Part shown: piece after piece, positions 1 to 64,000 of the stretch | Layout: the number at the start of each line of letters is the position of its first letter | Numbering within the stretch: the stretch's first letter is position 1 | Source: an uncultured Granulosicoccaceae bacterium | GTDB taxonomy: Bacteria > Pseudomonadota > Gammaproteobacteria > Granulosicoccales > Granulosicoccaceae | Direction of reading: 5' to 3' | Assembly: GCA_938005265.1 (NCBI GenBank) | Contig: CALLOA010000006.1 | Span: forward strand, 30,134-94,133 | DNA: 64,000 nt | Notes under the pieces: generated by a model | Seen by the model: only the letters and a program-made list of their open reading frames with translations | Database searches by the model: none | What the model was told of the DNA's origin: nothing | Program-made: the position numbers and the translations under genes

Positions 1-459
1 GCTGAATTCAGCGTGGATGATTGTTCTACACAACGAAATCTGAACGAAGAAGGTCGTCGACAGTCCGGGAAAATTGGTCAGTTGTTAAAGCAGGCAGGTC
101 TGGGTGGGCTGGATATTTTTACCAGCCAGTGGTGCCGCTGCCGTGAGACTGCTGTGTTGCTACGGGGTTCCTTTTTAGCCTCAACCGAAGTTGATGAAGA
201 TTTAATTCCGGACGTTGCAGATCTGCCCGTCTTGAACTCCTTTTTCCGAGACTACGAGCGTCGTGAACCGCGGACAGAGGAATTGCATCAATGGCTGGTA
301 AAACGCAGTGAAAGTAGTGCAGAGCGGCTTGCTGTGCTGGTTTCTCATCAGGTTAACATCACAGCCATCAGTGGTGTTTACCCGGCTTCAGGTGAAATAG
401 TCATAGTGAAAACCACTGACGGCGAGATTGAAATTATCGGGAGTGTTGAAACTCTTTGA
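1..459 (+). CDS. Histidine phosphatase family protein (SixA-like), 5' truncated
   Basis: The reading frame is open from base 1, so the N-terminus, including the expected catalytic RHG motif, lies outside the window; a GTG at 13 is only the first in-window start-like codon. The visible part begins close to the motif CSTQRNLNEEGR. This fits the histidine phosphatases in which an N-terminal RHG is followed by a DCSTQRNL block. A second catalytic His is plausible in the stretch VSHQVNITAI near the C-terminus. Family members remove phosphate from phosphohistidine or small phospho-metabolites. The product is cytoplasmic as far as can be seen. The substrate is unknown and the assignment rests on motif recognition of a partial protein. 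Confidence 0.7.
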   Translation, partial: AEFSVDDCSTQRNLNEEGRRQSGKIGQLLKQAGLGGLDIFTSQWCRCRETAVLLRGSFLASTEVDEDLIPDVADLPVLNSFFRDYERREPRTEELHQWLVKRSESSAERLAVLVSHQVNITAISGVYPASGEIVIVKTTDGEIEIIGSVETL

Positions 460-500
460 GCCGGGTTTCTTGCCTGCTTATTGCCCGCCTATCCCTACCC

Positions 501-1901
501 CTATCGCGTGCTGATTGCCTGCAGGATTCTAGCCCAACTGCGAGTACCCTTGTGATAGCTCGATAAATTGTATTTCTCGTTAGGTGAGTGGATGGCATCG
601 TCATCAAGTCCGAAACCTACCAGTAAGCTGTCAGTACCGAGAATGTCCTTGATATAACCCACTACCGGTATTGAACCGCCACAACCGGCAAAAACAGCCG
701 GTTTCTGCCATTCAGCTTCCAGCGCATCAGCAGCTTGAGTGAAAACCGGATCATCAATGGGCATAACAGTGGCGGGCGATCCATCTTTGGATTTGAAACT
801 TACCTCGCAGTCTGCCGGTAACCGTTCCTCTACCCATTGGTAAAGTGCTTTGGATATTTTATCCGGGTCCTGATCACCTACCAGCCTGAAGCTCAACTTC
901 GCTACAGCCTGTGACGGCAGTACAGTTTTGAACCCTTCACCTGTGTAACCTCCGCTGATGCCGTTGATTTCACAGGTCGGTCGTGACCAGATTTGCTGTA
1001 GAACGGAATATCCCTTTTCACCAGCCGCTACCGATAGTCCGACGTCTGAAAGAAAATCAGTTTCACTGAAATCCAGCGACTCCCATTGTTTGGCCACTTT
1101 TTCCGGCAACTCGGTTACGCCGTCGTAAAAGCCGGGTAACTGTACAACACCGTCGTCGTTATGTAGTTCGCCCAGTATCCGCGTCAGTACACGTATCGGG
1201 TTGATAGCCGGGCCGCCGTACATGCCAGAATGTAGGTCCCTGGATGGACCGGTAATAGTGATTTCCTCACCTACCATGCCTCGCAGCATGGTTGATATGG
1301 CTGGGGTATTTGCATCCCACATTCCGGTATCGCATACCAGTGCCAGATCGGATTCAAGCAATTCCCTGTGGTTTTCCATAAAGGGTACCAGTGATGGCGA
1401 GCCGCTTTCTTCCTCACCTTCAAAGAACAGCGTGATGTTAGGTGGCAGTGCACCATGGATATCCTTCCAGCAACGGCAGGCTTCAACAAATGTCATTAAC
1501 TGGCCTTTATCATCCGCTGCTCCTCTTGCAAATAGAGCGTCATGGCCATTGTGTTTCTCTATCACCGGGTCAAACGGCTCGCGTTTCCAGAGTTCCAACG
1601 GATCCACCGGTTGTACGTCATAATGGCCGTAGAACAACAGGCTCGGTAAGCTATCATCCTGCTGGGGGCTTTTGGCCACCACCATGGGATGCCCCGGTGT
1701 ATTGTGACGTTTGGCATCAAACCCGATGTCGACCAGATCATTCACCAGCCAGTCAGCAGCCTGGCTGCAATCTTCGCCGAAAGCCGGGTCAGTTGAAATG
1801 CTGCGAATGCGCAGAAATGCCTTTAAACGCTCGAGTGCCTGGGGCAACTGGTCGTCAATGCGTTCGAGGATTTTTTCGAGGGTTGCGTCGTCTATTGCCA
1901 T
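501..1901 (-). CDS. M20/M25/M40 family metallo-dipeptidase
   Basis: A 466-residue protein of the M20 (ArgE/DapE/CPG2/carnosinase) family, which hydrolyses di- or short peptides with a two-zinc centre. Visible metal and catalytic motifs in order: GHYDVQPVD (about residues 92-100, His ligand and Asp), ARGAADDKGQ (bridging Asp near 130), EGEEESGSPS (about 161-170, catalytic Glu pair) and VCDTGMW (Asp near 191). A dimerisation or lid domain follows, with LHSGMYGG, and a late HSPNEKY block supplies a C-terminal His. The length matches the roughly 460-residue M20 dipeptidase subfamily. It is cytoplasmic with no signal peptide. It is transcribed alone, divergent from the TerB-like gene. The precise substrate cannot be told from sequence. 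Confidence 0.9.
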   Translation of the reverse strand: MAIDDATLEKILERIDDQLPQALERLKAFLRIRSISTDPAFGEDCSQAADWLVNDLVDIGFDAKRHNTPGHPMVVAKSPQQDDSLPSLLFYGHYDVQPVDPLELWKREPFDPVIEKHNGHDALFARGAADDKGQLMTFVEACRCWKDIHGALPPNITLFFEGEEESGSPSLVPFMENHRELLESDLALVCDTGMWDANTPAISTMLRGMVGEEITITGPSRDLHSGMYGGPAINPIRVLTRILGELHNDDGVVQLPGFYDGVTELPEKVAKQWESLDFSETDFLSDVGLSVAAGEKGYSVLQQIWSRPTCEINGISGGYTGEGFKTVLPSQAVAKLSFRLVGDQDPDKISKALYQWVEERLPADCEVSFKSKDGSPATVMPIDDPVFTQAADALEAEWQKPAVFAGCGGSIPVVGYIKDILGTDSLLVGFGLDDDAIHSPNEKYNLSSYHKGTRSWARILQAISTR

Positions 1902-2075
1902 GGGCTTGGCTGTGGGCCTGTAAAAAAGCGCAGTATAGCCCCAAAATTTAACAACTGCTTTACAAAGTATTGCAACTTTTGCCTTTATAAAGGGCGTTTG
2001 TCACAATAGATTCACTGAATAACAAGTCACAAGCTGCGTTTGTAGTTTGACCATTTCAATTTTGAGGAAGTAAAC

Positions 2076-2897
2076 ATGAGTCTTGTAGGTACGTTAGGAA
2101 AGATTGCCATAGGTGTCATGGTCGCAAAAACTGCAACCAGCGTCATAAAGGGTGCCAGTGGCGGTAGCGGCGGTGGCCTTGGCGGTATGCTGGGTAATGC
2201 GCTGGGAGGAGGTCAGAACCAGCAAGGTGGTAGCGGCGGGCTAGGCGGTATGCTGGGTGGCGCACTGGGCCAAAATCAGCAAGGCGGTGGTTTGGCTGGC
2301 GGCCTGGGTGGCTTGCTCGGCGGCGCCGCTCAGGGCCAGCAGCAACAAGGTGGTGGCGGGCTTGGTGGTCTACTGGGTGGACAGTCCCAGCAAGGTGGAA
2401 ACGGGGGCCTTGGTGGATTGCTCGACAGTCTGGGTGGCAACCAGCAGGCTGGTAGTGGTTCGGGCGGTGGGTCATTGGGTGATTTGCTGAACGCCCAGCT
2501 TAATGGCGAGCCCGAGCCTGAAGTAGCAGCTCCGGCTGCTCAACAGGAAGAAGAAGCAAAATTACTGATTCGGGCGATGTTGAATGCGGCCAAGTGTGAT
2601 GGCAATTTTGATGCATCCGAGCAGGAAAAGATTCTCAAGCATATTGGCGATATCACACAGGAAGATGCAGACTTCATCAACAGTGAGGTTTCCCAACCGT
2701 TGGATGTTCAGGCATTTATTAACAGCGTGCCGCGCGGTATGGAACAGCAGGTGTACCTGATGTCACTGATGGCAATTGATCTTGATTCGCAGGCAGAAGC
2801 ACAATATCTTGATCAGTTGGCCAAAGGCTTCAACATCAGCGAGCAGCAAAGTAATGAGATTCATGCAAAAGTCGGTGTGCCCGCGCTTTACGGCTGA
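2076..2897 (+). CDS. TerB-like / DUF533 family protein with Gly-Gln-rich linker
   Basis: 273 residues. An N-terminal segment (about 1-26) is hydrophobic. It is followed by a low-complexity region (about 27-130) of GLGGMLGG/GLGGLLGG and NQQGG/QGQQQQGG repeats, then a compact acidic helical domain (about 145-273). The helical domain resembles the TerB/DUF533 fold: LLIRAMLNAAKCDGNFDASEQEKI has the D-x-(N/D)-x-D-x-x-E surface. DUF533 proteins such as E. coli YebE are inner-membrane proteins of unknown role. A good SD (GAGGAAG) precedes the ATG. It is monocistronic and followed by an intrinsic terminator. Function unknown; a tellurite role would be only by family name. Confidence 0.8.
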   Translation: MSLVGTLGKIAIGVMVAKTATSVIKGASGGSGGGLGGMLGNALGGGQNQQGGSGGLGGMLGGALGQNQQGGGLAGGLGGLLGGAAQGQQQQGGGGLGGLLGGQSQQGGNGGLGGLLDSLGGNQQAGSGSGGGSLGDLLNAQLNGEPEPEVAAPAAQQEEEAKLLIRAMLNAAKCDGNFDASEQEKILKHIGDITQEDADFINSEVSQPLDVQAFINSVPRGMEQQVYLMSLMAIDLDSQAEAQYLDQLAKGFNISEQQSNEIHAKVGVPALYG

Positions 2898-3038
2898 TCG
2901 GCTGCCGATTGGGTGTGCAGAGTTAGTTCTGCGCGCCTCCAAACTGTGATTGCACGAAACCCTTAGCGTTCAATCACTATCTGTACTTGCGTTACCTGTG
3001 CTTGTCTACGACAGAAGCAGTAACGATATAAACCTGAA

Positions 3039-3070
3039 AACCGGTCCTGATAAAGGGCCGGTTTTTTTTT
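3039..3070 (+). terminator. Rho-independent terminator after the TerB-like gene
   Basis: Nine-base-pair stem AACCGGTCC (3039-3047) with GGGCCGGTT (3055-3063), one G-U pair, a 7-nt loop, and nine consecutive Ts (3062-3070). It lies 140 bp after the TerB-like stop codon. Its T-run overlaps the TTG that would start the next ORF. Confidence 0.85.
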
Positions 3071-3962
3071 GGTAACATCAACTGCCATACTTAGCTGTGA
3101 AGGAATTGCCGATATCAGTTCGCCCAAGCAAATCAGACTTACCCTGCTAGGAACCGGGTCATCGGGCGGCGTGCCCCGCATCGGTAATCAATGGGGAGCT
3201 TGTAATCCCGGTAACCCCAGGAATCGCAGGCGTCGTTGCGCCTGCTTGTTCGAGAGAGTTAAAAATCCCGGGACCAACGACGAAAAAATCACCACGGTTC
3301 TGGTTGATACCGGGCCTGATTTGCGTGAGCAATTGCTTGCTGCCAATGTCACCGATATACAAGGCGTGCTACTTACTCATGGCCATGCTGATCATATTGC
3401 CGGTATCGATGATTTGCGTCAGCTCTGGGTGACGCATCGTCGGCGCATGGATGTTTACATGGATGATTTGACCACGAAAAGAATGCTGCATGCCTTCAGT
3501 TACATCTTTGAACAGCCGGAAGGCAGCAGTTACCCGCCTTTTTGCAATGCTTTGCCGATGGCTGCCGGAGAACTTGTGAGAATCAACGGGGAGGGTGGTT
3601 GCCTTGAGGCCATGCCGTTGCAGGTTGAGCATGGTGATATTCATGCACTGGGCTTTCGTGTTGGTGATATCGCCTATGTACCTGATGTTAAAACAGTGGC
3701 GATCGAGGACAGTCTCGAACGTTTACAGGCGCTTGATGTTCTCGTGCTTGACTCATTGCGGCGCAGCCCGCACCCGACCCATATGAATCTGGATGAAGCA
3801 CTCGAATTTATTAGTGCCGTGCAACCGCAACGGGCCATACTGACCAACATGCATAGCGACCTGGATTACCAGCAGCTATCAGCAGAGCTACCGGATAATG
3901 TTGTGCCGGGATTTGATGGCCTGATCATCGAGTCGCCAATAGCCGAATTACAGGGCCGATGA
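3069..3962 (+). CDS. MBL-fold metallo-hydrolase (PhnP-like phosphodiesterase)
   Basis: Metallo-beta-lactamase-fold hydrolase of the PhnP/YycJ type. The conserved N-terminal block LTLLGTGSSGGVPRIGN is followed by a Cys/Arg-rich segment (NPRNRRRRCACLF) typical of this subgroup. The zinc motif is LTHGHADHIAGIDDL, with later ligands in LQVEHGD, YVPDVK and LDSLR, and NMHSDLDY near the end. Relatives hydrolyse cyclic or phosphodiester substrates. The start is uncertain. The only canonical start upstream of the conserved block is TTG 3069, which sits inside the preceding terminator T-run and has no SD. An SD-like GAAGGA (3099-3104) is followed nine bases later by an in-frame ATC. The fold assignment is secure; the start is not. 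Confidence 0.85.
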   Translation: MVTSTAILSCEGIADISSPKQIRLTLLGTGSSGGVPRIGNQWGACNPGNPRNRRRRCACLFERVKNPGTNDEKITTVLVDTGPDLREQLLAANVTDIQGVLLTHGHADHIAGIDDLRQLWVTHRRRMDVYMDDLTTKRMLHAFSYIFEQPEGSSYPPFCNALPMAAGELVRINGEGGCLEAMPLQVEHGDIHALGFRVGDIAYVPDVKTVAIEDSLERLQALDVLVLDSLRRSPHPTHMNLDEALEFISAVQPQRAILTNMHSDLDYQQLSAELPDNVVPGFDGLIIESPIAELQGR

Positions 3963-4228
3963 TTTAGTGCTGCCAGCCAGGTGAAAATTCGCAAGCGCTT
4001 ACCTGAGTTAACGCTATTGAAGTCAAAGCAATGGCGTAACTCGTCAATGGGTACACGCACTAAAGTGAGTATTCGGCATTCTTTTGCATGTTTTTAATCA
4101 GTGTTTGTGCCATTGTTTTAATTGCATGTTGCACCACATAGATATGGCGGTTATTTAATATAACTTCTCAGTTAAGATACGCGCTCATGTAGATATAATG
4201 AGCCGTCTGCTTAGCATTGATGTGTATT

Positions 4229-6007
4229 ATGAAATTCAATCGTCCCGCCGCTGCAGCCAGTAGGCTCGCTGCATCTTCGTTGTTTGTAATCTGCAATTTG
4301 CTGTCAAGCAGTCAGGTTCAGGCTCGAGGCGAAATCTCGGCACTGGATACGACCCGTACAGCCGCCATTCCCCTGCAATACAGCGTCACTGATGATAATG
4401 GTGATAGTGTCAACTACCGCTGGGGTATTGGACAGAATGAGCAGCTGGATGGCTTTGATTTCCAGAACAACCGTTATCGCTATGTAACTACTGCTTCGCG
4501 CGTGCAAGTGTTGTATGCCGATGGCCCTGGGCAGAATGTATGCGGCTTGTTTGCTGAAAACCTGGATTCCATTACCGACCTCCAGCCTGCCTTCCCAGCC
4601 ACTTCAACAGCCCTTTGCGGTCTTGAAAACTTATTGGCGGGAAGAATCGTTAATCGCGGGTCACTCGATACGTTCACCAATAGCCCTGATGGAGTTAATG
4701 CGCCATCGCTATCGGGTGTTGCAGGCAATGTGGAGCGAATTGATATTATTTTTGATGGCGGGATTGTGACACCGGTCCAGGATGGCCTGCTGCAGGCTTC
4801 GGGTCATGTGGTGGCCGAGATGCGCGGTGATAATGCGGTGCAGCTGGCGGCGATCACCAGGCTTGATGCCACCGGTCAACCTGTTGAGTATGCTCCCTTG
4901 GTGACGGTGAATCCGCTGGGCTGCGATCCATCCGAACTGTGTTATGGCCAGACCTTTCAATGGCATCAGTACTCACTGTTAAGGCGCGACGACAGCACGA
5001 TGGCTCCAGTGAGTGTCGGGGAATCCCGGGATGCCGTAGCAATGGCTTTTGTCAGCGTTGGAGATCTTGGTTTAAGTGCAGGACAAACCTACTTTGGGAT
5101 TTCCTTTTTCGCAACTGATGTTAATGCCGCTAGCCATGATTTGCTGGACCCTCAAACTTTTCCCGCCGATACCGGCAATTCAGCGGATTTGTATGGTGGT
5201 ATGGGAGCCTACTACCTGCTGGGTGGCACATCTGTAGCTCATGCGCATGTGTTCCGCGATGACAATGGAAATGGATTTCAAGACCAGCAAGAACCGGATC
5301 TGCCCAACATCTCACTGGCTTTGTTTGCCGACAATAACAACGGTGTATTTGATGCTGAAGATGCGCGCGTTGGTGAGCGTTTTGTGACTGATGGCAATGG
5401 CAATATTCGTATACCGGCATTGCCTAACGGCAATTACTGGCTACTGCTTGATATCGATGACTCACAGGTACCTGATGGCTTTGGATCGGTGCAGGGCAGT
5501 AACCCGCTGAGTTTTACTGTTTCAGCATCACCTCAGCTGTCTTTTGGGCTGGCTCAACCAATAAACGATGGCATGGGCACAGGCGATGGTAGTAGCACCG
5601 GCGATGGCAGTGGCACCGGCGATGGTAGTGGCACAGGCGATGGTAGTGGCACAGGTGACGGCAGTGGCACAGGCGACGGCAGTGGTTCAGGCGATGGCAG
5701 TGGTTCAGGCGATGGCAGTGGTTCAGGTGATGGCAGTGGTTCAGGTGACGGCAGCGGTACAGGAAGCGACGCTATTACGGCCGCAGATCTGGCTGAAATC
5801 GACTCGGGTAATTTCAGCGACATTAACAACAATGGCATCAATGATTTCGACGAATGCGATTGCGAGACTATTGGCCTGTTGACCGGTATTGATGGCAACG
5901 GTGCCGGGGCGACAGGCCCGTTGGCGCTGTTTTTTGCGGGTATTCTGTTGTTAGTGCGTCGTCGTTATTCCTTCAAAGAGGCACTGGAAGGAGCTCACGT
6001 GCGATGA
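4229..6007 (+). CDS. Secreted repeat protein with SdrD-B-like domain and C-terminal membrane anchor
   Basis: About 592 residues from ATG 4229, chosen because it gives a clean signal peptide (MKFNRP, then a hydrophobic core ending near VQA). TTG 4217 and ATG 4220 are in-frame alternatives. After a large beta-rich ectodomain comes an SdrD-B/Cna-B-like module (VFRDDNGNGFQDQQEPDL onward, bases about 5250-5480) of the kind that binds calcium in surface proteins. Then follow ten GDGS-containing six-residue repeats, a DINNNGINDFDECDCE calcium-loop-like stretch, and a C-terminal hydrophobic helix (LALFFAGILLLV) followed by RRR. This tripartite end resembles prokaryotic C-terminal sorting signals (CTERM type), but the exact class is not clear. 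Its stop overlaps the next start as ATGA, which suggests translational coupling. Role unknown; envelope or surface protein. Confidence 0.7.
   Translation: MKFNRPAAAASRLAASSLFVICNLLSSSQVQARGEISALDTTRTAAIPLQYSVTDDNGDSVNYRWGIGQNEQLDGFDFQNNRYRYVTTASRVQVLYADGPGQNVCGLFAENLDSITDLQPAFPATSTALCGLENLLAGRIVNRGSLDTFTNSPDGVNAPSLSGVAGNVERIDIIFDGGIVTPVQDGLLQASGHVVAEMRGDNAVQLAAITRLDATGQPVEYAPLVTVNPLGCDPSELCYGQTFQWHQYSLLRRDDSTMAPVSVGESRDAVAMAFVSVGDLGLSAGQTYFGISFFATDVNAASHDLLDPQTFPADTGNSADLYGGMGAYYLLGGTSVAHAHVFRDDNGNGFQDQQEPDLPNISLALFADNNNGVFDAEDARVGERFVTDGNGNIRIPALPNGNYWLLLDIDDSQVPDGFGSVQGSNPLSFTVSASPQLSFGLAQPINDGMGTGDGSSTGDGSGTGDGSGTGDGSGTGDGSGTGDGSGSGDGSGSGDGSGSGDGSGSGDGSGTGSDAITAADLAEIDSGNFSDINNNGINDFDECDCETIGLLTGIDGNGAGATGPLALFFAGILLLVRRRYSFKEALEGAHVR
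5576..5763 (+). repeat. 18-bp in-frame tandem repeat (10 copies, GDGS units)
   Basis: Ten consecutive 18-bp units, each encoding Gly-Asp-Gly-Ser plus a linker (TG, SG or ST). The first block uses Thr-Gly linkers and the last four use Ser-Gly, so two rounds of expansion are likely. Only synonymous changes (GAT/GAC, GGC/GGT, AGT/AGC) separate most units. Copy number may vary between strains. Confidence 0.95.
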
Positions 6008-7233
6008 GTGCTGGAATTACATATGCTCACTGCTGGCAGATTGCAACCGCGGATTTTATTGATCTGGGTAATGTTGATAGCGAGGCTTGTGCAGCACCTT
6101 TAAACACGGGTGCGGACTATAAACTTGTAGCTTCTGGATTCGTTCCGCTAACTGTTGCATCAATTGCGGTCAAACGTACCTTTAGTCTGAAGTGGACAGC
6201 GATAGCAGCTTTGTTGCCAGCTGCCTGCACCGGTCTGCATGTGGCGACACAATCTACGGCCTTCGCAGACGAAGACAGCACACGCTGGTTTATCGGCGTG
6301 GGTGCGGGTCTGGCGACACTGCAACCGGATGCTTTCTGTGATTGTCTGACGTTGTCAGAAGATAACGACCAGTCTTTCAACCTGTACGCTGGAGTCGATC
6401 TAAGTCGACGGTTTGCTATTGAATTTCAGTACGCTAATCTTGGCGCACCGTCAGTGGATTTCCTGGGCGATCCCGTGGGTAGTATCGATTACCAGGTTGC
6501 CGGTTTGAACGGTCTTCTATATCTCTTTAATACGCAACGCAATTCGGGTTCATCGCGTAATGGTCTTTCAGGCTACTTGAAGGCAGGTGCCGGTGTGTTG
6601 ATAAACGATTCTTCATTGCCATTTCGTCAGGAACACGATACCCAACTCTGGTTGGGGGCGGGCTTGGAGTATGGTGTTGGTAGCGGGTGGTCTGTGCGCA
6701 CCGAATTCAATTCTTTTGATACTGATGCGCGTCAGGTGACGGCGTCATTAGTAAAACGATTCGGTGGTCGATCGGGTCGTGCCAGCCAACTGGTACAGCA
6801 AGAGGAGCCCTTGGTACGATTAACCGTGCCTGAGCCCGAGGCTGAGATCGCTCCACCCCCAGCTGAACCGCTATCAAACGGGCCTTCTCTGGTTGCGGCT
6901 GAATTGCCCACACTATTTTTCGAATTTGATCGTCATCAACCCGGCGCCGCAGAGTTAAGTAAACTTGATCAATTGGCATCCATCCTGCGCTCGGCACCAT
7001 CGGCAACAGTGCAGATTGAGGGGCATGCTGATTCAAGAGGCAGTATTGATTACAACAACAAGCTGTCAATGATGCGTGCTGAATATGTGCGTGACTATCT
7101 GGTACGACAGAATATTCCTGAAAACAGGATTGAATTACTGGCCTACGGTGAGCTGCAGCCCATCGCTGACAACGCAACCGAATCAGGTCGTGCACAGAAC
7201 CGCCGCGTTGAATTTCGCATCAAAGCCGGATAA
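6004..7233 (+). CDS. OmpA-family outer-membrane barrel protein with peptidoglycan-binding domain
   Basis: 409 residues from ATG 6004, which overlaps the upstream stop as ATGA. Residues about 95-255 look like an eight-stranded OmpA-type barrel (RWFIGVGAGLA, NLYAGVDLSRRFAIEFQY, WLGAGLEYGVGSGWSVRTEF). A Pro/Glu linker follows, then the OmpA C-terminal domain (about 300-409: FFEFDRHQPGAAELSKLDQL, IEGHADSRGSIDYN, GRAQNRRVEFRI) that binds peptidoglycan. A signal-peptide-like stretch lies internally at about 57-88 (VKRTF, then hydrophobic, then STAFA) with no ATG, GTG or TTG immediately before it. The protein therefore either has a roughly 57-residue N-terminal extension or starts unusually. It is a structural paralogue of the OmpA protein at 39.4 kb. 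Confidence 0.85.
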   Translation: MSAGITYAHCWQIATADFIDLGNVDSEACAAPLNTGADYKLVASGFVPLTVASIAVKRTFSLKWTAIAALLPAACTGLHVATQSTAFADEDSTRWFIGVGAGLATLQPDAFCDCLTLSEDNDQSFNLYAGVDLSRRFAIEFQYANLGAPSVDFLGDPVGSIDYQVAGLNGLLYLFNTQRNSGSSRNGLSGYLKAGAGVLINDSSLPFRQEHDTQLWLGAGLEYGVGSGWSVRTEFNSFDTDARQVTASLVKRFGGRSGRASQLVQQEEPLVRLTVPEPEAEIAPPPAEPLSNGPSLVAAELPTLFFEFDRHQPGAAELSKLDQLASILRSAPSATVQIEGHADSRGSIDYNNKLSMMRAEYVRDYLVRQNIPENRIELLAYGELQPIADNATESGRAQNRRVEFRIKAG

Positions 7234-7257
7234 CCCCCGGATAATCCACTTCTGTCG

Positions 7258-7289
7258 CCGGACAGCCGACGTTAATGGTCCGGATTTTT
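7258..7289 (+). terminator. Probable intrinsic terminator between convergent genes
   Basis: Stem CCGGAC (7258-7263) with GTCCGG (7278-7283), a 14-nt loop, then A and five Ts. It lies 24 bp after the OmpA-family stop and before the 3' end of the convergent calcium-repeat gene. The long loop lowers confidence. Confidence 0.5.
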
Positions 7290-7312
7290 GTGCCTGGCTG
7301 GATGTAGCTAAA

Positions 7313-8593
7313 TCAAATTGCAGAATTGCAGGCCTGGTTCAGTCGAGTTCTGCAAACCCTGAACATCGCAACCAGACCCAGTAGCATTAGCCATTCGATT
7401 CCAACAGCCCCGAGAACACTACCGTCTCGTCCTGTTGTAATCGTGGTGTTGGCAGGTCTGATCGGGTTTTCGACCGGATCAAAACTACTGGACGTGACAG
7501 TGTTGGTTGCGGAGTTGTTTTCTGCGTCAACCACGGTGTTGGACCCGGTGCTTGCAGTCGGGTTGGTGGTTGGTGCCACCGTGACCACCGGATCAGCAGG
7601 CACTGGTTCCGGTTCTATATCTATCTCCACTACGGGAACTGTATTCGTTTCCTCTTCAACCACCTCATCGGTTTCCTCTTCAACCACCTCATTGTTAACG
7701 GGTGGTGGTATGAATTGCGGTGGTTGGTTGGAGACAAAAACTCCTTCTACGTTAGCCAGACCTGCCTCTTGCGCGTCAAATATGCCATTGTTGTTGCTAT
7801 CCAGGTCCAGGTGATTCGGTACCCCGTCACTATCTGCATCAAGGAATTGCAGGGGCGCACCCTGTAGGGAATCCTGCAGGCCATTGCCGTCAACATCCAG
7901 GAACTGGTCGATACGACCATTGTTGTCACGATCAAAACTGATATCGGAATTTTCCAGCAGATCTGACAAACCATCCTGGTCACTGTCTGTATCGATGGCA
8001 TTCTCTACGCCATCACCATCAGTATCGAAAAATACGCGCAAGAAATCGGGACGGTTGTCCAGACCGTCCAGATCCGGGTCGGAGATGGCGCCCACTTGTG
8101 CAAATTGCAGATCCGGGATGTTGCGGTATTCGATTCGATCACTAAGGCCGTCGTTGTCTGAATCAAGATCCAGATGATCCGGTACGCGATCGGAATCCGT
8201 ATCAAAAATAACGAAATTTATATTCTGCATATCGGGTAACACCTCAAGCAGATTGGCAAGGCCGTTATTGCCAAGGTTTACACCCGGATCAATCTGGCCA
8301 TTAAGATCGGCATCCAGTGCAAACAACATTCCGCGATCTTTGAGCACTTCAAAAATATCAGGGATGGTATCGTTATCAGAGTCAAGATCGAGAAAGTCTG
8401 GTAGTCCATCAAGATCGGAGTCACCTGTACCTTCATTAATGTTGGGAATCCCATCATTGTCTGCATCAGCATCGACTTCGTCCAAAATTGAGTCATTGTC
8501 GAAATCACCGGGTACTGCCCATAGTCCCGCACTACAGCACAGCAGGGCAATCAGCAGGAATGGTTCAAGTCTAACTCGCATTTCAATTTTCAT
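7313..8593 (-). CDS. Thrombospondin type 3-like calcium-repeat protein with C-terminal membrane anchor
   Basis: About 426 residues from ATG 8593; an upstream in-frame GTG at 8626 gives a less convincing leader. A signal peptide (MKIEMRVRL, then hydrophobic through LLCCSAGLWA) is followed by many Asp-rich loops such as DFDNDSILDEVDADADNDG and DLDSDNDGLSD. These have the spacing of thrombospondin type 3 calcium-binding repeats. The C-terminal third is a Pro/Glu/Thr-rich spacer with VVEEETDEVVEEET. A hydrophobic helix (IEWLMLLGLVAMF) followed by Arg-rich residues ends the protein. The architecture parallels the protein at 4.2-6.0 kb. It is predicted to be exported and anchored, with rigidity depending on calcium. 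No enzymatic domain is visible. Confidence 0.75.
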   Translation of the reverse strand: MKIEMRVRLEPFLLIALLCCSAGLWAVPGDFDNDSILDEVDADADNDGIPNINEGTGDSDLDGLPDFLDLDSDNDTIPDIFEVLKDRGMLFALDADLNGQIDPGVNLGNNGLANLLEVLPDMQNINFVIFDTDSDRVPDHLDLDSDNDGLSDRIEYRNIPDLQFAQVGAISDPDLDGLDNRPDFLRVFFDTDGDGVENAIDTDSDQDGLSDLLENSDISFDRDNNGRIDQFLDVDGNGLQDSLQGAPLQFLDADSDGVPNHLDLDSNNNGIFDAQEAGLANVEGVFVSNQPPQFIPPPVNNEVVEEETDEVVEEETNTVPVVEIDIEPEPVPADPVVTVAPTTNPTASTGSNTVVDAENNSATNTVTSSSFDPVENPIRPANTTITTGRDGSVLGAVGIEWLMLLGLVAMFRVCRTRLNQACNSAI

Positions 8594-8822
8594 GGTTTGT
8601 CCGGGTACAGCCGTAGATAACGCCACGCGGTATGGTCAAAGATTACCAGATGACTTGCGCAGGTGTGTGCCTAGCTGTAAATATGTGGCATGCCGGATGG
8701 ACCTGTTCGTTTGAATAGTGAATCAATTCTCACAATCGGGCATAGTAGACCGGGTGCAAGCCCCTGAATCTTGCCGCTAGGGTTAACTATTCTTCTTCTA
8801 TACCAAATCTGAATCTCCACTA

Positions 8823-10034
8823 ATGACAGTGTCAATCGCAAACGGAACCAGGCAACTTTCTATCCCGGGCCCTTCAGTCCTGCCGGACGCGGTTCTGAAT
8901 GCCATGCATCGGGCTTCACCCAATATTTACGGTGAAGATCTGGTTGGCCTGGCCAACAGTGTTTACCCTGATTTATGCAAGGTGGCCGGCACGTCCGGTG
9001 ATGCTGTTATTTATATTGGCAACGGCCATGCAGCCTGGGAAGCCAGCCTGTGTAATACCCTGAGTCGCGGTGATAAAGTGCTGGCCTTGGTAACAGGACG
9101 TTTTACGCTTGGCTGGATTGATATAGCCGAACCGCTGGGAATTGAATTTGAAATCATGGATTTCGGCGGCGCCGCATCTGTTGATACCGCAAAAGTCGCG
9201 GAAGCATTGGAGCGGGATAAGACGCATCAGATAAAAGCCGTGATTACCGTCCATGCTGATACCGCTTCATCGGTACTGAATGACATACCCGGTTTGCGCA
9301 ATGCCATGGATGCTGTGGGCCACCCGGCACTACTAATGGTTGATTGTATTGCATCACTTGCCTGTGATCGTTTTCTGATGGATGACTGGGGCGTTGATGT
9401 TCTTGTCGCAGCGTGCCAGAAAGGGCTTATGACGCCTGCTGGTTTGTGCTTCAATTTTATTGGCAAAAAAGCCTGGGACGCACACGCTAAAGCTGACCTG
9501 AAAACAGGATACTGGGATTGGGACAGACGGGTTAACGGCAAGGTGTTCTACCAAAAGTTTTGTGGTACGCCTCCTTCGCATCACCTGTTTGGCTTACGTG
9601 CAGCGCTTGATATGCTGCTTGAAGAAGGCATGGAGAATGTCTGGCAACGTCACCAGCGACTTGCTGCTGGCGTTTGGGCCGCGGTTGATTGCTGGGGCGG
9701 TGGGCGTGAAGACGGTATTCGTTGCAACATCGCTGACCCGTCCCGACGCACGACGGCGGTGACCACAGTGCAAACGGGTAATCTCAATGCGACTGCACTG
9801 CGTGAGTGGTGTGATAGTCAGGCCGGTGTCACGCTAGGCATCGGTCTGTCGCTGGATGCGGTATTTGGTGGCAACCCCGATAATCTGTTTCGTATTGGTC
9901 ATATGGGGCACCTTAATGCGCATATGTTGCTCGGCACTCTGGCGACAATTGATACCGGCTTGAAAGCACTTGGCTATGAGCATGGTGATGCGGCACTCGA
10001 TGCAGCTGCAACTGCTATTGCGAATGCCCGGTGA
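8823..10034 (+). CDS. Class V aminotransferase (PLP-dependent, alanine/serine-glyoxylate type)
   Basis: 403 residues of the class V aminotransferase family. Visible landmarks: the N-terminal PGPSVLPDAVLNAM block that opens glyoxylate-type members, the PLP Asp in LLMVDCIAS (about residue 174), and the Schiff-base lysine in ACQKGLMTPAGL (Lys200). It closes with RIGHMGHLN, a substrate-carboxylate binding region typical of alanine- or serine-glyoxylate aminotransferases. It probably moves an amino group between a small amino acid and glyoxylate or a related oxo-acid. The exact substrate pair cannot be set from sequence. The gene stands alone, convergent with a TPP enzyme, which might act on the same oxo-acids (inference). 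Confidence 0.88.
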   Translation: MTVSIANGTRQLSIPGPSVLPDAVLNAMHRASPNIYGEDLVGLANSVYPDLCKVAGTSGDAVIYIGNGHAAWEASLCNTLSRGDKVLALVTGRFTLGWIDIAEPLGIEFEIMDFGGAASVDTAKVAEALERDKTHQIKAVITVHADTASSVLNDIPGLRNAMDAVGHPALLMVDCIASLACDRFLMDDWGVDVLVAACQKGLMTPAGLCFNFIGKKAWDAHAKADLKTGYWDWDRRVNGKVFYQKFCGTPPSHHLFGLRAALDMLLEEGMENVWQRHQRLAAGVWAAVDCWGGGREDGIRCNIADPSRRTTAVTTVQTGNLNATALREWCDSQAGVTLGIGLSLDAVFGGNPDNLFRIGHMGHLNAHMLLGTLATIDTGLKALGYEHGDAALDAAATAIANAR

Positions 10035-10130
10035 TACACAATAGAAACCCGGTTGTAAAGCTCGGGTCCAGTAACGCCTGGTAATTTCCTGTGTTTGAGT
10101 GGCCAGTCGGGGAGTGCAGATCGAGCCTTG

Positions 10131-11765
10131 TCAGCTCATCACCAATTCCAGTAGTCTGGGGCCTGTTTGCTGTAGTGCGGCTGCAAATTGTTGCTCAAAC
10201 TGTTGGTTATCGGTGACGCGTTGTGCTGTAACGCCCATACCTTCGGCAATGGCCACCCAGTCGATTTCCGGGTTATTCAATTCCATCAGTTCACCTGCGG
10301 TCTTGCCTGCGACTGCTCCAACGTTTTGCAATTCATATTTCAATATGGCGTAAGCACGATTCGACAGTATCAAGGTGGTAATGTCGAGATTCTCTCGCGC
10401 CTGTGTCCATAAGGCTTGTAACGAATACATGCCGCTGCCGTCTGCCTGCAGGGTCACTACTTTACGATCACGACAGGCAATCGCAGCTCCTGTTGCCAAT
10501 GGGAACCCTGCACCTATAGAACCACCGCAGATTTGCAAGCAATCGTGCGGAGCCGAGCCGCGCAGCATCTGCGGATAGGCAGCACCTGAGGAGATAGACT
10601 CGTCCACCACAATGGCATGGTCGGGTAGAAGTCGCGACACTATCCTGCCAATACTGTCAGCGTTTAGCGTGTTGTCAGCAGGGGCATCTGCAACCAAAGC
10701 CGGTTCGTACTCCGGCTCAAAGTGATTGGCATCCAGCGCATCTACCAATGCTTCCAGAGCGGCGACTCCATCTTCCTCCTCTCTGGCCAGAACTTCTATA
10801 TTGGCATTGGTCGGGCTAAGTGTGCTGGGTTTATCGGGGTAGGCAAAAAACGCCACCGGTGCTTTGGCGCAGACTGGAATTATGTGCCGGTAGCCGCTGA
10901 GGCGTTGCAGTGCACGATCCACAGCGTAAGGTACCGGTTCAATGAATACACGCCCGGCACCGCGTTCCACCCTGGCGTTAGAAGTTTGTGCCAGAAAATC
11001 TGCACAGCTGGCTTGTTTGATACGGCTAACGGCATCCAAGCCACGCTTGCGCAGGCATGTGCCAGTGAGTATCAAGGCAGCAGGTTCGCCACGTTGCAGT
11101 AGCTTGGCTATTGCATCGATTCGAGACGGGCTTGGTGGCGGACCTGCCTGTCTGCGGGCAACCTGTGTCGGGGCTGCGGACGTTGCGGATGGTTCAGTGG
11201 GTGTCCAGGCTGTGTCTGCTGGCAAAATCAGACTGGCGACCTGTCCCGGGTGTTTGGTGGCAGCTTCGAGACCCTGTGCCGCATCGGCTGCAATGTCGTT
11301 GGCATCACGGCTGGTCTTGATCCACGATGAGACCGGCCGTGCGATAGTTTCGATATCGGCTGTCAGGGGTGCATCGTACTCGACATGGTAGGTGGCATGG
11401 TCACCGATAATGTTAAGCACAGGTGTCAGGGCCTTTTTTGCGTTATGCAAATTAGACAGTCCGTTGGCTAGGCCGGGACCTGTGTGCAACAAGGTCACCC
11501 CCGGTTTATCGGTCATGCGTGCATAGCCGTCGGCAGCACCTGTAACCACGGTTTCTGCAAGACATAATACCGAACGCAGTGATGTGCTTTGGTCCAGCGC
11601 GGCGACGAAATGCATTTCCGAGGTCCCCGGATTGGCGAAACACACTTCGACACCTGAACTTTCCAGTGCTGCTACCAGTGTTTGCGCACCGTTCAGCTTG
11701 TTACTTCTGCTAGCATCAGCTGAATCGGTCAATTCGGCGCGGTCATTGTCGTTTTTGTTGTTCAT
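10131..11765 (-). CDS. TPP-dependent enzyme, acetolactate synthase large-subunit-like
   Basis: 544 residues from ATG 11765. The open frame continues to 12023, but that extension is antisense to the next gene and its sequence is not protein-like, so the shorter start is preferred. Three-domain thiamine-diphosphate enzyme: the N-terminal Pyr domain has the activating Glu in LAETVVTGAADGYARM (about Glu71). The middle domain is degenerate Rossmann-like. The C-terminal PP domain has GGSIGAGFPLATGAAI and the cofactor motif ADGSGMYSLQALWTQARE, ending near LILSN. The fold matches acetolactate synthase, benzoylformate decarboxylase and related decarboxylases. No regulatory small subunit is adjacent, so a catabolic decarboxylase or carboligase is more likely than the IlvB biosynthetic enzyme. 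Confidence 0.85.
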   Translation of the reverse strand: MNNKNDNDRAELTDSADASRSNKLNGAQTLVAALESSGVEVCFANPGTSEMHFVAALDQSTSLRSVLCLAETVVTGAADGYARMTDKPGVTLLHTGPGLANGLSNLHNAKKALTPVLNIIGDHATYHVEYDAPLTADIETIARPVSSWIKTSRDANDIAADAAQGLEAATKHPGQVASLILPADTAWTPTEPSATSAAPTQVARRQAGPPPSPSRIDAIAKLLQRGEPAALILTGTCLRKRGLDAVSRIKQASCADFLAQTSNARVERGAGRVFIEPVPYAVDRALQRLSGYRHIIPVCAKAPVAFFAYPDKPSTLSPTNANIEVLAREEEDGVAALEALVDALDANHFEPEYEPALVADAPADNTLNADSIGRIVSRLLPDHAIVVDESISSGAAYPQMLRGSAPHDCLQICGGSIGAGFPLATGAAIACRDRKVVTLQADGSGMYSLQALWTQARENLDITTLILSNRAYAILKYELQNVGAVAGKTAGELMELNNPEIDWVAIAEGMGVTAQRVTDNQQFEQQFAAALQQTGPRLLELVMS

Positions 11766-11845
11766 GTTGAAATTAGACCACACGTAATGCAGCTTCTCCA
11801 TTCTACAATTCGAAATTACCTTGCAATGGCAATTACTTTTATCTG

Positions 11846-12646
11846 ATGGCACTGCTCTGGCAAAAACAGTCTGACGGTTGTCATTATGAGGTTCGCAGTG
11901 CCGGCCAATCGGTGCGTCTCTACAGCAATGGTGTTTTTCACAGCCAGTGGAACCCGGATCGCGTGTTTGGTGACGCAGTTTGGGACTTGTTGGGTCTGGC
12001 AGCATTTCCGGTGGCAGCAGCACTTCAGGGGAAACGTCCCATGCGGGTACTGGTGTTGGGTGTGGGCGGAGGTGCTGTCATCAGACAGTTGCTGGCACTG
12101 TTTGATGTGGGTCATGTACAGGGTGTCGATCTTGACCCTACACATCTTGCGATTGCACGGCGCTGGTTTGGGCTCAATCGATATCGCAAGGTTAAATTGA
12201 CTGCTGCAGATGCTGTTGAATGGGTGGCAAATTACAAAGGCCCGAAGTTTGATCTTGTGATTGACGATCTGTTTGGCCACAGCGAAGAAGAATTAGGGCG
12301 TAGCGTTGCATTTGATGGTTTATGGGCAGTCAGGTTAAGTAAATTGATGGCTGAGGGGGGAGCGCTGGTGATTAACAACGCGAACAGAGCTGAATTCAAT
12401 GCCGCAAGGTCTGTTGCTGCCAATTATTCCCTGGGAGTCGAGCTGACGCATCCGCGTTATGAGAATCTCATTCTTGCTCTATTCGGTGAGGCCAAAAGTG
12501 TAAAAACAGCGCATATTGACAGGCGTCGCTGGCGACAAAGCTGGTCGGGTAGCATGTTGCAACTGCTTGAATCGGCTGGTCTGCCGGCAGCGCAATGCAG
12601 GTTGGGCCTGGGCTATATGGAGCGAGCAAAGCGCGTCAGACTTTGA
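11846..12646 (+). CDS. Spermidine synthase-like SAM-binding protein
   Basis: 266 residues with a Rossmann methyltransferase core of the polyamine aminopropyltransferase superfamily. The glycine loop is VLVLGVGGGAVIRQLLALF (about 66-84), the acidic cofactor-binding residue is in VQGVDLDPTHLAIARRWF, and a catalytic-region acid is in LVIDDLFGHSEEE. The N-terminal part (VRLYSNGVFHSQWNP) is the beta domain seen in spermidine-synthase-like proteins. Full spermidine synthases carry a D-x-x-D substrate motif that I do not clearly see, so the activity may be methylation or unknown. It is divergent from the TPP enzyme, with 80 bp between the starts. Confidence 0.75.
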   Translation: MALLWQKQSDGCHYEVRSAGQSVRLYSNGVFHSQWNPDRVFGDAVWDLLGLAAFPVAAALQGKRPMRVLVLGVGGGAVIRQLLALFDVGHVQGVDLDPTHLAIARRWFGLNRYRKVKLTAADAVEWVANYKGPKFDLVIDDLFGHSEEELGRSVAFDGLWAVRLSKLMAEGGALVINNANRAEFNAARSVAANYSLGVELTHPRYENLILALFGEAKSVKTAHIDRRRWRQSWSGSMLQLLESAGLPAAQCRLGLGYMERAKRVRL

Positions 12647-12816
12647 CGCTGTGCCGGCACTGGCCAACGGGCAGTATCTTGGTGCCGATATCGGCAAAAC
12701 GGGTTATGCGAGCTGCGAATTATCCCGGTTTGCCTGTTGCGTCACTGCAAGTTACTACTTCACGCGCAATTTGGTGCTGAAAGTGCTAATCTCATAGTTC
12801 CACTAGCAACCAACTC

Positions 12817-12971
12817 AGGAGGTGATCGAATGTCGAGTGTTTTGAATCTGGGCAGGTCAGCCCTGGGTGTTACTTCGATTTCTCTTCGCTAATCCGGACT
12901 GAATTCGAGACACCCGATGTTGGCTGACCTATCAGCCAAGACACGGGGGCTACAATCTGTAGCCCCTTTTT
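12817..12971 (+). ncRNA. Candidate structured RNA or leader with strong SD, mini-ORF and terminator
   Basis: The 447-bp gap 12647-13093 holds no convincing gene, but 12817-12971 is highly structured. AGGAGGTGATC (12819-12829) is an 11-nt perfect match to the 16S anti-SD. It sits 7 nt (from GGAGG) before ATG 12831, which opens a four-codon ORF (MSSV, stop 12843-12845). Possible helices: (a) 12834-12847 with 12903-12917, about 13 bp with one mismatch and one bulge; (b) 12854-12862 with 12922-12930, nine perfect pairs; (c) 12920-12927 with 12932-12939, eight perfect pairs around CCTA; (d) 12865-12870 with 12910-12915. Helices a and b cross (pseudoknot topology); b and c are exclusive. A terminator follows. 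This could be an attenuating leader for the AhpD-like gene or a free small RNA. I recognise no known family. Bases 12647-12816 and 12972-13093 show nothing clear apart from a weak hairpin (AGCAGCCT/AGGCTGT) near 13030-13051. Confidence 0.5.
12946..12971 (+). terminator. Rho-independent terminator of the candidate RNA
   Basis: Perfect eight-base-pair stem GGGGCTAC (12946-12953) with GTAGCCCC (12959-12966), five-base loop AATCT, then five Ts (12967-12971). There is no protein gene of usable length between this and the preceding 12646 stop, so it either ends a small RNA or acts as an attenuator 122 bp before the next gene. Confidence 0.85.
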
Positions 12972-13093
12972 GGTGGTGCTCCTTTTTTTGATCTTCATCT
13001 TTCATCGAACTTATTCCAGGTGGTCGTTTTAGCAGCCTTCCGGTAGGCTGTACTTGTCTTTGATCCCGTATCCTCAAATAATCAGTTAGCAAA

Positions 13094-13633
13094 ATGGCCA
13101 GACTTCACGAAGCTCGCGATGATGAAATGGGTGCTGAGTTGTGCGAACAACTGCAGTCAGTAGTGCCCGGCAACAAACTACCAGCGGTTTACCGGCAAAT
13201 GGGCAACAGTGCTGAAGCGTTGTCGGCTTATCTGGCTATGGAAGCAGCAATCAAGGCTGGATCATTGGAGTCGAGAGAAGTGGAAGCCGTGAAACTGGCC
13301 GTCAGTGAATTAAACCGCTGTGATTACTGCCTGTCTGTGCACACAGTAAAATCAAAAACGGCCGGGCTTGACGCCGATGCGCAAATTCGAATTCGTAAGG
13401 GTGATGCTACAGGAGAGCCACGGCTTGATGCTATTGTCAGTGTAGCCCGGACTTTTTTTGAAAAACCGGGAACATTACCTGATGAAATCATGGCAACGGT
13501 CCGTGAAGCTGGAATAACGGATAGAAACCTTCTTGATATTGTTCTCGTAACCAGCACGATTTTTCTGACAAACACATTCAATCATATCAATGACACCGAG
13601 CTGTCATTCGCACCTGCACCCGCTTTGGTCTAG
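13094..13633 (+). CDS. Carboxymuconolactone decarboxylase / AhpD-like peroxidase family protein
   Basis: 179 residues. The AhpD-fold signature ELNRCDYCLSVHTVKSK gives a redox CxxC pair (Cys76, Cys79) and the downstream His83 used in proton relay by alkylhydroperoxidase-like proteins. The segment before it (LESREVEAVKLAVSEL) and the helical C-terminus match peroxidase-related carboxymuconolactone decarboxylase family members of about 180 residues. It probably reduces organic peroxides or acts as a thiol reductase partner in the cytoplasm; a true decarboxylase role is unlikely with an intact CxxC. It lies downstream of the structured RNA and terminator, which may control it (inference). Confidence 0.85.
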   Translation: MARLHEARDDEMGAELCEQLQSVVPGNKLPAVYRQMGNSAEALSAYLAMEAAIKAGSLESREVEAVKLAVSELNRCDYCLSVHTVKSKTAGLDADAQIRIRKGDATGEPRLDAIVSVARTFFEKPGTLPDEIMATVREAGITDRNLLDIVLVTSTIFLTNTFNHINDTELSFAPAPALV

Positions 13634-13724
13634 CCAGGATGTTTAGATTTTTAACCAAGCTGCAATAGTGTTGCCGGGAATGAGTTTGGTATTCTGCACG
13701 GCCATCCCGGTTGTGGTTTTCATC

Positions 13725-14300
13725 ATGCTGATCCAAATTTTCAAACATACATGTACACGCGCCAGCGGCAATCCAGGTAGATCGTTTTCCCTGCTACCGC
13801 TTGCCCTGCTTGCAGCCTGTGGTCAGGGCGGCAATCCGCAAATCACCATGTGCCACAGTGTGGTCGAAAAGGCGCTCGGCAAAGTTGAATGGGGGGAAAC
13901 TTCCGTCAGTGAAACCAATATCGCGAAAGTGGTTTCAGCTGATTACAAAATTGATGATGAAAGCGGCACTATTGATTGCACCTATGGCTGGCAGCGCCTC
14001 AACAGCGATAGCGGTAAGTGGGCAACCGCGCCTACGTCAGTCAGTATCAATGGTGAGAAAATGAGCCTCAAGGAACTGGCCAGTGCCAGTTTGAGTGCTA
14101 CCGGTGATGCAGTTAAGGATGCTGCAAAAGAAACTGCCAAGGAAACGCGTCGCGTTGCTGAGGACGCTGCTGAACGGGCTACAGAACTTGCGGAGCAGGC
14201 GGGTGATAAACTCGCGCCTGCTGCTGAACGCGCCAGTGAAGTGGCCGGTGAAGCCGCAAAAGAAGCGGTGAAAAAGTTGCAGAATGTCATCAACAAATAG
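13725..14300 (+). CDS. Predicted lipoprotein with C-terminal Ala/Glu/Lys amphipathic helix repeats
   Basis: 191 residues from ATG 13725; in-frame GTG 13668 and ATG 13680 would add an extra hydrophobic stretch before the leader. The leader ends in a lipobox (LALLAAC, Cys32) followed by Gly-Gln-Gly-Gly. A small Cys-containing globular domain follows (about 40-115: ITMCHSVVEKALGKVEWGE, IDCTYGWQR). The last roughly 70 residues are a charged, alanine-rich helix with heptad- or 11-mer-like repetition (KDAAKETAKETRRVAEDAAE onward), similar in texture to LEA or apolipoprotein helices. It is likely anchored in the envelope with the helix contacting membrane or peptidoglycan. Function unknown. Confidence 0.65.
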   Translation: MLIQIFKHTCTRASGNPGRSFSLLPLALLAACGQGGNPQITMCHSVVEKALGKVEWGETSVSETNIAKVVSADYKIDDESGTIDCTYGWQRLNSDSGKWATAPTSVSINGEKMSLKELASASLSATGDAVKDAAKETAKETRRVAEDAAERATELAEQAGDKLAPAAERASEVAGEAAKEAVKKLQNVINK

Positions 14301-14329
14301 AAATTATTCTGGCCAATTTACCATTGCGA

Positions 14330-15220
14330 CTAAGCCTTGGCTGTTTTGACGGGGCGAAAAACGATAAAAGCACCTATTAAAGCCAGAGCCGCGCCAGTAG
14401 CGGCAAGTAGTGACCACTCATACCCTTCAAGTGCCGTAGAAATTCCGAGTGCTACTACCGGGAATAAAACCGTCGCATAGCTTGCTTTCGCCGCGCCATT
14501 AGTTTTAACCAGCGAAAGGTAGCAAATAAAGGCGATGACCGATGCGCCGATGGCCAGATAGGCAAGTGCCGCAAGATAGACAGTTTCGGCTGGCAGCGCC
14601 AGGGAATTCCCGGTAAACAAGCCGATAGCCAGGCAGGTGACAGCACTCAGCAACATCGCGCAACTGATCATGCTGGGCATGTGTAAATCCTTTGGCAGTG
14701 ATTGGGTAATCAGATTGCCGATGGAGAAAAACCAGGTGCCCAGAATTGAAAGCGCAAGGCCAAGCAGAGGTATCGCGCCCTGACTGGATTGGTTCTGGTT
14801 CGGATCCCCGATGACCGCTGGGCCAAACAGCAGTAACAACCCCGTTATACCGAACATTGCGCCAACCATGGTTTTGGCATCCGGCTTTTTGCGCCGCCAC
14901 ACCCATTCATTGATTGCAACAACAAATACTGCCATTGCGAAGATCACAGATATCAATCCGCTGGGCAGGTGGGGTGCGGCGTAGTAGAAACTGACAAAGT
15001 TAGCGCCAAACAGGAATACCCCCAGGCCGGCAATCTTTGGCCAACAGCTACGGGCTGGAAATTCAAATTTGCTCCGTAGTGTCAACCAAAGCAGTAGTGC
15101 GATGCCTGCGATAAGAAACCGCCAGCCCACAGACACCACGGGAGCAACTTCGCCCACCTGCAGCCTTATTGCATACCATGAGAGTCCCCAGGCGATAACA
15201 ACTACAAATAAGCGTTTCAT
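14330..15220 (-). CDS. EamA/DMT-family transporter
   Basis: 296 residues with about ten hydrophobic segments arranged as two EamA repeats of five helices each. The N-terminal block FVVVIAWGLSWYAIRLQVGEVAP is the typical start of drug/metabolite transporter superfamily exporters, with the second repeat beginning near LALSILGTWFFSIGNLI. Inner-membrane exporter; relatives move amino acids, purines or other small metabolites out of the cell. Substrate not predictable. Transcribed alone, convergent with the lipoprotein gene. Confidence 0.9.
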   Translation of the reverse strand: MKRLFVVVIAWGLSWYAIRLQVGEVAPVVSVGWRFLIAGIALLLWLTLRSKFEFPARSCWPKIAGLGVFLFGANFVSFYYAAPHLPSGLISVIFAMAVFVVAINEWVWRRKKPDAKTMVGAMFGITGLLLLFGPAVIGDPNQNQSSQGAIPLLGLALSILGTWFFSIGNLITQSLPKDLHMPSMISCAMLLSAVTCLAIGLFTGNSLALPAETVYLAALAYLAIGASVIAFICYLSLVKTNGAAKASYATVLFPVVALGISTALEGYEWSLLAATGAALALIGAFIVFRPVKTAKA

Positions 15221-15351
15221 GGGGCGAGAGTGTGCCCCTAATCCTGGCGGTTGTTAAGCGATGTTTTTGGTTCAGTCTTCGATTTTGCTGATTTGGCTAA
15301 CTGATAGCCAATTATCGCGATGCCGTCGTCTGGAATGTTGCCTGAATAAAA

Positions 15352-17532
15352 TTACTGTGACGCAACGCGGTCTGATTGATCAGTATTGGGAAGCGCTGCC
15401 GTACGGGTTGACAGGCCCATACTGCTGTAGACATTCAACAAGTGCTGGTGAAATTTTTCCTTGTTCATAAAGCCTACGACGCGCGCATTTCTGAGTTCTT
15501 CACCATTGGGTGCAAAAAACAGAATGGCGGGAGGGCCGAAAAGGCCAAATTCCTTAAGAAGATTCTTGTCTAGCTTATCGTTCTTGGTCACATCAGCTTG
15601 CACAAGGACCGCTTTGTTCATTTGCTCGCTAACAGCCGGATCCGTGAAAGTGAAGGCTTCCATCTCTTTACAGGATACACACCAGTCGGCGTAAAAATCG
15701 AGGATCAGTGGCTTGCCATTACTGCCAGCAGTTTTTACAAACTCGTTAAGATTATCCAGCCCTTTGACTTCCATAAATTCAGCTTCGCCACCTGCATGGG
15801 TCGAGCTGGCAAGCTGTGCATTGCCAGCTGCACCTGCGCTAACGCTAGTGACTCCTTTTAAAGGCGTCATCAAGCTGTGTCCACCGGCCAGCGCACCGAC
15901 CAGCAAGCTCGCACCATAGACGAGAGCGATAACACCTGCACCCTTTGAGAGTCGACGCCAGCCTTCAGCGCTTTCTTGCAATGAATCCAGGGCTCCCATG
16001 TAGATACCGGTAACAATAACCAGAGCTGCTGCCAGCAACATGGTGACGCCTGGAGCAACGAAGCGCGACAACATCCAGATGGCAAGACCCAGAAGCATGA
16101 CACCGAATGCCGCTTTGACGCGATCCATCCAGACCCCGGCTTTGGGCAGCCACTTACCACAGGAAGCACCGACCAGAATCAACGGTATGCCCATGCCGAT
16201 ACCTAATGCAAACAGCGCTGTTCCGCCAACCAGAGCATTACCGGTATCAGCAATAAAAATAAGTGCGCCTACCAGCGGAGCTGTGACACAGGGCCCGACG
16301 ATAAGTGCTGATAGAAAACCCATTACAGCCACACCTGCGACACTGCCTCCATTCTGATTGTTGCTGAGGCTGTTGAGGCGGTTTTGCAATGCGACCGGCA
16401 TTTGCAGTTCATAGAAGCCAAACATTGAAAGCGAAAGAATCGCGAGAATGACTGCGAATGCGGTTAGTACATACGGGTTCTGTAAAAAGCCAGTGCCCGC
16501 TCCAGTTTTTGCCACCAGTACACCAGCAACTGCGTAGGTCAGTGCCATCACCAGGACATAGATGACAGACAGCAGGGTCGCACGAGCTGTGGTGACTTTT
16601 TCTCCCTGGCCGACTATCAGGCCCGACAGAATCGGAACCATCGGCAGTACGCAAGGTGTGAATGCCAGCAAGACGCCCAGACCGACGAATAGCGCAATAA
16701 TTACTGGCAGACTGCTGCTGCCAAGCTTGCTTGCTATTTGGTCCTGTTCTGAAAGACCCAGATTCACAGTGCTCGCGGAAGCGGTGTCAGCCGAACTTGT
16801 ACCAACAACACCGGCTTCAGCAGTGACGGTGTTGTAGTTGGTGCTGACATTGCCGGTCACATTGCTGGCCGCGGTAGCATTGTTGATGTCAGCGGACGGT
16901 GTCGTTGAGAGTATCGATGAGACAGGGTCGCCCGATCCGCCGCTGCCTCCGGACGAGCCTGCATCCGCAATGGCGGCCATGACGTCATTGCTAGTGGCAT
17001 CAGCGAGGGTGAAGTTGACGGTTTTAGTTTGTGGCGGGTAACAGATGCCAATGTCAGCGCAGCCCTGATAACCCACGCTTAGCTCGACATCACGTGCGGT
17101 ACCTTGATGTTCGAACATTAATTCGGCAGTAACTATCTTGCGGTTAACTTCAACATCACCGAAAAAATCATCGTGTTTGAGTTTGCCGGGTGTAAGGCCG
17201 CTTACGTTTACTTGTACGTCAGGGTCATTCGGCAGCAGAAAGCCTGTCTTGTCGCGATACAGATAATGCCCTTCCGAGATCAGGATGGTTGCTGTTGCAC
17301 GGTTATCGCCGGCTGGCACAACTTCAAGTACAAAAGCCACATCCGGGTCGAGAACTTCCGACGCTTCGCCCATCAGGCCAGACAGACTTGATTGCGCACT
17401 GGCAGCGAAAGTCCAAACGAAAAGACTTAACGTAGTAAATGCACGCGTGACAAGTGCACGCGTAATAAGCGCGTGCCGAGTCGAAGCGGGTAAACCCTTG
17501 GTATGTCGATTTATCATTAACCGATCTATCAT
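15352..17532 (-). CDS. dsbD: Thiol:disulfide interchange protein DsbD
   Basis: About 726 residues from ATG 17532 (alternatives GTG 17538 and ATG 17517). DsbD carries electrons from cytoplasmic thioredoxin across the inner membrane to periplasmic DsbC, DsbG and CcmG partners. Domains in order: signal peptide ending near FAASA; N-terminal alpha domain with the redox pair in YQGCADIGICYPP; a Ser/Thr-rich linker; a membrane beta domain of eight helices with Cys in TPCVLPMVPI and GPCVTAPL; and a C-terminal thioredoxin-like gamma domain with DWCVSCKEME. All three Cys pairs are present, so it should be active. The N-terminus contains a 15-bp tandem duplication that copies the start codon. Confidence 0.95.
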   Translation of the reverse strand: MIDRLMINRHTKGLPASTRHALITRALVTRAFTTLSLFVWTFAASAQSSLSGLMGEASEVLDPDVAFVLEVVPAGDNRATATILISEGHYLYRDKTGFLLPNDPDVQVNVSGLTPGKLKHDDFFGDVEVNRKIVTAELMFEHQGTARDVELSVGYQGCADIGICYPPQTKTVNFTLADATSNDVMAAIADAGSSGGSGGSGDPVSSILSTTPSADINNATAASNVTGNVSTNYNTVTAEAGVVGTSSADTASASTVNLGLSEQDQIASKLGSSSLPVIIALFVGLGVLLAFTPCVLPMVPILSGLIVGQGEKVTTARATLLSVIYVLVMALTYAVAGVLVAKTGAGTGFLQNPYVLTAFAVILAILSLSMFGFYELQMPVALQNRLNSLSNNQNGGSVAGVAVMGFLSALIVGPCVTAPLVGALIFIADTGNALVGGTALFALGIGMGIPLILVGASCGKWLPKAGVWMDRVKAAFGVMLLGLAIWMLSRFVAPGVTMLLAAALVIVTGIYMGALDSLQESAEGWRRLSKGAGVIALVYGASLLVGALAGGHSLMTPLKGVTSVSAGAAGNAQLASSTHAGGEAEFMEVKGLDNLNEFVKTAGSNGKPLILDFYADWCVSCKEMEAFTFTDPAVSEQMNKAVLVQADVTKNDKLDKNLLKEFGLFGPPAILFFAPNGEELRNARVVGFMNKEKFHQHLLNVYSSMGLSTRTAALPNTDQSDRVASQ

Positions 17533-17536
17533 TAAC
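17507..17536. repeat. 15-bp tandem duplication over the dsbD start
   Basis: Two 15-bp copies (17507-17521 and 17522-17536) differing at one base. On the coding strand each copy carries an ATG, giving LMIDR then LMINR, so the duplication has doubled the possible start codon of dsbD. Confidence 0.85.
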
Positions 17537-17963
17537 ACAACTGTCCCAATGGCTAGCCGCCAACCAGTAGCTAGGCGCGGTAGTATATCGATACTTGCTC
17601 GGCGATTACGTTACGTTAATTCGTTACGTCAATCTTTTACCGTGCCGAGAATACTGTGGTCTACAGAATATGCAGAACTGCAAAGGCTTTCGAAAACTCG
17701 CTGTCCTGCGGCTTGTAAGACCAGTTTCAAGCCATAAGTTTCATAAATATAGCTGCAGTTTGAGCGCAATCTTGTGACAAACTGTGTTTGTATTGTGAAC
17801 AGCCAAACAGGATAAACGTCTCAAATAATCGAAAAATTGCAATCGATACAGGGAATTGCAAGTCGCAACAGGACGTTACATTCTCAGCTTTTTCAGCAAA
17901 GTTGAGCGAAATCCGAGCGATAGAAATCTGTTAGAAATTCGTGAGACACTGCCGGAGATTCAA
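17537..17963. other. Divergent intergenic region between dsbD and fxsA
   Basis: About 425 bp containing the promoters of dsbD and fxsA. I see short AT-rich stretches and small repeats (TTACGTTA-type around 17608-17625, and TTGCAA twice near 17835-17865) but no convincing paired -35/-10 set, hairpin or gene. A longer open frame from 17856 runs into fxsA, but its first 36 codons are not protein-like. Confidence 0.5.
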
Positions 17964-18473
17964 TTGCCATACCTATTTCTACTTTTCATACTAATCCCGA
18001 TTATAGAAATTGCGGTACTTATACAGGTGGGAAGCAGCATTGGATTGCTGCCAACTTTGTTAATTATCATCGCTACCGCCATTCTTGGCACGTTTTTACT
18101 GCGCCAGCAGGGCCTTGCGACTCTGACAAGGGCACAACAGCGTATGGCATCGGGACAGCTGCCTGCCGAGCAGATGATGGAGGGCATCATGTTGCTGATC
18201 GGCGGTGTACTGCTGCTTACCCCAGGTTTTGTTACAGACATTTTCGGTTTTTGCTGTCTGATTCCGGTCACCCGCCAATGGATGGCACGCCGACTGGCTT
18301 CGCGCTCGGTAATTGGAGTATGGGGTGGAGTGGGTTCTTCTGGCGGAGCGCCCTCGGCTGGCAGTGCTCCTGGTATGGGGCCTTCCCCCGGCATGGGAAA
18401 TACGGGTCAACCACATCGGCCGGGCGCTGAAGGAGACGTCATTGAAGGGTCCTACAAGCGTGAAGATCCTTGA
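17964..18473 (+). CDS. fxsA: FxsA-family cytoplasmic membrane protein
   Basis: 169 residues from TTG 17964. This start is preferred over upstream in-frame codons because an SD GGAG lies at 17954-17957, six bases before it, and because the product then begins like FxsA (PYLFLLFILIPIIEIAVLI). Three to four hydrophobic segments follow. The family core is TLLIIIATAILGTFLLRQQG, then EQMMEGIMLLIGGVLLLTPGFVTD. The C-terminus is a Gly/Pro/Ser-rich cytoplasmic tail. In E. coli FxsA overexpression relieves F-plasmid exclusion of phage T7; its cellular job is not known. The position directly upstream of groES (as in E. coli) supports the call. Confidence 0.9.
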   Translation: MPYLFLLFILIPIIEIAVLIQVGSSIGLLPTLLIIIATAILGTFLLRQQGLATLTRAQQRMASGQLPAEQMMEGIMLLIGGVLLLTPGFVTDIFGFCCLIPVTRQWMARRLASRSVIGVWGGVGSSGGAPSAGSAPGMGPSPGMGNTGQPHRPGAEGDVIEGSYKREDP

Positions 18474-18690
18474 TCCAGCAGCTTTTTTTCGTTAACGGCG
18501 CCATTCCTTAACTTCGCGTGGCCGGCTAAGCCGTATCTTCTTGCGCGTCTGGCCTTATCACCTTAACTTCCGCTAAATCTTGACCAGGGTCACTGTCCTT
18601 CGGAACCGCGCTCAAGAAGTGTTGGGTGCCGGGGGCAAGAATTATTTTGCCATTTTCCGACCTTCTACTGGTTTAGCAGGGCAGCAACCC

Positions 18691-18718
18691 TTGAAATTGA
18701 AAAATCTGTCGCTACAAT
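18691..18718 (+). promoter_or_regulatory. Predicted groESL promoter
   Basis: -35 TTGAAA (18691-18696), 16-bp spacer, -10 TACAAT (18713-18718). The -35 in CTTGAAA context also resembles the sigma32 -35 box, but no CCCCAT-type -10 is seen, so a sigma70 promoter controlled by the adjoining CIRCE operator is the simplest reading. Confidence 0.65.
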
Positions 18719-18744
18719 TAGCACTCGTTTCGTATGAGTGCTAA
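18718..18744 (+). promoter_or_regulatory. CIRCE operator (HrcA binding site)
   Basis: Perfect consensus TTAGCACTC-N9-GAGTGCTAA, with arms at 18718-18726 and 18736-18744. It begins at the -10 box and lies 63 bp upstream of the groES start. HrcA binds this inverted repeat and represses chaperone genes until heat stress. hrcA itself is not in the window. No CIRCE is seen elsewhere here. Confidence 0.96.
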
Positions 18745-18807
18745 TAAGCAATCATTTTCGTACTATCGAGTGAATCCCACTCAGAGCATTGCAGGAGAAG
18801 TGAAGTC

Positions 18808-19095
18808 ATGAAAATTCGTCCGTTGCACGATCGCGTGGTCGTCAAGCGAATGGAAGAAGAAACCACTAGCGCAGGGGGCATCGTGATTCCCGATTCGGCT
18901 GCTGAAAAGCCGATGCGTGGTGAGGTCATCTCCGTAGGAAACGGTAAGGTTGCTGACAACGGCGACGTTCGTCCGCTGGATGTTAAAGCAGGTGACCAGA
19001 TTCTGTTTGGTAAGTATTCCGGTACCGAAATCAAGATTGAAGGTGAAGAGCTGCTGGTGATGCGTGAAGACGACATCATGGGCATTCTTGACTAA
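18808..19095 (+). CDS. groES: Co-chaperonin GroES
   Basis: 95 residues, full length for the family. It opens with [18 protein letters not shown]. The mobile loop that contacts GroEL is [13 protein letters not shown], and the roof and C-terminal strands end in [14 protein letters not shown]. GroES forms the heptameric lid of the GroEL folding chamber in the cytoplasm. SD GGAGAAG precedes the ATG. It is the first gene of the groESL operon, 51 bp before groEL, controlled by the CIRCE operator upstream. Confidence 0.98.
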
Positions 19096-19143
19096 TCACC
19101 TGATCAAACACCGAATTCACCAAACAAAATTCAGAGGAAATAA

Positions 19144-20790
<1,647 letters not shown>

Positions 20791-20813
20791 TAAATTGCCA
20801 ATTGCTTAACGAA

Positions 20814-20840
20814 AAACCCGGCCTTGTGCCGGGTTTTTTT
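20814..20840 (+). terminator. Rho-independent terminator of groESL
   Basis: Nine-base-pair stem AAACCCGGC (20814-20822) with GCCGGGTTT (20828-20836), five-base loop, and a run of seven Ts to 20840. Confidence 0.95.
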
Positions 20841-21007
20841 GTGCCTGCGATTCAGTGTCATGATTATTTAACGTTGCACAACGTGATTTACTTCAGGAAG
20901 TGGGTGAAATGCCGTTATCACAGATGAGTTCAACTAACGTCAGTGTTTGAATAAGTAACAAATGAAAATTTCTTTCTTTCGCGCCTGAATCTGGTCGACG
21001 TATATCC

Positions 21008-23125
21008 TTGCCTCCCATTCTGCGCATAAAATCGCTTTGGCCAGACACTTGGCCCATCAACACGGCCGTAAAGCTCGGGTTATGGGCGGCTGTGGCCTTG
21101 TTTGCCTTGCAAAGCCTGATGGCAATCCCGACGCTGTGGAGTAATGAATCACAGTTAATGAAGCATGCCAGCAGGGAAGGGAAGATGCAGGTGCAGACAT
21201 GGTTGGACCGCAATCCGCAGGCCGCGCTTGCTAATTTGCCACTGCCTTCCAGCATGCATGCGCTGCGATTGAGCGCGCCGGGCGCTGATGCCTATTTGGC
21301 GATCATCGGTAGGGCAAGGTGGGACGGTGCTGTACTGGCAGACCCGTTAAGCTTTCAACGTGATGGTGACATTTTGCACGCCAATTGGTCGCTCACACAC
21401 AACGGGCGACCCTTGAATGCAGATGCCCAGCTGAACATAAAAACACTGATTTCTACATCGCACAGTCAAACCTGGCGGCATTTGCTGGTAGTTATTGTCA
21501 CCAGTGCACTGGGTGGTTTAATTACCTGGTTCCTCGCCAGCCGGTTATTTCTGTTTCCCATGGCAAATGCCTTAAATGCGATTCGCACAACGCGTGAGAT
21601 GGGTCGCTCCGGCACTCCCGGATCAGTGGAGCATGACAGCACAGCGGAGCTCAATCTTTTTACGTATGAGTTCAATAGCCTGATCGAAGAGCAGCAGAAA
21701 GCAGCCAGACAGGTTCAGGTAAAACAGCAATATCTCGAATATGCTGCCCACCATGATCCTTTGACTCACTTGTCCAACCGTTTGATGTTTGAAGATCGCC
21801 TGAAAGATACCGTACAGGCTGCTCTTAACGAGGGCGAGCAGTTCGCTGTATTTTTGGTAGATCTCGATAACTTCAAATTTTTCAATGATCAGTATGGGCA
21901 TTTGATTGGTGACAAAATGGTGGTTGAGGTTGGCTCGCGATTGAAATCCATGATGCGCGATATTGATCTGGTGGCACGGCTGGATGGAGACGAGTTTGTC
22001 GTTATCCAGAAGGACATCTACGAAAAAGACAGCATTGTTGATATTGCCAAGCGGATTATGAGTGTGCTTACAGCGCCTTTTGAATACCGCGGCTTTACTT
22101 TGAAAGCGTCCGTTTCGGTTGGTGTTGCGTATTTCCCTGACGATGTGCACATGGATAAGGATGAGGCGACCGTTAGTGAAGAAATCGTCAACAATGCATC
22201 GGTTGCCTTGCAAGAGGCGAAGACCAATGGCAAGAATCAGTTCCAGTTGTTTAATGAATCGATGCGCAAACGTTTAACTGATCGAATACGCATTGAGCAA
22301 GATCTGAAAAATGCTTTGGGTGAAAGTCAGTTCGAGGTTTACTACCAGCCAAAAATCAATATAAAGACCCGTGAGGTAACGGGTGCTGAAGCGCTGGTCC
22401 GCTGGATTCACCCGGTAGAAGGGCGCATTTCTCCTGAACTGTTTGTGCCGGTGGCAGAAGAAGCGGGTCTTATCATTGAGATTGGTGAGTGGATTTTACG
22501 TACCGCCTGTCGTCAGACTCGCATGCTGCACCAATTGGGTTATCGTGGGCTAAATGTCGCAGTGAATATTTCTGCGGTTCAATTCACCGATGGTAATCTT
22601 CTGCCGATGGTCAGCAAGGCACTGAAAGACAGCCAGTTGCAACCTGAGTTGCTGGAGCTTGAAATAACTGAAAGTGCGGTGATGCACGATCCCGAAGATG
22701 TTATCCATTCCTTGCATGAACTGAGTCGATTTGGCATGCGACTGGCGATTGATGATTTCGGAACCGGGTATTCCTCACTTGCCTATCTGAAACGCTTTCC
22801 GGTAGATACACTGAAGATTGACCGAGCCTTCATCACCGATATTTCCAGTGACAATGATGATGTGGCGATCGTGGAAGCGGTACTGGGCCTGGGTCAGCAT
22901 TTCAATATGAAAATAGTGGCTGAAGGCGTAGAGGACGAGGATCAGTTAAATTTCCTGGCGGATCAGGGCTGTGATCTGGCACAAGGCTATTTTATAAGCC
23001 AGCCGATGAATCTGCGTGACTACATAGCATGGCTGGAAAAGTGGCCCTATGGCATGGCTGGTGATGTCGAAGGTGCTGCCGCCAAACGTATGGCTCTTGC
23101 TGCAGCTGCAAGAAAAGCGGCATAA
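21008..23125 (+). CDS. Membrane GGDEF/EAL cyclic-di-GMP protein (probable phosphodiesterase)
   Basis: 705 residues from TTG 21008, with no ATG upstream in frame. An N-terminal helix (about 20-40), a periplasmic domain of about 120 residues and a second helix (VVIVTSALGGLITWFLASRLFL) make an inner-membrane sensor. A GGDEF domain (about 240-410) follows with its signature altered to LDGDEF (first Gly changed to Asp), which may weaken cyclase activity. The EAL domain (about 430-680) is intact: EALVRW, VNISAVQF, ELEITESAVM, DDFGTGYSSLAYLKRF and LKID. Most likely it hydrolyses cyclic-di-GMP, with the GGDEF part as a regulatory GTP site (inference). It stands alone; no partner or target is evident. 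Confidence 0.92.
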   Translation: MPPILRIKSLWPDTWPINTAVKLGLWAAVALFALQSLMAIPTLWSNESQLMKHASREGKMQVQTWLDRNPQAALANLPLPSSMHALRLSAPGADAYLAIIGRARWDGAVLADPLSFQRDGDILHANWSLTHNGRPLNADAQLNIKTLISTSHSQTWRHLLVVIVTSALGGLITWFLASRLFLFPMANALNAIRTTREMGRSGTPGSVEHDSTAELNLFTYEFNSLIEEQQKAARQVQVKQQYLEYAAHHDPLTHLSNRLMFEDRLKDTVQAALNEGEQFAVFLVDLDNFKFFNDQYGHLIGDKMVVEVGSRLKSMMRDIDLVARLDGDEFVVIQKDIYEKDSIVDIAKRIMSVLTAPFEYRGFTLKASVSVGVAYFPDDVHMDKDEATVSEEIVNNASVALQEAKTNGKNQFQLFNESMRKRLTDRIRIEQDLKNALGESQFEVYYQPKINIKTREVTGAEALVRWIHPVEGRISPELFVPVAEEAGLIIEIGEWILRTACRQTRMLHQLGYRGLNVAVNISAVQFTDGNLLPMVSKALKDSQLQPELLELEITESAVMHDPEDVIHSLHELSRFGMRLAIDDFGTGYSSLAYLKRFPVDTLKIDRAFITDISSDNDDVAIVEAVLGLGQHFNMKIVAEGVEDEDQLNFLADQGCDLAQGYFISQPMNLRDYIAWLEKWPYGMAGDVEGAAAKRMALAAAARKAA

Positions 23126-23194
23126 ATAATTCCTCTGGCTGTACTTGCGGTCCAGACTGCGGTAGCTTCATCTTTTTGCGTTTGAGACAAGAAG

Positions 23195-23806
23195 ATGGCC
23201 GGTGAACGCTGCAGTTGGTCAACAGGAAGTGATCTCTACATTTCCTATCACGATAATGAGTGGGGCAGGCCCTGCTATGACCCTGTCGAACTATTTGAGC
23301 TACTCAATCTCGAGGGAGCCCAGGCAGGTTTGAGCTGGATCACCATTCTGCAGAAACGCGAAAACTACCGTAAAGCATTTAAGAATTTCGATCCTGTGAA
23401 GGTCGCGCGTCTGCGTGACAGCACGATTGAAAAACTCTTGCTTGATCCCGGTATCGTGCGTAATCGCTTAAAAGTTGAAGCGGTCCGAACCAATGCGAAG
23501 CTGTATCTGGAGATGCAGTCCAATGATGAATGCTTCGCCGAATTTCTATGGTCTTTTGTGGGGCACGTTCCACTACAGAACCGGCGTAAGAGTATGAAAT
23601 CGGTGCCAGCAAAAACCGTCGAATCTGATGCTATGAGCAAAGCGCTGAAAAAACGTGGTTTCAAATTTTGTGGCAGCACGATTTGTTATGCGTTCATGCA
23701 AGCTGCTGGCATGGTCAATGATCACCTGCTTACTTGCCCTTCACATAAACCGTGCGAGAAGCTGGCTGCAAGCCGGTTCATGCCAAAGAACTGGCCGGGT
23801 AGATAG
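23195..23806 (+). CDS. tag: DNA-3-methyladenine glycosylase I
   Basis: 203 residues, close to E. coli Tag (187). Tag removes 3-methyladenine from alkylated DNA in base excision repair. Visible: the N-terminal RCSWSTG, YHDNEWGRPCYDP (zinc His and base-pocket residues), FELLNLEGAQAGLSWITILQ with the substrate-contacting Glu, KRENYRKAF, and the C-terminal zinc ligands in NDHLLTCPSHKPC. All four expected zinc ligands (two Cys, two His) are present. It precedes the acyl-CoA ligase by 20 bp, which may reflect co-transcription rather than a shared function. Confidence 0.95.
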   Translation: MAGERCSWSTGSDLYISYHDNEWGRPCYDPVELFELLNLEGAQAGLSWITILQKRENYRKAFKNFDPVKVARLRDSTIEKLLLDPGIVRNRLKVEAVRTNAKLYLEMQSNDECFAEFLWSFVGHVPLQNRRKSMKSVPAKTVESDAMSKALKKRGFKFCGSTICYAFMQAAGMVNDHLLTCPSHKPCEKLAASRFMPKNWPGR

Positions 23807-23826
23807 TAGCGGTTCGGAATGCAGCC

Positions 23827-25362
23827 ATGATCAACACGTTGTTGCTGCAGGGGTACCGCCAGCAACTGGCATCCCGTCCCTCAAAAGTTGCGTTTGTTCT
23901 GGATGGACAGGCGTTCACCTTTGCTGACCTTCAAGCACGCGCTACTGTGTTGCAGCAAACGTTCGCTGAACGCAGACAGCTTCGTGTGGCGATTGCTTTG
24001 CCTAATTGCCTGGATGTGGCTTGCTGGTACATCGCATGCGCATCAGCAGGCCACACACTGATTCTTATGGAACCGGAATGGCCGCAAGCAACTTACAAGG
24101 CCGCTTTGCAGCTGGTGCGTCCGAACATCATTGCCGGTGGCCCGGGCGCGGGTATCGAGTGCGATTTTTCAGCTGCTGCGGGTAATCCGGATTGGTACGA
24201 TGAAACAAATTTTGCTTTCCTTGCAGGTTTTACTTCCGGTTCCAGTGGCCGACCTAAAGCGTTTTTACGTGATAGTAATTCATGGTTGGCCTCATTTCGC
24301 TGTTCAAGCCGCGAGTTCGATATCTCTGCGGAGACTGTGCAATTGGCACCCGGGCCGTTGTCGCATGGGTTGAGTTTTTATGCCATGGCGGAATCCTTGT
24401 ACGCGGGTGCCACCTTTGTAACACAGTCAAATTTCAGTGCCGAAGCTTGTATCACCACCTTACAAACCTCAGCCAACAGTCTGGTAGTCGTGCCAACGAT
24501 GTTGCAACGTATCCTTGACAGCTATTCGAAAGAGTTAAACGGGTCGTGCGATCAGCGTCACGATGGGGCCGGGAGTGAATTGAAATTCAAGGCTATTGTT
24601 GCCGGCGCCAAACTCAGTAGTCACTTGAAGCAACGCTTTCGCGCGACTTGGCCCGCTGCGCAATTGAGTGAATATTATGGTGCGTCCGAATTAAGTTTCG
24701 TCTCAGTCAATCATGATCATGAAGATCTCCCGGATGATTCTGTCGGTCGTCTTTGCGAGGGAGTCAGCGTCACGACATTTGACTCTAGCGGTCTGCGATT
24801 GCCAGCGTCAACGGCAGGTACGCTGCATGTGCGTAGTGCCATGCTTGCTTCGGGTTATCTTAAACAGCAGTCTGGTGCATTTATTATTGCACCTTTGAGT
24901 GGCACTGACGGCTGGTATACGGTCGGTGACCGTGGCCACCTTGATGCGCAGGGTAATCTGTTTCTGACCGATCGGGAGGATCGCATGCTGATTAGCGGTG
25001 GTCTTAACGTCTACCCTTCAAGCGTCGAGCGTATTATTAGTGAGGAGCTGCACAACCGAGGGTTTGGCGAGAATCTGGAACATTGTGTGGTGTTGGGAAT
25101 ACCTGACCCGGAGTGGGGGGAGAAGATTGTGTTGATTCTCGCAGGGAACAAGTTGCAACCAGACTCGGTGTATTCAGCTGACTCGGCAGACTTTGCCGGA
25201 ATCCGGCAGACGCTTGCAGGCTGTTTCGCCGGGTGTCTGCAAAAACACGAAATACCGCGGCTTTTGTTTGTCGCTGAAACGATTCCCCTGACGACTAGCG
25301 GTAAGGTGGCTTATCGCGAGTTGCAGCAATTACTGCCTGAGCTGACACAACTGATAATCTGA
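23827..25362 (+). CDS. AMP-forming acyl-CoA synthetase / adenylate-forming ligase
   Basis: 511 residues of the ANL superfamily, which activates a carboxylic acid as acyl-AMP and passes it to CoA. The P-loop-like motif A3 is AGFTSGSSGRPKAFLRD. The A5 motif is YGASELSF. A7-A8 reads WYTVGDRGHLDAQGNLFLTDRED followed by RMLISGGLNVYPSSVE. The adenylation lysine is in TTSGKVAYREL near the C-terminus. The substrate pocket cannot be read reliably; a medium- or long-chain or aromatic acid are options. The thiolase starts 8 bp later and fabA about 200 nt beyond the thiolase start region, so it probably belongs to a lipid or acyl-CoA operon. It could equally feed fatty-acid degradation or a special acyl product. 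Confidence 0.88.
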   Translation: MINTLLLQGYRQQLASRPSKVAFVLDGQAFTFADLQARATVLQQTFAERRQLRVAIALPNCLDVACWYIACASAGHTLILMEPEWPQATYKAALQLVRPNIIAGGPGAGIECDFSAAAGNPDWYDETNFAFLAGFTSGSSGRPKAFLRDSNSWLASFRCSSREFDISAETVQLAPGPLSHGLSFYAMAESLYAGATFVTQSNFSAEACITTLQTSANSLVVVPTMLQRILDSYSKELNGSCDQRHDGAGSELKFKAIVAGAKLSSHLKQRFRATWPAAQLSEYYGASELSFVSVNHDHEDLPDDSVGRLCEGVSVTTFDSSGLRLPASTAGTLHVRSAMLASGYLKQQSGAFIIAPLSGTDGWYTVGDRGHLDAQGNLFLTDREDRMLISGGLNVYPSSVERIISEELHNRGFGENLEHCVVLGIPDPEWGEKIVLILAGNKLQPDSVYSADSADFAGIRQTLAGCFAGCLQKHEIPRLLFVAETIPLTTSGKVAYRELQQLLPELTQLII

Positions 25363-25370
25363 ACAACTGC

Positions 25371-26483
25371 GTGAATAAACCCGTATACATAACAGCCGGC
25401 TTACGCACACCTATAGGTAAAGTCGGGCAAGCCTTTGAGGGCTTACAGGTTCACCAGTTGGTAGCACCTCTAATTAAGGAGTTGCTCAGACTGCAGAACG
25501 TGCCGCTTTCTGCTGTCGATGAGGTAGTGCTTGGCAATGCCGCAGGTCCCGGTGGTAATCCGGCACGTGTAGCTGCTTTGGCTGCTGGTTTGCCTGTTGA
25601 TATTCCCGGAGTTACCGTGGATCGCCAATGTGGCTCTGGTCTGGAGGCGCTTCACTATGCTGCGCGTCTGATTCAAAGCGGTGCTGCTGAAACGGTTCTC
25701 GCGGGCGGTGCTGAAAGTGCCAGTACGGCACCATTGAGAGTACGTCAATCTGATCGGCGCTTCTACCGGCGTGCGCCTTTTACACCTGAATTCATGGATG
25801 ACCCGGAAATGGGAATTGCCGCAGAAAATGTTGCTGCCAAATTTGGTATCTCACGCCATGAGCAGGATTGTCTGGCATTGGCGAGCCACCAGAATGCTCT
25901 CGCTGCTGAAGCTGCCGGTCTGTTTGACGCTGAACGACTGGCGGTGGGTGATATCAGACGGGATGAATGCATAAGAAAAGATTGCACGCTACAAGCACTC
26001 GCAAAACTATCGCCTGTATTTCTGGAATCCGGCACGGTTACAGCGGGCAATGCCTGCCCGATCAATGACGGAGCAGCAATGCTGTTGTTGAGTAGCCACC
26101 GTCCCGCCGTACAAGGGATGCCCTGTCTCCAGTTTATCGATGCCAGTGCAGCTGGTGTTGAGCCGCGTCTGCTGGGCACTGGCCCCATCCCGGCAACTCG
26201 TAAATTGTTACGGCGCACCGGCACCAGGATAGAGTCGATTGCTGCTATTGAATTCAATGAAGCATTTGCAGCTCAGGTGCTGGCATCGGTCAAGGCTCTG
26301 GAAATTCCGCAAGACCGGCTCAACCAGCGTGGTGGCGCTTTGGCCATAGGCCACCCCTACGGCGCGTCCGGTGCTATATTGGTTACTCGTCTGTTACATC
26401 AGTTACAGCCGGGGCAAACGGGCCTTGCGACTATAGGAATAGGCGGAGGGATGGGGCTTTCCGCCTTATTTAGAGCGGTTTGA
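25371..26483 (+). CDS. Thiolase-family protein lacking the second catalytic cysteine
   Basis: 370 residues from GTG 25371, 8 bp after the ligase. Thiolase landmarks: the nucleophile Cys in TVDRQCGSGLEAL, EFNEAFAAQ, and the histidine block GGALAIGHPYGASGA. In canonical thiolases the C-terminal motif is CxGGG with a catalytic Cys acting as general acid/base; here it reads ATIGIGGGMGLSALF, with Gly in place of that Cys. The length is slightly short (usual about 390). The protein may be an inactive scaffold, a decarboxylating or condensing variant, or a thiolase using another acid/base. It should be treated as an acyl-CoA-handling enzyme of uncertain direction and substrate. Confidence 0.85.
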   Translation: MNKPVYITAGLRTPIGKVGQAFEGLQVHQLVAPLIKELLRLQNVPLSAVDEVVLGNAAGPGGNPARVAALAAGLPVDIPGVTVDRQCGSGLEALHYAARLIQSGAAETVLAGGAESASTAPLRVRQSDRRFYRRAPFTPEFMDDPEMGIAAENVAAKFGISRHEQDCLALASHQNALAAEAAGLFDAERLAVGDIRRDECIRKDCTLQALAKLSPVFLESGTVTAGNACPINDGAAMLLLSSHRPAVQGMPCLQFIDASAAGVEPRLLGTGPIPATRKLLRRTGTRIESIAAIEFNEAFAAQVLASVKALEIPQDRLNQRGGALAIGHPYGASGAILVTRLLHQLQPGQTGLATIGIGGGMGLSALFRAV

Positions 26484-26560
26484 GGCTGTAGGGGCGAGAC
26501 TGACTGGCAAGGTGTGGCGGTAGCGGTTAAAATTTGCGACCACTGGATGCGAAACCTGCC

Positions 26561-27079
26561 ATGCTGACCGACAAAAATTCATTTACCCGCGAAGAACTAA
26601 TTGACTGTGCCGATGGCAATATGTTCGGCGTGGGCAACGCGCGTTTGCCATCTCCGAATATGTTGATGATGGACCGCATAACACTCATTACCGAGGATGG
26701 CGGCAGTCATGGCAAAGGCGAGATAAAGGCCGAGCTCGACATTGATCCTTCACTCTGGTTTTTCGGCTGCCACTTTAAGGAAGACCCGGTTATGCCGGGT
26801 TGTCTTGGGCTGGATGCAATGTGGCAGTTGGTCGGCTTTTTTCTTGGCTGGAAAGGTAACCCTGGTAAAGGGCGTGCACTCGGAGCCGGTGAGGTGAAGT
26901 TTTTCGGACAGGTTTTGCCGAAAGCCAAGGTAGTTACCTATCACCTGGAGATGAAGCGTCTGATCGAGCGCAAGCTGGTAATGGGTATTGCAGACGGCGC
27001 CATGTATGTGGATGGTCGCGAGATATACACTGCCAAGGATTTGCGAGTGGGTTTGTTCAAGTCGACTGACGAATTCTAG
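26561..27079 (+). CDS. fabA: 3-hydroxydecanoyl-ACP dehydratase/isomerase FabA
   Basis: 172 residues from ATG 26561 (an in-frame TTG at 26534 gives a non-conserved extension). The length equals E. coli FabA. It dehydrates 3-hydroxydecanoyl-ACP and isomerises trans-2 to cis-3-decenoyl-ACP, the branch point of unsaturated fatty acid synthesis. Catalytic His71 lies in [15 protein letters not shown] and Asp85 in [10 protein letters not shown], matching His70 and Asp84 of E. coli. Followed after 47 bp by fabB, as in many gammaproteobacteria that use the anaerobic FabA/FabB route. Confidence 0.97.
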
Positions 27080-27126
27080 TTGTTTAATTCCCCGATCTTA
27101 AAAAGTTTAAAGCAGGAACTGGTGGC

Positions 27127-28344
27127 ATGCGAAGAGTGGTAGTCACGGGCATGGGTGTTGTATCGTGCCTTGGAAACAACATAGATGAAGTGGCCGACTC
27201 CTTGCGACATGGCAAGTCCGGCATTACGCGTCAGGACGATTATGTCGAACGTGGAATGAGAAGCCATATCGCTGCTCGTCCGGTGATCGAACTGAAGGAC
27301 TTGATTGATCGCAAACAGCTGCGTTTTATGGGTGCCGCTGCTGCCTACTCGTACATCTCCATGCAACAGGCTATTGATGATTCCGGGCTAGAAGAGTCTG
27401 AGGTGTCGAATGTTCGAACCGGGATCATTGCGGGTTCAGGTGGTGCCGCGTCGTCAAGTCAGGTCGAGTCCGCAGACATTTTGCGTGAAAAAGGGCTGCG
27501 CCGTGTCGGGCCCTACCGTGTAACGCAAACCATGGGTAGTACTGTATCTGCCTGCCTTGCGACACCATTCAAGATTAAGGGTGTCAACTATTCCATCTCC
27601 TCTGCCTGCTCCACGAGTGCTCATTGTATCGGCAATGCCATGGAACAGATTCAATTGAACAAACAGGACGTGGTCTTTGCCGGGGGTGGTGAGGAAGAAC
27701 ATTGGACACTCAGCTGCCTGTTCGATGCAATGGGAGCTTTGTCGGCGAAGTACAACGAGACACCTGAAAAGGCTTCACGCGCTTATGATGCTGACCGGGA
27801 CGGGTTTGTCATTGCTGGTGGCGGCGGAATGCTGGTGCTTGAAGAGCTGGAACATGCGAAAGCGCGGGGCGCAAAAATCTATGCCGAAGTGGTGGGTTAT
27901 GGTGCCACGTCGGATGGCCATGACATGGTGGCACCCTCCGGCGAAGGAGCAGCACGTTGCATGCAACAGGCGATGCACGGCCTTGAAGGTGACATCGATT
28001 ACATCAATGCTCACGGAACCAGTACGCCGGCCGGGGACATCGCCGAATTGCAGGCCGTTGCAAACGTTTTTGGCGACAAAGTACCATCGATCAGTTCCAC
28101 CAAATCCTTATCCGGTCACTCTCTGGGTGCCGCAGGCGTACAAGAGTCTATCTACACGCTTTTGATGCAGCAGCACGGGTTTATTGCCGCGTCTGCAAAT
28201 ATTGATAATCTCGATGAAGGGGCAGCAGGCATGCCCGTCGTAATGGAGCGCGCTGACAACGTGGATTTGCAGCGTGTAATGTCAAACAGCTTCGGGTTTG
28301 GTGGTACTAATGCGACGCTGATTTTCCAGAAATATGCCGGTTAA
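27127..28344 (+). CDS. fabB: 3-oxoacyl-ACP synthase I FabB
   Basis: 405 residues, full length. KAS I elongates the cis-3-decenoyl-ACP made by FabA and so is needed for unsaturated fatty acids. The nucleophile is Cys161 in [14 protein letters not shown]; the two catalytic histidines lie in [12 protein letters not shown] and [12 protein letters not shown], and the Gly-rich C-terminus [14 protein letters not shown] completes the thiolase fold. SD AGGAA precedes the ATG. It forms a two-gene unit with fabA, possibly with the upstream ligase and thiolase read through (78 bp gap). Confidence 0.97.
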
Positions 28345-28390
28345 TCGGGTGCGTTCAGTCTGGTCTGCAGCGCTCGTTGACGCTGCTGCC

Positions 28391-28413
28391 GACTGGCCAA
28401 ACTGGTCCTTTTT
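28391..28413 (+). terminator. Possible intrinsic terminator after fabB
   Basis: Six-base-pair stem GACTGG with CTGGTC (two G-U pairs), loop CCAAA, then CTTTTT at 28408-28413. It lies between fabB and the convergent srkA. The weak stem keeps confidence low; a second hairpin GCAGCG/CGCTGC at 28367-28386 lies just before it. Confidence 0.4.
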
Positions 28414-28422
28414 AATTAGTTC

Positions 28423-29487
28423 CTAGTCCCAACGCAAAACAGGCTCATCCAGAGCTGCACGCTGTTCTCGTAGTGCGAGAATATGAGAGTCCCAGAAGCG
28501 TTCTTCAGCGAAGTAGGGAAATGCCATCTGGAAAGCCGGGTCCTGCCATCGACGCGCAATCCAGGCGGCATGGTGTATTTGCCTCAGGGCGCGCAGTGGC
28601 TCGACTAATGCCAGCTCGGCTGGATTAAATTCTCGAAATTGCGTGTAACCTTCAAGAAGGTCAGCCACTCTGGCATTTGCGTATTCGCGGTCCCCTGAAA
28701 TAAACATCCAGAGATCCTGAATGGACGGGCCGCTAATGCAGTCATCGAAGTCCAGCAGGTGAGGTGTTTCGTCAGCACCCCAAAGAATATTGCCCGGGTG
28801 AAAATCACCATGCAGCCTGAGTGTCTGGCAATCATCCATAATATGAAGGCGTTGATGTACTACTGTCATCAGATCTTTGGCAATGCCACCATAAACATCG
28901 CCTACGTGCGGCGGTAGCAAGTCACACTTGAGTAGTAATTCAACAGACTCGTCTCCCATACGTACCGGGTCAAGATTGCGTCGGTGTTTGAACGGGCTGA
29001 GTTCGCCAGCATTATGTAATCGCGCTATTGAGCGCCCGATAACTTCCAGTTGATCAGGATTGTCGAGTTCGGGGGGACGACCACCAGCGGAAGGGTAGAC
29101 AGCGAAACGGAATTGCTCATGCTTGTGCAGAACACAGCCCGATAAGGCTTCTGCGCAGACTACGGGTATCTCCAGTGATTCCAGCTCTTTAGTGAAAGCA
29201 TGTTCTTCCAGAATGGCATCATCGCTCCAGCGGCCAGGTCGGTAGAATTTCGCAACTTTGTTCGGGCCATCTTCCATGCCAACCTGGTAGACACGATTTT
29301 CGTAACTGTTCAGGGCTGTGACACGCCCATCCGGTTGCAAGCCGACTGACTCCAGAGCATTCAACATGCTATTGGGGTCAAGATGGGCAAAGGCCTGAAA
29401 CTCGCTGCCGTTTGAATCCGGCTCAGTGTCGTCAGTCGGGTCAGTCGGGTCAGTCGGGTCAGGCGGCTGAATGTCAATCCGGTCCAT
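28423..29487 (-). CDS. srkA: Stress-response serine/threonine protein kinase SrkA
   Basis: 354 residues. SrkA (YihE/RdoA) is an aminoglycoside-phosphotransferase-fold kinase linked to Cpx and oxidative stress survival in E. coli. Landmarks: LNSYENRVYQVGMED, VAKFYRPGRW (nucleotide lysine), ILEEHAFTKEL, the catalytic block LRLHGDFHPGNILW (His-Gly-Asp), LLDFDDCISGPSIQDLWM, and a conserved EPLRALRQIHHAAWIARRW. The first roughly 30 residues are an added acidic DPTDPTDPT repeat made by a 9-bp tandem duplication; the family core begins near HLDPNSMLNALESVG. Cytoplasmic; substrate proteins unknown here. Confidence 0.93.
   Translation of the reverse strand: MDRIDIQPPDPTDPTDPTDDTEPDSNGSEFQAFAHLDPNSMLNALESVGLQPDGRVTALNSYENRVYQVGMEDGPNKVAKFYRPGRWSDDAILEEHAFTKELESLEIPVVCAEALSGCVLHKHEQFRFAVYPSAGGRPPELDNPDQLEVIGRSIARLHNAGELSPFKHRRNLDPVRMGDESVELLLKCDLLPPHVGDVYGGIAKDLMTVVHQRLHIMDDCQTLRLHGDFHPGNILWGADETPHLLDFDDCISGPSIQDLWMFISGDREYANARVADLLEGYTQFREFNPAELALVEPLRALRQIHHAAWIARRWQDPAFQMAFPYFAEERFWDSHILALREQRAALDEPVLRWD
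29431..29466. repeat. 9-bp tandem repeat in the srkA N-terminus
   Basis: Four consecutive 9-bp units (GTCAGTCGG three times, then GTCAGGCGG) encoding Asp-Pro-Thr steps on the minus strand. They lie in the non-conserved N-terminal extension of SrkA. Confidence 0.9.
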
Positions 29488-29696
29488 ACATTCTCACAGG
29501 TTCGTTGCAAGCGCTTTGATCGCCTGCTTACTCTACTTCTTTGAGCAACTCTTTAGATTCTTTATCAACCCGTAAGAGAAAATGCGTTAAACTGTCGCAG
29601 CGGGAAGTAAATGCTGCGAAAGTGACGGCAACGTGTCGCTATCATGTATGGATTGTCTGTAAAAGGTGAAAAACAGCCAATTTTTTGTGAATTTGA

Positions 29697-29722
29697 TTTT
29701 CACGCAGCTTTTTCACGCAGCT
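29697..29722. repeat. 13-bp perfect tandem duplication upstream of accB
   Basis: TTTTCACGCAGCT occurs twice head to tail (29697-29709 and 29710-29722). It lies about 113 bp before the accB start in the 347-bp srkA-accB gap (29488-29834). Confidence 0.9.
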
Positions 29723-29755
29723 AAATGCACAAGCACTCTTCGCAAAAGCTCCTTG

Positions 29756-29783
29756 ATATTCAAGTGCAAATATTCAAGTGCAA
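29756..29783. repeat. 14-bp perfect tandem duplication upstream of accB
   Basis: ATATTCAAGTGCAA occurs twice head to tail (29756-29769 and 29770-29783), with a partial third ATATTC following. It lies about 50 bp before the accB start, in the expected 5' UTR or promoter. The rest of the 29488-29834 gap shows no gene or hairpin, and I could not define a firm -35/-10 pair. Confidence 0.9.
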
Positions 29784-29834
29784 TATTCGACTTTACGCGC
29801 GCATGTCTGTCCTGAACTATAGCAAGTACCCACT

Positions 29835-30290
29835 ATGGATATACGAAAAGTTAAAAAACTGATTGAATTGCTTGAAGAGTCCGATGTATCGGAAATCGAG
29901 ATTCATGAAGGGGAAGAGTCGGTGCGAATCTCCAGGCAAACAGCCATGGCTGCCACAGTTGTCGCGCCCCCGGCAATGCAAGCTGCCGCACCGGTTGCTG
30001 CAGTACCCGACCCTATGCCGGCAGCCCCGGCCGCAGCTGCCGACAGCCTGCCTCCTGGCACCATTGTGCCTTCACCGATGGTGGGTACTTTTTATCGTGC
30101 CTCCGGTCCCGGTGAAACCCCGTTTGTCGAAGAAGGCAAGACGGTATCGAAGGGTGAAACCCTGTGCATCATCGAGGCAATGAAAATACTTAACCAGATC
30201 GAATCCGATGTGTCGGGCACCGTGCGCGCGATTCTTGTGCAGGATGGTCAACCCGTGGAATACGGCGAGCCACTCATGGTTGTTGACTGA
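29835..30290 (+). CDS. accB: Biotin carboxyl carrier protein of acetyl-CoA carboxylase
   Basis: 151 residues. AccB carries biotin between AccC and the AccAD carboxyltransferase in the first step of fatty acid synthesis. An N-terminal helical domain ([16 protein letters not shown]) is joined by an Ala/Pro-rich flexible linker (about 40-75) to the biotinyl domain. The biotin lysine is in [14 protein letters not shown], and the BCCP thumb lies around [16 protein letters not shown]. The SD before ATG 29835 is weak. It is followed after 57 bp by accC, the usual operon. Two short tandem duplications sit just upstream. Confidence 0.97.
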
Positions 30291-30347
30291 TAGCTCGTTG
30301 AGCGACTGACCGGAACTCAAAAACCGGATGCAACGGAATCGATAGCC

Positions 30348-31688
30348 ATGTTTAAAAAAGTCCTAATAGCCAATCGCGGAGAAATAGCGCTGCGAATAAT
30401 GCGGTGTTGTCGTGATCTTGATATCAAGACAGTTGCCGTTTATTCAACGGTTGATCGTGATCTGAAACATGTTCGTCTTGCAGATGAAGCCGTTTGTATT
30501 GGTCCGCCTGCCTCCGCTGAAAGCTATCTCAATGTTCCCGCGATCATAGCGGCCGCTGAAATCACTGATACCGAGGCGATACATCCCGGGTATGGGTTTC
30601 TGGCGGAAAATGCTGATTTTGCCGAACGTGTTGAATCCAGTGGATTCAAGTTTATCGGTCCGAAATCCGAAACCATTCAATTGATGGGCGACAAGGTCAG
30701 CGCCATCGCAGAGATGAAAGCAGCTGGGGTGCCCTGTGTGCCGGGTTCCGACGGGCCGCTGGATGATGATGCCGCTCGCAATCGTAAGATTGCCAAGCGC
30801 ATCGGTTACCCGGTCATTATCAAAGCCGCAGGTGGTGGCGGTGGGCGTGGCATGCGGGTAGTCGAGTCCGAAGAAGAACTAATTGAGTCCATTGCAATGA
30901 CCAGGGCTGAAGCACAGGCAGCATTCAGTAACCCGGTTGTGTACATGGAAAAGTTTCTAGGTAAGCCGCGCCATGTGGAATTCCAGATTATTGCTGACGA
31001 ACACGGTAACGCGATTCATTTGGGTGAGCGGGATTGTTCAATGCAAAGGCGGCACCAGAAGGTTGTTGAAGAAGCGCCAGCTCCGGGGATTACCGAAGAA
31101 GTACGAAATCGAATTGGTGAGCGCTGTGTCGCCGCTTGCCAGCGTATTGGCTACCGTGGCGCCGGCACCTTCGAATTCCTTTATCAGGGCGGCGAGTTTT
31201 ATTTCATCGAGATGAATACACGGGTACAGGTTGAGCATCCGGTCACTGAAATGGTCACCGGCGTTGATATCGTCAAAGAGCAAATTTTCGCGGCAGCCGG
31301 TAACAAGCTGCGCTATAGCCAGGACGATATAAATATCAACGGCCATGCGTTTGAGTGCCGCATTAACGCTGAAGATCCGGAAAATTTTCTGCCTTCACCG
31401 GGTACCATCAATCAATACCATGCTCCGGGCGGGCTGGGGGTGCGGGTAGATACCCATATATACAACAGCTACCAGGTACCACCCAATTATGATTCCATGA
31501 TTGCCAAACTGATCGTGAAGGGCAATACCCGGGAAACGGCGATTGCCCGTATGCGCGGGGCTCTGAGTGAGGTGTTTATCGATGGTATTAAAACCAATAT
31601 CGCGCTGCACGAACGTATCTTCCTCGATGAAAATTTCAGACAGGGTGGTACGGATATCCACTATCTTGAAAAGATGCTGGGTTTGTAG
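30348..31688 (+). CDS. accC: Biotin carboxylase, acetyl-CoA carboxylase subunit
   Basis: 446 residues, full length for AccC. It uses ATP and bicarbonate to carboxylate biotin on AccB. Landmarks: [30 protein letters not shown], the ATP-grasp glycine loop [53 protein letters not shown], and the catalytic [18 protein letters not shown]. It is in the accBC operon, and prmA follows in the same reading frame after the TAG stop with a 21-bp gap to its first canonical start codon. Confidence 0.98.
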
Positions 31689-31709
31689 TTTCTGGAGACC
31701 TGGCCACAA

Positions 31710-32609
31710 TTGGTACTGGAAGTCGATGTTGAAGGGCTTTCAGCGGTAGAGCAGGCGTTATTCGATGCCGGTGCTCTGTCGGTTACCCTCAGGGACCAGT
31801 TTGATGAACCGGTGCTGGAACCGGCACCGGGCGAAATTCGTCTGTGGAACTCGTTGATTGTCACAGCGTTGTTTCCCATAGATGATCAACCTGACCGGAT
31901 TCTTGAGGCCGCCACTGAATCCTATGGTCGGGTATTGCCGGAATGCCGCTTCGAGCAATTGCCCGATGGAAATTGGGAGCGCAGCTGGATGGCGCGCTTC
32001 AAGGCCATGCAATTCGGACGTCAGCTATGGGTGTGTCCTTCACATGTGGAACCCCCTGATCCGGCGGCGATAAATCTCAGGCTCGATCCCGGTCTGGCAT
32101 TTGGAACAGGCACTCACGCGACTACGGCACTGTGCCTGGAGTGGCTGGCTCTGGCAGCCGACGCAGGCAATGCTAGCTGCGCTGGCAATGCTCTGCGCGA
32201 TAAAACACTGGTTGACTATGGCTGTGGTTCAGGGATTCTGGCAGTCGCTGCCGGTTTGCTGGGCGCCAAGCCCGTAATCGGTCTCGATATTGATCCGCAA
32301 GCAATGCTGGCAACCAGGGAAAATGCCGTCAGAAACGGGGTTGCTGATGTGATTGAAACCACTGAGACGGTTAACTATGCGCCGGCTACCATCGATATCA
32401 TGGTTGCCAACATTCTTTACGCACCATTGCTCGATCTGGCGGAGGAATTTGCAGTAGCATTGAAACCAGGCGCTACACTTGTACTATCGGGATTACTCGA
32501 AGAGCAGGTCGATGCGGTTATGTTGCACTACACTCAATGGTTTTCTTTTCAACAAACCCGCCTGTTAGACGGATGGGCTATGCTCGCAGCTCGGCGTCAT
32601 CCCGGGTAG
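31710..32609 (+). CDS. prmA: Ribosomal protein L11 methyltransferase
   Basis: About 299 residues from TTG 31710. PrmA trimethylates ribosomal protein L11. Conserved LDPGLAFGTGTHATTALCLEWL, the SAM loop VDYGCGSGILAVAA, GLDIDPQAMLATRENA, and the substrate motif MVANILYAPLLDLA. The start is doubtful. Homologues begin with Met-Pro-Trp-x-Gln-Leu, and the equivalent Trp-Pro-Gln is encoded here just upstream (31701-31709) of the TTG. The only start-like codon between the accC stop and that Trp is CTG 31692. An SD-like GGAG lies at 31694-31697, 12 bases before the TTG. It is co-transcribed with accBC. Confidence 0.95.
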   Translation: MVLEVDVEGLSAVEQALFDAGALSVTLRDQFDEPVLEPAPGEIRLWNSLIVTALFPIDDQPDRILEAATESYGRVLPECRFEQLPDGNWERSWMARFKAMQFGRQLWVCPSHVEPPDPAAINLRLDPGLAFGTGTHATTALCLEWLALAADAGNASCAGNALRDKTLVDYGCGSGILAVAAGLLGAKPVIGLDIDPQAMLATRENAVRNGVADVIETTETVNYAPATIDIMVANILYAPLLDLAEEFAVALKPGATLVLSGLLEEQVDAVMLHYTQWFSFQQTRLLDGWAMLAARRHPG

Positions 32610-32641
32610 TTGTGCCGGGTAGTCCCGGGCTTGAACAAGTG

Positions 32642-34099
32642 ATGGAAAATTCAACCCCCCTGACACGTTGCGATACCTGCCATACGGTATTTGAGGTTCC
32701 CCTTGAGATTCTCGACTCCGTAGATAGCCGTGTGCGTTGCGGAGAATGCCTGCAGGTCTTTGACGCGTCGATCAATCTGCATACGGCAAGCCGGCCGGAT
32801 TTCAGTCTTGTGGATGACACTCTGGTTGATGGTGCTGTGGAGCCTGGCAGCAGCAATAGCGCCAGTCGAGCTGACAGTACAGACCAGTTCCAGACGGAAT
32901 TCGCGGCAGCAGGTTTGCCGGCAGCGGCCAATGCCCGCAAAGCAGTAACTCCATCGGCGGATAATATGCCGGATAAATCGCAGAGCAATCCCAGCGATGG
33001 CATCGTCAGTGGCAGGATTAATAGCGTGGCGAGCGCGCTGCATGATGATACGGCTGATGAAAGTCATCTTGAAGCCACCATGTCAGACTTTGATCTGTTC
33101 TCTGATGATGCCAGTCTGCCCGAGGTTTCATACGAATTTGGCGAGAACACTATCGATGCCATTCAGCTGGAGTTCGATTCCGTAGAGGATGTTGCTGATG
33201 AGACACTCAGTGATTCACTTTTTCCTAATGAGGTGACGATAGATGCCACCGGATTTAATGCTGACGCTGATGTAGCGCCGGTACTGGTGGATTCTGCTAT
33301 CTCGCCCACTGTTAAAACCGAGGTCAAGAATAATTCTGGTGAGGAGTCTGAAGCCGATATAGACGAAGTAATTCGGCGTTCTGCAAAAACCGACTTTGTT
33401 GTTGAGGAAGGTCCCAAGCCTGAAACCATAGAATTTGATTACCGAGATACAACTGACGAATCCGTTGCACCCGCGACGGGTTTGCCAGTCGCCGGTGTGG
33501 AAAAGAGTACGGCTAATCCAGCTTTAATGGCTGGCAGCTCGACCGACAGGCAGCTTGCTCCAGATCCCGAGTCTGCGAATCCGGTAGTACCGGAGACGGG
33601 TGGCAGTAACAGCAAACCATCGCGTGTTGGCCGCTACGTTTTTCATGCAAGTTTGCTGTTACTTACTGTGGTGCTGGTTGCCGCCTTATATGGCTATCGC
33701 GAGCGTAATAATCTGGTTGATAATCCATTGACTCGGCCATTCTATTCGGCTTGGTGTGGCATTAAGGGTTGCGCTGTGCCGGCGCGATTGGATAAATCGC
33801 AACTTAAGGTGGTTGAAAAAAATATTTTCAGCCACCCGACACTTGATGACGCACTGGTGATAACGGTGCTGCTTGAAAATAATGCCGATTTCGAACAACG
33901 TTATCCGGCGCTGTTTCTATGGCTTTCTGATAGTGCCCGCCGAACCGTGGCTGCCAATGAATTCGAGCCAGCTGTCTATCTGCCGGAAAATGGTCTCACT
34001 GTCGAAAGTGTGTTGATGCCCGGCCAACAGCGACGCATATCGATTGATGTGCGCGACCCCGGGCGCCGTGCTGTTTCACTGGAACTTAGTTTGCGCTGA
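32642..34099 (+). CDS. Zinc-ribbon (MJ0042) and DUF3426 membrane protein
   Basis: 485 residues from ATG 32642; a longer open frame overlaps prmA but loses the family start. The N-terminal MJ0042-type zinc ribbon has Cys10-x2-Cys13 and Cys33-x2-Cys36 (TRCDTCHTVF, VRCGECLQVF). A long, acidic, low-complexity cytoplasmic region (about 60-320) follows, then a single transmembrane helix (about 332-354, FHASLLLLTVVLVAALYGY). The periplasmic DUF3426 domain (about 380-485) has CGIKGCAVP. The place between prmA and dusB-fis is conserved in many gammaproteobacteria. Role unknown; a membrane-tethered regulator is plausible. Confidence 0.85.
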   Translation: MENSTPLTRCDTCHTVFEVPLEILDSVDSRVRCGECLQVFDASINLHTASRPDFSLVDDTLVDGAVEPGSSNSASRADSTDQFQTEFAAAGLPAAANARKAVTPSADNMPDKSQSNPSDGIVSGRINSVASALHDDTADESHLEATMSDFDLFSDDASLPEVSYEFGENTIDAIQLEFDSVEDVADETLSDSLFPNEVTIDATGFNADADVAPVLVDSAISPTVKTEVKNNSGEESEADIDEVIRRSAKTDFVVEEGPKPETIEFDYRDTTDESVAPATGLPVAGVEKSTANPALMAGSSTDRQLAPDPESANPVVPETGGSNSKPSRVGRYVFHASLLLLTVVLVAALYGYRERNNLVDNPLTRPFYSAWCGIKGCAVPARLDKSQLKVVEKNIFSHPTLDDALVITVLLENNADFEQRYPALFLWLSDSARRTVAANEFEPAVYLPENGLTVESVLMPGQQRRISIDVRDPGRRAVSLELSLR

Positions 34100-34113
34100 T
34101 AAACATTTGCAGT

Positions 34114-35139
34114 ATGTTGAGCATCGGCCCTTACCAATTACCCGGAAATCTGTTGCTGGCACCTATGGCCGGTGTAACCGATTCCACTTTCCGGCAACTC
34201 TGTCTTGAACAGGGTGCAGCTTTGGCTGCATCTGAAATGATATCGTCCGATACATCCGTATACGCGACCGCAAAAACTCGACACCGTGTTTTGCCTGCTT
34301 CCACTGATGCTATTCATGCAGTGCAGATTGCCGGTTCAGATCCAGCGATGATGGCGGAGGCTGCCCGTATGAATGTTGACATGGGAGCACGGATTATTGA
34401 TATCAACATGGGGTGCCCGGCAAAAAAAGTCTGTAAAAAATTGGCGGGTTCGGCGTTATTGTCTGATGAACTACTGGTTCGCCGGATTCTCGAAACGGTT
34501 GTAGATTCAGTTAGTGTGCCGGTCACATTGAAAATTCGCACAGGCCCCACTCCTGCTTCCCGAAATGGTGTGAAAATCGCTGAGATCGCCGAAGCTGCAG
34601 GTATTCAGTGTTTGGCTGTGCACGGACGTACACGGGCCGACAAATTTAATGGTATTGCCGAGTTCGATACTATCCGCGATATCAAGCGGGCTGTCTCGAT
34701 ACCCGTGATTGCCAATGGTGACATTCTTGATGGTGCCACCGCCTCGCGAGTGCTGCAGCACACCGGTTGTGACGGCCTCATGATTGGTCGTGCGGCACAG
34801 GGTAATCCGTTTGTTTTTAGAGAGATTAGCGCCTATTTGCGACTTGCCGAAAAAACTCACGGCCGTGATGCGGCGCGACAACCTGAGGCAGACGATTTTG
34901 ACTCAGTCGAGGCGCAAGTCAGCAAGCCAACAGATGAGGAGATAAAAACAGTTTTACACACTCATCTTAAAGGAATCTATGAGGTTTACGGTGAGTATCG
35001 AGGTGTGCGCATCGCCCGCAAACACATATCCTGGTACCTCAAACACAAGCGCAATTCCGGTTATTTCAGAAATTTAGCTAATACTGTTGAAACAGCGAAT
35101 GAACAGTTAAATATTGTTGATGAGTTTTTCAATCAATAA
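34114..35139 (+). CDS. dusB: tRNA-dihydrouridine synthase B
   Basis: 341 residues. FMN-dependent reduction of uridine to dihydrouridine in tRNA. Visible: LLLAPMAGVTDSTFR (FMN loop), the catalytic Cys in DINMGCPAKKVCKKLAGSAL, LKIRTG, CLAVHGRTRADKF, PVIANGDILDG and LMIGRAAQGNPF. It starts 14 bp after the DUF3426 gene and is followed by fis, the classical dusB-fis pair. The C-terminal GEYRGVRIARKHISWYLK is the tRNA-binding part. Full length and intact. Confidence 0.97.
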   Translation: MLSIGPYQLPGNLLLAPMAGVTDSTFRQLCLEQGAALAASEMISSDTSVYATAKTRHRVLPASTDAIHAVQIAGSDPAMMAEAARMNVDMGARIIDINMGCPAKKVCKKLAGSALLSDELLVRRILETVVDSVSVPVTLKIRTGPTPASRNGVKIAEIAEAAGIQCLAVHGRTRADKFNGIAEFDTIRDIKRAVSIPVIANGDILDGATASRVLQHTGCDGLMIGRAAQGNPFVFREISAYLRLAEKTHGRDAARQPEADDFDSVEAQVSKPTDEEIKTVLHTHLKGIYEVYGEYRGVRIARKHISWYLKHKRNSGYFRNLANTVETANEQLNIVDEFFNQ

Positions 35140-35312
35140 GTTTCGCAAATTTTAATTTTGGATTCTCTCCTCGTTGCCAGATTTTTTTAGTCGCAGCAAT
35201 CTACTTGCACTGTGAAGTGAAGTATTTTTTTAGGCAGTTTTTTAAAACAGGGAGTGCTTAGTGTGACAGTTTTAAGTAAACTACGCGTCCCATTGTTCGT
35301 TGTACTTTATCC

Positions 35313-35960
35313 ATGCGCAAAACTACCCCAGACGGCGTAAAGCTCTCACGTGACAAAGTCGGTGAAGGTACCTTTGGTGAAACAAGGTATAACGATAATG
35401 GAGGTCGCGAAAAAATCTCGTCCACCGAAAGTATAAAACCGGACCACGACGTTGCCGGCTCATCGCTCATCACACCTGCCAATAGGATTGAAGAAACCGC
35501 TCTTGGCAATAACAGTGAATTAAAAAAACATCAGCCTTCTGTGGCGGCCCGCGGTTTAATCGGCGATAAGTCACCGGCTTCGCTCGATCATCCGGTTGAT
35601 AAACAGCTTTCCAACAATTTATCCACCGATTTATCCACCGATTTATCCACAACACCGCATAGCGAAGGTTTTGACAAAGGCTTGGTGAAAAGTAAAAAAC
35701 AGAATGCCCGTGAATCGGTTTATTCCAATGGAAACACAGCCCTGCAACAATGTGTTGTTGCTGAACTGGAGAAGTACTTTGCCATGCTCGAAGGTCATCC
35801 ACCGAATGATTTGTACAAGCTGGTGATCACTCAGGTTGAAACTGCTTTGTTCACTCATGTACTGAGTGTGTGCGGCAACAACCAGAGCCGCGCTGCCGAG
35901 TATCTGGGCGTTAGTCGTGGCACATTGCGTAATCGAATTGTCGAGTTGTCACTGGACTGA
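35313..35960 (+). CDS. fis: Fis-family DNA-binding protein, with long unusual N-terminal extension
   Basis: The frame from ATG 35313 gives 215 residues, against 98 for E. coli Fis. The last roughly 75 are a good Fis domain: LEKYFAMLEGHPPNDLYKLV, then the helix-turn-helix NNQSRAAEYLGVSRGTLRNR. The first 124 residues are hydrophilic, low in complexity and not Fis-like. An in-frame GTG at 35685 (AAAGG at 35676-35680, spacing 4) or the adjacent TTG 35682 would make a 91-92-residue protein of normal Fis size. The upstream part contains three DnaA-box-like 9-mers. Fis bends DNA and tunes rRNA promoters, oriC and recombination. Its place after dusB supports the call; the true start is open. Confidence 0.85.
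   Translation: MRKTTPDGVKLSRDKVGEGTFGETRYNDNGGREKISSTESIKPDHDVAGSSLITPANRIEETALGNNSELKKHQPSVAARGLIGDKSPASLDHPVDKQLSNNLSTDLSTDLSTTPHSEGFDKGLVKSKKQNARESVYSNGNTALQQCVVAELEKYFAMLEGHPPNDLYKLVITQVETALFTHVLSVCGNNQSRAAEYLGVSRGTLRNRIVELSLD
35619..35651 (+). promoter_or_regulatory. Three DnaA-box-like 9-mers at 12-bp spacing
   Basis: TTATCCACC (35619-35627), TTATCCACC (35631-35639) and TTATCCACA (35643-35651). The third is a perfect strong DnaA box (consensus TTATCCACA) and the first two differ only at the last base. They form a 12-bp tandem repeat that encodes Leu-Ser-Thr-Asp steps if translated. They lie 34 bp before the alternative GTG start of Fis. Confidence 0.55.
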
Positions 35961-36035
35961 CACTGATGTTGTTGCTCGAATGGGTAAACGTGCTGAACCG
36001 GTTGGACTCTACTTGTTGGACACTGTATCGATCTG

Positions 36036-37640
36036 ATGGCTGAATCCTCTCAACCTACAGCGCTAATCAGCGTATCCGATAAAACCGGCGTCGTCGAATT
36101 TGCACGGCAGCTACAAAGCCGCGGAATTCGTCTCTTGTCAACTGGTGGTACCGCTTCTGCATTTCGCGATGCCGGCCTCGAGGCTGTTGAAGTCTCTGAT
36201 TACACCGGTTTCCCGGAGATTATGGCAGGCCGTGTCAAAACGCTACATCCAAAGGTCCATGGGGGTATTCTTGGTCGGCGCGATATCGACGCCAATGTGA
36301 TGCAGGAACAGGGCATCAGCACTATCGATATGGTGGTGGTCAACCTCTATCCCTTTGCGGAAACTATAAAAAAGCCAGGTTGCACCTATGCTGAGGCGAT
36401 CGAAAACATCGATATTGGCGGACCGGCGATGATCCGGGCTGCGGCCAAAAACCATCGGTATGTGGCCATAGTGACAGACCCTGATGATTATGCAAAGGTG
36501 ATTGACGGTCTCTCGGAGCAGGGTGTACAAGCTAACAATGACACAATTCTGCTGCCTGAAGATTTAATGCAGCAACTCGCCACTAAAGCGTTTGCTCATA
36601 CAGCGCACTATGATGCAATGATCGCCCGATATCTGCAGTCACAAACTGGTAGTGAATCTGATAGTGAACCGCAAGCAGTTACGTTCCCTGCCTCGCTGAA
36701 TCTGCACTTTGAAAAGCACCAGGAAATGCGCTATGGCGAAAATCCTCATCAGCAGGCGGCGTTCTATGTGGCAGCTGATAAACCGGTATCCAGCATCGCC
36801 AGTGCCAGCCTTGTGCAAGGCAAAGCCTTGTCGTTTAACAATATTGCAGATGCCGACGCAGCCTTGTCGTGCGTTAAGGAGTTTGACACAACAACCTGTG
36901 TGATCGTCAAGCATGCCAATCCCTGTGGCGTTGCATCGGCCGATAACACGATGCTTGCCTATGAGCGCGCCTACGCCTGCGATCCAACATCAGCATTCGG
37001 TGGCATCATTGCTTTTAATCAACCCATTGATGAAGCACTCGCTGTGGCCATTCTCGAGCGTCAGTTTGTAGAAGTTCTTCTGGCTCCGGGGTATTCGGAC
37101 GCAGCAATACAACACTTGGCTACCAAGCCGGCTATCCGTGTTTTACAGGTACAGGAACCATTGCGCGTAGACAGCAGCTTGCGCTACACCTCAGTCAGTG
37201 GCGGCTTGCTTGTGCAATCCGCAGACGATCAATTGATTGGCCTGGAAGGGCTTAAAACAGTCACTGATCGTCAACCCACGACTGCGGAGCTGGATGATTT
37301 GCTGTTTGCCTGGCGCGTTGCCAAATACGTTAAGTCGAACGCTATTGTTTATGCGCGGGGCAGGCAAAGTATCGGTGTGGGAGCAGGACAGATGAGTCGC
37401 GTTTACTCTGCGCGAATTGCAGCGATCAAAGCTGCGGACGAGTCACTGGATATCAAGCAGTCGGTGATGGCGTCTGATGCTTTTTTCCCTTTCCGTGATG
37501 GTATTGATAGTGCTGCCGCTGCGGGTATCTCAGCGGTCATACAACCGGGTGGTTCGCGCAATGATAGTGAAGTTATTGAGGCAGCCAACGAACACGGAAT
37601 TGCTATGGTATTCACCGGTATGCGGCATTTTCGCCACTAG
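36036..37640 (+). CDS. purH: Bifunctional AICAR transformylase / IMP cyclohydrolase
   Basis: 534 residues, full length. It performs the last two steps of de novo IMP synthesis. The N-terminal cyclohydrolase domain (about 1-200) has [15 protein letters not shown] and [19 protein letters not shown]. The C-terminal transformylase carries [26 protein letters not shown], the catalytic Lys-His pair, and [12 protein letters not shown] near the end. Standard chromosomal neighbour of fis. Intact; expected to respond to purine supply, but no PurR site was identified by eye. Confidence 0.98.
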
Positions 37641-37670
37641 CGCCATTTGTGTGGTGCAAATGTCCGGGTT

Positions 37671-38174
37671 TTATTGAATCGCCATTTTAAGGCGATCCCC
37701 TACCTTGATACCGTGACGCTCGAACCAGCCCTGGTTCACCTCCAATGCATAACGTGCGGGTAACCTGGCTGGATAATGTTCGCGGTTCCAGGGTTGCATT
37801 TTCTGGATGTCATTGATCACTAAATCCTCCGATATAAATGCGATGGACAGCGGTATCGAAGTTTCCCTCATCGTGAACACCAGTTGCTGGGTTTTCTGGT
37901 AGACGAAAAGCATGCCGGCGTTCGCCCCCAGGTGTTTGCGGTAGCTCAGGCCACGTGAGCGTTGCTGAGGGGTTGATGCGACTTCGACTTCGATGCTGAT
38001 GCCGCCAATTTCTAACGGAATCGTACTAAGTTTTGCTTGTGGCTCGCGAGCAAACGTTACACTCGTGCACAGGAATACCATGCTGGCAGTCATTACCACT
38101 AAACAGGCTCGCCAGTTCAATCCCATGGACGGTTTTCGAGTCTGAATTATGTTGTGATTTGGATTCACTATCAT
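37671..38174 (-). CDS. DUF192 family exported protein
   Basis: 167 residues from ATG 38174, whose ATGA overlap with the aroE stop suggests coupling; ATG 38126 is a possible shorter start that puts the signal peptide first. The leader (CLVVMTASMVFLCTSVTFA) precedes the DUF192 domain: EIGGISIEVEVASTPQQRSR, GLSYRKHLGANAGMLFVY, FTMRETSIPLSIAFI and ALEVNQGWFERHGIKVGDRL. DUF192 proteins are small beta-barrel-like periplasmic proteins without established activity. Function not known. Confidence 0.88.
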   Translation of the reverse strand: MIVNPNHNIIQTRKPSMGLNWRACLVVMTASMVFLCTSVTFAREPQAKLSTIPLEIGGISIEVEVASTPQQRSRGLSYRKHLGANAGMLFVYQKTQQLVFTMRETSIPLSIAFISEDLVINDIQKMQPWNREHYPARLPARYALEVNQGWFERHGIKVGDRLKMAIQ

Positions 38175-39010
38175 AAGTTCGCCAGTACTTGCGGGCCAAT
38201 CAAACGTGTTTTGGGGCGCACGTCTTCCCAGATAAAAAAAGCATCAGCTGCCTGTTCCAGTAACATGCCCAAGCCATTGTTTATGTTTGTGCAACCGTAT
38301 GATTCAGCCAGTTTGAGAAAGGCTGTTTGCGGATTCTCGATACTGCGAGTGTAGGAAAAATCGTAAGCACAACTATCGGTGGTGAACACTGCCTGTGGAA
38401 CGGGTGCTGTCTCGCCATGCAGGCCTGCTGAGGTTGCATTCAACACCAGGTCAAAAGCGTCACCAAGTGCCGCGAGTTGCTCGAAATCAAACGTCTCGAT
38501 CTCCCCATAATCAGCAAATTCTTTGGCCAGCTGTTCGGCTCTTTGCAGTGTGCGATTGGCAATAACCAGGCGAGATGGCTGTTGCGCCAGTAGCGGAAAC
38601 AGTGCTCCTCGGGTCGCCCCGCCGGCACCTATGATCAACACGTTTTTGCCGGTTATTTCAAAACCAATGGTAACTTTTAAATCCTGCAACAAACCGGAAC
38701 CGTCGGTGTTATGGCCGGCCAGTGTCCCGTCAGCCAGAAATTTAATGGTGTTGCAGGCGCCGGCTATTCTGGCCGCCTCGGATACGGTGTCACAGAGTTC
38801 GAAAGCCTGCGACTTGAAAGGTACTGTAATGTTGCAGCCGCGACCGCCTGCATCGCGAAACGATTCGACGTCTGCGGCGAACGACTCTTCGCTACTCAAA
38901 GTGGCTGTATATTCAACTCTGCGTTGCGTTTGTTCGCCAAACAGCTGGTGTATTCGCGGTGAAAGACTGTGTTCGACCGGATTGCCGAAGAGGGTGTAGC
39001 GATTGATCAT
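38171..39010 (-). CDS. aroE: Shikimate dehydrogenase
   Basis: 279 residues. NADPH-dependent reduction of 3-dehydroshikimate to shikimate in aromatic amino acid synthesis. Landmarks: YTLFGNPVEHSLSPRIHQLF (shikimate Ser-x-Ser), GCNITVPFKSQAFELCD with the catalytic Lys, GHNTDGSGLLQDL with the catalytic Asp, the NADP loop IIGAGGATRGALFPLL, ANRTLQRAEQLA, and NATSAGLHGETAP. Full length. It is the first gene of the aroE-DUF192 unit, divergent from the OmpA gene across a 390-bp gap that contains a 21-bp triplicate. Confidence 0.97.
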   Translation of the reverse strand: MINRYTLFGNPVEHSLSPRIHQLFGEQTQRRVEYTATLSSEESFAADVESFRDAGGRGCNITVPFKSQAFELCDTVSEAARIAGACNTIKFLADGTLAGHNTDGSGLLQDLKVTIGFEITGKNVLIIGAGGATRGALFPLLAQQPSRLVIANRTLQRAEQLAKEFADYGEIETFDFEQLAALGDAFDLVLNATSAGLHGETAPVPQAVFTTDSCAYDFSYTRSIENPQTAFLKLAESYGCTNINNGLGMLLEQAADAFFIWEDVRPKTRLIGPQVLANL

Positions 39011-39104
39011 AATCCTGTTTAGAGTCCGCGTGCTGTTGTTACTTGCAGCGCCTGTAGTGAGCCCGCATTATGACAATTGTCGTAACTTGATGCAGAAAAA
39101 TTGT

Positions 39105-39167
39105 GGTGCTGCCGGCTGAAGCCTTGGTGCTGCCGGCTGAAGCCTTGGCGCTACCGGCTGAAGCCTA
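39105..39167. repeat. Three 21-bp tandem repeats in the aroE-OmpA intergenic region
   Basis: Units at 39105-39125, 39126-39146 and 39147-39167. The first two are identical; the third has two or three changes. Each contains GCCGGC. They lie about 95 bp upstream of the aroE start. No other structure explains them. The rest of 39011-39401 holds a small palindrome (39183-39196) and nothing else clear. Confidence 0.93.
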
Positions 39168-39182
39168 ATACCATTCATTTTG

Positions 39183-39196
39183 TGTATTTTAATACA
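39183..39196. promoter_or_regulatory. Palindrome, possible operator
   Basis: TGTATT-TT-AATACA, a perfect 6+6 inverted repeat in an AT-rich part of the aroE/OmpA divergent region. It could be a regulator site or part of a promoter for the OmpA-family gene about 200 bp downstream. No regulator is assigned. Confidence 0.35.
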
Positions 39197-39401
39197 TGAA
39201 TTATACGCGAAATGCCCGAAGTTACCCTGTTTTACCCCAGTAATTCGTCACAAGTGCCAACATTTGGTCACTCTTGAACTATAGTTAGTGGTTCGCCTTA
39301 CCACTTGCAGGTATGGGGGTTGAGGCTTGCTTTTGATTCGCAAGTCAGCCGCCGCTTGCAGGTCCATGTAATCAACTGATACTCCTGTGCTGCGCGTGAA
39401 C

Positions 39402-40604
39402 ATGACAGACTTATCGCTTCGTATGTCGATATTACCGGCTCTTGCCCTGTTTGCCGGCCTGCTGGTAAACAAGCCTGTTGAGGCGTTGGACAACGATTGG
39501 TTTATCGGTTTTGGTGGTGGCCAGGGGCTACTCGAGCCTGACCCGGTCGACCCTACTATTACTCTGGATGATGATGCCGATTCGCCCACTGGCGGCAGTA
39601 TCTTCATTGGTCGCGATGCCGGTAATTTTTCCAGCGTTCAGCTACAAGTCTATTCTTTTGGCAGTGCGCAGCTGTCCAATGCGGAGACGATTGATTATCG
39701 CGCTATCGAAGGGGCTGTTCTTTATCGATTTTATGACACTCGCGATCGCAGCCTGAGGCGTGGTGGTATGCATTTGGCGCTCTACGGACGTGTCGGTGTC
39801 GGTAGCCTTGATCGGCAGATCGGCACACAGTTGGCACTTGAACTGGATAGTGATTTTTATTTTGGTGCCGGGCTGGGGGCGGAATGGTTCTTTTTTGGTC
39901 CCTTGTCGCTGCGGGCGGAATATAATTATCTGGACCGTGATATTCAGGTGGGGCAACTATCACTGGCGTTTCGTTTTGGTGGCACAAAAACAGGTGGAAT
40001 TGGTGGCTTCCCACAGCCTGACAGCCCGGTCACTGTTGAACGTACGCCCGCACAACCTTCGGTCGATACCAGCGTGGTGCCCCCTCCATCAACCGATGTG
40101 GGCCAGGTCGAAATCATTCCCGATACCGAGGCGCAAGCCCCGGTGCAGATTGAACCTCGAACTGAAATCCTTAACGACAGCGATGCTGACGGCATACCAG
40201 ACTCTGCCGACCAATGCCCGGGCTCTCGTAGCAATTACCCGGTGCGTGATAATGGTTGTGCCTTGTTCAACGGTGTATTGAGTGGTGTAACTTTTGAAGG
40301 CCGTACAGCTACGCTGACGCCGAGCTCGTTTGCGCAGCTGGATTATCTGGCCGGCGTTCTGCAAGAATTTCCTGAAGCACGCATACAGTTGTTGGCGCAT
40401 ACAGACTCCATTGGTAACCGCCTGGACCAGGCTAATATCACGCGCGGCCGATTGCGGGCTGTGGGTAGTTATCTGGTACGCAAAGGGGTTTCTGCGAGAC
40501 GTATGGTGCTGCGCAGCCTCGGAGGTGAAAGCCCGTTGTATGACAACGAGACGCAAAGTGGCCGTGCTGCAAATAATCGCATCGAGGTGCTAGAGCAGCC
40601 TTGA
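39402..40604 (+). CDS. OmpA-family outer-membrane protein with calcium-repeat linker
   Basis: About 400 residues from ATG 39402 (GTG 39387 and ATG 39423 also possible), with a signal peptide (ILPALALFAGLLVNKPVEA). The barrel spans about 25-195 (DWFIGFGGGQG, YGRVGVGSLDRQIG, FYFGAGLGAEWFFFGPLSL). A Pro-rich linker leads to a TSP3-like loop DSDADGIPDSADQCPG and the OmpA peptidoglycan domain (IQLLAHTDSIGNRLDQ, GRAANNRIEVL). It anchors the outer membrane to the cell wall and may form a small pore. It resembles the protein at 6.0-7.2 kb in layout. Its stop overlaps the TTG start of the CPBP protease. Confidence 0.88.
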   Translation: MTDLSLRMSILPALALFAGLLVNKPVEALDNDWFIGFGGGQGLLEPDPVDPTITLDDDADSPTGGSIFIGRDAGNFSSVQLQVYSFGSAQLSNAETIDYRAIEGAVLYRFYDTRDRSLRRGGMHLALYGRVGVGSLDRQIGTQLALELDSDFYFGAGLGAEWFFFGPLSLRAEYNYLDRDIQVGQLSLAFRFGGTKTGGIGGFPQPDSPVTVERTPAQPSVDTSVVPPPSTDVGQVEIIPDTEAQAPVQIEPRTEILNDSDADGIPDSADQCPGSRSNYPVRDNGCALFNGVLSGVTFEGRTATLTPSSFAQLDYLAGVLQEFPEARIQLLAHTDSIGNRLDQANITRGRLRAVGSYLVRKGVSARRMVLRSLGGESPLYDNETQSGRAANNRIEVLEQP

Positions 40605-41122
40605 GCAACAGTGCAGGGCAGTCATCCCTACAGCGTAAGCTGGTCCCGGTTTGTCTTGCATTTCTGGCAGCGCCATTAGTCTGGGCTGTTCTTTACTGGG
40701 TAGTGCGGTTGCCTGCCGGTACCTTACTGGCGGGGTTTTCAGCGGATTCCGACAAGACGACTCCGGGTGGATACGCTGACTTTGCGGATTCCGGTGTCAT
40801 CTGGTTGTTGCTGCAGGCAGTGTTGTTGTACCCGGTGCTTGAAGAGATTGTGTTCCGGGGTGCACTGCAAGGCTGGTTGCTCGAGCGCCCGTCACTGAAA
40901 AAAAAACCGATCTTCCGATTAATCAGTGTACCCAATCTGTTGGCGTCACTGGCATTCACGGCACTTCATTTTGTTAATCAGCCACCAATCTGGGCGGCCC
41001 TGGTTTTCGTTCCGTCACTGGTATTCGGGTGGGCTCGTGAACATAGTGGCGGCTTGTTGTTGCCCATTCTTTTGCACATCTGGTACAACGCCGGGTTCTA
41101 TGTTCTGTTTGTGCGGCTGTGA
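40601..41122 (+). CDS. CPBP-family intramembrane glutamic protease (CAAX protease-like)
   Basis: 173 residues from TTG 40601, overlapping the upstream TGA. Multi-spanning inner-membrane protein with the CPBP motifs: Glu81-Glu82-x3-Arg86 in YPVLEEIVFRGALQG, Phe-x3-His123 in FTALHFV, and His159-x3-Asn163 in LLHIWYNAGF. All catalytic residues are present. Relatives cleave peptide bonds inside or near the membrane. Small members of this size act in C-terminal sorting systems such as JDVT-CTERM, in which the protease trims anchor tails. The two tail-anchored surface proteins at 4.2-8.6 kb are possible clients (inference; they do not show the JDVT motif). Confidence 0.85.
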   Translation: MSNSAGQSSLQRKLVPVCLAFLAAPLVWAVLYWVVRLPAGTLLAGFSADSDKTTPGGYADFADSGVIWLLLQAVLLYPVLEEIVFRGALQGWLLERPSLKKKPIFRLISVPNLLASLAFTALHFVNQPPIWAALVFVPSLVFGWAREHSGGLLLPILLHIWYNAGFYVLFVRL

Positions 41123-41129
41123 TTCACTT

Positions 41130-42068
41130 TCAGATCCACTCACGTGCGGGCAGAAACTTTGTGTAAAGGTTTTGTTCCTCCGTGCCGTTTTCGGGTTGCC
41201 AGTTATAGCGCCACTGTACAGCTGGTGGCATAGACATCAGTATAGATTCGGTGCGTCCGCCTGATTGCAATCCAAACAGTGTACCGCGGTCTTGTACCAG
41301 ATTGAATTCAACGTAACGGCCACGCCGGTATTGCTGGAATTCGCGGTGTTGTTCCTTGTATTCAATATCTCGACGTTTCTCAACGATGGGTCTGTAGGCC
41401 TTGATAAAGTGGTTGCCGACGCTCTGCATCAGTGCAAACGAATGTTCGAATCCACCGTTGTCAAAATCATCAAAGAACAGTCCGCCGATGCCCCGTGCTT
41501 CCTGGCGGTGTTTGATAAAAAAATACTCATCGCAAGCTTGTTTGAAACTTTGGTAGAGCCCGTCGCCGAAGGGTTCCACAGCATCGCGTGCCGTGCGGTG
41601 CCAATGTCGGCAATCGTCCTCAAAGCCATAGTAAGGGGTCAGATCGAAACCCCCGCCGAACCACCAGACCGGGTCATTATCAGGGCTGGCTGCAATAAAA
41701 AAACGAATATTGGCGTGAGTGGTCGGGACAAACGGATTCAGCGGATGCAATACCAGTGACAACCCCATGGCTTCGAAGCCTCGCCCAGCCAGCTCCGGTC
41801 GTTGCAGGCTGGCTGAAGGTGGCAGCTGATTGCCAAAGACATGTGAAACACCAACTCCGGCGCGTTCAAACAGTCCGCCACCCTCCAGCAGGCAAGTGGT
41901 ACCGCCACCGCCTTGGGGTCGCTGCCATTCATCGGCCACGAACGCCTTACCATCCAAGCCGCTTAATTCTTCGCACAGTGATGTTTGCAAACCGCTGAGA
42001 TAGTCGATCACCCGTTTGGTATCGGTATCTGACGGGGGTGTGGTTTTTTCAGTTGAACTACTATTCAT
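41130..42068 (-). CDS. hemF: Oxygen-dependent coproporphyrinogen-III oxidase
   Basis: 312 residues from ATG 42068 (TTG 42080 is in frame upstream). HemF oxidatively decarboxylates coproporphyrinogen III to protoporphyrinogen IX in heme synthesis under aerobic conditions. Visible: [24 protein letters not shown]-like [67 protein letters not shown], and [16 protein letters not shown]. All conserved blocks are intact. It is the last gene of the dprA-tsaC-hemF unit. Confidence 0.97.
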
Positions 42069-42119
42069 TTTATGGAGCAATGTTATGGAATGTCGCGCTC
42101 TTGAAATGGGTGATCAGGT

Positions 42120-42713
42120 CTAACGCAGTCGATTGCCGCTGGCAGCGTCAAAGATGGGTGTCGCTCCCTGCTGACCACCAACTGGCGCATCCAGTAACAG
42201 ATCAATCTTTTCTCCCAAAGCTTGCCGCACGGCGGTAGCAGTGGTGCAAGCAGGTTGCCCCGAGTAGTTGGCACTGGTTGATACGATCGGACCACCAAAT
42301 TCCTGACTCAGAGAGACGATAACCGGGTGTTGACTGACTCTCACGGCTATTGTCTCACGGCCACCGGTAAGCAGCTCCGGTAATGTCGGCTTGGCCTTGA
42401 CGATCCAGGTGACAGCGCCTGGCCATGTCGCCAATAAACGCTCGCGGGTTAACAGGTCCAGCGGTTCTATGAAATTTTCAAGATGCGAGAATTCGGCACT
42501 CACAATTATCAGGCCTTTGCTGGCATCACGCTGTTTTATTTCAATGACGCGTTGCAAGGCTGATAGTTGCAATGGATCGCAGCCAATGCCGAATACGCCT
42601 TCGGTCGGATAAGCGATAAGACCGCCATTTTTGAGCACTTTGACCGCTTGTTTTATTGGCAATTTCGCCACATTGGCGACATTTTTACTGTTTTCGGTGT
42701 CAGGCATCAGCAT
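42120..42713 (-). CDS. tsaC: Threonylcarbamoyl-AMP synthase (YrdC/Sua5 family)
   Basis: 197 residues. TsaC makes threonylcarbamoyl-AMP, the donor for t6A37 in ANN-decoding tRNAs. The substrate cradle is shown by KNGGLIAYPTEGVFGIGCDP, KQRDASKGLIIVSAEF, VTWIVKAKPTLPELL and STSANYSGQPACTTA. The length is that of the short TsaC form, without the Sua5 domain. Its start lies 7 bp inside the end of dprA, so the two are translationally coupled. hemF follows. Confidence 0.95.
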   Translation of the reverse strand: MLMPDTENSKNVANVAKLPIKQAVKVLKNGGLIAYPTEGVFGIGCDPLQLSALQRVIEIKQRDASKGLIIVSAEFSHLENFIEPLDLLTRERLLATWPGAVTWIVKAKPTLPELLTGGRETIAVRVSQHPVIVSLSQEFGGPIVSTSANYSGQPACTTATAVRQALGEKIDLLLDAPVGGQQGATPIFDAASGNRLR

Positions 42714-44014
42714 CTGATATAACGTCCATCACCGAGAGATTTTAGCCTGCTTTGCAGCTCCAGTATCAGTACCAGTGACATAACGGTTGATACCGGCATG
42801 CCGGTGGCGCTGCATAATCCATCCACCGTGACGGTATCAAATCCGGCGGCGTTCAGCAGATCCTGAAGTTGTGCCTGCTGTTCAGCAGGCACTTTGTCGT
42901 CGTTCTCGACACTGTGGTGGGTCCCGGTATTTCTGGCGGATTCTTGTGGTGTGGAAACAGCTGCACGGGTTACCCGGCCGATTTCCATTTCGAGTGGCAA
43001 TTCGAGTGGCAATTCGATGGGCAACTCATGGGTGATATCACTGACCTGTTGTACCAGTTTTGCGCCTTGTTGTATGAGGTGGTGGCAGCCTCGAGCTTGC
43101 GGGTTGAGTACGGAGCCGGGCATGGCAAAGACTTCGCGGTTTTGCTCCATAGCGTGTCTGGCTGTCACCAGAGTACCGCTACGTTGCATGGCTTCGACCA
43201 CCAGAGTCCCCAACGACAGGCCACTGATAATTCGATTTCGTTGCGGGAAGTTGCGAGGTATCGGGCTCAAGCCAGGGGGGAATTCGGTAACAGCGGCGCC
43301 TTTGTGAACAATATCGGCCAGCAGGGCCTGGTGCTGTTTCGGGTAGCACAGGTCGGGTCCGCTTGCCATAACCGCAAGCGTCCTGCCACCCGCCTCAAGG
43401 CACCCCCGGTGAGCAGCCGCGTCCATACCAATGGCCAGTCCGCTGGTAATAACCAGACCGGTGTCAGCCAATTCGCCAGCCCAGCGTCGGCCCAGGTTAA
43501 GAGCTGCCGGGGTGGAACGACGGGATCCGACAATTGCCAGTTGTGGCCTGTCAAGAATTTCTGGTTTGCCGGTTACAAACATAGCGGGCGGCGGGTCTGG
43601 AATCTCGCGTAACAGATCCGGGTAGTTTGATGATTCCAGCGTTAGCAGGTGATTGCGGGGGCACTCTGCCCAGCGCAGCGATCGCTCTACAAGCTTTTCA
43701 GTGCGACTTAATCTTTGTTGAGGGCTGAGTGAATTACCGCGGTTCGCGAGACCGGGAATCTTTAATAGTTGCAGTAGAGAAGATGCGTCGGGATAACCGT
43801 CAGGAAACAGTTCCTGTGGATGGTCCAGAGCCTTGAGAATGCGGCAGCATTGCGCCGGGGTGAACAAGCAGCATGCTAATGAGAGCCATGCGAGTGAAGG
43901 TGTTGTTAGGTTGGCAGCTTGCTTTGTATTAACGGATTGCTTTGTTTTGACAGCTTGCTTTGTTATGACAGCTTGCGCTGTGCTACCAGCTTGTTTTTCT
44001 TCCTTGAAATTCAT
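42707..44014 (-). CDS. dprA: DNA-processing protein DprA
   Basis: 435 residues. DprA loads RecA on incoming single-stranded DNA in natural transformation. The Rossmann core is complete: QLAIVGSRRSTPAALNLG, LVITSGLAIGMDAAAHRGCL, RTLAVMASGPDLCYP, RNRIISGLSLGTLVVEA, and a C-terminal winged helix (TVDGLCSATGMPVSTVMSLV). The first 40 residues are a non-conserved extension containing a four-copy 18-bp repeat. The ATG lies 3 bases after a perfect 13-bp hairpin whose 3' arm contains the SD GGAGAGG, so translation may be controlled by RNA structure. Confidence 0.95.
   Translation of the reverse strand: MNFKEEKQAGSTAQAVITKQAVKTKQSVNTKQAANLTTPSLAWLSLACCLFTPAQCCRILKALDHPQELFPDGYPDASSLLQLLKIPGLANRGNSLSPQQRLSRTEKLVERSLRWAECPRNHLLTLESSNYPDLLREIPDPPPAMFVTGKPEILDRPQLAIVGSRRSTPAALNLGRRWAGELADTGLVITSGLAIGMDAAAHRGCLEAGGRTLAVMASGPDLCYPKQHQALLADIVHKGAAVTEFPPGLSPIPRNFPQRNRIISGLSLGTLVVEAMQRSGTLVTARHAMEQNREVFAMPGSVLNPQARGCHHLIQQGAKLVQQVSDITHELPIELPLELPLEMEIGRVTRAAVSTPQESARNTGTHHSVENDDKVPAEQQAQLQDLLNAAGFDTVTVDGLCSATGMPVSTVMSLVLILELQSRLKSLGDGRYIRC
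43916..43987. repeat. 18-bp in-frame tandem repeat in the dprA N-terminus
   Basis: Four units of 18 bp (43916-43933, 43934-43951, 43952-43969, 43970-43987), encoding the six-residue steps AQAVIT, KQAVKT, KQSVNT and KQAANL. They lie in the extension before the conserved DprA core and diverge gradually, so this is an older expansion than those upstream of accB. Confidence 0.88.
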
Positions 44015-44017
44015 GAC

Positions 44018-44046
44018 CTCTCCGGCGAGATTGTCTCGCCGGAGAG
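44018..44046 (-). promoter_or_regulatory. Perfect 13-bp hairpin covering the dprA ribosome-binding site
   Basis: Inverted repeat CTCTCCGGCGAGA (44018-44030) and TCTCGCCGGAGAG (44034-44046) around a three-base loop. Read on the minus strand it lies between the LysM gene stop (44056) and dprA ATG (44012-44014); its 3' arm holds GGAG, five bases before the ATG. There is no T-run after it, so a simple terminator is unlikely. It could block dprA translation or stabilise the upstream mRNA end. Confidence 0.75.
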
Positions 44047-44055
44047 GGCGGCGGA

Positions 44056-45360
44056 TCAGATCTCGGTAACTACATCATCACGGTTGATCGGGCGGGTCGA
44101 TTCCATTACCAGTGCATAGCTTACTTTATCAAAGGTCTGGAATACCATTACCACACCGGTACGCGTGCTGGGTAGTGCTACAGTGCTCTTCTTGTTGCGG
44201 CTGAAGCGATCTTTTATGACACCGCCACGGCGTTCCACGGCCAATACATCGCCAATCTTGATACCGGCTCTGTCGCCAAGGTTCAACACAACGATCTGGT
44301 TTCGGCCAGCCTGGGTGATCGCATCTACCAGTGAAACAACGCGCCCTTCACCTCCCTGAATCGCGGGAGTGCGTGGCACATAGGTGTGCTGTGCAAAGCC
44401 ATTGCCGGTGGACATCAGTCTGTCTCCCGATATTGTCTCCATCTTGTTACTGGTGATCAGCAGTGTTGCAGGATCGCCTTCTTGCAACAGCCTGGCACTG
44501 GCGACATGCGTGACCTCGTGTCCCAATAGCTCGTTATTTACCGGGTCACGTAGTTCTTTGCTGCGTCGGAATATGCCGTAGCTGGGCTGACTCGAGTTGA
44601 TATTGCCTCGTGCATAGATTTCATGTCCCAGTGCGCTGGTCAGACGGCCCTCATAGTTGCCTATGACGTAAGGTGCCTTTCTTAGCTGTTTCGCTGAAAC
44701 CACACGCGGATAAACAAGAAACTGACGGATAGCATCACCCGGAATCATCGGGATGGCATCCTTTAGAGATTGTTCGCGGATGCGAGGTGACAGTTTTTCG
44801 GTTCCACCACCGGAATTCTCGCCATAGATCACGGAGTCACCGATTTCTTCGCCATTACGGGTTACAACCAGGGAGGGCACGCCGTTAGCGTCATAACGCA
44901 AGGCGATGTGGTCACCGGGATAAATCAGGTGAGGGTTCTTGATACCGGGATTGGCTTTCCATACTTTTGGCCATTCCCAGGGGTCAGTCAGGAAGCGACC
45001 CGAGATATCCCACAACGTATCGCCGCGAACTACAGTATAGACTTCCGGATGGTCGTCTCGAACTCCGACGCCTGAGTGGGCCGCACCCAGCTGTGGCACT
45101 GAAGTGGTGTAGTCCTGGTTGATGACCTCGGTGTCTGACTGTTGTTGAGTAAAGCGGTCTACAACCGAGATACCTTCACTTGACAGACCATTGTCGTCAT
45201 CGAAAATATCCATCGAGGCACAGCCGGCAAGTAGTGATACTCCCGCCACAGCAATGGCTGTCTTCAGTAGCGAGAGCTGCTTGCCACTGGCCTGGCGCTT
45301 TCGACTGGATTGTCTGTTATCGTGATCCGCCGCGGGGGCGATAGTGTTATTACATACCAT
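44056..45360 (-). CDS. LysM-domain lipoprotein
   Basis: About 434 residues from ATG 45360; the frame is open further upstream but only non-protein-like sequence is added. The N-terminus has a basic stretch, then AVAGVSLLAGC, a lipobox with the lipid-modified Cys. A LysM domain (YTVVRGDTLWDISGRFLTDP, then LIYPGDHIAL) near residue 110-160 binds peptidoglycan. A long beta-rich C-terminal region with RIREQSLKDAIPMIPGDAI and DRAGIKIGDVLAV follows. The gene sits upstream of dprA and divergent from def, a conserved arrangement in gammaproteobacteria. Probably an envelope protein linking the outer or inner membrane to the wall; exact role unknown. Confidence 0.88.
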   Translation of the reverse strand: MVCNNTIAPAADHDNRQSSRKRQASGKQLSLLKTAIAVAGVSLLAGCASMDIFDDDNGLSSEGISVVDRFTQQQSDTEVINQDYTTSVPQLGAAHSGVGVRDDHPEVYTVVRGDTLWDISGRFLTDPWEWPKVWKANPGIKNPHLIYPGDHIALRYDANGVPSLVVTRNGEEIGDSVIYGENSGGGTEKLSPRIREQSLKDAIPMIPGDAIRQFLVYPRVVSAKQLRKAPYVIGNYEGRLTSALGHEIYARGNINSSQPSYGIFRRSKELRDPVNNELLGHEVTHVASARLLQEGDPATLLITSNKMETISGDRLMSTGNGFAQHTYVPRTPAIQGGEGRVVSLVDAITQAGRNQIVVLNLGDRAGIKIGDVLAVERRGGVIKDRFSRNKKSTVALPSTRTGVVMVFQTFDKVSYALVMESTRPINRDDVVTEI

Positions 45361-45397
45361 GGATATAGCTAACTCCGTTGTCAACGATACCGGCCAT

Positions 45398-45413
45398 GCA
45401 CGGTTGACCGTGC
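45398..45413. promoter_or_regulatory. Inverted repeat in the LysM/def divergent region
   Basis: GCACGGT-TG-ACCGTGC, a perfect 7+7 inverted repeat 38 bp upstream of the LysM gene start. It could be a binding site for a dimeric regulator; no regulator is assigned. A TATAAT at 45487-45492 may be part of the def promoter, but a matching -35 at normal spacing is not evident. Confidence 0.35.
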
Positions 45414-45584
45414 CCGGACCGCACATTGCGGGAACAGCTGCCCCCTTTGGGGACGGCTTGACTAGAATTTGCTATTGCTGATGCATATATAATGCCCGAG
45501 AGGGGGTCTACTGCCGGTTTAGGCTCTATCCGGCGAGATGTTGCCGTTTTTTTTGCTCTGTTCTGCCTTAACTGAAGAAACCGT

Positions 45585-46094
45585 ATGTCACTACTCGATA
45601 TTCTGCAATTTCCAGACACAGCACTGCGTAAAATCGCGGCGCCGGTAGAGGATGTCGACGCCCGTATCGACAGTCTTGTCGGCGATATGCTGGAGACCAT
45701 GTACGAGGCGCCGGGTATTGGCCTGGCAGCGACTCAGATCAATGTCCATGAACGATTGGTTGTGCTGGATGTTTCGGACGAGTGCAACGAGCCGATCGTG
45801 CTGATCAATCCCGAGATAATTGAACTCGATGGCGAGCAAGAGATGCAGGAAGGTTGCCTTTCCATACCGGGTATCTATGAAAATATAAAACGTGCAGCCA
45901 GCGTGCGGGTGAGCGCTGTGAATCGAAACGGAGACCCCTTTGAGCTTGAAGCAGATGGCTTACTGTCGGTTTGTATACAGCATGAGATTGATCATCTGGA
46001 CGGTAAACTTTTTGTTGACTACCTGTCACCACTCAAACGCAATCGTATACGTCTTAAAATGCAAAAAGCCAAACGCAAGGATGCTGAAGAGTAA
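45585..46094 (+). CDS. def: Peptide deformylase
   Basis: 169 residues. It removes the formyl group from nascent N-terminal Met in the cytoplasm with a bound metal. The three family motifs are intact: [20 protein letters not shown] (metal Cys) and QHEIDHLDG (HExxH metal and catalytic Glu). Full length. First gene of the def-fmt-rsmB unit (19 bp to fmt), as in most gammaproteobacteria. Confidence 0.98.
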
Positions 46095-46113
46095 TCGGTA
46101 GAAACCTAGTCAA

Positions 46114-47109
46114 ATGAATCAATCTGAGCGGTTGCGAATTATTTATGCAGGGACTCCGGAATTTGCTGTGCCTGCGCTGGCCGCATTGCATCAATCCGGT
46201 CACCATGTTGTTGCAGTCTACACGCAGCCTGACCGGCCTGCGGGGCGAGGCCGCAAGCTTAGAGCCAGTGCGGTAAAAATGTTTGCAGTGGAGTCGGGCT
46301 TGCCAGTCGAGCAACCTCTGCACTTGCGTGATGATGATGTCGCAGAGACGATGGCTCAATGGCAGGCGGATGTCATGGTGGTCGCAGCTTACGGCCTGAT
46401 TTTGCCGGCGCGAATATTGGCGTTGCCCAGATATGGCTGTCTGAATATTCACGCGTCACTGCTGCCACGCTGGCGTGGTGCCGCGCCTATTCAGCGAGCT
46501 ATTCTGGCGGGTGACGGGACCAGTGGTGCAAGTATCATGAGGATGGCGGAAGGGCTTGATACGGGGCCGGTGATTGCGCAGGCTGAAACACCCATTCATG
46601 CCAACATGACAGCCGCTGACTTGCATGATCAAATTGCTGTCGCGGGCAGCCAACGGCTGCTTGAAATCCTCCCTGCCTGGTGTCGTGGAGAGTTGCAGGC
46701 ATCCGAGCAGAATGAGTCTGATGTCAGTTATGCCGCCAAACTCCAGAAACAGGAAGCCACTATTGACTGGCAATTGTCAGCACTCGAAATACATCGAAAA
46801 ATTATGGCCTTTAACCCCTGGCCGGTTGCGCAAACTGCATTTGATAGCGAACGGCAATTACGCATTTGGCGCAGTTCGGTAAAGACTGCAGCTGACAGTC
46901 ATAGTACGGCCCAACAATCTTCGTCAGCCATTCCGGCCGAGGCCGTGCCCGGCAGTTTACACTGCCCGGATGGCGAGACACTGCTGGTCAAATGCGGTAG
47001 TGGTGAGCTCGAGCTGATCGAAGTGCAGTTACCCGGGCGTAAAGCCATGCCAAGTTCTGATTTCCTTAAATCGAACCCAATCGAAAATCTGGTGTTGGGG
47101 GCTAACTGA
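46114..47109 (+). CDS. fmt: Methionyl-tRNA formyltransferase
   Basis: 331 residues. It formylates Met-tRNAfMet with 10-formyl-THF. Landmarks: IIYAGTPEFAVPALAAL, YTQPDRPAGRGRKL, VVAAYGLILPARILALPR, and the folate-site signature NIHASLLPRWRGAAPIQRAI, followed by DTGPVIAQAETPI. The C-terminal tRNA-binding domain starts near INWQL-like IDWQLSALEIHRKI. Intact; 19 bp after def, 3 bp before rsmB. Confidence 0.98.
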   Translation: MNQSERLRIIYAGTPEFAVPALAALHQSGHHVVAVYTQPDRPAGRGRKLRASAVKMFAVESGLPVEQPLHLRDDDVAETMAQWQADVMVVAAYGLILPARILALPRYGCLNIHASLLPRWRGAAPIQRAILAGDGTSGASIMRMAEGLDTGPVIAQAETPIHANMTAADLHDQIAVAGSQRLLEILPAWCRGELQASEQNESDVSYAAKLQKQEATIDWQLSALEIHRKIMAFNPWPVAQTAFDSERQLRIWRSSVKTAADSHSTAQQSSSAIPAEAVPGSLHCPDGETLLVKCGSGELELIEVQLPGRKAMPSSDFLKSNPIENLVLGAN

Positions 47110-47112
47110 TTC

Positions 47113-48555
47113 TTGTCCAGCTCAAAAAATAGAAACGCTCGTTATAAACGTGGCCGTAGTAAGTCGAATTCGAGTCCTGACGCTAATGACCCGGTCCGCC
47201 GTGTAGCCGCCGATGTGCTTACTGATTTGCAAAAACAGCAGGGTTCTCTGGCGACACTATTGCCGCCCGCACTCGATCGTGTGCCCGATGCTGATCGTGC
47301 CTTGCTGCAAGAGCTAACCTATGGTGTGAGCCGATGGTACTTCGACTTGCAGGAAGTTCTGCAAAAACGTCTGGACAAACCACTGCGCAACAAAGATCTG
47401 GATGTTCATTCGCTATTGCTTCTTGGTTTGTATCAATTGGAATACATGCGTATCGCGCCCCATGCGGCAATCAATTTGACGGTTGAAGCGGCGCAGGCAC
47501 TGCGTAAGCCCTGGGCTCGTGGTCTGTTGAATGGTTTACTGCGTGGACATCTGAGAGACAGGGAAAAAGAACCACCCCTGGCAGGTCATGCCCATCCGCC
47601 GTGGATTGTGAAACAGCTGCAAAATGACTGGCCAGGAGACTGGCGCAAAGTGCTGGACGCCGGCAATCAGAGGCCTCCCATGGTGTTGCGAGTCAATCAG
47701 GCACAAACCGGAACCGAACAATACAGTGGCTTGCTGGACGATGCAGGTATCGTTCATCAGCAGGTAGAGGGGGTAGTTTCGGCAATACGGCTGGATAAGA
47801 GCTGCCCGGTCAACGACTTGCCGGGTTTTGATACGGGTCTGGTCAGTGTTCAGGATGCATCAGCGCAGCTGGCCTGCCAGCTGCTGTTACCTGAGCTGCA
47901 AGCAAGCACTGAAACATCCACTATTCTGGATGCCTGTGCTGCGCCCGGCGGTAAAACCTGCCATCTGCTGGAATCCTCTGCTGCCAACGTTGTCGCTATG
48001 GACATTAGTGAGATGCGCCTGGCACGAGTCGGTGAAAACCTTGAGCGCCTGGGTCTTGAGAATCGCGCCACTTTGCTGGTGGCTGATGCGGCCAATACGG
48101 CCGGTTTGATCAACGAAGATGAATACGACATAGTGCTGGTTGACGCGCCTTGTAGTGGTAGCGGGGTAATACGTCGACAGCCCGATATTAAATTGCTCCG
48201 AAAACCCGAAGACCTGCACGAATTGGCTGTTCAGCAGCTCAATATCGTGGATTCACTGTGGCCATCACTGAAACCGGGTGGCAAACTGTTGTATGTGACT
48301 TGTTCGGTATTCAAGAAGGAGAATGTCGACGTAATGAAGGTATTTCTGGCAAAGCATAAAGACGCTACTGAAGTGCGCCTGCAGGAACGCAGCGGTGGTT
48401 CGCTGCTAGCTACTTCGCTGGCCTCTGAGGACGGTTCTGATGTGCCTGGCCGGGCGGATTATGAGCCTGGAGCCCAATTACTCACCGGTGTTAACGGCAT
48501 GGACGGTTTTTACTATTGTCTGGTCGAGAAAACACGCATTCAAGATGCTGCGTAA
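47113..48555 (+). CDS. rsmB: 16S rRNA m5C967 methyltransferase
   Basis: 480 residues from TTG 47113, with a basic N-terminal tail. It methylates C967 of 16S rRNA. An N-terminal NusB-like domain (about 25-150: VRRVAADVLTDLQKQQGSLA) precedes the SAM domain: LDACAAPGGKTCHLLE, DISEMRLARVGENLERLG, VDAPCSGSGVIRRQPDIKLL and the second catalytic Cys in LLYVTCSVFKKEN. Both catalytic cysteines are present. The DUF4390 gene starts 11 bp before its stop. Confidence 0.96.
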   Translation: MSSSKNRNARYKRGRSKSNSSPDANDPVRRVAADVLTDLQKQQGSLATLLPPALDRVPDADRALLQELTYGVSRWYFDLQEVLQKRLDKPLRNKDLDVHSLLLLGLYQLEYMRIAPHAAINLTVEAAQALRKPWARGLLNGLLRGHLRDREKEPPLAGHAHPPWIVKQLQNDWPGDWRKVLDAGNQRPPMVLRVNQAQTGTEQYSGLLDDAGIVHQQVEGVVSAIRLDKSCPVNDLPGFDTGLVSVQDASAQLACQLLLPELQASTETSTILDACAAPGGKTCHLLESSAANVVAMDISEMRLARVGENLERLGLENRATLLVADAANTAGLINEDEYDIVLVDAPCSGSGVIRRQPDIKLLRKPEDLHELAVQQLNIVDSLWPSLKPGGKLLYVTCSVFKKENVDVMKVFLAKHKDATEVRLQERSGGSLLATSLASEDGSDVPGRADYEPGAQLLTGVNGMDGFYYCLVEKTRIQDAA

Positions 48556-49111
48556 GCGAACAAGCACATCAGCCGCCACGCTTATAGGTCTCGTTTTGTG
48601 GTTAGTTGCCAGTGAATTTGCAGTTGCCGGAATAAAGTATTCGCAAGCGAGGCTGGTTGAAGGTGAGCAAAAACTGTTGCTTGATGCCACGGCCAGTATT
48701 GAACTCAACTCATCCATTGAATCCGGTTTGTCGAGTGGCGTACCGCTTTACTTTAATGCCACTTTTGAAATCAAAAAATCCAATCCGTGGTGGCTTGATG
48801 AAACTATCTACAAACAAGAGTACCGGTATTCCCTTGTCTACTATGAGCTAACGCGTCATTACCGTGTTAGTTGGCTTAACGAGTCCCGCTCCAGAAATTT
48901 TCGATCACTGCTGGATGCTTTGGCTTCCATTGGAACGGTAAAACGAATGCCTGTCCTTGCAGCACATGAGTTGTCGGAACAATATGCTTATCAAGCAAGC
49001 TTACGCCTGACGCTGGACCAGAATGCATTGCCATTGGCCTTGCGTCCACTTGCCTTTGTCAATTCAGGCTGGCGTTTGAAAAGTGAAGAGTATCAATGGC
49101 AAATAAACTGA
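48545..49111 (+). CDS. DUF4390 family exported protein
   Basis: 188 residues from ATG 48545, inside the end of rsmB; a longer open frame only overlaps rsmB. A signal peptide (TLIGLVLWLVASEFAVA) is followed by the DUF4390 domain: YSQARLVEGEQKLLLDATAS, GVPLYFNATFEIKKSNPWW, YRYSLVYYELTRHYRVSWLN, and a C-terminal LPLALRPLAFVNSGWRL. It is a small beta-rich periplasmic protein found between rsmB and ntrY in many gammaproteobacteria. This link suggests it serves the NtrY sensor (inference). Its end overlaps ntrY by 16 bp. Confidence 0.88.
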   Translation: MLRKRTSTSAATLIGLVLWLVASEFAVAGIKYSQARLVEGEQKLLLDATASIELNSSIESGLSSGVPLYFNATFEIKKSNPWWLDETIYKQEYRYSLVYYELTRHYRVSWLNESRSRNFRSLLDALASIGTVKRMPVLAAHELSEQYAYQASLRLTLDQNALPLALRPLAFVNSGWRLKSEEYQWQIN

Positions 49112-51366
49112 CACTGCGAACGCTTGGTAGTGTTCTCGCCATGGCTGTGCTATTTCTGGTACTCAGTGGCTCGTTGTACCTGCTTGCCACCATGGCTGTC
49201 AGGCTGGATCGATTTGGCCAGTATTACCACTGGTTGTTGTTCTTTAACGGGGCAGCTGTCGTTCTTCTGACTGCATTGATCGGTTACAACAGCTGGCGTT
49301 TGTTACGTGAGTTCCGAGCGCGTGTTGCCGGATCACGACTGACGGTAAAAATGGTATTTGTCTGCACGCTGCTGACACTGGTTCCGGTACTTATCGTTTT
49401 CAGCTTTTCTGTCAAATTTCTCGATTCAAATATTGATAGCTGGTTCGATGTTGAGATCGAACAAGCCCTTGACGATGCCTTGGAATTAAGTCGTGAATCG
49501 CTGGGATTACAGATGCGTACACTACAGCGTGTCACAGTTGAAGCAGCGGAACACCTGATTGGCGTCTCTGAAGAAGATGCCATTCTGGTACTCAATGAAT
49601 TTGGTATTAACACTGAAGCCAGTGAGATGACGTTGATCGGTCCGGATAATCGTATTATTGCCTCAACCGGTACGGGCAGCCGTATTTCGGTACAACCAAA
49701 CCGACCGGACAACGATCTTGCGACACGTGCGCGTCGTGGTCTTACTTATGTCGGGGTTGACCCCATTGCTGACGGGCAACTCTATATTCGTATCGTCACA
49801 CCCGTTTTTTCCGATAGTGCTACGCGCGAAAATTCTGTATTACAGGCTTTATATCCGGTTGCTGAGCGTGCCAGTCTGCTGGCTGAAAGTGTGCAATCCA
49901 GTTATCAGGATTATCGCCAGCTGGTGTTTTTGCGTAAACCGTTAAAAATATCATCGATCCTCACGTTATCGCTGGCTTTACTGCTAAGCGCAATGATCGG
50001 CATCTGGTTTGCGTTTTATGCGGCACGCCGAATGATGGTGCCAATTCATGATCTGGTGCAAGGCACGCGGGCTGTTGCAGACGGTGACTACAGCCGGCGT
50101 GTTTATAAACGTGGCCGTGATGAGCTTGGATACCTCGTGCAGTCGTTTAATTACATGACAATGCAATTGGAACGCAGTAGACGCACAGCGGAACAAAACC
50201 AGCAGGAAATCGAGCGGCAGCGTGCTTACTTGCAAGCCGTACTTGCGCAGATTTCATCCGCAGTTATAACCCTTGATTCGGAATACAAGGTTCGCACGAC
50301 TAATAAAGCGGCCGAGGATATGCTGGGCGAGCAGATTCGCGCCTATGAGGGTTATTCACTGCAGCAGGCGGTTCAAGCCGGTGGTGTGCTAGGTCAATTT
50401 GCTGAGCAATTGTGCGAGCAGTTGGCTTCGGACAAAACTTGTGCGTCAGCAGATAAAAACTTTAACGACAATATGCCGGCGGCTTCCCAATGGTCGAGTG
50501 AAATGGATGTTTACGGAAGATCGGGTAAACTCGTGTTGTTTTGCAGAGGGGCGACACTCGTTGACAATGAGTCGCGGGTGGTTGGCCAGGTAATAGCCAT
50601 CGATGATATGACCATGATAATTGGTGCGCAGAGAGATGCCGCCTGGGGTGAGGTGGCGCGACGTCTGGCCCATGAAATTAAAAACCCTCTGACTCCTATT
50701 CGCTTGTCGGCTGAACGGTTGCGCATGAAAATGCTATCGAAACTGAGTGTGGCTGATGGTGAGTTGGTTAAACGTCTGACGGAAACCATAGAAAATCAGG
50801 TAGATGCGATGAAGGCAATGGTCAATGCATTTGCCGAATACGCGGCAGTACCCAGGCTTGAAATGACTGAAACCGATATAAATGCATTGCTCGCTGAAGT
50901 TGCGTTGCTTTACGACACGGCTGATGTCGAAATTTCACTCGATCTGGCGGAATCAACACCACTACTGCCACTTGATGCGCCGAGAATCAGACAGCTTGTG
51001 CATAACCTGATCAGTAATTCACTGGAAGCACAGTTAGGGGCTGAGTCCAGAAAAGTAACACTGGGTACTCGTGTCGAATTTAATTCAGGTACTCCACAGC
51101 TTGAGTTGCTTGCATTCGATTCGGGACCGGGTTTTCCTGCTGAAATGATTGACCGTCTGTTTGAACCTTATGTCACTTCGAAGCCTCGTGGCACAGGCTT
51201 GGGTCTTGCGATTGTCAAAAAGATAGTGGAAGAGCATGGTGGGTCTGTGGTTGCGGAAAACCGGCTTGTTAGTGCCGTTGGTGATACGCCGGGTGCCCGC
51301 ATTCGCATATTGTTGCCGATGCAGATGGGATCGGCAGTTGCGGTGGCAGGAGTGGATGCTGCATGA
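49096..51366 (+). CDS. ntrY: NtrY-like sensor histidine kinase
   Basis: 756 residues. N-terminal helices (about 10-38 and 42-66), a third at about 86-106, a periplasmic sensory region, and a helix at about 290-310 (LTLSLALLLSAMIGIWFAFY), then HAMP (about 312-365), PAS (about 375-480) and kinase core. The H-box is VARRLAHEIKNPLTPIRLS with His526; the N-box is VHNLISNSLEAQ; the G1 and G2 boxes are FDSGPGF and GTGLGLAIVKKI. All catalytic motifs are present. NtrY kinases govern nitrogen or envelope and redox responses through NtrX. It overlaps DUF4390 upstream and ntrX downstream (ATGA), so the three are coupled. Signal unknown. Confidence 0.93.
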   Translation: MANKLTLRTLGSVLAMAVLFLVLSGSLYLLATMAVRLDRFGQYYHWLLFFNGAAVVLLTALIGYNSWRLLREFRARVAGSRLTVKMVFVCTLLTLVPVLIVFSFSVKFLDSNIDSWFDVEIEQALDDALELSRESLGLQMRTLQRVTVEAAEHLIGVSEEDAILVLNEFGINTEASEMTLIGPDNRIIASTGTGSRISVQPNRPDNDLATRARRGLTYVGVDPIADGQLYIRIVTPVFSDSATRENSVLQALYPVAERASLLAESVQSSYQDYRQLVFLRKPLKISSILTLSLALLLSAMIGIWFAFYAARRMMVPIHDLVQGTRAVADGDYSRRVYKRGRDELGYLVQSFNYMTMQLERSRRTAEQNQQEIERQRAYLQAVLAQISSAVITLDSEYKVRTTNKAAEDMLGEQIRAYEGYSLQQAVQAGGVLGQFAEQLCEQLASDKTCASADKNFNDNMPAASQWSSEMDVYGRSGKLVLFCRGATLVDNESRVVGQVIAIDDMTMIIGAQRDAAWGEVARRLAHEIKNPLTPIRLSAERLRMKMLSKLSVADGELVKRLTETIENQVDAMKAMVNAFAEYAAVPRLEMTETDINALLAEVALLYDTADVEISLDLAESTPLLPLDAPRIRQLVHNLISNSLEAQLGAESRKVTLGTRVEFNSGTPQLELLAFDSGPGFPAEMIDRLFEPYVTSKPRGTGLGLAIVKKIVEEHGGSVVAENRLVSAVGDTPGARIRILLPMQMGSAVAVAGVDAA

Positions 51367-52748
51367 CTGATAAATTTGTGCTGATAGTCGACGACGAGCC
51401 CGATATCCGGCAACTCTTGCAGGAAATTCTCGAAGATGAAGGCCACCAGGTGACAGCAGTTGCTGATGCCGCAGCGGCACGACAAGCGCTGTCTGAGCAT
51501 CGCCCGGATCTGGTTCTGTTGGATATCTGGATGCCCGACGAGGACGGTGTGTCGTTGTTGAAATCGTGGAAGGAAAGTGGCGAGCTGCAGTTTCCCGTTA
51601 TCATGATTTCCGGACATGGCACGATCGAGACAGCTGTTGAAGCCACGCGTGTGGGTGCTATCGACTTCATCGAAAAGCCCGTGTCGCTAGCGAAATTGCT
51701 TCTTACAGTCGAGAAGGCTTTTCAGACAACGCAAACTAGCAATAGTGCAGCACAACCACCACAACAGCCTCCACCTTATTTCTGTGGAATCAGTCAAGGG
51801 ATTATGCGGCTGAAAGAACAATTGCCGACTTTGAAAGGCAGCATTAGCAACGTTCTGTTGGTAGGACCTGAGGGTAGTGGGCGTGAGCAATTTGCAAGAC
51901 TGATGCAGGCAACCACTGCAGGTGCTTCTGCTGATCAGGTCGCGGGTGTGCCGCAGTTTGTCAGACTACGCTGTGAAAGTCTGTCAGCCAGCAGTTATCA
52001 GCGTGAGCTGTTCGGTAGCGAAGTCAATGGTGTTGTCAGCCGTGGATATCTGGAGTCAGCGCACGGTGGAACGCTGTTTCTGGACAACATAGAACAGTTG
52101 CCGATGGCCGCTGGCGCCACACTGTTACAGAGTATTCTGCAAAAGAGCTTTGTCCGTGTTGGCGGCAATAAGGAACAAGTGTTTGAAGCTCGGTTGATTT
52201 CCTCGTCCAGGCATTCGCTGGATAGTCTTCTTTCAAGAGAGGCATTTAATGCCGAGCTGGGAGAGTGCCTGGCTGGCCAGGAACTGCATTTTTTTGCGCT
52301 AAAAGACAGGCTTGAAGACATCCCCGCTTTGCTTGAGAATCTGGTGCAATGGCATATGGAAACCGAAGGTTTCAGTTACCGCCATTTCACGGTGGCGGCA
52401 CAAAACCGCCTGCGCAACCTCGAATGGCCAGGCAATCTACCCGAACTACAGAATCTTGTGCAAAGAGCCCTCATTCTTGGCGGCGGTGCGGAAATTGATG
52501 TTGCCGAAATTGAAGAGCTACTTGGTATATCAAATGCAACTGAGACTACAGACAGTTTGATCGCTCTCAGGCATGATCTGCCACTGCGCGAAGCGCGAGC
52601 GCAATTTGAGCGGCAATACCTGCTAAGGTGCCTGCAAAATAGTAGCGGCAATATTGGTGAGCTGGCGAAGCACGTCGGCATGGAGCGAACCCATCTTTAC
52701 CGAAAATTACGAAGCCTCGATATCGACCTCGATAAAGTTCGTGAATAG
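51363..52748 (+). CDS. ntrX: NtrX-like response regulator with degenerate AAA+ domain
   Basis: 461 residues. The receiver domain is intact: phospho-acceptor Asp54 in LVLLDIWMPDEDG, acidic DDEPD, Lys in FIEKPV. The central sigma54-AAA+ domain is eroded. Walker A is GPEGSGRE (Arg174 for Lys), the GAFTGA loop is absent (EVNGVVSRGYLE in its place), Walker B is GGTLFLDNIE (Asn242 for Glu), and the arginine-finger FREDLYYRL is FNAELGECLAG. A C-terminal Fis-type helix-turn-helix (NIGELAKHVGMERTHLYRKLRSL) remains. It should bind DNA but is unlikely to hydrolyse ATP or activate sigma54 RNA polymerase. Some alphaproteobacterial NtrX also lack GAFTGA. trkA follows after 96 bp. Confidence 0.92.
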   Translation: MTDKFVLIVDDEPDIRQLLQEILEDEGHQVTAVADAAAARQALSEHRPDLVLLDIWMPDEDGVSLLKSWKESGELQFPVIMISGHGTIETAVEATRVGAIDFIEKPVSLAKLLLTVEKAFQTTQTSNSAAQPPQQPPPYFCGISQGIMRLKEQLPTLKGSISNVLLVGPEGSGREQFARLMQATTAGASADQVAGVPQFVRLRCESLSASSYQRELFGSEVNGVVSRGYLESAHGGTLFLDNIEQLPMAAGATLLQSILQKSFVRVGGNKEQVFEARLISSSRHSLDSLLSREAFNAELGECLAGQELHFFALKDRLEDIPALLENLVQWHMETEGFSYRHFTVAAQNRLRNLEWPGNLPELQNLVQRALILGGGAEIDVAEIEELLGISNATETTDSLIALRHDLPLREARAQFERQYLLRCLQNSSGNIGELAKHVGMERTHLYRKLRSLDIDLDKVRE

Positions 52749-52844
52749 CACCCGGACAATTTCCCTATTTGCTGCCATGCTCTAGCGAGCTTTCAATTGT
52801 AAGTTCAATACTTATTCAGGCAACGTCAGAGTTGTGCATCCCTA

Positions 52845-54269
52845 ATGAACATAGCCGACAAGCTCAAGCATAATTTGAGTAAGAAAAAGCTCAGTGCCCA
52901 GCGACAGAAGATTATTATTCTGGGAGCAGGGCAAGTGGGTGGCACTGTTGCAGAAATTCTTGCTGCTGAAAATCACGATGTCACAGTGGTTGACAAGGAT
53001 AGCGTTGTGCTGCGTGAGCTGAACGATCGCATGGACATCCGGACTATATTGGGCCCGGCGTCGTACCCCGACGTTTTGCGAGAAGCCGGGGCGGATGAAG
53101 CTGATTTCACAATCGCCGCGACTGATTCTGATGAAACCAATATGGTGGCGATGCAAATCGTCTATTCGATCCTGAAAGGATCCGGGCGTGTGGCGAGAAT
53201 CAGATCACAGGAGTACATCAAGGAAAAAGATCTGTTCCTGAACAAGAATATGCCGATTCAGGTTGTTATCAGTCCGGAAGTGCTGGTGACGGATCGGATT
53301 CAGCGGATCATTGAGCACCCTGGTGCCATGCAGGTGGTGGATTTTGCCAATGGCATCGTGCGTATGGTTGGTGTGCGGGTTGACGAAGGTGCTGCGATGG
53401 ACGGCAAGCTATTAGCTGAACTACCGGTTCTGCTTGAAGACGCAGAGATGACGCGCGTCGTTGCGATTTATCGTCAGGATGAACCACTCATTCCCGAGGG
53501 GGCAACGACCATCAAGGCTGACGATATTGTTTTCTTCCTCAGTCAACGTAACCACACTTCCAAAGTTCTGGGGCAGTTTCACTACGAAGACAAGCAGTGC
53601 CGTTATGTAATGATTGCCGGGGGTGGCAACATTGGCTATTCGCTGGCAAAACGACTTGAATCCAGCTACAAGGTTAAAATCATCGAACGTAATCCGGCTC
53701 GGGCGGAATTCCTCGCGGCCAACCTCGATAGCAGTATGGTGTTGCAGGGAGATGCGGCCAATCACGATATGCTGGCGGAAGAAAGTATTCAGGATATGGA
53801 TGTGTTCTGTGCACTGACGAACGATGATGAAGCAAACATTCTGTCGGCAATGCTGGCTAAAAGCATGGGTGCCCATAAGGTAATGTCGCTGATCAACCGC
53901 AAGGAGTATGTAAACCTGGTTGAGCGCGACATCATCGATGTCGCCATTTCGCCGCAGTTGATCACGATTGGTGCATTGCTCACTTATATTCGGGGTGCCG
54001 ACGTTGTCGCTGTACACTCTCTGCGTAAGGGACGGGCTGAGGCTCTGGAAGTAATTGCTCATGGTGAAAATGTGGTGGGTAAACGTATTGATGAGCTTGA
54101 TCTGCCGGAAGGCGCCACGATAGGTGCCGTGGTCAGGGGTGAGGGAGTCATGATGCCGCACCATGATCTGGTGGTAGAAGCTGACGACCATGTCATCGTA
54201 CTGGTTTTACAGAAAGATCAGATCGAACGGGTAGGCAGCCTGTTTCAAGTCAGCGCTACTGAATTCTAG
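52845..54269 (+). CDS. trkA: Trk potassium transporter peripheral subunit TrkA
   Basis: 474 residues. Two tandem RCK halves, each with an NAD-binding Rossmann domain and a TrkA-C domain. First NAD loop IILGAGQVGGTVAEIL (about 25-39), second IAGGGNIGYSLAKRL (about 255-270). It binds NAD and gates the TrkH channel at the inner membrane. A basic N-terminal extension (MNIADKLKHNLSKKKLSAQ) precedes the usual start. Full length for the two-domain TrkA. It is in one unit with trkH, downstream of ntrYX. Confidence 0.96.
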   Translation: MNIADKLKHNLSKKKLSAQRQKIIILGAGQVGGTVAEILAAENHDVTVVDKDSVVLRELNDRMDIRTILGPASYPDVLREAGADEADFTIAATDSDETNMVAMQIVYSILKGSGRVARIRSQEYIKEKDLFLNKNMPIQVVISPEVLVTDRIQRIIEHPGAMQVVDFANGIVRMVGVRVDEGAAMDGKLLAELPVLLEDAEMTRVVAIYRQDEPLIPEGATTIKADDIVFFLSQRNHTSKVLGQFHYEDKQCRYVMIAGGGNIGYSLAKRLESSYKVKIIERNPARAEFLAANLDSSMVLQGDAANHDMLAEESIQDMDVFCALTNDDEANILSAMLAKSMGAHKVMSLINRKEYVNLVERDIIDVAISPQLITIGALLTYIRGADVVAVHSLRKGRAEALEVIAHGENVVGKRIDELDLPEGATIGAVVRGEGVMMPHHDLVVEADDHVIVLVLQKDQIERVGSLFQVSATEF

Positions 54270-54308
54270 CTCTCGGATAAAGCCTCACAGGTCGAAAGAT
54301 TAAGCCGC

Positions 54309-55754
54309 ATGCAGCGTCGCGTCATACAAAGAATACTGGGAATATTGCTGGCATTGTTCAGCACGACCATGCTGGTGCCACTGATCATAGGTCTGATCTA
54401 TGGTGATGGCGCGGTAATTCCGTTCTTCGGTGCATTCGTGTTGACTTTGGCAACCGGTGGGTTGCTGTTCTGGCCCAGCAGAAACGAGCGTTCACCATTG
54501 CGCTTGCGAGACAGTTTCGTCGTAGTCGTTGCTTTCTGGGCTGTATTGGGTGCTTACGGTAGCTTGCCTTTTCTGTTTTTCCGGCCATTGGATCTGGGCT
54601 TGGCGGCTGCGATATTTGAATCCATGTCTGGCCTTACGACAACCGGCGCTACCGTCATCACCAACCTTGATGCGCAACCGCATGCCATATTGTTTTACCG
54701 CCAGCAGATGCAATGGCTGGGCGGTATGGGAATCATCGTGCTGGCTATTGCCATACTGCCGATGCTTGGTATCGGGGGTATGGCTCTTTACCGCGCAGAA
54801 AGCCCGGGGCCTACCAAGGAAAAATTGACACCAAGAATTGCCAGTACTGCGAAGGCACTGTGGTTTATCTATGTCGGTTTAACAGCCTGTTGCGCTATTG
54901 CCTATTATTTTGCAGGTATGTCGGCTTTTGATGCTATCGGGCATAGTTTTTCAACCGTCGCCATTGGTGGATTTTCAACTCATGATGCCAGTATCGGTCA
55001 TTTCAACAGCCGCACGATTGAAATGGTGGCTGTAGTGTTCATGTTGGTGTCCGGTGTTAACTATGCACTGCATTTTCTGGCTTTACGCACACGTAGTCTT
55101 GGTAATTATGTGCGTGATGCAGAATTTAAAACCTACATAGTGTTGCTGGCTACATTAACCTTTGTTGCTGCAACCTATCTGGCTGCAACCGGTACCAGCT
55201 CGGCAACTGATTCATTTTTCGACGGATTGTTTCATGTGGTATCCATTGGAACTACAACAGGCTTTACGACGGCCGAGTATTTTTACTGGCCGGGCTTTTT
55301 GCCGGTGCTTCTATTATTTGCCAGTTTTGCAGGTGGCTGCGCCGGTTCTACAGGTGGGGGCATGAAAGTGATTCGAGTGCTGCTTTTGTTTAAGCAGGGC
55401 TATCGGGAACTTGTGCGTATGTTGCACCCGAATGCCAAGCTCTTGGTCAAGGTAGGTCAGAACACAATGACCAACCAACATATTGATGTGGTTTGGGGCT
55501 TTTTTGCAGCCTATGTAGCGCTGTTGACCATCATGTTGCTGTTGCTGATGGCAACTGGATTAGATCAGGAAAGTGCTTTTTCCGCGGTTGTTGCCTGTCT
55601 GAACAATTTAGGGCCGGGTCTTGGTGAAGTGGGTGCCAACTATGCATCGCTGGGAGATTTCCCTTTGGTCGTATTGAGCATTGCCATGTTGTTTGGACGA
55701 CTTGAAATTTTTACCTTGCTTGTCATTTTTACTCCGGCATTCTGGAACAAATGA
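54309..55754 (+). CDS. trkH: Trk potassium channel subunit TrkH
   Basis: 481 residues with about ten transmembrane helices in four channel-like repeats. Selectivity-filter regions: SGLTTTGATVI, STVAIGGFST, SIGTTTGFTTAEYF and CLNNLGPGLGEVG. These supply the conserved Gly and Thr/Ser positions. It forms the low-affinity potassium uptake pore gated by TrkA. It follows trkA by 39 bp. The intracellular loop GGCAGSTGGGMKVIRVLL is intact. Confidence 0.97.
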   Translation: MQRRVIQRILGILLALFSTTMLVPLIIGLIYGDGAVIPFFGAFVLTLATGGLLFWPSRNERSPLRLRDSFVVVVAFWAVLGAYGSLPFLFFRPLDLGLAAAIFESMSGLTTTGATVITNLDAQPHAILFYRQQMQWLGGMGIIVLAIAILPMLGIGGMALYRAESPGPTKEKLTPRIASTAKALWFIYVGLTACCAIAYYFAGMSAFDAIGHSFSTVAIGGFSTHDASIGHFNSRTIEMVAVVFMLVSGVNYALHFLALRTRSLGNYVRDAEFKTYIVLLATLTFVAATYLAATGTSSATDSFFDGLFHVVSIGTTTGFTTAEYFYWPGFLPVLLLFASFAGGCAGSTGGGMKVIRVLLLFKQGYRELVRMLHPNAKLLVKVGQNTMTNQHIDVVWGFFAAYVALLTIMLLLLMATGLDQESAFSAVVACLNNLGPGLGEVGANYASLGDFPLVVLSIAMLFGRLEIFTLLVIFTPAFWNK

Positions 55755-55800
55755 TTCGCCGCCCGCGGCTTTTGCGTCCAACGTGTGGACAGGTGTGACC

Positions 55801-56136
55801 ATGAGTGATGAAACAATAGAAAAATTTGAAGCCATGCTGACTAAAGGTATGGACAATCCAATGTTACGTTTAACTCTGGGCACCGCTTACTGGAAGGCTG
55901 GTGAGTTGGCACGCGCAAGCGAGCATCTTAGTAGCGCAGTACAGCAGAAGCCTGACTATTCTGTAGCCTGGAAGATACTTGGGCGTGTACACGCCGATGC
56001 TGAACAATTGCAGTTGGCACTTGAGGCTTTTGACAAGGGTCTTGCCAGCGCCGCAGACAATGGCGACAAGCAGAATGAGAAAGAGATTACGGTTTTCAGG
56101 AAACGTGTGCTGAAAGCTCTGGAATCCGGGAAATAG
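55801..56136 (+). CDS. Small TPR-repeat protein
   Basis: 111 residues from ATG 55801; a longer frame overlaps trkH and is not used. About two and a half TPR-like helix pairs: LGTAYWKAGELARASEHLSS, LGRVHADAEQLQLALEAFDK. It ends in a charged tail. No signal peptide or catalytic motif. TPR proteins mediate protein-protein contacts. The position 46 bp after trkH suggests co-transcription; the partner is unknown. Confidence 0.82.
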   Translation: MSDETIEKFEAMLTKGMDNPMLRLTLGTAYWKAGELARASEHLSSAVQQKPDYSVAWKILGRVHADAEQLQLALEAFDKGLASAADNGDKQNEKEITVFRKRVLKALESGK

Positions 56137-56174
56137 CCGGATTACTTATTCAACCTAATAACCGTTCAAGCGGA

Positions 56175-57269
56175 TTACCGTTCAAATATCACCATGTGGT
56201 CCAGCCTTAGCTTCACCCCGATATTTTCGCCAACTTCGTGATTGAAATGACTTGGTACCAGACATAGCACGCGTGTGCTTCCCGGCATGCGCAGAGTGTA
56301 CAAGTGATCAGCACCACGAAAGTCCTTGGCTATGACTGTACCCTTGTTGGGGCTGTTTTCATCGTGCACTATGTCGTCCGGCCGTACCAGCAAATCAATC
56401 TGTGTGCCCGCTTTGTAATGGCGTGACAGTTCACCACTGATAATGCCTAATTCTGTTTGAATCTGGTTTTCGTGCATGGTGTTACCACAGATAAATACGC
56501 CCTCGCCAATAAAATTTGCCACGAAGCGTTCAGCCGGCCGGTGATAGAGATCCCAGGCGCTATCCCATTGCAACAACCGACCGTCCGACATTACACCGAT
56601 GCGGTCAGCAATTGCAAAGGCTTCGTGCTGGTCGTGGGTAACCAAAATGGCGGTAATGCCATCGCGTTTTAACAGGTCGCGAACTTCATGTGCCAGCTTG
56701 ACGCGCAGTTCGGTGTCCTGGCTGGAGAATGGTTCATCCAGCAGCAGCAGATTGGGTCGCGGTGCCATCGCCCGGATTAGCGCCACCCGTTGCTGCTGTC
56801 CGCCTGATAATTGATGTGGGTAGCTTTTGGCGTAATCCTGCATGCCCACCAAATCCAGTAACTCTTCAACACGTTGGGATTTCTCTTTCGACGGCGCTTT
56901 ACCCATGCCGAAAGCGATGTTCTGTGCCACTGTCAGGTGAGGGAAAAGCGCCAGGTCCTGGAATACCATGCCGATTCGCCGCGATTCGGGAGACTCACTG
57001 AAGTGACTGCAGGCTATTTCCTGCCCCCTAACTGCAATCGAGCCTGCCGCGGGTTGTTCAAAGCCGGCAATGGTGCGCAGCAAGGTTGTTTTACCGCAAC
57101 CACTTGGCCCGACAAGGCAACCAATCTCTCCTTGTTCAATCTGCAGGGATACCTGCTCCACTACGGGGGTCTGGTCAAGAGTGACGCAGACACGGTCCAG
57201 CGCCAGCAGTGTATCCTGCTGGGTGGTGCTGTCATCAGCCCCGTGTATTTCTGGTAGAGAAAATTTCAT
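56175..57269 (-). CDS. ABC transporter ATP-binding protein, FbpC/polyamine-like, lone subunit
   Basis: 364 residues from ATG 57269; the upstream open frame is not protein-like. The ABC domain is intact: Walker A GPSGCGKTTLLRTI, Q-loop MVFQDLALFPHL, signature LSGGQQQRVALIRAMA, Walker B LLLLDEPFSSQD, H-loop THDQHEAFAIADRI. A C-terminal TOBE-like domain with DLLVRPDDIVHDE follows, as in ferric-iron (FbpC) and spermidine/sulfate importers. No permease or binding protein is adjacent, so its partners lie elsewhere and the substrate is unknown; iron is the best guess from sequence texture. Confidence 0.88.
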   Translation of the reverse strand: MKFSLPEIHGADDSTTQQDTLLALDRVCVTLDQTPVVEQVSLQIEQGEIGCLVGPSGCGKTTLLRTIAGFEQPAAGSIAVRGQEIACSHFSESPESRRIGMVFQDLALFPHLTVAQNIAFGMGKAPSKEKSQRVEELLDLVGMQDYAKSYPHQLSGGQQQRVALIRAMAPRPNLLLLDEPFSSQDTELRVKLAHEVRDLLKRDGITAILVTHDQHEAFAIADRIGVMSDGRLLQWDSAWDLYHRPAERFVANFIGEGVFICGNTMHENQIQTELGIISGELSRHYKAGTQIDLLVRPDDIVHDENSPNKGTVIAKDFRGADHLYTLRMPGSTRVLCLVPSHFNHEVGENIGVKLRLDHMVIFER

Positions 57270-57402
57270 GTTATGAGCTCGAGTAAGCCTTATTATACAA
57301 GGCATTTGCTCAGGTCTGTGTACATCCCCCCGAAATTGCCAAGCTGTCGTATCATAGTCTGCAGGACAGTGCCTTGCGCGTGGATTGTGGTGGCTAAAAT
57401 CT

Positions 57403-60400
57403 ATGGTTAAAAAAAAACCAGCGGCGAAGCCGACACGCCGGTCTGCGGGCTCACGCAACGTAGCTGGTGCTGACAGTAAGCCAAAAAAAAAGAAGTCCAC
57501 TATCAAAATTCCAGCCGGTGACAGTACAAGCGGTGTCAGCGAATCCCTCAATTCAGGGGTGACAGGCACCGTGCCCGAACTGCTTGAACTGGCCAGGTCG
57601 CTGGCCGGAGAGCTCTATCCGGTTGCTGTGACTAATGCAGAGACGTTGCTGGAACACGTGCAAATCGATTTTGATGCGCCGGATGACGTTGGCGCACAGC
57701 TGGTTTACCTGCAATGTTGTAGCGATTTTCTGCGTGAATCCATCACGATCGAACCCCTGCTACTGCAGGAATTATTGTTATCTGACCTGAAAGCTGACCG
57801 AGCTGGCGATCATTATCATTCTTCGGCCCAAGCGTTGTTACTGTCGGTGACAGCAGTAGCCACTGAACATGATCCACTGGATGAAGACACCTTTATGCAA
57901 GCGTTGCGACGCTGGCGTCGTTTTGAAATGCTGCGGATACTTTGGCGGGACTTGATTGGCTTTGGCGATACGGCGTCTACATTGGAATGCTTGAGTGCGC
58001 TTGCAGATGCTGCCGTATCTGTGGCCGAACAATTTTCCTACCTGAATTTGCAACGGCGCTTTGGCGTACCTGTCAACGAACAAGGTGAAGAACAACGAGT
58101 TATTGTTCTGGGTATGGGCAAGCTTGGTGGGCGAGAACTGAATTTTTCTTCAGATATCGATCTTATTCTCGTGTTCCCGGAAGCTGGTGAAACCTGTTTG
58201 CCTGACAGTAACTCCTGTGTTTCATCCGGCTTGCGGGTAAAACAGATCAGCAATGAAGAATTTTTTCATAAGCAGGCCCAGGCTATTGTGAAGCTGCTTG
58301 GCAAAGTTACGGTAGACGGTTTTGTTTTCAGGGTCGATTTGCGCTTGCGTCCTTTTGGCAGTAGCGGCCCCCTGGCAATCAATTTTCTGGGGCTTGAAAA
58401 TTACTACCTGTTGCAGGGGCGTGAGTGGGAACGTTATGCCATGATCAAGGCGCGCCCGCTGACGGGATGCAAATCAAGGCAATCCGAGTTGCTTGAATTG
58501 CTGCGGCCCTTTGTGTATCGGCGATATCTTGATTACACGGTGTTTGAATCCTTGCGCGAGCTAAAACTTGCAATAGCCAGCGAATTGGAAAAAAAAGGAG
58601 AAGCGCTGAATATCAAGACGGGTATGGGCGGTATCCGTGAAATCGAATTTATCGGACAGGCTTTCCAGTTGTTGCGTGGTGGAAGGGAGCCTGAACTGCA
58701 GCAGCGTGAAATTCTCAAGGTGCTGGATCAATTGCAAGATAGCAAATTGATGGAACAACAGGATGTCAGGCAACTTAAGTCTTCTTACGAATTTCTACGC
58801 CGCCTTGAAAATCGTTTGCAGATGTTGAGAGATGAGCAGGAGCATTGTTTACCTGACAAGCCAGAAAGTTGTAATCGAATTGCACTTGGTATGCGGCTGG
58901 ATAGTTTTAACTCGTTGCAGAATGAGCTGAATGCCCATCGCAAGACAGTTAACCGTCTATTTAGCGAGTTATTCAGCTTTGACAAATCAGATGGGCAGCA
59001 AGAGTCTGGTGTGGGTTCTGGCCTTAGTGAAGAAAAAGCCGGGCCAGTATCTTTGCAGTTGGATGATTTGCAAAGCTGGTTGCAGGAAAAGGGGTTCAAG
59101 CAATCTGAAGAATTGGCCTATAGAATTGATGAGTTTCGGCAAGGGAGCTTTTATGCCAGCCTCACAGAAGTAGCACGTCAGCGCGCGGAAAAATTACTGC
59201 CCCGGTTGGTAGCGGCCGCCGCTAACTGCATTTCTCCAGACAATCGTTTTGGAAATACACAACATAAAAATGCCGAGAGTTCTCTTAAGGACTCGGCTTT
59301 AGTCGGTATCGCAGGCGACCAGGATGCTACTTTGCTGCGGCTACTTGAGCTGACACGCGCGATAGCGGGGCGCAGTGGTTACCTGCAAATTCTGATCGAA
59401 CGCCCCGCCGCGCTGGAACTTCTTTCAGGCTTGTTTGCGTGCAGTTCCTGGCTCGCAGAATTTGTCACTCGTCACCCGATTGTCATTGATGAGTTACTCG
59501 ATGAGCGCAGTTTGCGCGAATTACCCAAAGCGGCTGAACTTCAGGATTTGGCGGCATCCAGCCTGATGCGTTTGCAGCATGAGGATCTCGGTATGCAGAT
59601 GGATACTTTACGTCAGTTCAAGCAAGCTAACACTATGCGGGTTGCAGTGTCAGGTCTGTATGGTCTGCACGATATCCGCTCGGTAGGTCAGCAGTTGACA
59701 CTAATCGCCGATGCTGCATTGGCTGCCGCAAGCCAGGTAGTACTGGCGCAAATGTACGCGCAGCACGGTAAGCCCGGGTTTAACGATGCTAAAAACCAAC
59801 AGCGGGCGGAATTTGCGATAGTAGCTTACGGCAAGCTGGGTAGTTCCGAGATGGGGCTGGGCTCTGATCTGGATATTGTATTCCTGCATGACAGCGAAGA
59901 TGATGAGCAGCAGAGCGAAGGTGAGCGCTCATTGAGTAACGCTCAGTACTTTGCCCGCAGTGCACAAAAAATAGTGCATTTCATCTCGACGCTGACACCG
60001 GCAGGCGTGCTTTACAAAATCGATGCTCGGCTGCGCCCCAACGGGCGCTCCGGTATGCTGGTCAGCAGCCTGCAAAGCTTTGAGAGTTACCAGAGTACAC
60101 AAGCGTGGCTTTGGGAACATCAAGCGCTGGTTCGCGCACGTGTGGTTGTTGGCAGTAGTGCTTTTAGGCAAGAATTTAATCTTATCCGCGCACGCATTCT
60201 GGGCACTGAACGGGAACAGGAATCCACGGCTTCAGAAGTGGCGGATATGCGTGCTCGTATGGCTCAGGAGAGTGTGGGTACGGGGGAAAATCTGTTTGAT
60301 GTAAAGCATGGGCGTGGTGGCCTTGTCGATATCGAATTTATGGTTCAATATCTGGTGCTGGTTGCCGCCTGCGAACATCCGCAAATGCTGGATAATAGAG

Positions 60401-60612
60401 ATAATATAGGGCTACTGAGGCAGGCAGCTGAATGTGATCTGCTCAGTCACGAGGTTGTCGAGAGACTTATCGAGGCCTGCCAGCATTGGCATAGCCGGAT
60501 CCACCAGATGTCGCTGCAGGAAAGTCGCGCGGTAATAGCTATTGATGGTGAAGTTGAGAAATACCGGAATTGGGTCAAAAAGGCCTGGTCTGACTTGTTG
60601 CCTGAATATTGA
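57403..60612 (+). CDS. glnE: Glutamine synthetase adenylyltransferase/deadenylylase
   Basis: 1069 residues from ATG 57403 (E. coli 946). GlnE adds or removes AMP on glutamine synthetase according to nitrogen status. Two nucleotidyltransferase domains with intact metal Asp pairs: an N-terminal deadenylylase (GMGKLGGRELNFSSDIDLIL, about residue 237) and a C-terminal adenylyltransferase (AYGKLGSSEMGLGSDLDIV, about 810). Between them are helical regulatory domains. An extra Lys/Arg-rich N-terminus (about 1-45) is unlike E. coli. It shares the window with ntrYX, but no shared control is shown. ilvE follows after 191 bp. Confidence 0.96.
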   Translation: MVKKKPAAKPTRRSAGSRNVAGADSKPKKKKSTIKIPAGDSTSGVSESLNSGVTGTVPELLELARSLAGELYPVAVTNAETLLEHVQIDFDAPDDVGAQLVYLQCCSDFLRESITIEPLLLQELLLSDLKADRAGDHYHSSAQALLLSVTAVATEHDPLDEDTFMQALRRWRRFEMLRILWRDLIGFGDTASTLECLSALADAAVSVAEQFSYLNLQRRFGVPVNEQGEEQRVIVLGMGKLGGRELNFSSDIDLILVFPEAGETCLPDSNSCVSSGLRVKQISNEEFFHKQAQAIVKLLGKVTVDGFVFRVDLRLRPFGSSGPLAINFLGLENYYLLQGREWERYAMIKARPLTGCKSRQSELLELLRPFVYRRYLDYTVFESLRELKLAIASELEKKGEALNIKTGMGGIREIEFIGQAFQLLRGGREPELQQREILKVLDQLQDSKLMEQQDVRQLKSSYEFLRRLENRLQMLRDEQEHCLPDKPESCNRIALGMRLDSFNSLQNELNAHRKTVNRLFSELFSFDKSDGQQESGVGSGLSEEKAGPVSLQLDDLQSWLQEKGFKQSEELAYRIDEFRQGSFYASLTEVARQRAEKLLPRLVAAAANCISPDNRFGNTQHKNAESSLKDSALVGIAGDQDATLLRLLELTRAIAGRSGYLQILIERPAALELLSGLFACSSWLAEFVTRHPIVIDELLDERSLRELPKAAELQDLAASSLMRLQHEDLGMQMDTLRQFKQANTMRVAVSGLYGLHDIRSVGQQLTLIADAALAAASQVVLAQMYAQHGKPGFNDAKNQQRAEFAIVAYGKLGSSEMGLGSDLDIVFLHDSEDDEQQSEGERSLSNAQYFARSAQKIVHFISTLTPAGVLYKIDARLRPNGRSGMLVSSLQSFESYQSTQAWLWEHQALVRARVVVGSSAFRQEFNLIRARILGTEREQESTASEVADMRARMAQESVGTGENLFDVKHGRGGLVDIEFMVQYLVLVAACEHPQMLDNRDNIGLLRQAAECDLLSHEVVERLIEACQHWHSRIHQMSLQESRAVIAIDGEVEKYRNWVKKAWSDLLPEY

Positions 60613-60803
60613 CATCGGCTGGTGATCCAGCAGGGCAGAAAAGCCATTCATGCTGTGAAACCCTGGTAATAGATCGGGCACGGGCAGCTTTAGCAAAATA
60701 ATTGCATGCCTAACCACGTAAAATTAGTAATAAATTAAGTAAAAATAAAATCCGGCAAAGAATCGACTATTCGTACTGCCGCAATACACTAACGAGAAAG
60801 AAA

Positions 60804-61724
60804 ATGAGTTTTGCTGATCGTGACGGTTTTATCTGGATGGATGGAGAACTTGTGCCATGGCGCGAGGCTCAGGTACACGTACTGACACATACGCTGCACT
60901 ATGGCATGGGTGTGTTTGAAGGTGTACGAGCTTACGAAACGGATGATGGCTCTGCGGTTTTCCGAATGCAGGATCATACCCGACGCCTGTTTGATTCAGC
61001 CAAGATTATGGGTATGGAGATTCCCTACGACGAACAGACGGTCAACGAGGCGCAGCTTGAAGTACTGCGGGCCAATAAGCTGCGTTCCGCCTACCTCAGA
61101 CCGATGGCCTTTTATGGTTCTGAAGGAATGGGTTTGCGAGCAGACTCCTTGAGTGTTCATTTGTCGATTGCTGCCTGGGAGTGGGGCGCGTACCTCGGGG
61201 CTGAGAATATGCAGCGCGGGATTCGTATCAAAACCTCATCTTTCACTCGACATCATGTGAATATTGCGATGTGCAGAGCCAAGGCGAATGGCCAGTACAT
61301 CAATTCGATGCTGGCCTTACGCGAAGCGCTAACCGACGGCTACGATGAAGCGTTACTGTTGGATAATGAAGGGTATGTTGCTGAAGGTAGTGGTGAGAAC
61401 TTCTTCATGGTTCGTAAAGGGGTCATATATACACCTGATCTGGCCTCGGCACTTGAAGGCATTACACGTAACACTGTGATGTCCATGGCGCAGGAACTGG
61501 GATTTGAATTGCGAGAGCGACGTATCACTCGTGATGAGGTTTATATTTGCGATGAAGCTTTTTTCAGCGGTACCGCTGCCGAAGTCACACCCATTCGCGA
61601 ACTTGACAACCGTACTATCGGGAATGGTAGCAGAGGCCCCGTCACTGAAAAACTACAATCTCTTTATTTTGAAACGGTCGCAGGCAAGAACAGCAAACAC
61701 GAAGAGTGGCTCACCAGAGTCTAG
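60804..61724 (+). CDS. ilvE: Branched-chain amino acid aminotransferase
   Basis: 306 residues, class IV aminotransferase. Final step of valine, leucine and isoleucine synthesis. Landmarks: DGFIWMDGELVPWREAQVHV, HYGMGVFEGVRAYE, HTRRLFDSAKIMGME, the PLP Lys in CRAKANGQYINSMLALREA, and EGSGENFFMVRKGV near the C-terminal core, then FFSGTAAEVTPIRE. Full length. glnE-ilvE adjacency matches several gammaproteobacteria. SD-like GAGAAAG precedes the ATG. Confidence 0.97.
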   Translation: MSFADRDGFIWMDGELVPWREAQVHVLTHTLHYGMGVFEGVRAYETDDGSAVFRMQDHTRRLFDSAKIMGMEIPYDEQTVNEAQLEVLRANKLRSAYLRPMAFYGSEGMGLRADSLSVHLSIAAWEWGAYLGAENMQRGIRIKTSSFTRHHVNIAMCRAKANGQYINSMLALREALTDGYDEALLLDNEGYVAEGSGENFFMVRKGVIYTPDLASALEGITRNTVMSMAQELGFELRERRITRDEVYICDEAFFSGTAAEVTPIRELDNRTIGNGSRGPVTEKLQSLYFETVAGKNSKHEEWLTRV

Positions 61725-61870
61725 TTTTCCAAGTTAATTTGCTAGTTTGGTTTGCTTTAGCCATAGTGGGCACGATATTCCAGTGTTTGCATTTAATGGT
61801 TTGCACATAATGTGGTGACTTTGCCTGACAACACAGGCAGACACAGAAGAATTAGACGAGACAACCTGAT

Positions 61871-62065
61871 ATGAGTAGCCAAAATTCCGAAAGCGTAGTA
61901 ACTGTAACGAAGGATGACTTACCATTGCATTGTCCGACATCGGATAGCCCCCTCTGGGCTTCGCATCCGCGGGTATTTATAGCGGTAGAAGAATCTGGCG
62001 AAGCCAGTTGCCCCTACTGTGGAACCCGCTATCGCCTGGATACGGTTGTGAGCTCGAGTCCGTAA
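61871..62065 (+). CDS. CHCC-type zinc-finger protein
   Basis: 64 residues. Zinc-binding pattern Cys21, His32, Cys47-x2-Cys50 (LHCPTSD, SHPRVFI, ASCPYCGTRYRLD), matching the small zf-CHCC family related to a mitochondrial complex I assembly subunit (NDUFS6 type). The bacterial role is not known. It lies between ilvE and kdkA, a common site for this gene in gammaproteobacteria. Confidence 0.9.
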   Translation: MSSQNSESVVTVTKDDLPLHCPTSDSPLWASHPRVFIAVEESGEASCPYCGTRYRLDTVVSSSP

Positions 62066-62118
62066 CGAGCGTTAATTAAACACTCGTTTTAACCGCTTGC
62101 TCTTTCCGCGGGGTCGTT

Positions 62119-62949
62119 GTGGGCTATTTTCGCGATGGTCGATTTCATTATCGATTTACTAACAAATTCGCTAACAAATTCGCTAAAAATTTTGCTACAA
62201 AAGAACCGACCACGTCTAACAAAGCAGCAACAAACCAACTTGTAAACCCTGATACACCCTTCGATCCTCGCTTTTTTGATCCTGTCTATTGTCTCTCGCT
62301 AGAGGGCGCTCGAGCTGTAACAGAAGGGCGCGGTACCGCTGTGATTTTTCCGGCGGCACGCCGTTGCTTACTGCTGAAAAACTACCATCGTGGTGGTTTG
62401 ATGAGGCACATCAGTGCGAATGCCTATCTCTGGACTGGTCTGCAGCGGACGCGAGTCTGGAGCGAATTCGAATTATTGATTTCTATGTCACAGTTGGGCT
62501 TGCCGGTTCCGGACCCCTTTGCCTGCTGTGTGGAGCAGGGCACTCTGACTTATAAGGCAAGTCTGATTGTCGAGGTGGTCGAAAACCAGGGTAGTCTTTC
62601 GCAAGTGATACAAAATAACGGATTTGAGGGGCTGGACTGGCGTGCCATCGGTGCATTCTTAGGACGCTTTGGAGGCCGACAGATCTACCACGCCGATCTG
62701 AACGCCAGCAATATTCTGGTCCAGCAAAACCGTACATTTGTTCTTATCGATTTCGACAAGAGTTACCAGATTAACGGTGTACGCGCGCCACTTTTTCGCA
62801 TTATTTACGAAAAACGCATGCTACGCCGCCTGCGCCGTTCCCTACTAAAAATCAAACCCTTGCCTACTCAAGTGAATCAGACTTTCAGCGACGAGATGTG
62901 GGAGTTGATGTTGCTTGGGTACCGTGAGAGTGTGCGAGACTTGGGCTAG
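62119..62949 (+). CDS. kdkA: 3-deoxy-D-manno-octulosonic acid (Kdo) kinase
   Basis: 276 residues from GTG 62119. KdkA phosphorylates Kdo of the lipid A core at O-4, using a kinase-like fold. Conserved: GRGTAVIFPAARRCLLLKNYHRGGLMRH (nucleotide Lys), FELLISMSQLGLPVPDPFA, YHADLNASNILVQQ (catalytic His-x-Asp-Leu-Asn) and LIDFDKSYQ (metal Asp). The first about 50 residues are an extension with a 12-bp repeat (NKFANKF). It is convergent with waaA, whose product adds Kdo, so the two belong to the same inner-core LPS step. An E. coli-type WaaP kinase is the main alternative, but the fit to KdkA is better. Confidence 0.9.
   Translation: MGYFRDGRFHYRFTNKFANKFAKNFATKEPTTSNKAATNQLVNPDTPFDPRFFDPVYCLSLEGARAVTEGRGTAVIFPAARRCLLLKNYHRGGLMRHISANAYLWTGLQRTRVWSEFELLISMSQLGLPVPDPFACCVEQGTLTYKASLIVEVVENQGSLSQVIQNNGFEGLDWRAIGAFLGRFGGRQIYHADLNASNILVQQNRTFVLIDFDKSYQINGVRAPLFRIIYEKRMLRRLRRSLLKIKPLPTQVNQTFSDEMWELMLLGYRESVRDLG
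62159..62194. repeat. 12-bp tandem repeat in the kdkA N-terminus
   Basis: Units CTAACAAATTCG (62159-62170 and 62171-62182, identical) and CTAAAAATTTTG (62183-62194). They encode Thr/Ala-Asn-Lys-Phe steps in the non-conserved N-terminus of KdkA. Confidence 0.9.
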
Positions 62950-62995
62950 CATGGCATTGGACCGCACAAGCAGTCTGAATCGGTCGTATCTAGGA

Positions 62996-64000
62996 TTACG
63001 CGGCTAGGAACGTTCGCAACCGTTGAAGGTAGTTGTCAAGTATCTCGGCTTCAGCGACTTCAGACCGGGATTGCAGTAATACTTTCGCACGTTGTGCCTG
63101 CGCCATACGTTCTTTGTCGTCATCGAGCAGCTGGGCAAGTTTAGCAACAACATCGTGCGCAGTTTCTGCTTGCAGGATTGCATTGGCTTGTTGCAACAGC
63201 CTCAACTCTTCCTCGAAGTTATACATTTGTGGACCGACGACGATAGCGCAGCCAGCTTGTGCAGCTTCAAGAATGTTATGTCCACCAACCGCAACCAGAG
63301 AGCCACCGACGAAAGTCACAGCGGCGCTCCCGTAAAATTGCTCTAATTCGCCAAGCGTATCTGCAATGTAGATTTGGGTCGTGTCCGGTGGTGTTTTCTC
63401 AACGGTACGTCGGCAGCATTGCGCGCCGAGGTTTCTGATTCCTGTTTCTATTTTCCCGCCTCGTTCAGGGTGTCTAGGCACCACAATGAGTAACTCACGG
63501 CGTTGCAATTTCAGCCATTCGCGAACCAGCTGATCTTCTTCATTATCATGTGTCGATGCCAGTAAACAGGTGGTTCGCCCTTGAAATTTTGTTGCAATGT
63601 CTGTTGCGTTGGTAACCGAGCTTGCTTGTGTTAGTTGCAGGTGTTTAAGGTTACCAGCGCAGTAAATATCGGGTTTGGCGTTCAGATGATTGTGTGCTTC
63701 GGCAAATTCAAGTAGCTGCGTAAAGCCGTTAGCATCAGCTTCAGAACGAGCCAGGATCAGGTCGGCTGAAGCCAATGCCGATGTCAGGGCAGGTGCGATT
63801 GTTTTGGCTGCCAGGCCTGTGGTGATGCGGCGGGTTTTTTCTGAAAGCCTGCCATTGATGATGGCTAGCGGTACAGATTGTTTTTCACAATGAGCATACA
63901 GACAAGGCCAGATCTCGGTTTCGACGACGAGTGCACAGCTCGGTTTCATCTGTTTCAGAAAACGGCTGACGGGAAAACTGTAGTCGATGGGCAGGTAGGC
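62996..64000 (-). CDS. waaA: Kdo transferase WaaA (3-deoxy-D-manno-octulosonic acid transferase), N-terminal part outside window
   Basis: The frame stays open to base 64000, so the N-terminus is outside; at least 334 C-terminal residues are present. WaaA transfers Kdo from CMP-Kdo to the lipid A precursor at the inner membrane. Visible: YLPIDYSFPVSRFLKQM (in the first visible codons), VVETEIWPCLYAHCEK, INGRLSEKTRRI, LLASTHDNEEDQLV, VPRHPERGGKIE, VTFVGGSLVAVGGHNILEAAQAG (the glycosyltransferase C-terminal signature), and ending with a helical tail. Convergent with kdkA, with no gene in the 46 bp between them. Apart from the missing N-terminus, no damage is seen. Confidence 0.95.
   Translation of the reverse strand, partial: AYLPIDYSFPVSRFLKQMKPSCALVVETEIWPCLYAHCEKQSVPLAIINGRLSEKTRRITTGLAAKTIAPALTSALASADLILARSEADANGFTQLLEFAEAHNHLNAKPDIYCAGNLKHLQLTQASSVTNATDIATKFQGRTTCLLASTHDNEEDQLVREWLKLQRRELLIVVPRHPERGGKIETGIRNLGAQCCRRTVEKTPPDTTQIYIADTLGELEQFYGSAAVTFVGGSLVAVGGHNILEAAQAGCAIVVGPQMYNFEEELRLLQQANAILQAETAHDVVAKLAQLLDDDKERMAQAQRAKVLLQSRSEVAEAEILDNYLQRLRTFLAA

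Follow-up and report, generated by a model that had tools for sequence, protein, structure and literature searches.

The closest described relative of the RNA analysed here is RF01867, which Rfam types simply as an sRNA gene. The entry bears the name of CC2171, a Caulobacter sRNA whose source is reportedly Landt et al. 2008. According to a passage of PMC11701678, Rfam 15 added one covarying pair to RF01867. A Mesorhizobium huakuii candidate placed in RF01867 has sequencing coordinates of 215 nt in the relevant part of PMC5596092, which suggests, by database assignment, that a relative of our RNA is transcribed in that species. The main text of a ribosome-profiling paper on Caulobacter does not name CC2171 (PMC4117421). 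Our literature search, which was not exhaustive, found no functional description of RF01867, and no account of a mini-ORF or of a wider RNA family.

Short ORFs on stand-alone small RNAs are known from SgrS/SgrT and RNAIII/hld, in which the peptide is a functional product. Together with VcdRP, these dual-function sRNAs resemble our RNA in standing alone and in carrying a short ORF; their peptide is functional, whereas peptide sequence varies widely in the family described below. The ORF of VcdRP is given as 29 aa in PMC8672173. As presented in the pertinent part of PMC10117765, rnTrpL of Sinorhizobium (peptide peTrpL) is similar in that ribosomes engage the mini-ORF of a small RNA. It is a trp attenuator RNA with a leaderless 14-aa ORF, whereas our RNA has an extended Shine-Dalgarno (SD) sequence and no fixed downstream gene. 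The same part of that paper places 33% of 54 newly found translated sORFs of S. meliloti on annotated sRNAs.

The RNA locus and its start region

The window is a 64,000-nt stretch of DNA from an uncultured Granulosicoccaceae bacterium (contig CALLOA010000006.1). A preliminary description had proposed a structured RNA in one of its intergenic regions; our analysis confirmed the observation in part and supported part of its interpretation. The locus has the following elements:

12784-12792, + strand: extended -10-like element TGCTAATCT, a promoter predicted by motif scan
12798-12971, + strand: predicted transcript of ~175 nt, its 5' end placed from the -10 element
12817-12827, + strand: extended SD sequence AGGAGGTGATC, 11 nt
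12830-12892, + strand: mini-ORF of 20 codons, ATG at 12830, peptide MSSVLNLGRSALGVTSISLR
12837-12844, + strand: 5' arm of helix P1, GUGUUUUG, beginning at +8 of the mini-ORF (fold, covariation)
12848-12862, + strand: 5' arm of helix P2 (12848-12851 and 12854-12862), within the mini-ORF (fold, covariation)
12920-12939, + strand: alternative local hairpin S2 (12920-12927 with 12932-12939), mutually exclusive with P2
12922-12935, + strand: 3' arm of P2 (12922-12930 and 12932-12935; fold, covariation)
12937-12944, + strand: 3' arm of P1, CAAGACAC, abutting the terminator stem (fold, covariation)
12945-12967, + strand: intrinsic terminator

A covariance-model match in the window spans 12792-12968. 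Several parts had been seen correctly: the perfect 9-bp helix of 12854-12862 with 12922-12930, the 8-bp hairpin of 12920-12927 with 12932-12939 that competes with it, and the strong intrinsic terminator. The 11-nt SD sequence had also been recognised, but it was placed at 12819-12829 and lies two bases further left. The ORF had been given as four codons, and the ATG at 12830 opens 20 instead. A terminator-like hairpin stands 3' of P1 in the complete relatives that we inspected.

The start region is unusual in its own genome: the pattern AGGAGGTGATCN{1,4}ATG occurs a single time in the 4.9-Mb assembly to which the window belongs. Complementarity of the SD to 16S rRNA could be checked in one carrier, G393, which has a complete 16S gene and falls in the same family group as the Alteromonas-like copies; here 13 nt, TAAGGAGGTGATC, form the exact complement of its own 16S 3' end. 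Two of eight genomes searched yielded 16S genes, and elsewhere the genes seem to be missing; neither 16S 3'-end patterns nor a 16S search gave a match in the window's assembly (G000) or in the one-contig assembly G057. At five alphaproteobacterial loci (L131, L134, L135, L137, L140) the SD is GGAAGGTGATCC, an imperfect complement.

Upstream, a -10-like TGNTANNNT is present in 41 of 45 gammaproteobacterial members and ends 23-27 nt 5' of GGAGG; 200 mononucleotide shuffles gave 2.6 occurrences on average and never more than 8. A generic sigma-70 scan listed no promoter at this locus. The placement of TGNTANNNT ahead of the SD in so many members makes it likely, on motif evidence, that the RNA has its own promoter.

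Long-range helices P1 and P2

The 210-nt region around the locus folds at -80.9 kcal/mol against -58.4 +/- 4.3 kcal/mol after shuffling (z -5.3), and is more stable than all 200 of 200 shuffles. A 13-bp helix drawn in the preliminary description can form in the window, where 12 of its 13 pairs stand in one register and 12837-12847 make a perfect 11-bp run with 12903-12913 (G-U allowed), but it was not found in 11 relatives checked, whose corresponding stretch offers 7-9 of the 11 pairs at best. In the best fold of the window, the arm at 12837-12844 pairs with 12937-12944, its conserved partner, to form P1. The helices had also been said to cross. In the conserved fold P1 encloses the 9-bp helix of P2; the two are nested, and no pseudoknot is required. 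We rejected the 13-bp helix and the pseudoknot as the conserved fold, given their absence from the 11 relatives.

P1 joins the letters from +8 of the mini-ORF to those directly 5' of the terminator, and P2 joins the interior of the mini-ORF to a segment 5' of P1's 3' arm. Both covary strongly among relatives. Alignment A1 holds 17 of the 18 Granulosicoccaceae sequences then collected (L015 was omitted for its odd 3' end) and was made by sequence, yet the structure was itself derived from it; in A1, 92.4% of cells are paired versus 87.9% in shuffles, and 6 of 21 pairs change on both sides versus a shuffle mean of 2.8. Alignment A4 is broader, with 46 sequences from 57 sources after omission of redundant, very long and incomplete loci, of L062, and of four antisense or short matches (E 0.0036-0.15). 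Both-sided change affects 18 of 21 pairs in A4 versus 8.6 when shuffled, and 19 of 21 versus 15.4 in a 44-sequence alignment that includes many alphaproteobacteria, figures that are flattered by the fitting of alignments A4 and A5 to the structure. When the register of A4 was slid as a control, only 7-10 of the 21 pairs changed on both sides. In the 44-sequence alignment, 87.5% of cells are paired versus 64.7% in shuffles. Within these comparative limits, the alignments show that P1 and P2 covary and that P1 is located between start codon and terminator.

The letters of P1 differ by lineage (GUGUUUU/AARRCAC, GUGAG/CUCAC, CAUUGUC/GACAAUG, AUGAGAUU/AAUCUCAU, GCG/CGC), and its position is nearly constant. 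In single-sequence folds, the first pair formed with the 30 nt before the terminator lies at +7 or +8 in 36 of 47 sequences and at +14 in one, which carries a 6-base insertion; P1 is absent from the best fold in the other 10 of the 47, a set that excludes two further sequences in which the script located no terminator.

S2 would be an alternative to P2. Its pairs occupy 93.1% of cells across the 17 Granulosicoccaceae sequences, its covariation score was reached by 18 of 500 shuffles, and it emerges when the first 45 nt of the mini-ORF are removed before folding. As judged from this alignment, S2 is moderately supported as a conserved hairpin in the 17 sequences. Across 55 representatives, the segment after the ORF is slightly more folded than its shuffles (mean z -0.79), which only weakly suggests a family-wide local hairpin at this place.

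A separate feature, absent from the gammaproteobacterial members inspected, is a hairpin like GGAGCARCCTCC near the 3' end of the ORF, before the stop codon. It occurs in many alphaproteobacterial members, with examples in L128, L132, L136, L148 and L151.

Relatives of the RNA and the place of RF01867

Of 57 related genomes searched at the DNA level, 12 had matches at E <= 0.01, the window's own included, and an exact core pattern was present in 17 of 48 Granulosicoccaceae genomes, again counting the window's own. With covariance model R1, built from a 17-sequence seed, 40 of the 48 matched at E <= 1. We count as carriers the 28 with E <= 1e-17; besides these, four diverged full-length copies lie in large genomes (E 0.001-0.44), and matches at E 0.07-0.81 in G017, G027, G013, G059, G023 and G034 were left out of the count. 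One diverged copy, L062, is matched by a second model, R2, at E 8e-17; it lies outside the R2 seed, which does contain its close relatives L059-L061.

Other weak R1 matches were rejected. L065 (E 0.006) appears to match the SD by chance, and in L069 (E 0.01) the script detected no SD-plus-ATG site. Five more (L063, L064, L066, L067, L068; E 0.0002-0.0095) hold little beyond the 5' UTR of a secreted-protein gene. At these loci, the gene for a secreted-looking Granulosicoccaceae protein opens with a 5' UTR almost identical to that of our RNA (TCCC..GGCAAC..AAAAGGAGGTGATC), so that the leader may have been copied or may represent a shared strong start region.

A pattern scan of named genomes returned 48 stretches: 26 come from Granulosicoccaceae and the other 22, inspected individually, from Alteromonas, Glaciecola, Ca. 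Spongiihabitans, Acidiferrobacterales, Rhizobiales, SAR116 and others. The Glaciecola sp. MH2013 copy (L071) has the start region, is without CACGG or terminator, and looks truncated. Across 398 genomes of the phylum, R2 gave matches in 105 at E <= 0.01, of which the weakest often covered short stretches only. A third model, R3, whose seed includes some sequences found by that R2 scan, matched 96 of 385 genomes in the class of G452 at E <= 1e-4, in 74 of 277 genera; this class was inferred to be Alphaproteobacteria from the likeness of its copies to named ones. Each of these genomes has one match, except G430 with two. Among 369 gammaproteobacterial genomes R3 matched eight, four of them already in its seed (G000, G005, G009, G393). 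Three new members have the anatomy of the family (L175, L176, L177). A weak match, L178 (1520-1660), has the extended SD and ATGTCT, with an ORF of merely 11 codons, and is doubtful as a member. The RNA is thus distributed broadly in alphaproteobacteria and patchily in gammaproteobacteria, which may reflect common descent with losses, or transfer.

The statement that the RNA belongs to no known family holds in one respect and fails in another. An Rfam scan of the whole window at gathering cut-offs gave no match, and the window stays below every Rfam cut-off; it nevertheless aligns end to end with RF01867 at 19.8 bits (cut-off 75; E 0.052 in a 601-base search). In a first set, one of 20 loci reached the RF01867 cut-off. 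L145 is an RF01867 sequence at 88.1 bits, and R2, whose seed lacks it, recovers it at E 1e-10. In the other direction, the RF01867 model recovered 15 of 20 members tested at E <= 0.5, two of them gammaproteobacterial; among the 15, L165 alone exceeds the RF01867 cut-off, and L118, L119, L020, L023 and L012 were missed.

RF01867 also has the same order of parts as the window RNA: an extended SD, an RTGTCT start region and a long helix, in its case CAUUGUC/GACAAUG, which, like P1, links the letters just past the start codon to those that immediately precede the terminator. The letters of P1 and P2 differ between the two, and an alignment containing the window RNA together with an RF01867 member shows P1 covarying. 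Because R2 finds L145 and the RF01867 model finds 15 of the 20, we conclude from model comparison that RF01867 is one narrow branch of a wider RNA family. A narrow Rfam sRNA entry is thereby joined to a family present in 96 of 385 sampled genomes of the inferred Alphaproteobacteria, and the family gains one anatomy with testable parts.

The mini-ORF and what its translation may do

That the RNA carries a mini-ORF is borne out by its relatives. An ORF of 15-31 codons is present in all 108 members tested, which start with ATG (95), GTG (11) or TTG (2). Among 66 representatives at <75% identity, all 66 have such an ORF, compared with 19.6 +/- 3.6 (maximum 29) in 500 dinucleotide shuffles of nt 10-105, a count that rests on related sequences. 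When the first 45 nt were retained, the shuffles kept an ORF in 32.3 +/- 3.6 of 66 (maximum 43), so the conserved letters of the helices account for part of the openness. Of the two other frames, one stays free of stops through codon 15 in 25 of the 66 representatives and the second in 42. These counts omit L164, L174, L176 and L178, whose start the script missed or misplaced (by eye, 25-26 codons in the former three and 11 in L178), the incomplete L071 and L075 (contig end), L113, and the Granulosicoccaceae stretches of the pattern scan, which mostly duplicate loci already included.

The peptide is far less constant than the ORF. From codon 7 onward, non-synonymous change is about as frequent as synonymous change or more so in the two largest groups (18 aa: pS 0.249, pN 0.233, 25 ORFs, 53 pairs; 23 aa: pS 0.140, pN 0.196, 12 ORFs, 25 pairs). 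Smaller groups vary: the 22-aa group (pS 0.190, pN 0.100; 7 ORFs, 8 pairs) and a 19-aa pair (pS 0.278, pN 0.083) lean towards amino-acid conservation, and codons 2-6 in the 18-aa group (pS 0.161, pN 0.033) do likewise. Peptides of different lineages have little in common past MS. In five of the 17 aligned sequences (L018, L019, L007, L012, L011), loss of one base has moved the P2 motif GATCAG to a different frame, with both the motif and the ORF retained. On these comparisons the members show an ORF that is constantly present within its length range, with amino-acid conservation weak or absent past codon 6. Its constancy, the near equality of pS and pN past codon 6 and the frame shift that spares the motif make selection for the passage of ribosomes, more than for a peptide, the simplest account of the aligned sequences.

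The preliminary description had suggested that the RNA might attenuate the AhpD-like gene at 13094, and we put hardly any weight on a cis-acting leader of this kind. Within the genus of the window's bacterium, a spermidine-synthase-like gene (PF01564) flanks the RNA on one side and the AhpD-like gene (PF02627 in the window) on the other, an AhpD-like gene being downstream in all three genomes (two judged by eye); among the loci examined, this arrangement is restricted to that genus. Other Granulosicoccaceae, Alteromonas, SAR116, Rhizobiales and others have different neighbours, often convergent ones, as at L020, L021, L026, L079, L099 and L103, and there is no fixed neighbour gene. The alternative helices also leave the terminator in place: its hairpin has 10 pairs in the full fold and, with most of the mini-ORF omitted, 7 pairs in the best fold or 9 in the centroid, so neither of the two folds made contains an antiterminator helix that excludes it. 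Neither of the marks of an attenuator or leader peptide, a fixed downstream gene and such a helix, was found. The varying, often convergent neighbours exclude attenuation of AhpD as the function of the family, and we rejected it on gene context.

A small mRNA would fit the retained SD, start codon and start region and the open frame: its mini-ORF would make a functional micropeptide, with the helices merely tuning translation and stability. The mostly silent changes in codons 2-6 of the 18-aa group, the excess of pS over pN in the 22-aa group, and two six-base insertions past codon 2 that preserve the frame (L053; L055 and L056) point the same way. However, pN is near or above pS in the two largest groups, relatives do not share one frame or much peptide past MS, and the 5' arm of P1 falls within the conserved first letters, so that we regard a micropeptide as unlikely, while the most credible of the alternatives. 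Less probable again is a decoy, in which the extended SD and AUG would hold a 30S subunit while P1 at +8 impedes its entry into elongation and initiation elsewhere falls. The 13-nt exact complement of the 16S 3' end in G393, the onset of P1 at +7/+8 in 36 of 47 folds and the uniqueness of the SD-ATG in the window's assembly would all suit a decoy. A bare binding site, though, would have no use for a stop-terminated ORF of constant length, which 66 of 66 keep, and P2 would be superfluous.

The reading that we prefer, at roughly even chances, is a structured sRNA whose long-range helix is opened by ribosomes on the mini-ORF, so that the RNA would alternate between closed and open forms. Two earlier suggestions, a new small RNA and ribosomes that open the 5' arm of a helix, agree with the covariation and with the conserved ORF. 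The RNA would be transcribed alone from its own promoter; ribosomes would then translate the mini-ORF and unwind P1 and the 5' arm of P2, and in gammaproteobacteria the released 3' arm of P2 would refold as S2. Under ribosome loading, P1 and the 5' arm of P2 would thus be open and the 3' half free or in S2; when ribosomes do not load, the RNA would close on itself. Its shape would govern what the 3' half does, be it target pairing, protein binding or decay, and the RNA would report ribosome loading to an output that acts in trans, unlike an attenuator. Since the long SD and the ORF are kept while the peptide varies, ribosomes would likely flip the RNA between two shapes.

A stronger version, to which we give somewhat less credence, holds that in this RNA switch of alpha- and gammaproteobacteria the conserved product is translation itself: a ribosome passing along 15-31 codons would be the moving part that opens P1/P2, the peptide would be irrelevant, and the availability of ribosomes would be reported to an output in trans. 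If so, CC2171 would be one branch of a family of switches of this type. Selection for translation in the absence of a conserved peptide would represent a new mechanism by which a stand-alone RNA senses ribosomes, and it would caution that sRNA mini-ORFs need not encode functional peptides.

As a minor observation, L154 and L159, members with a TTG start codon, have GCG/CGC in P1 in place of GUG/CAC.
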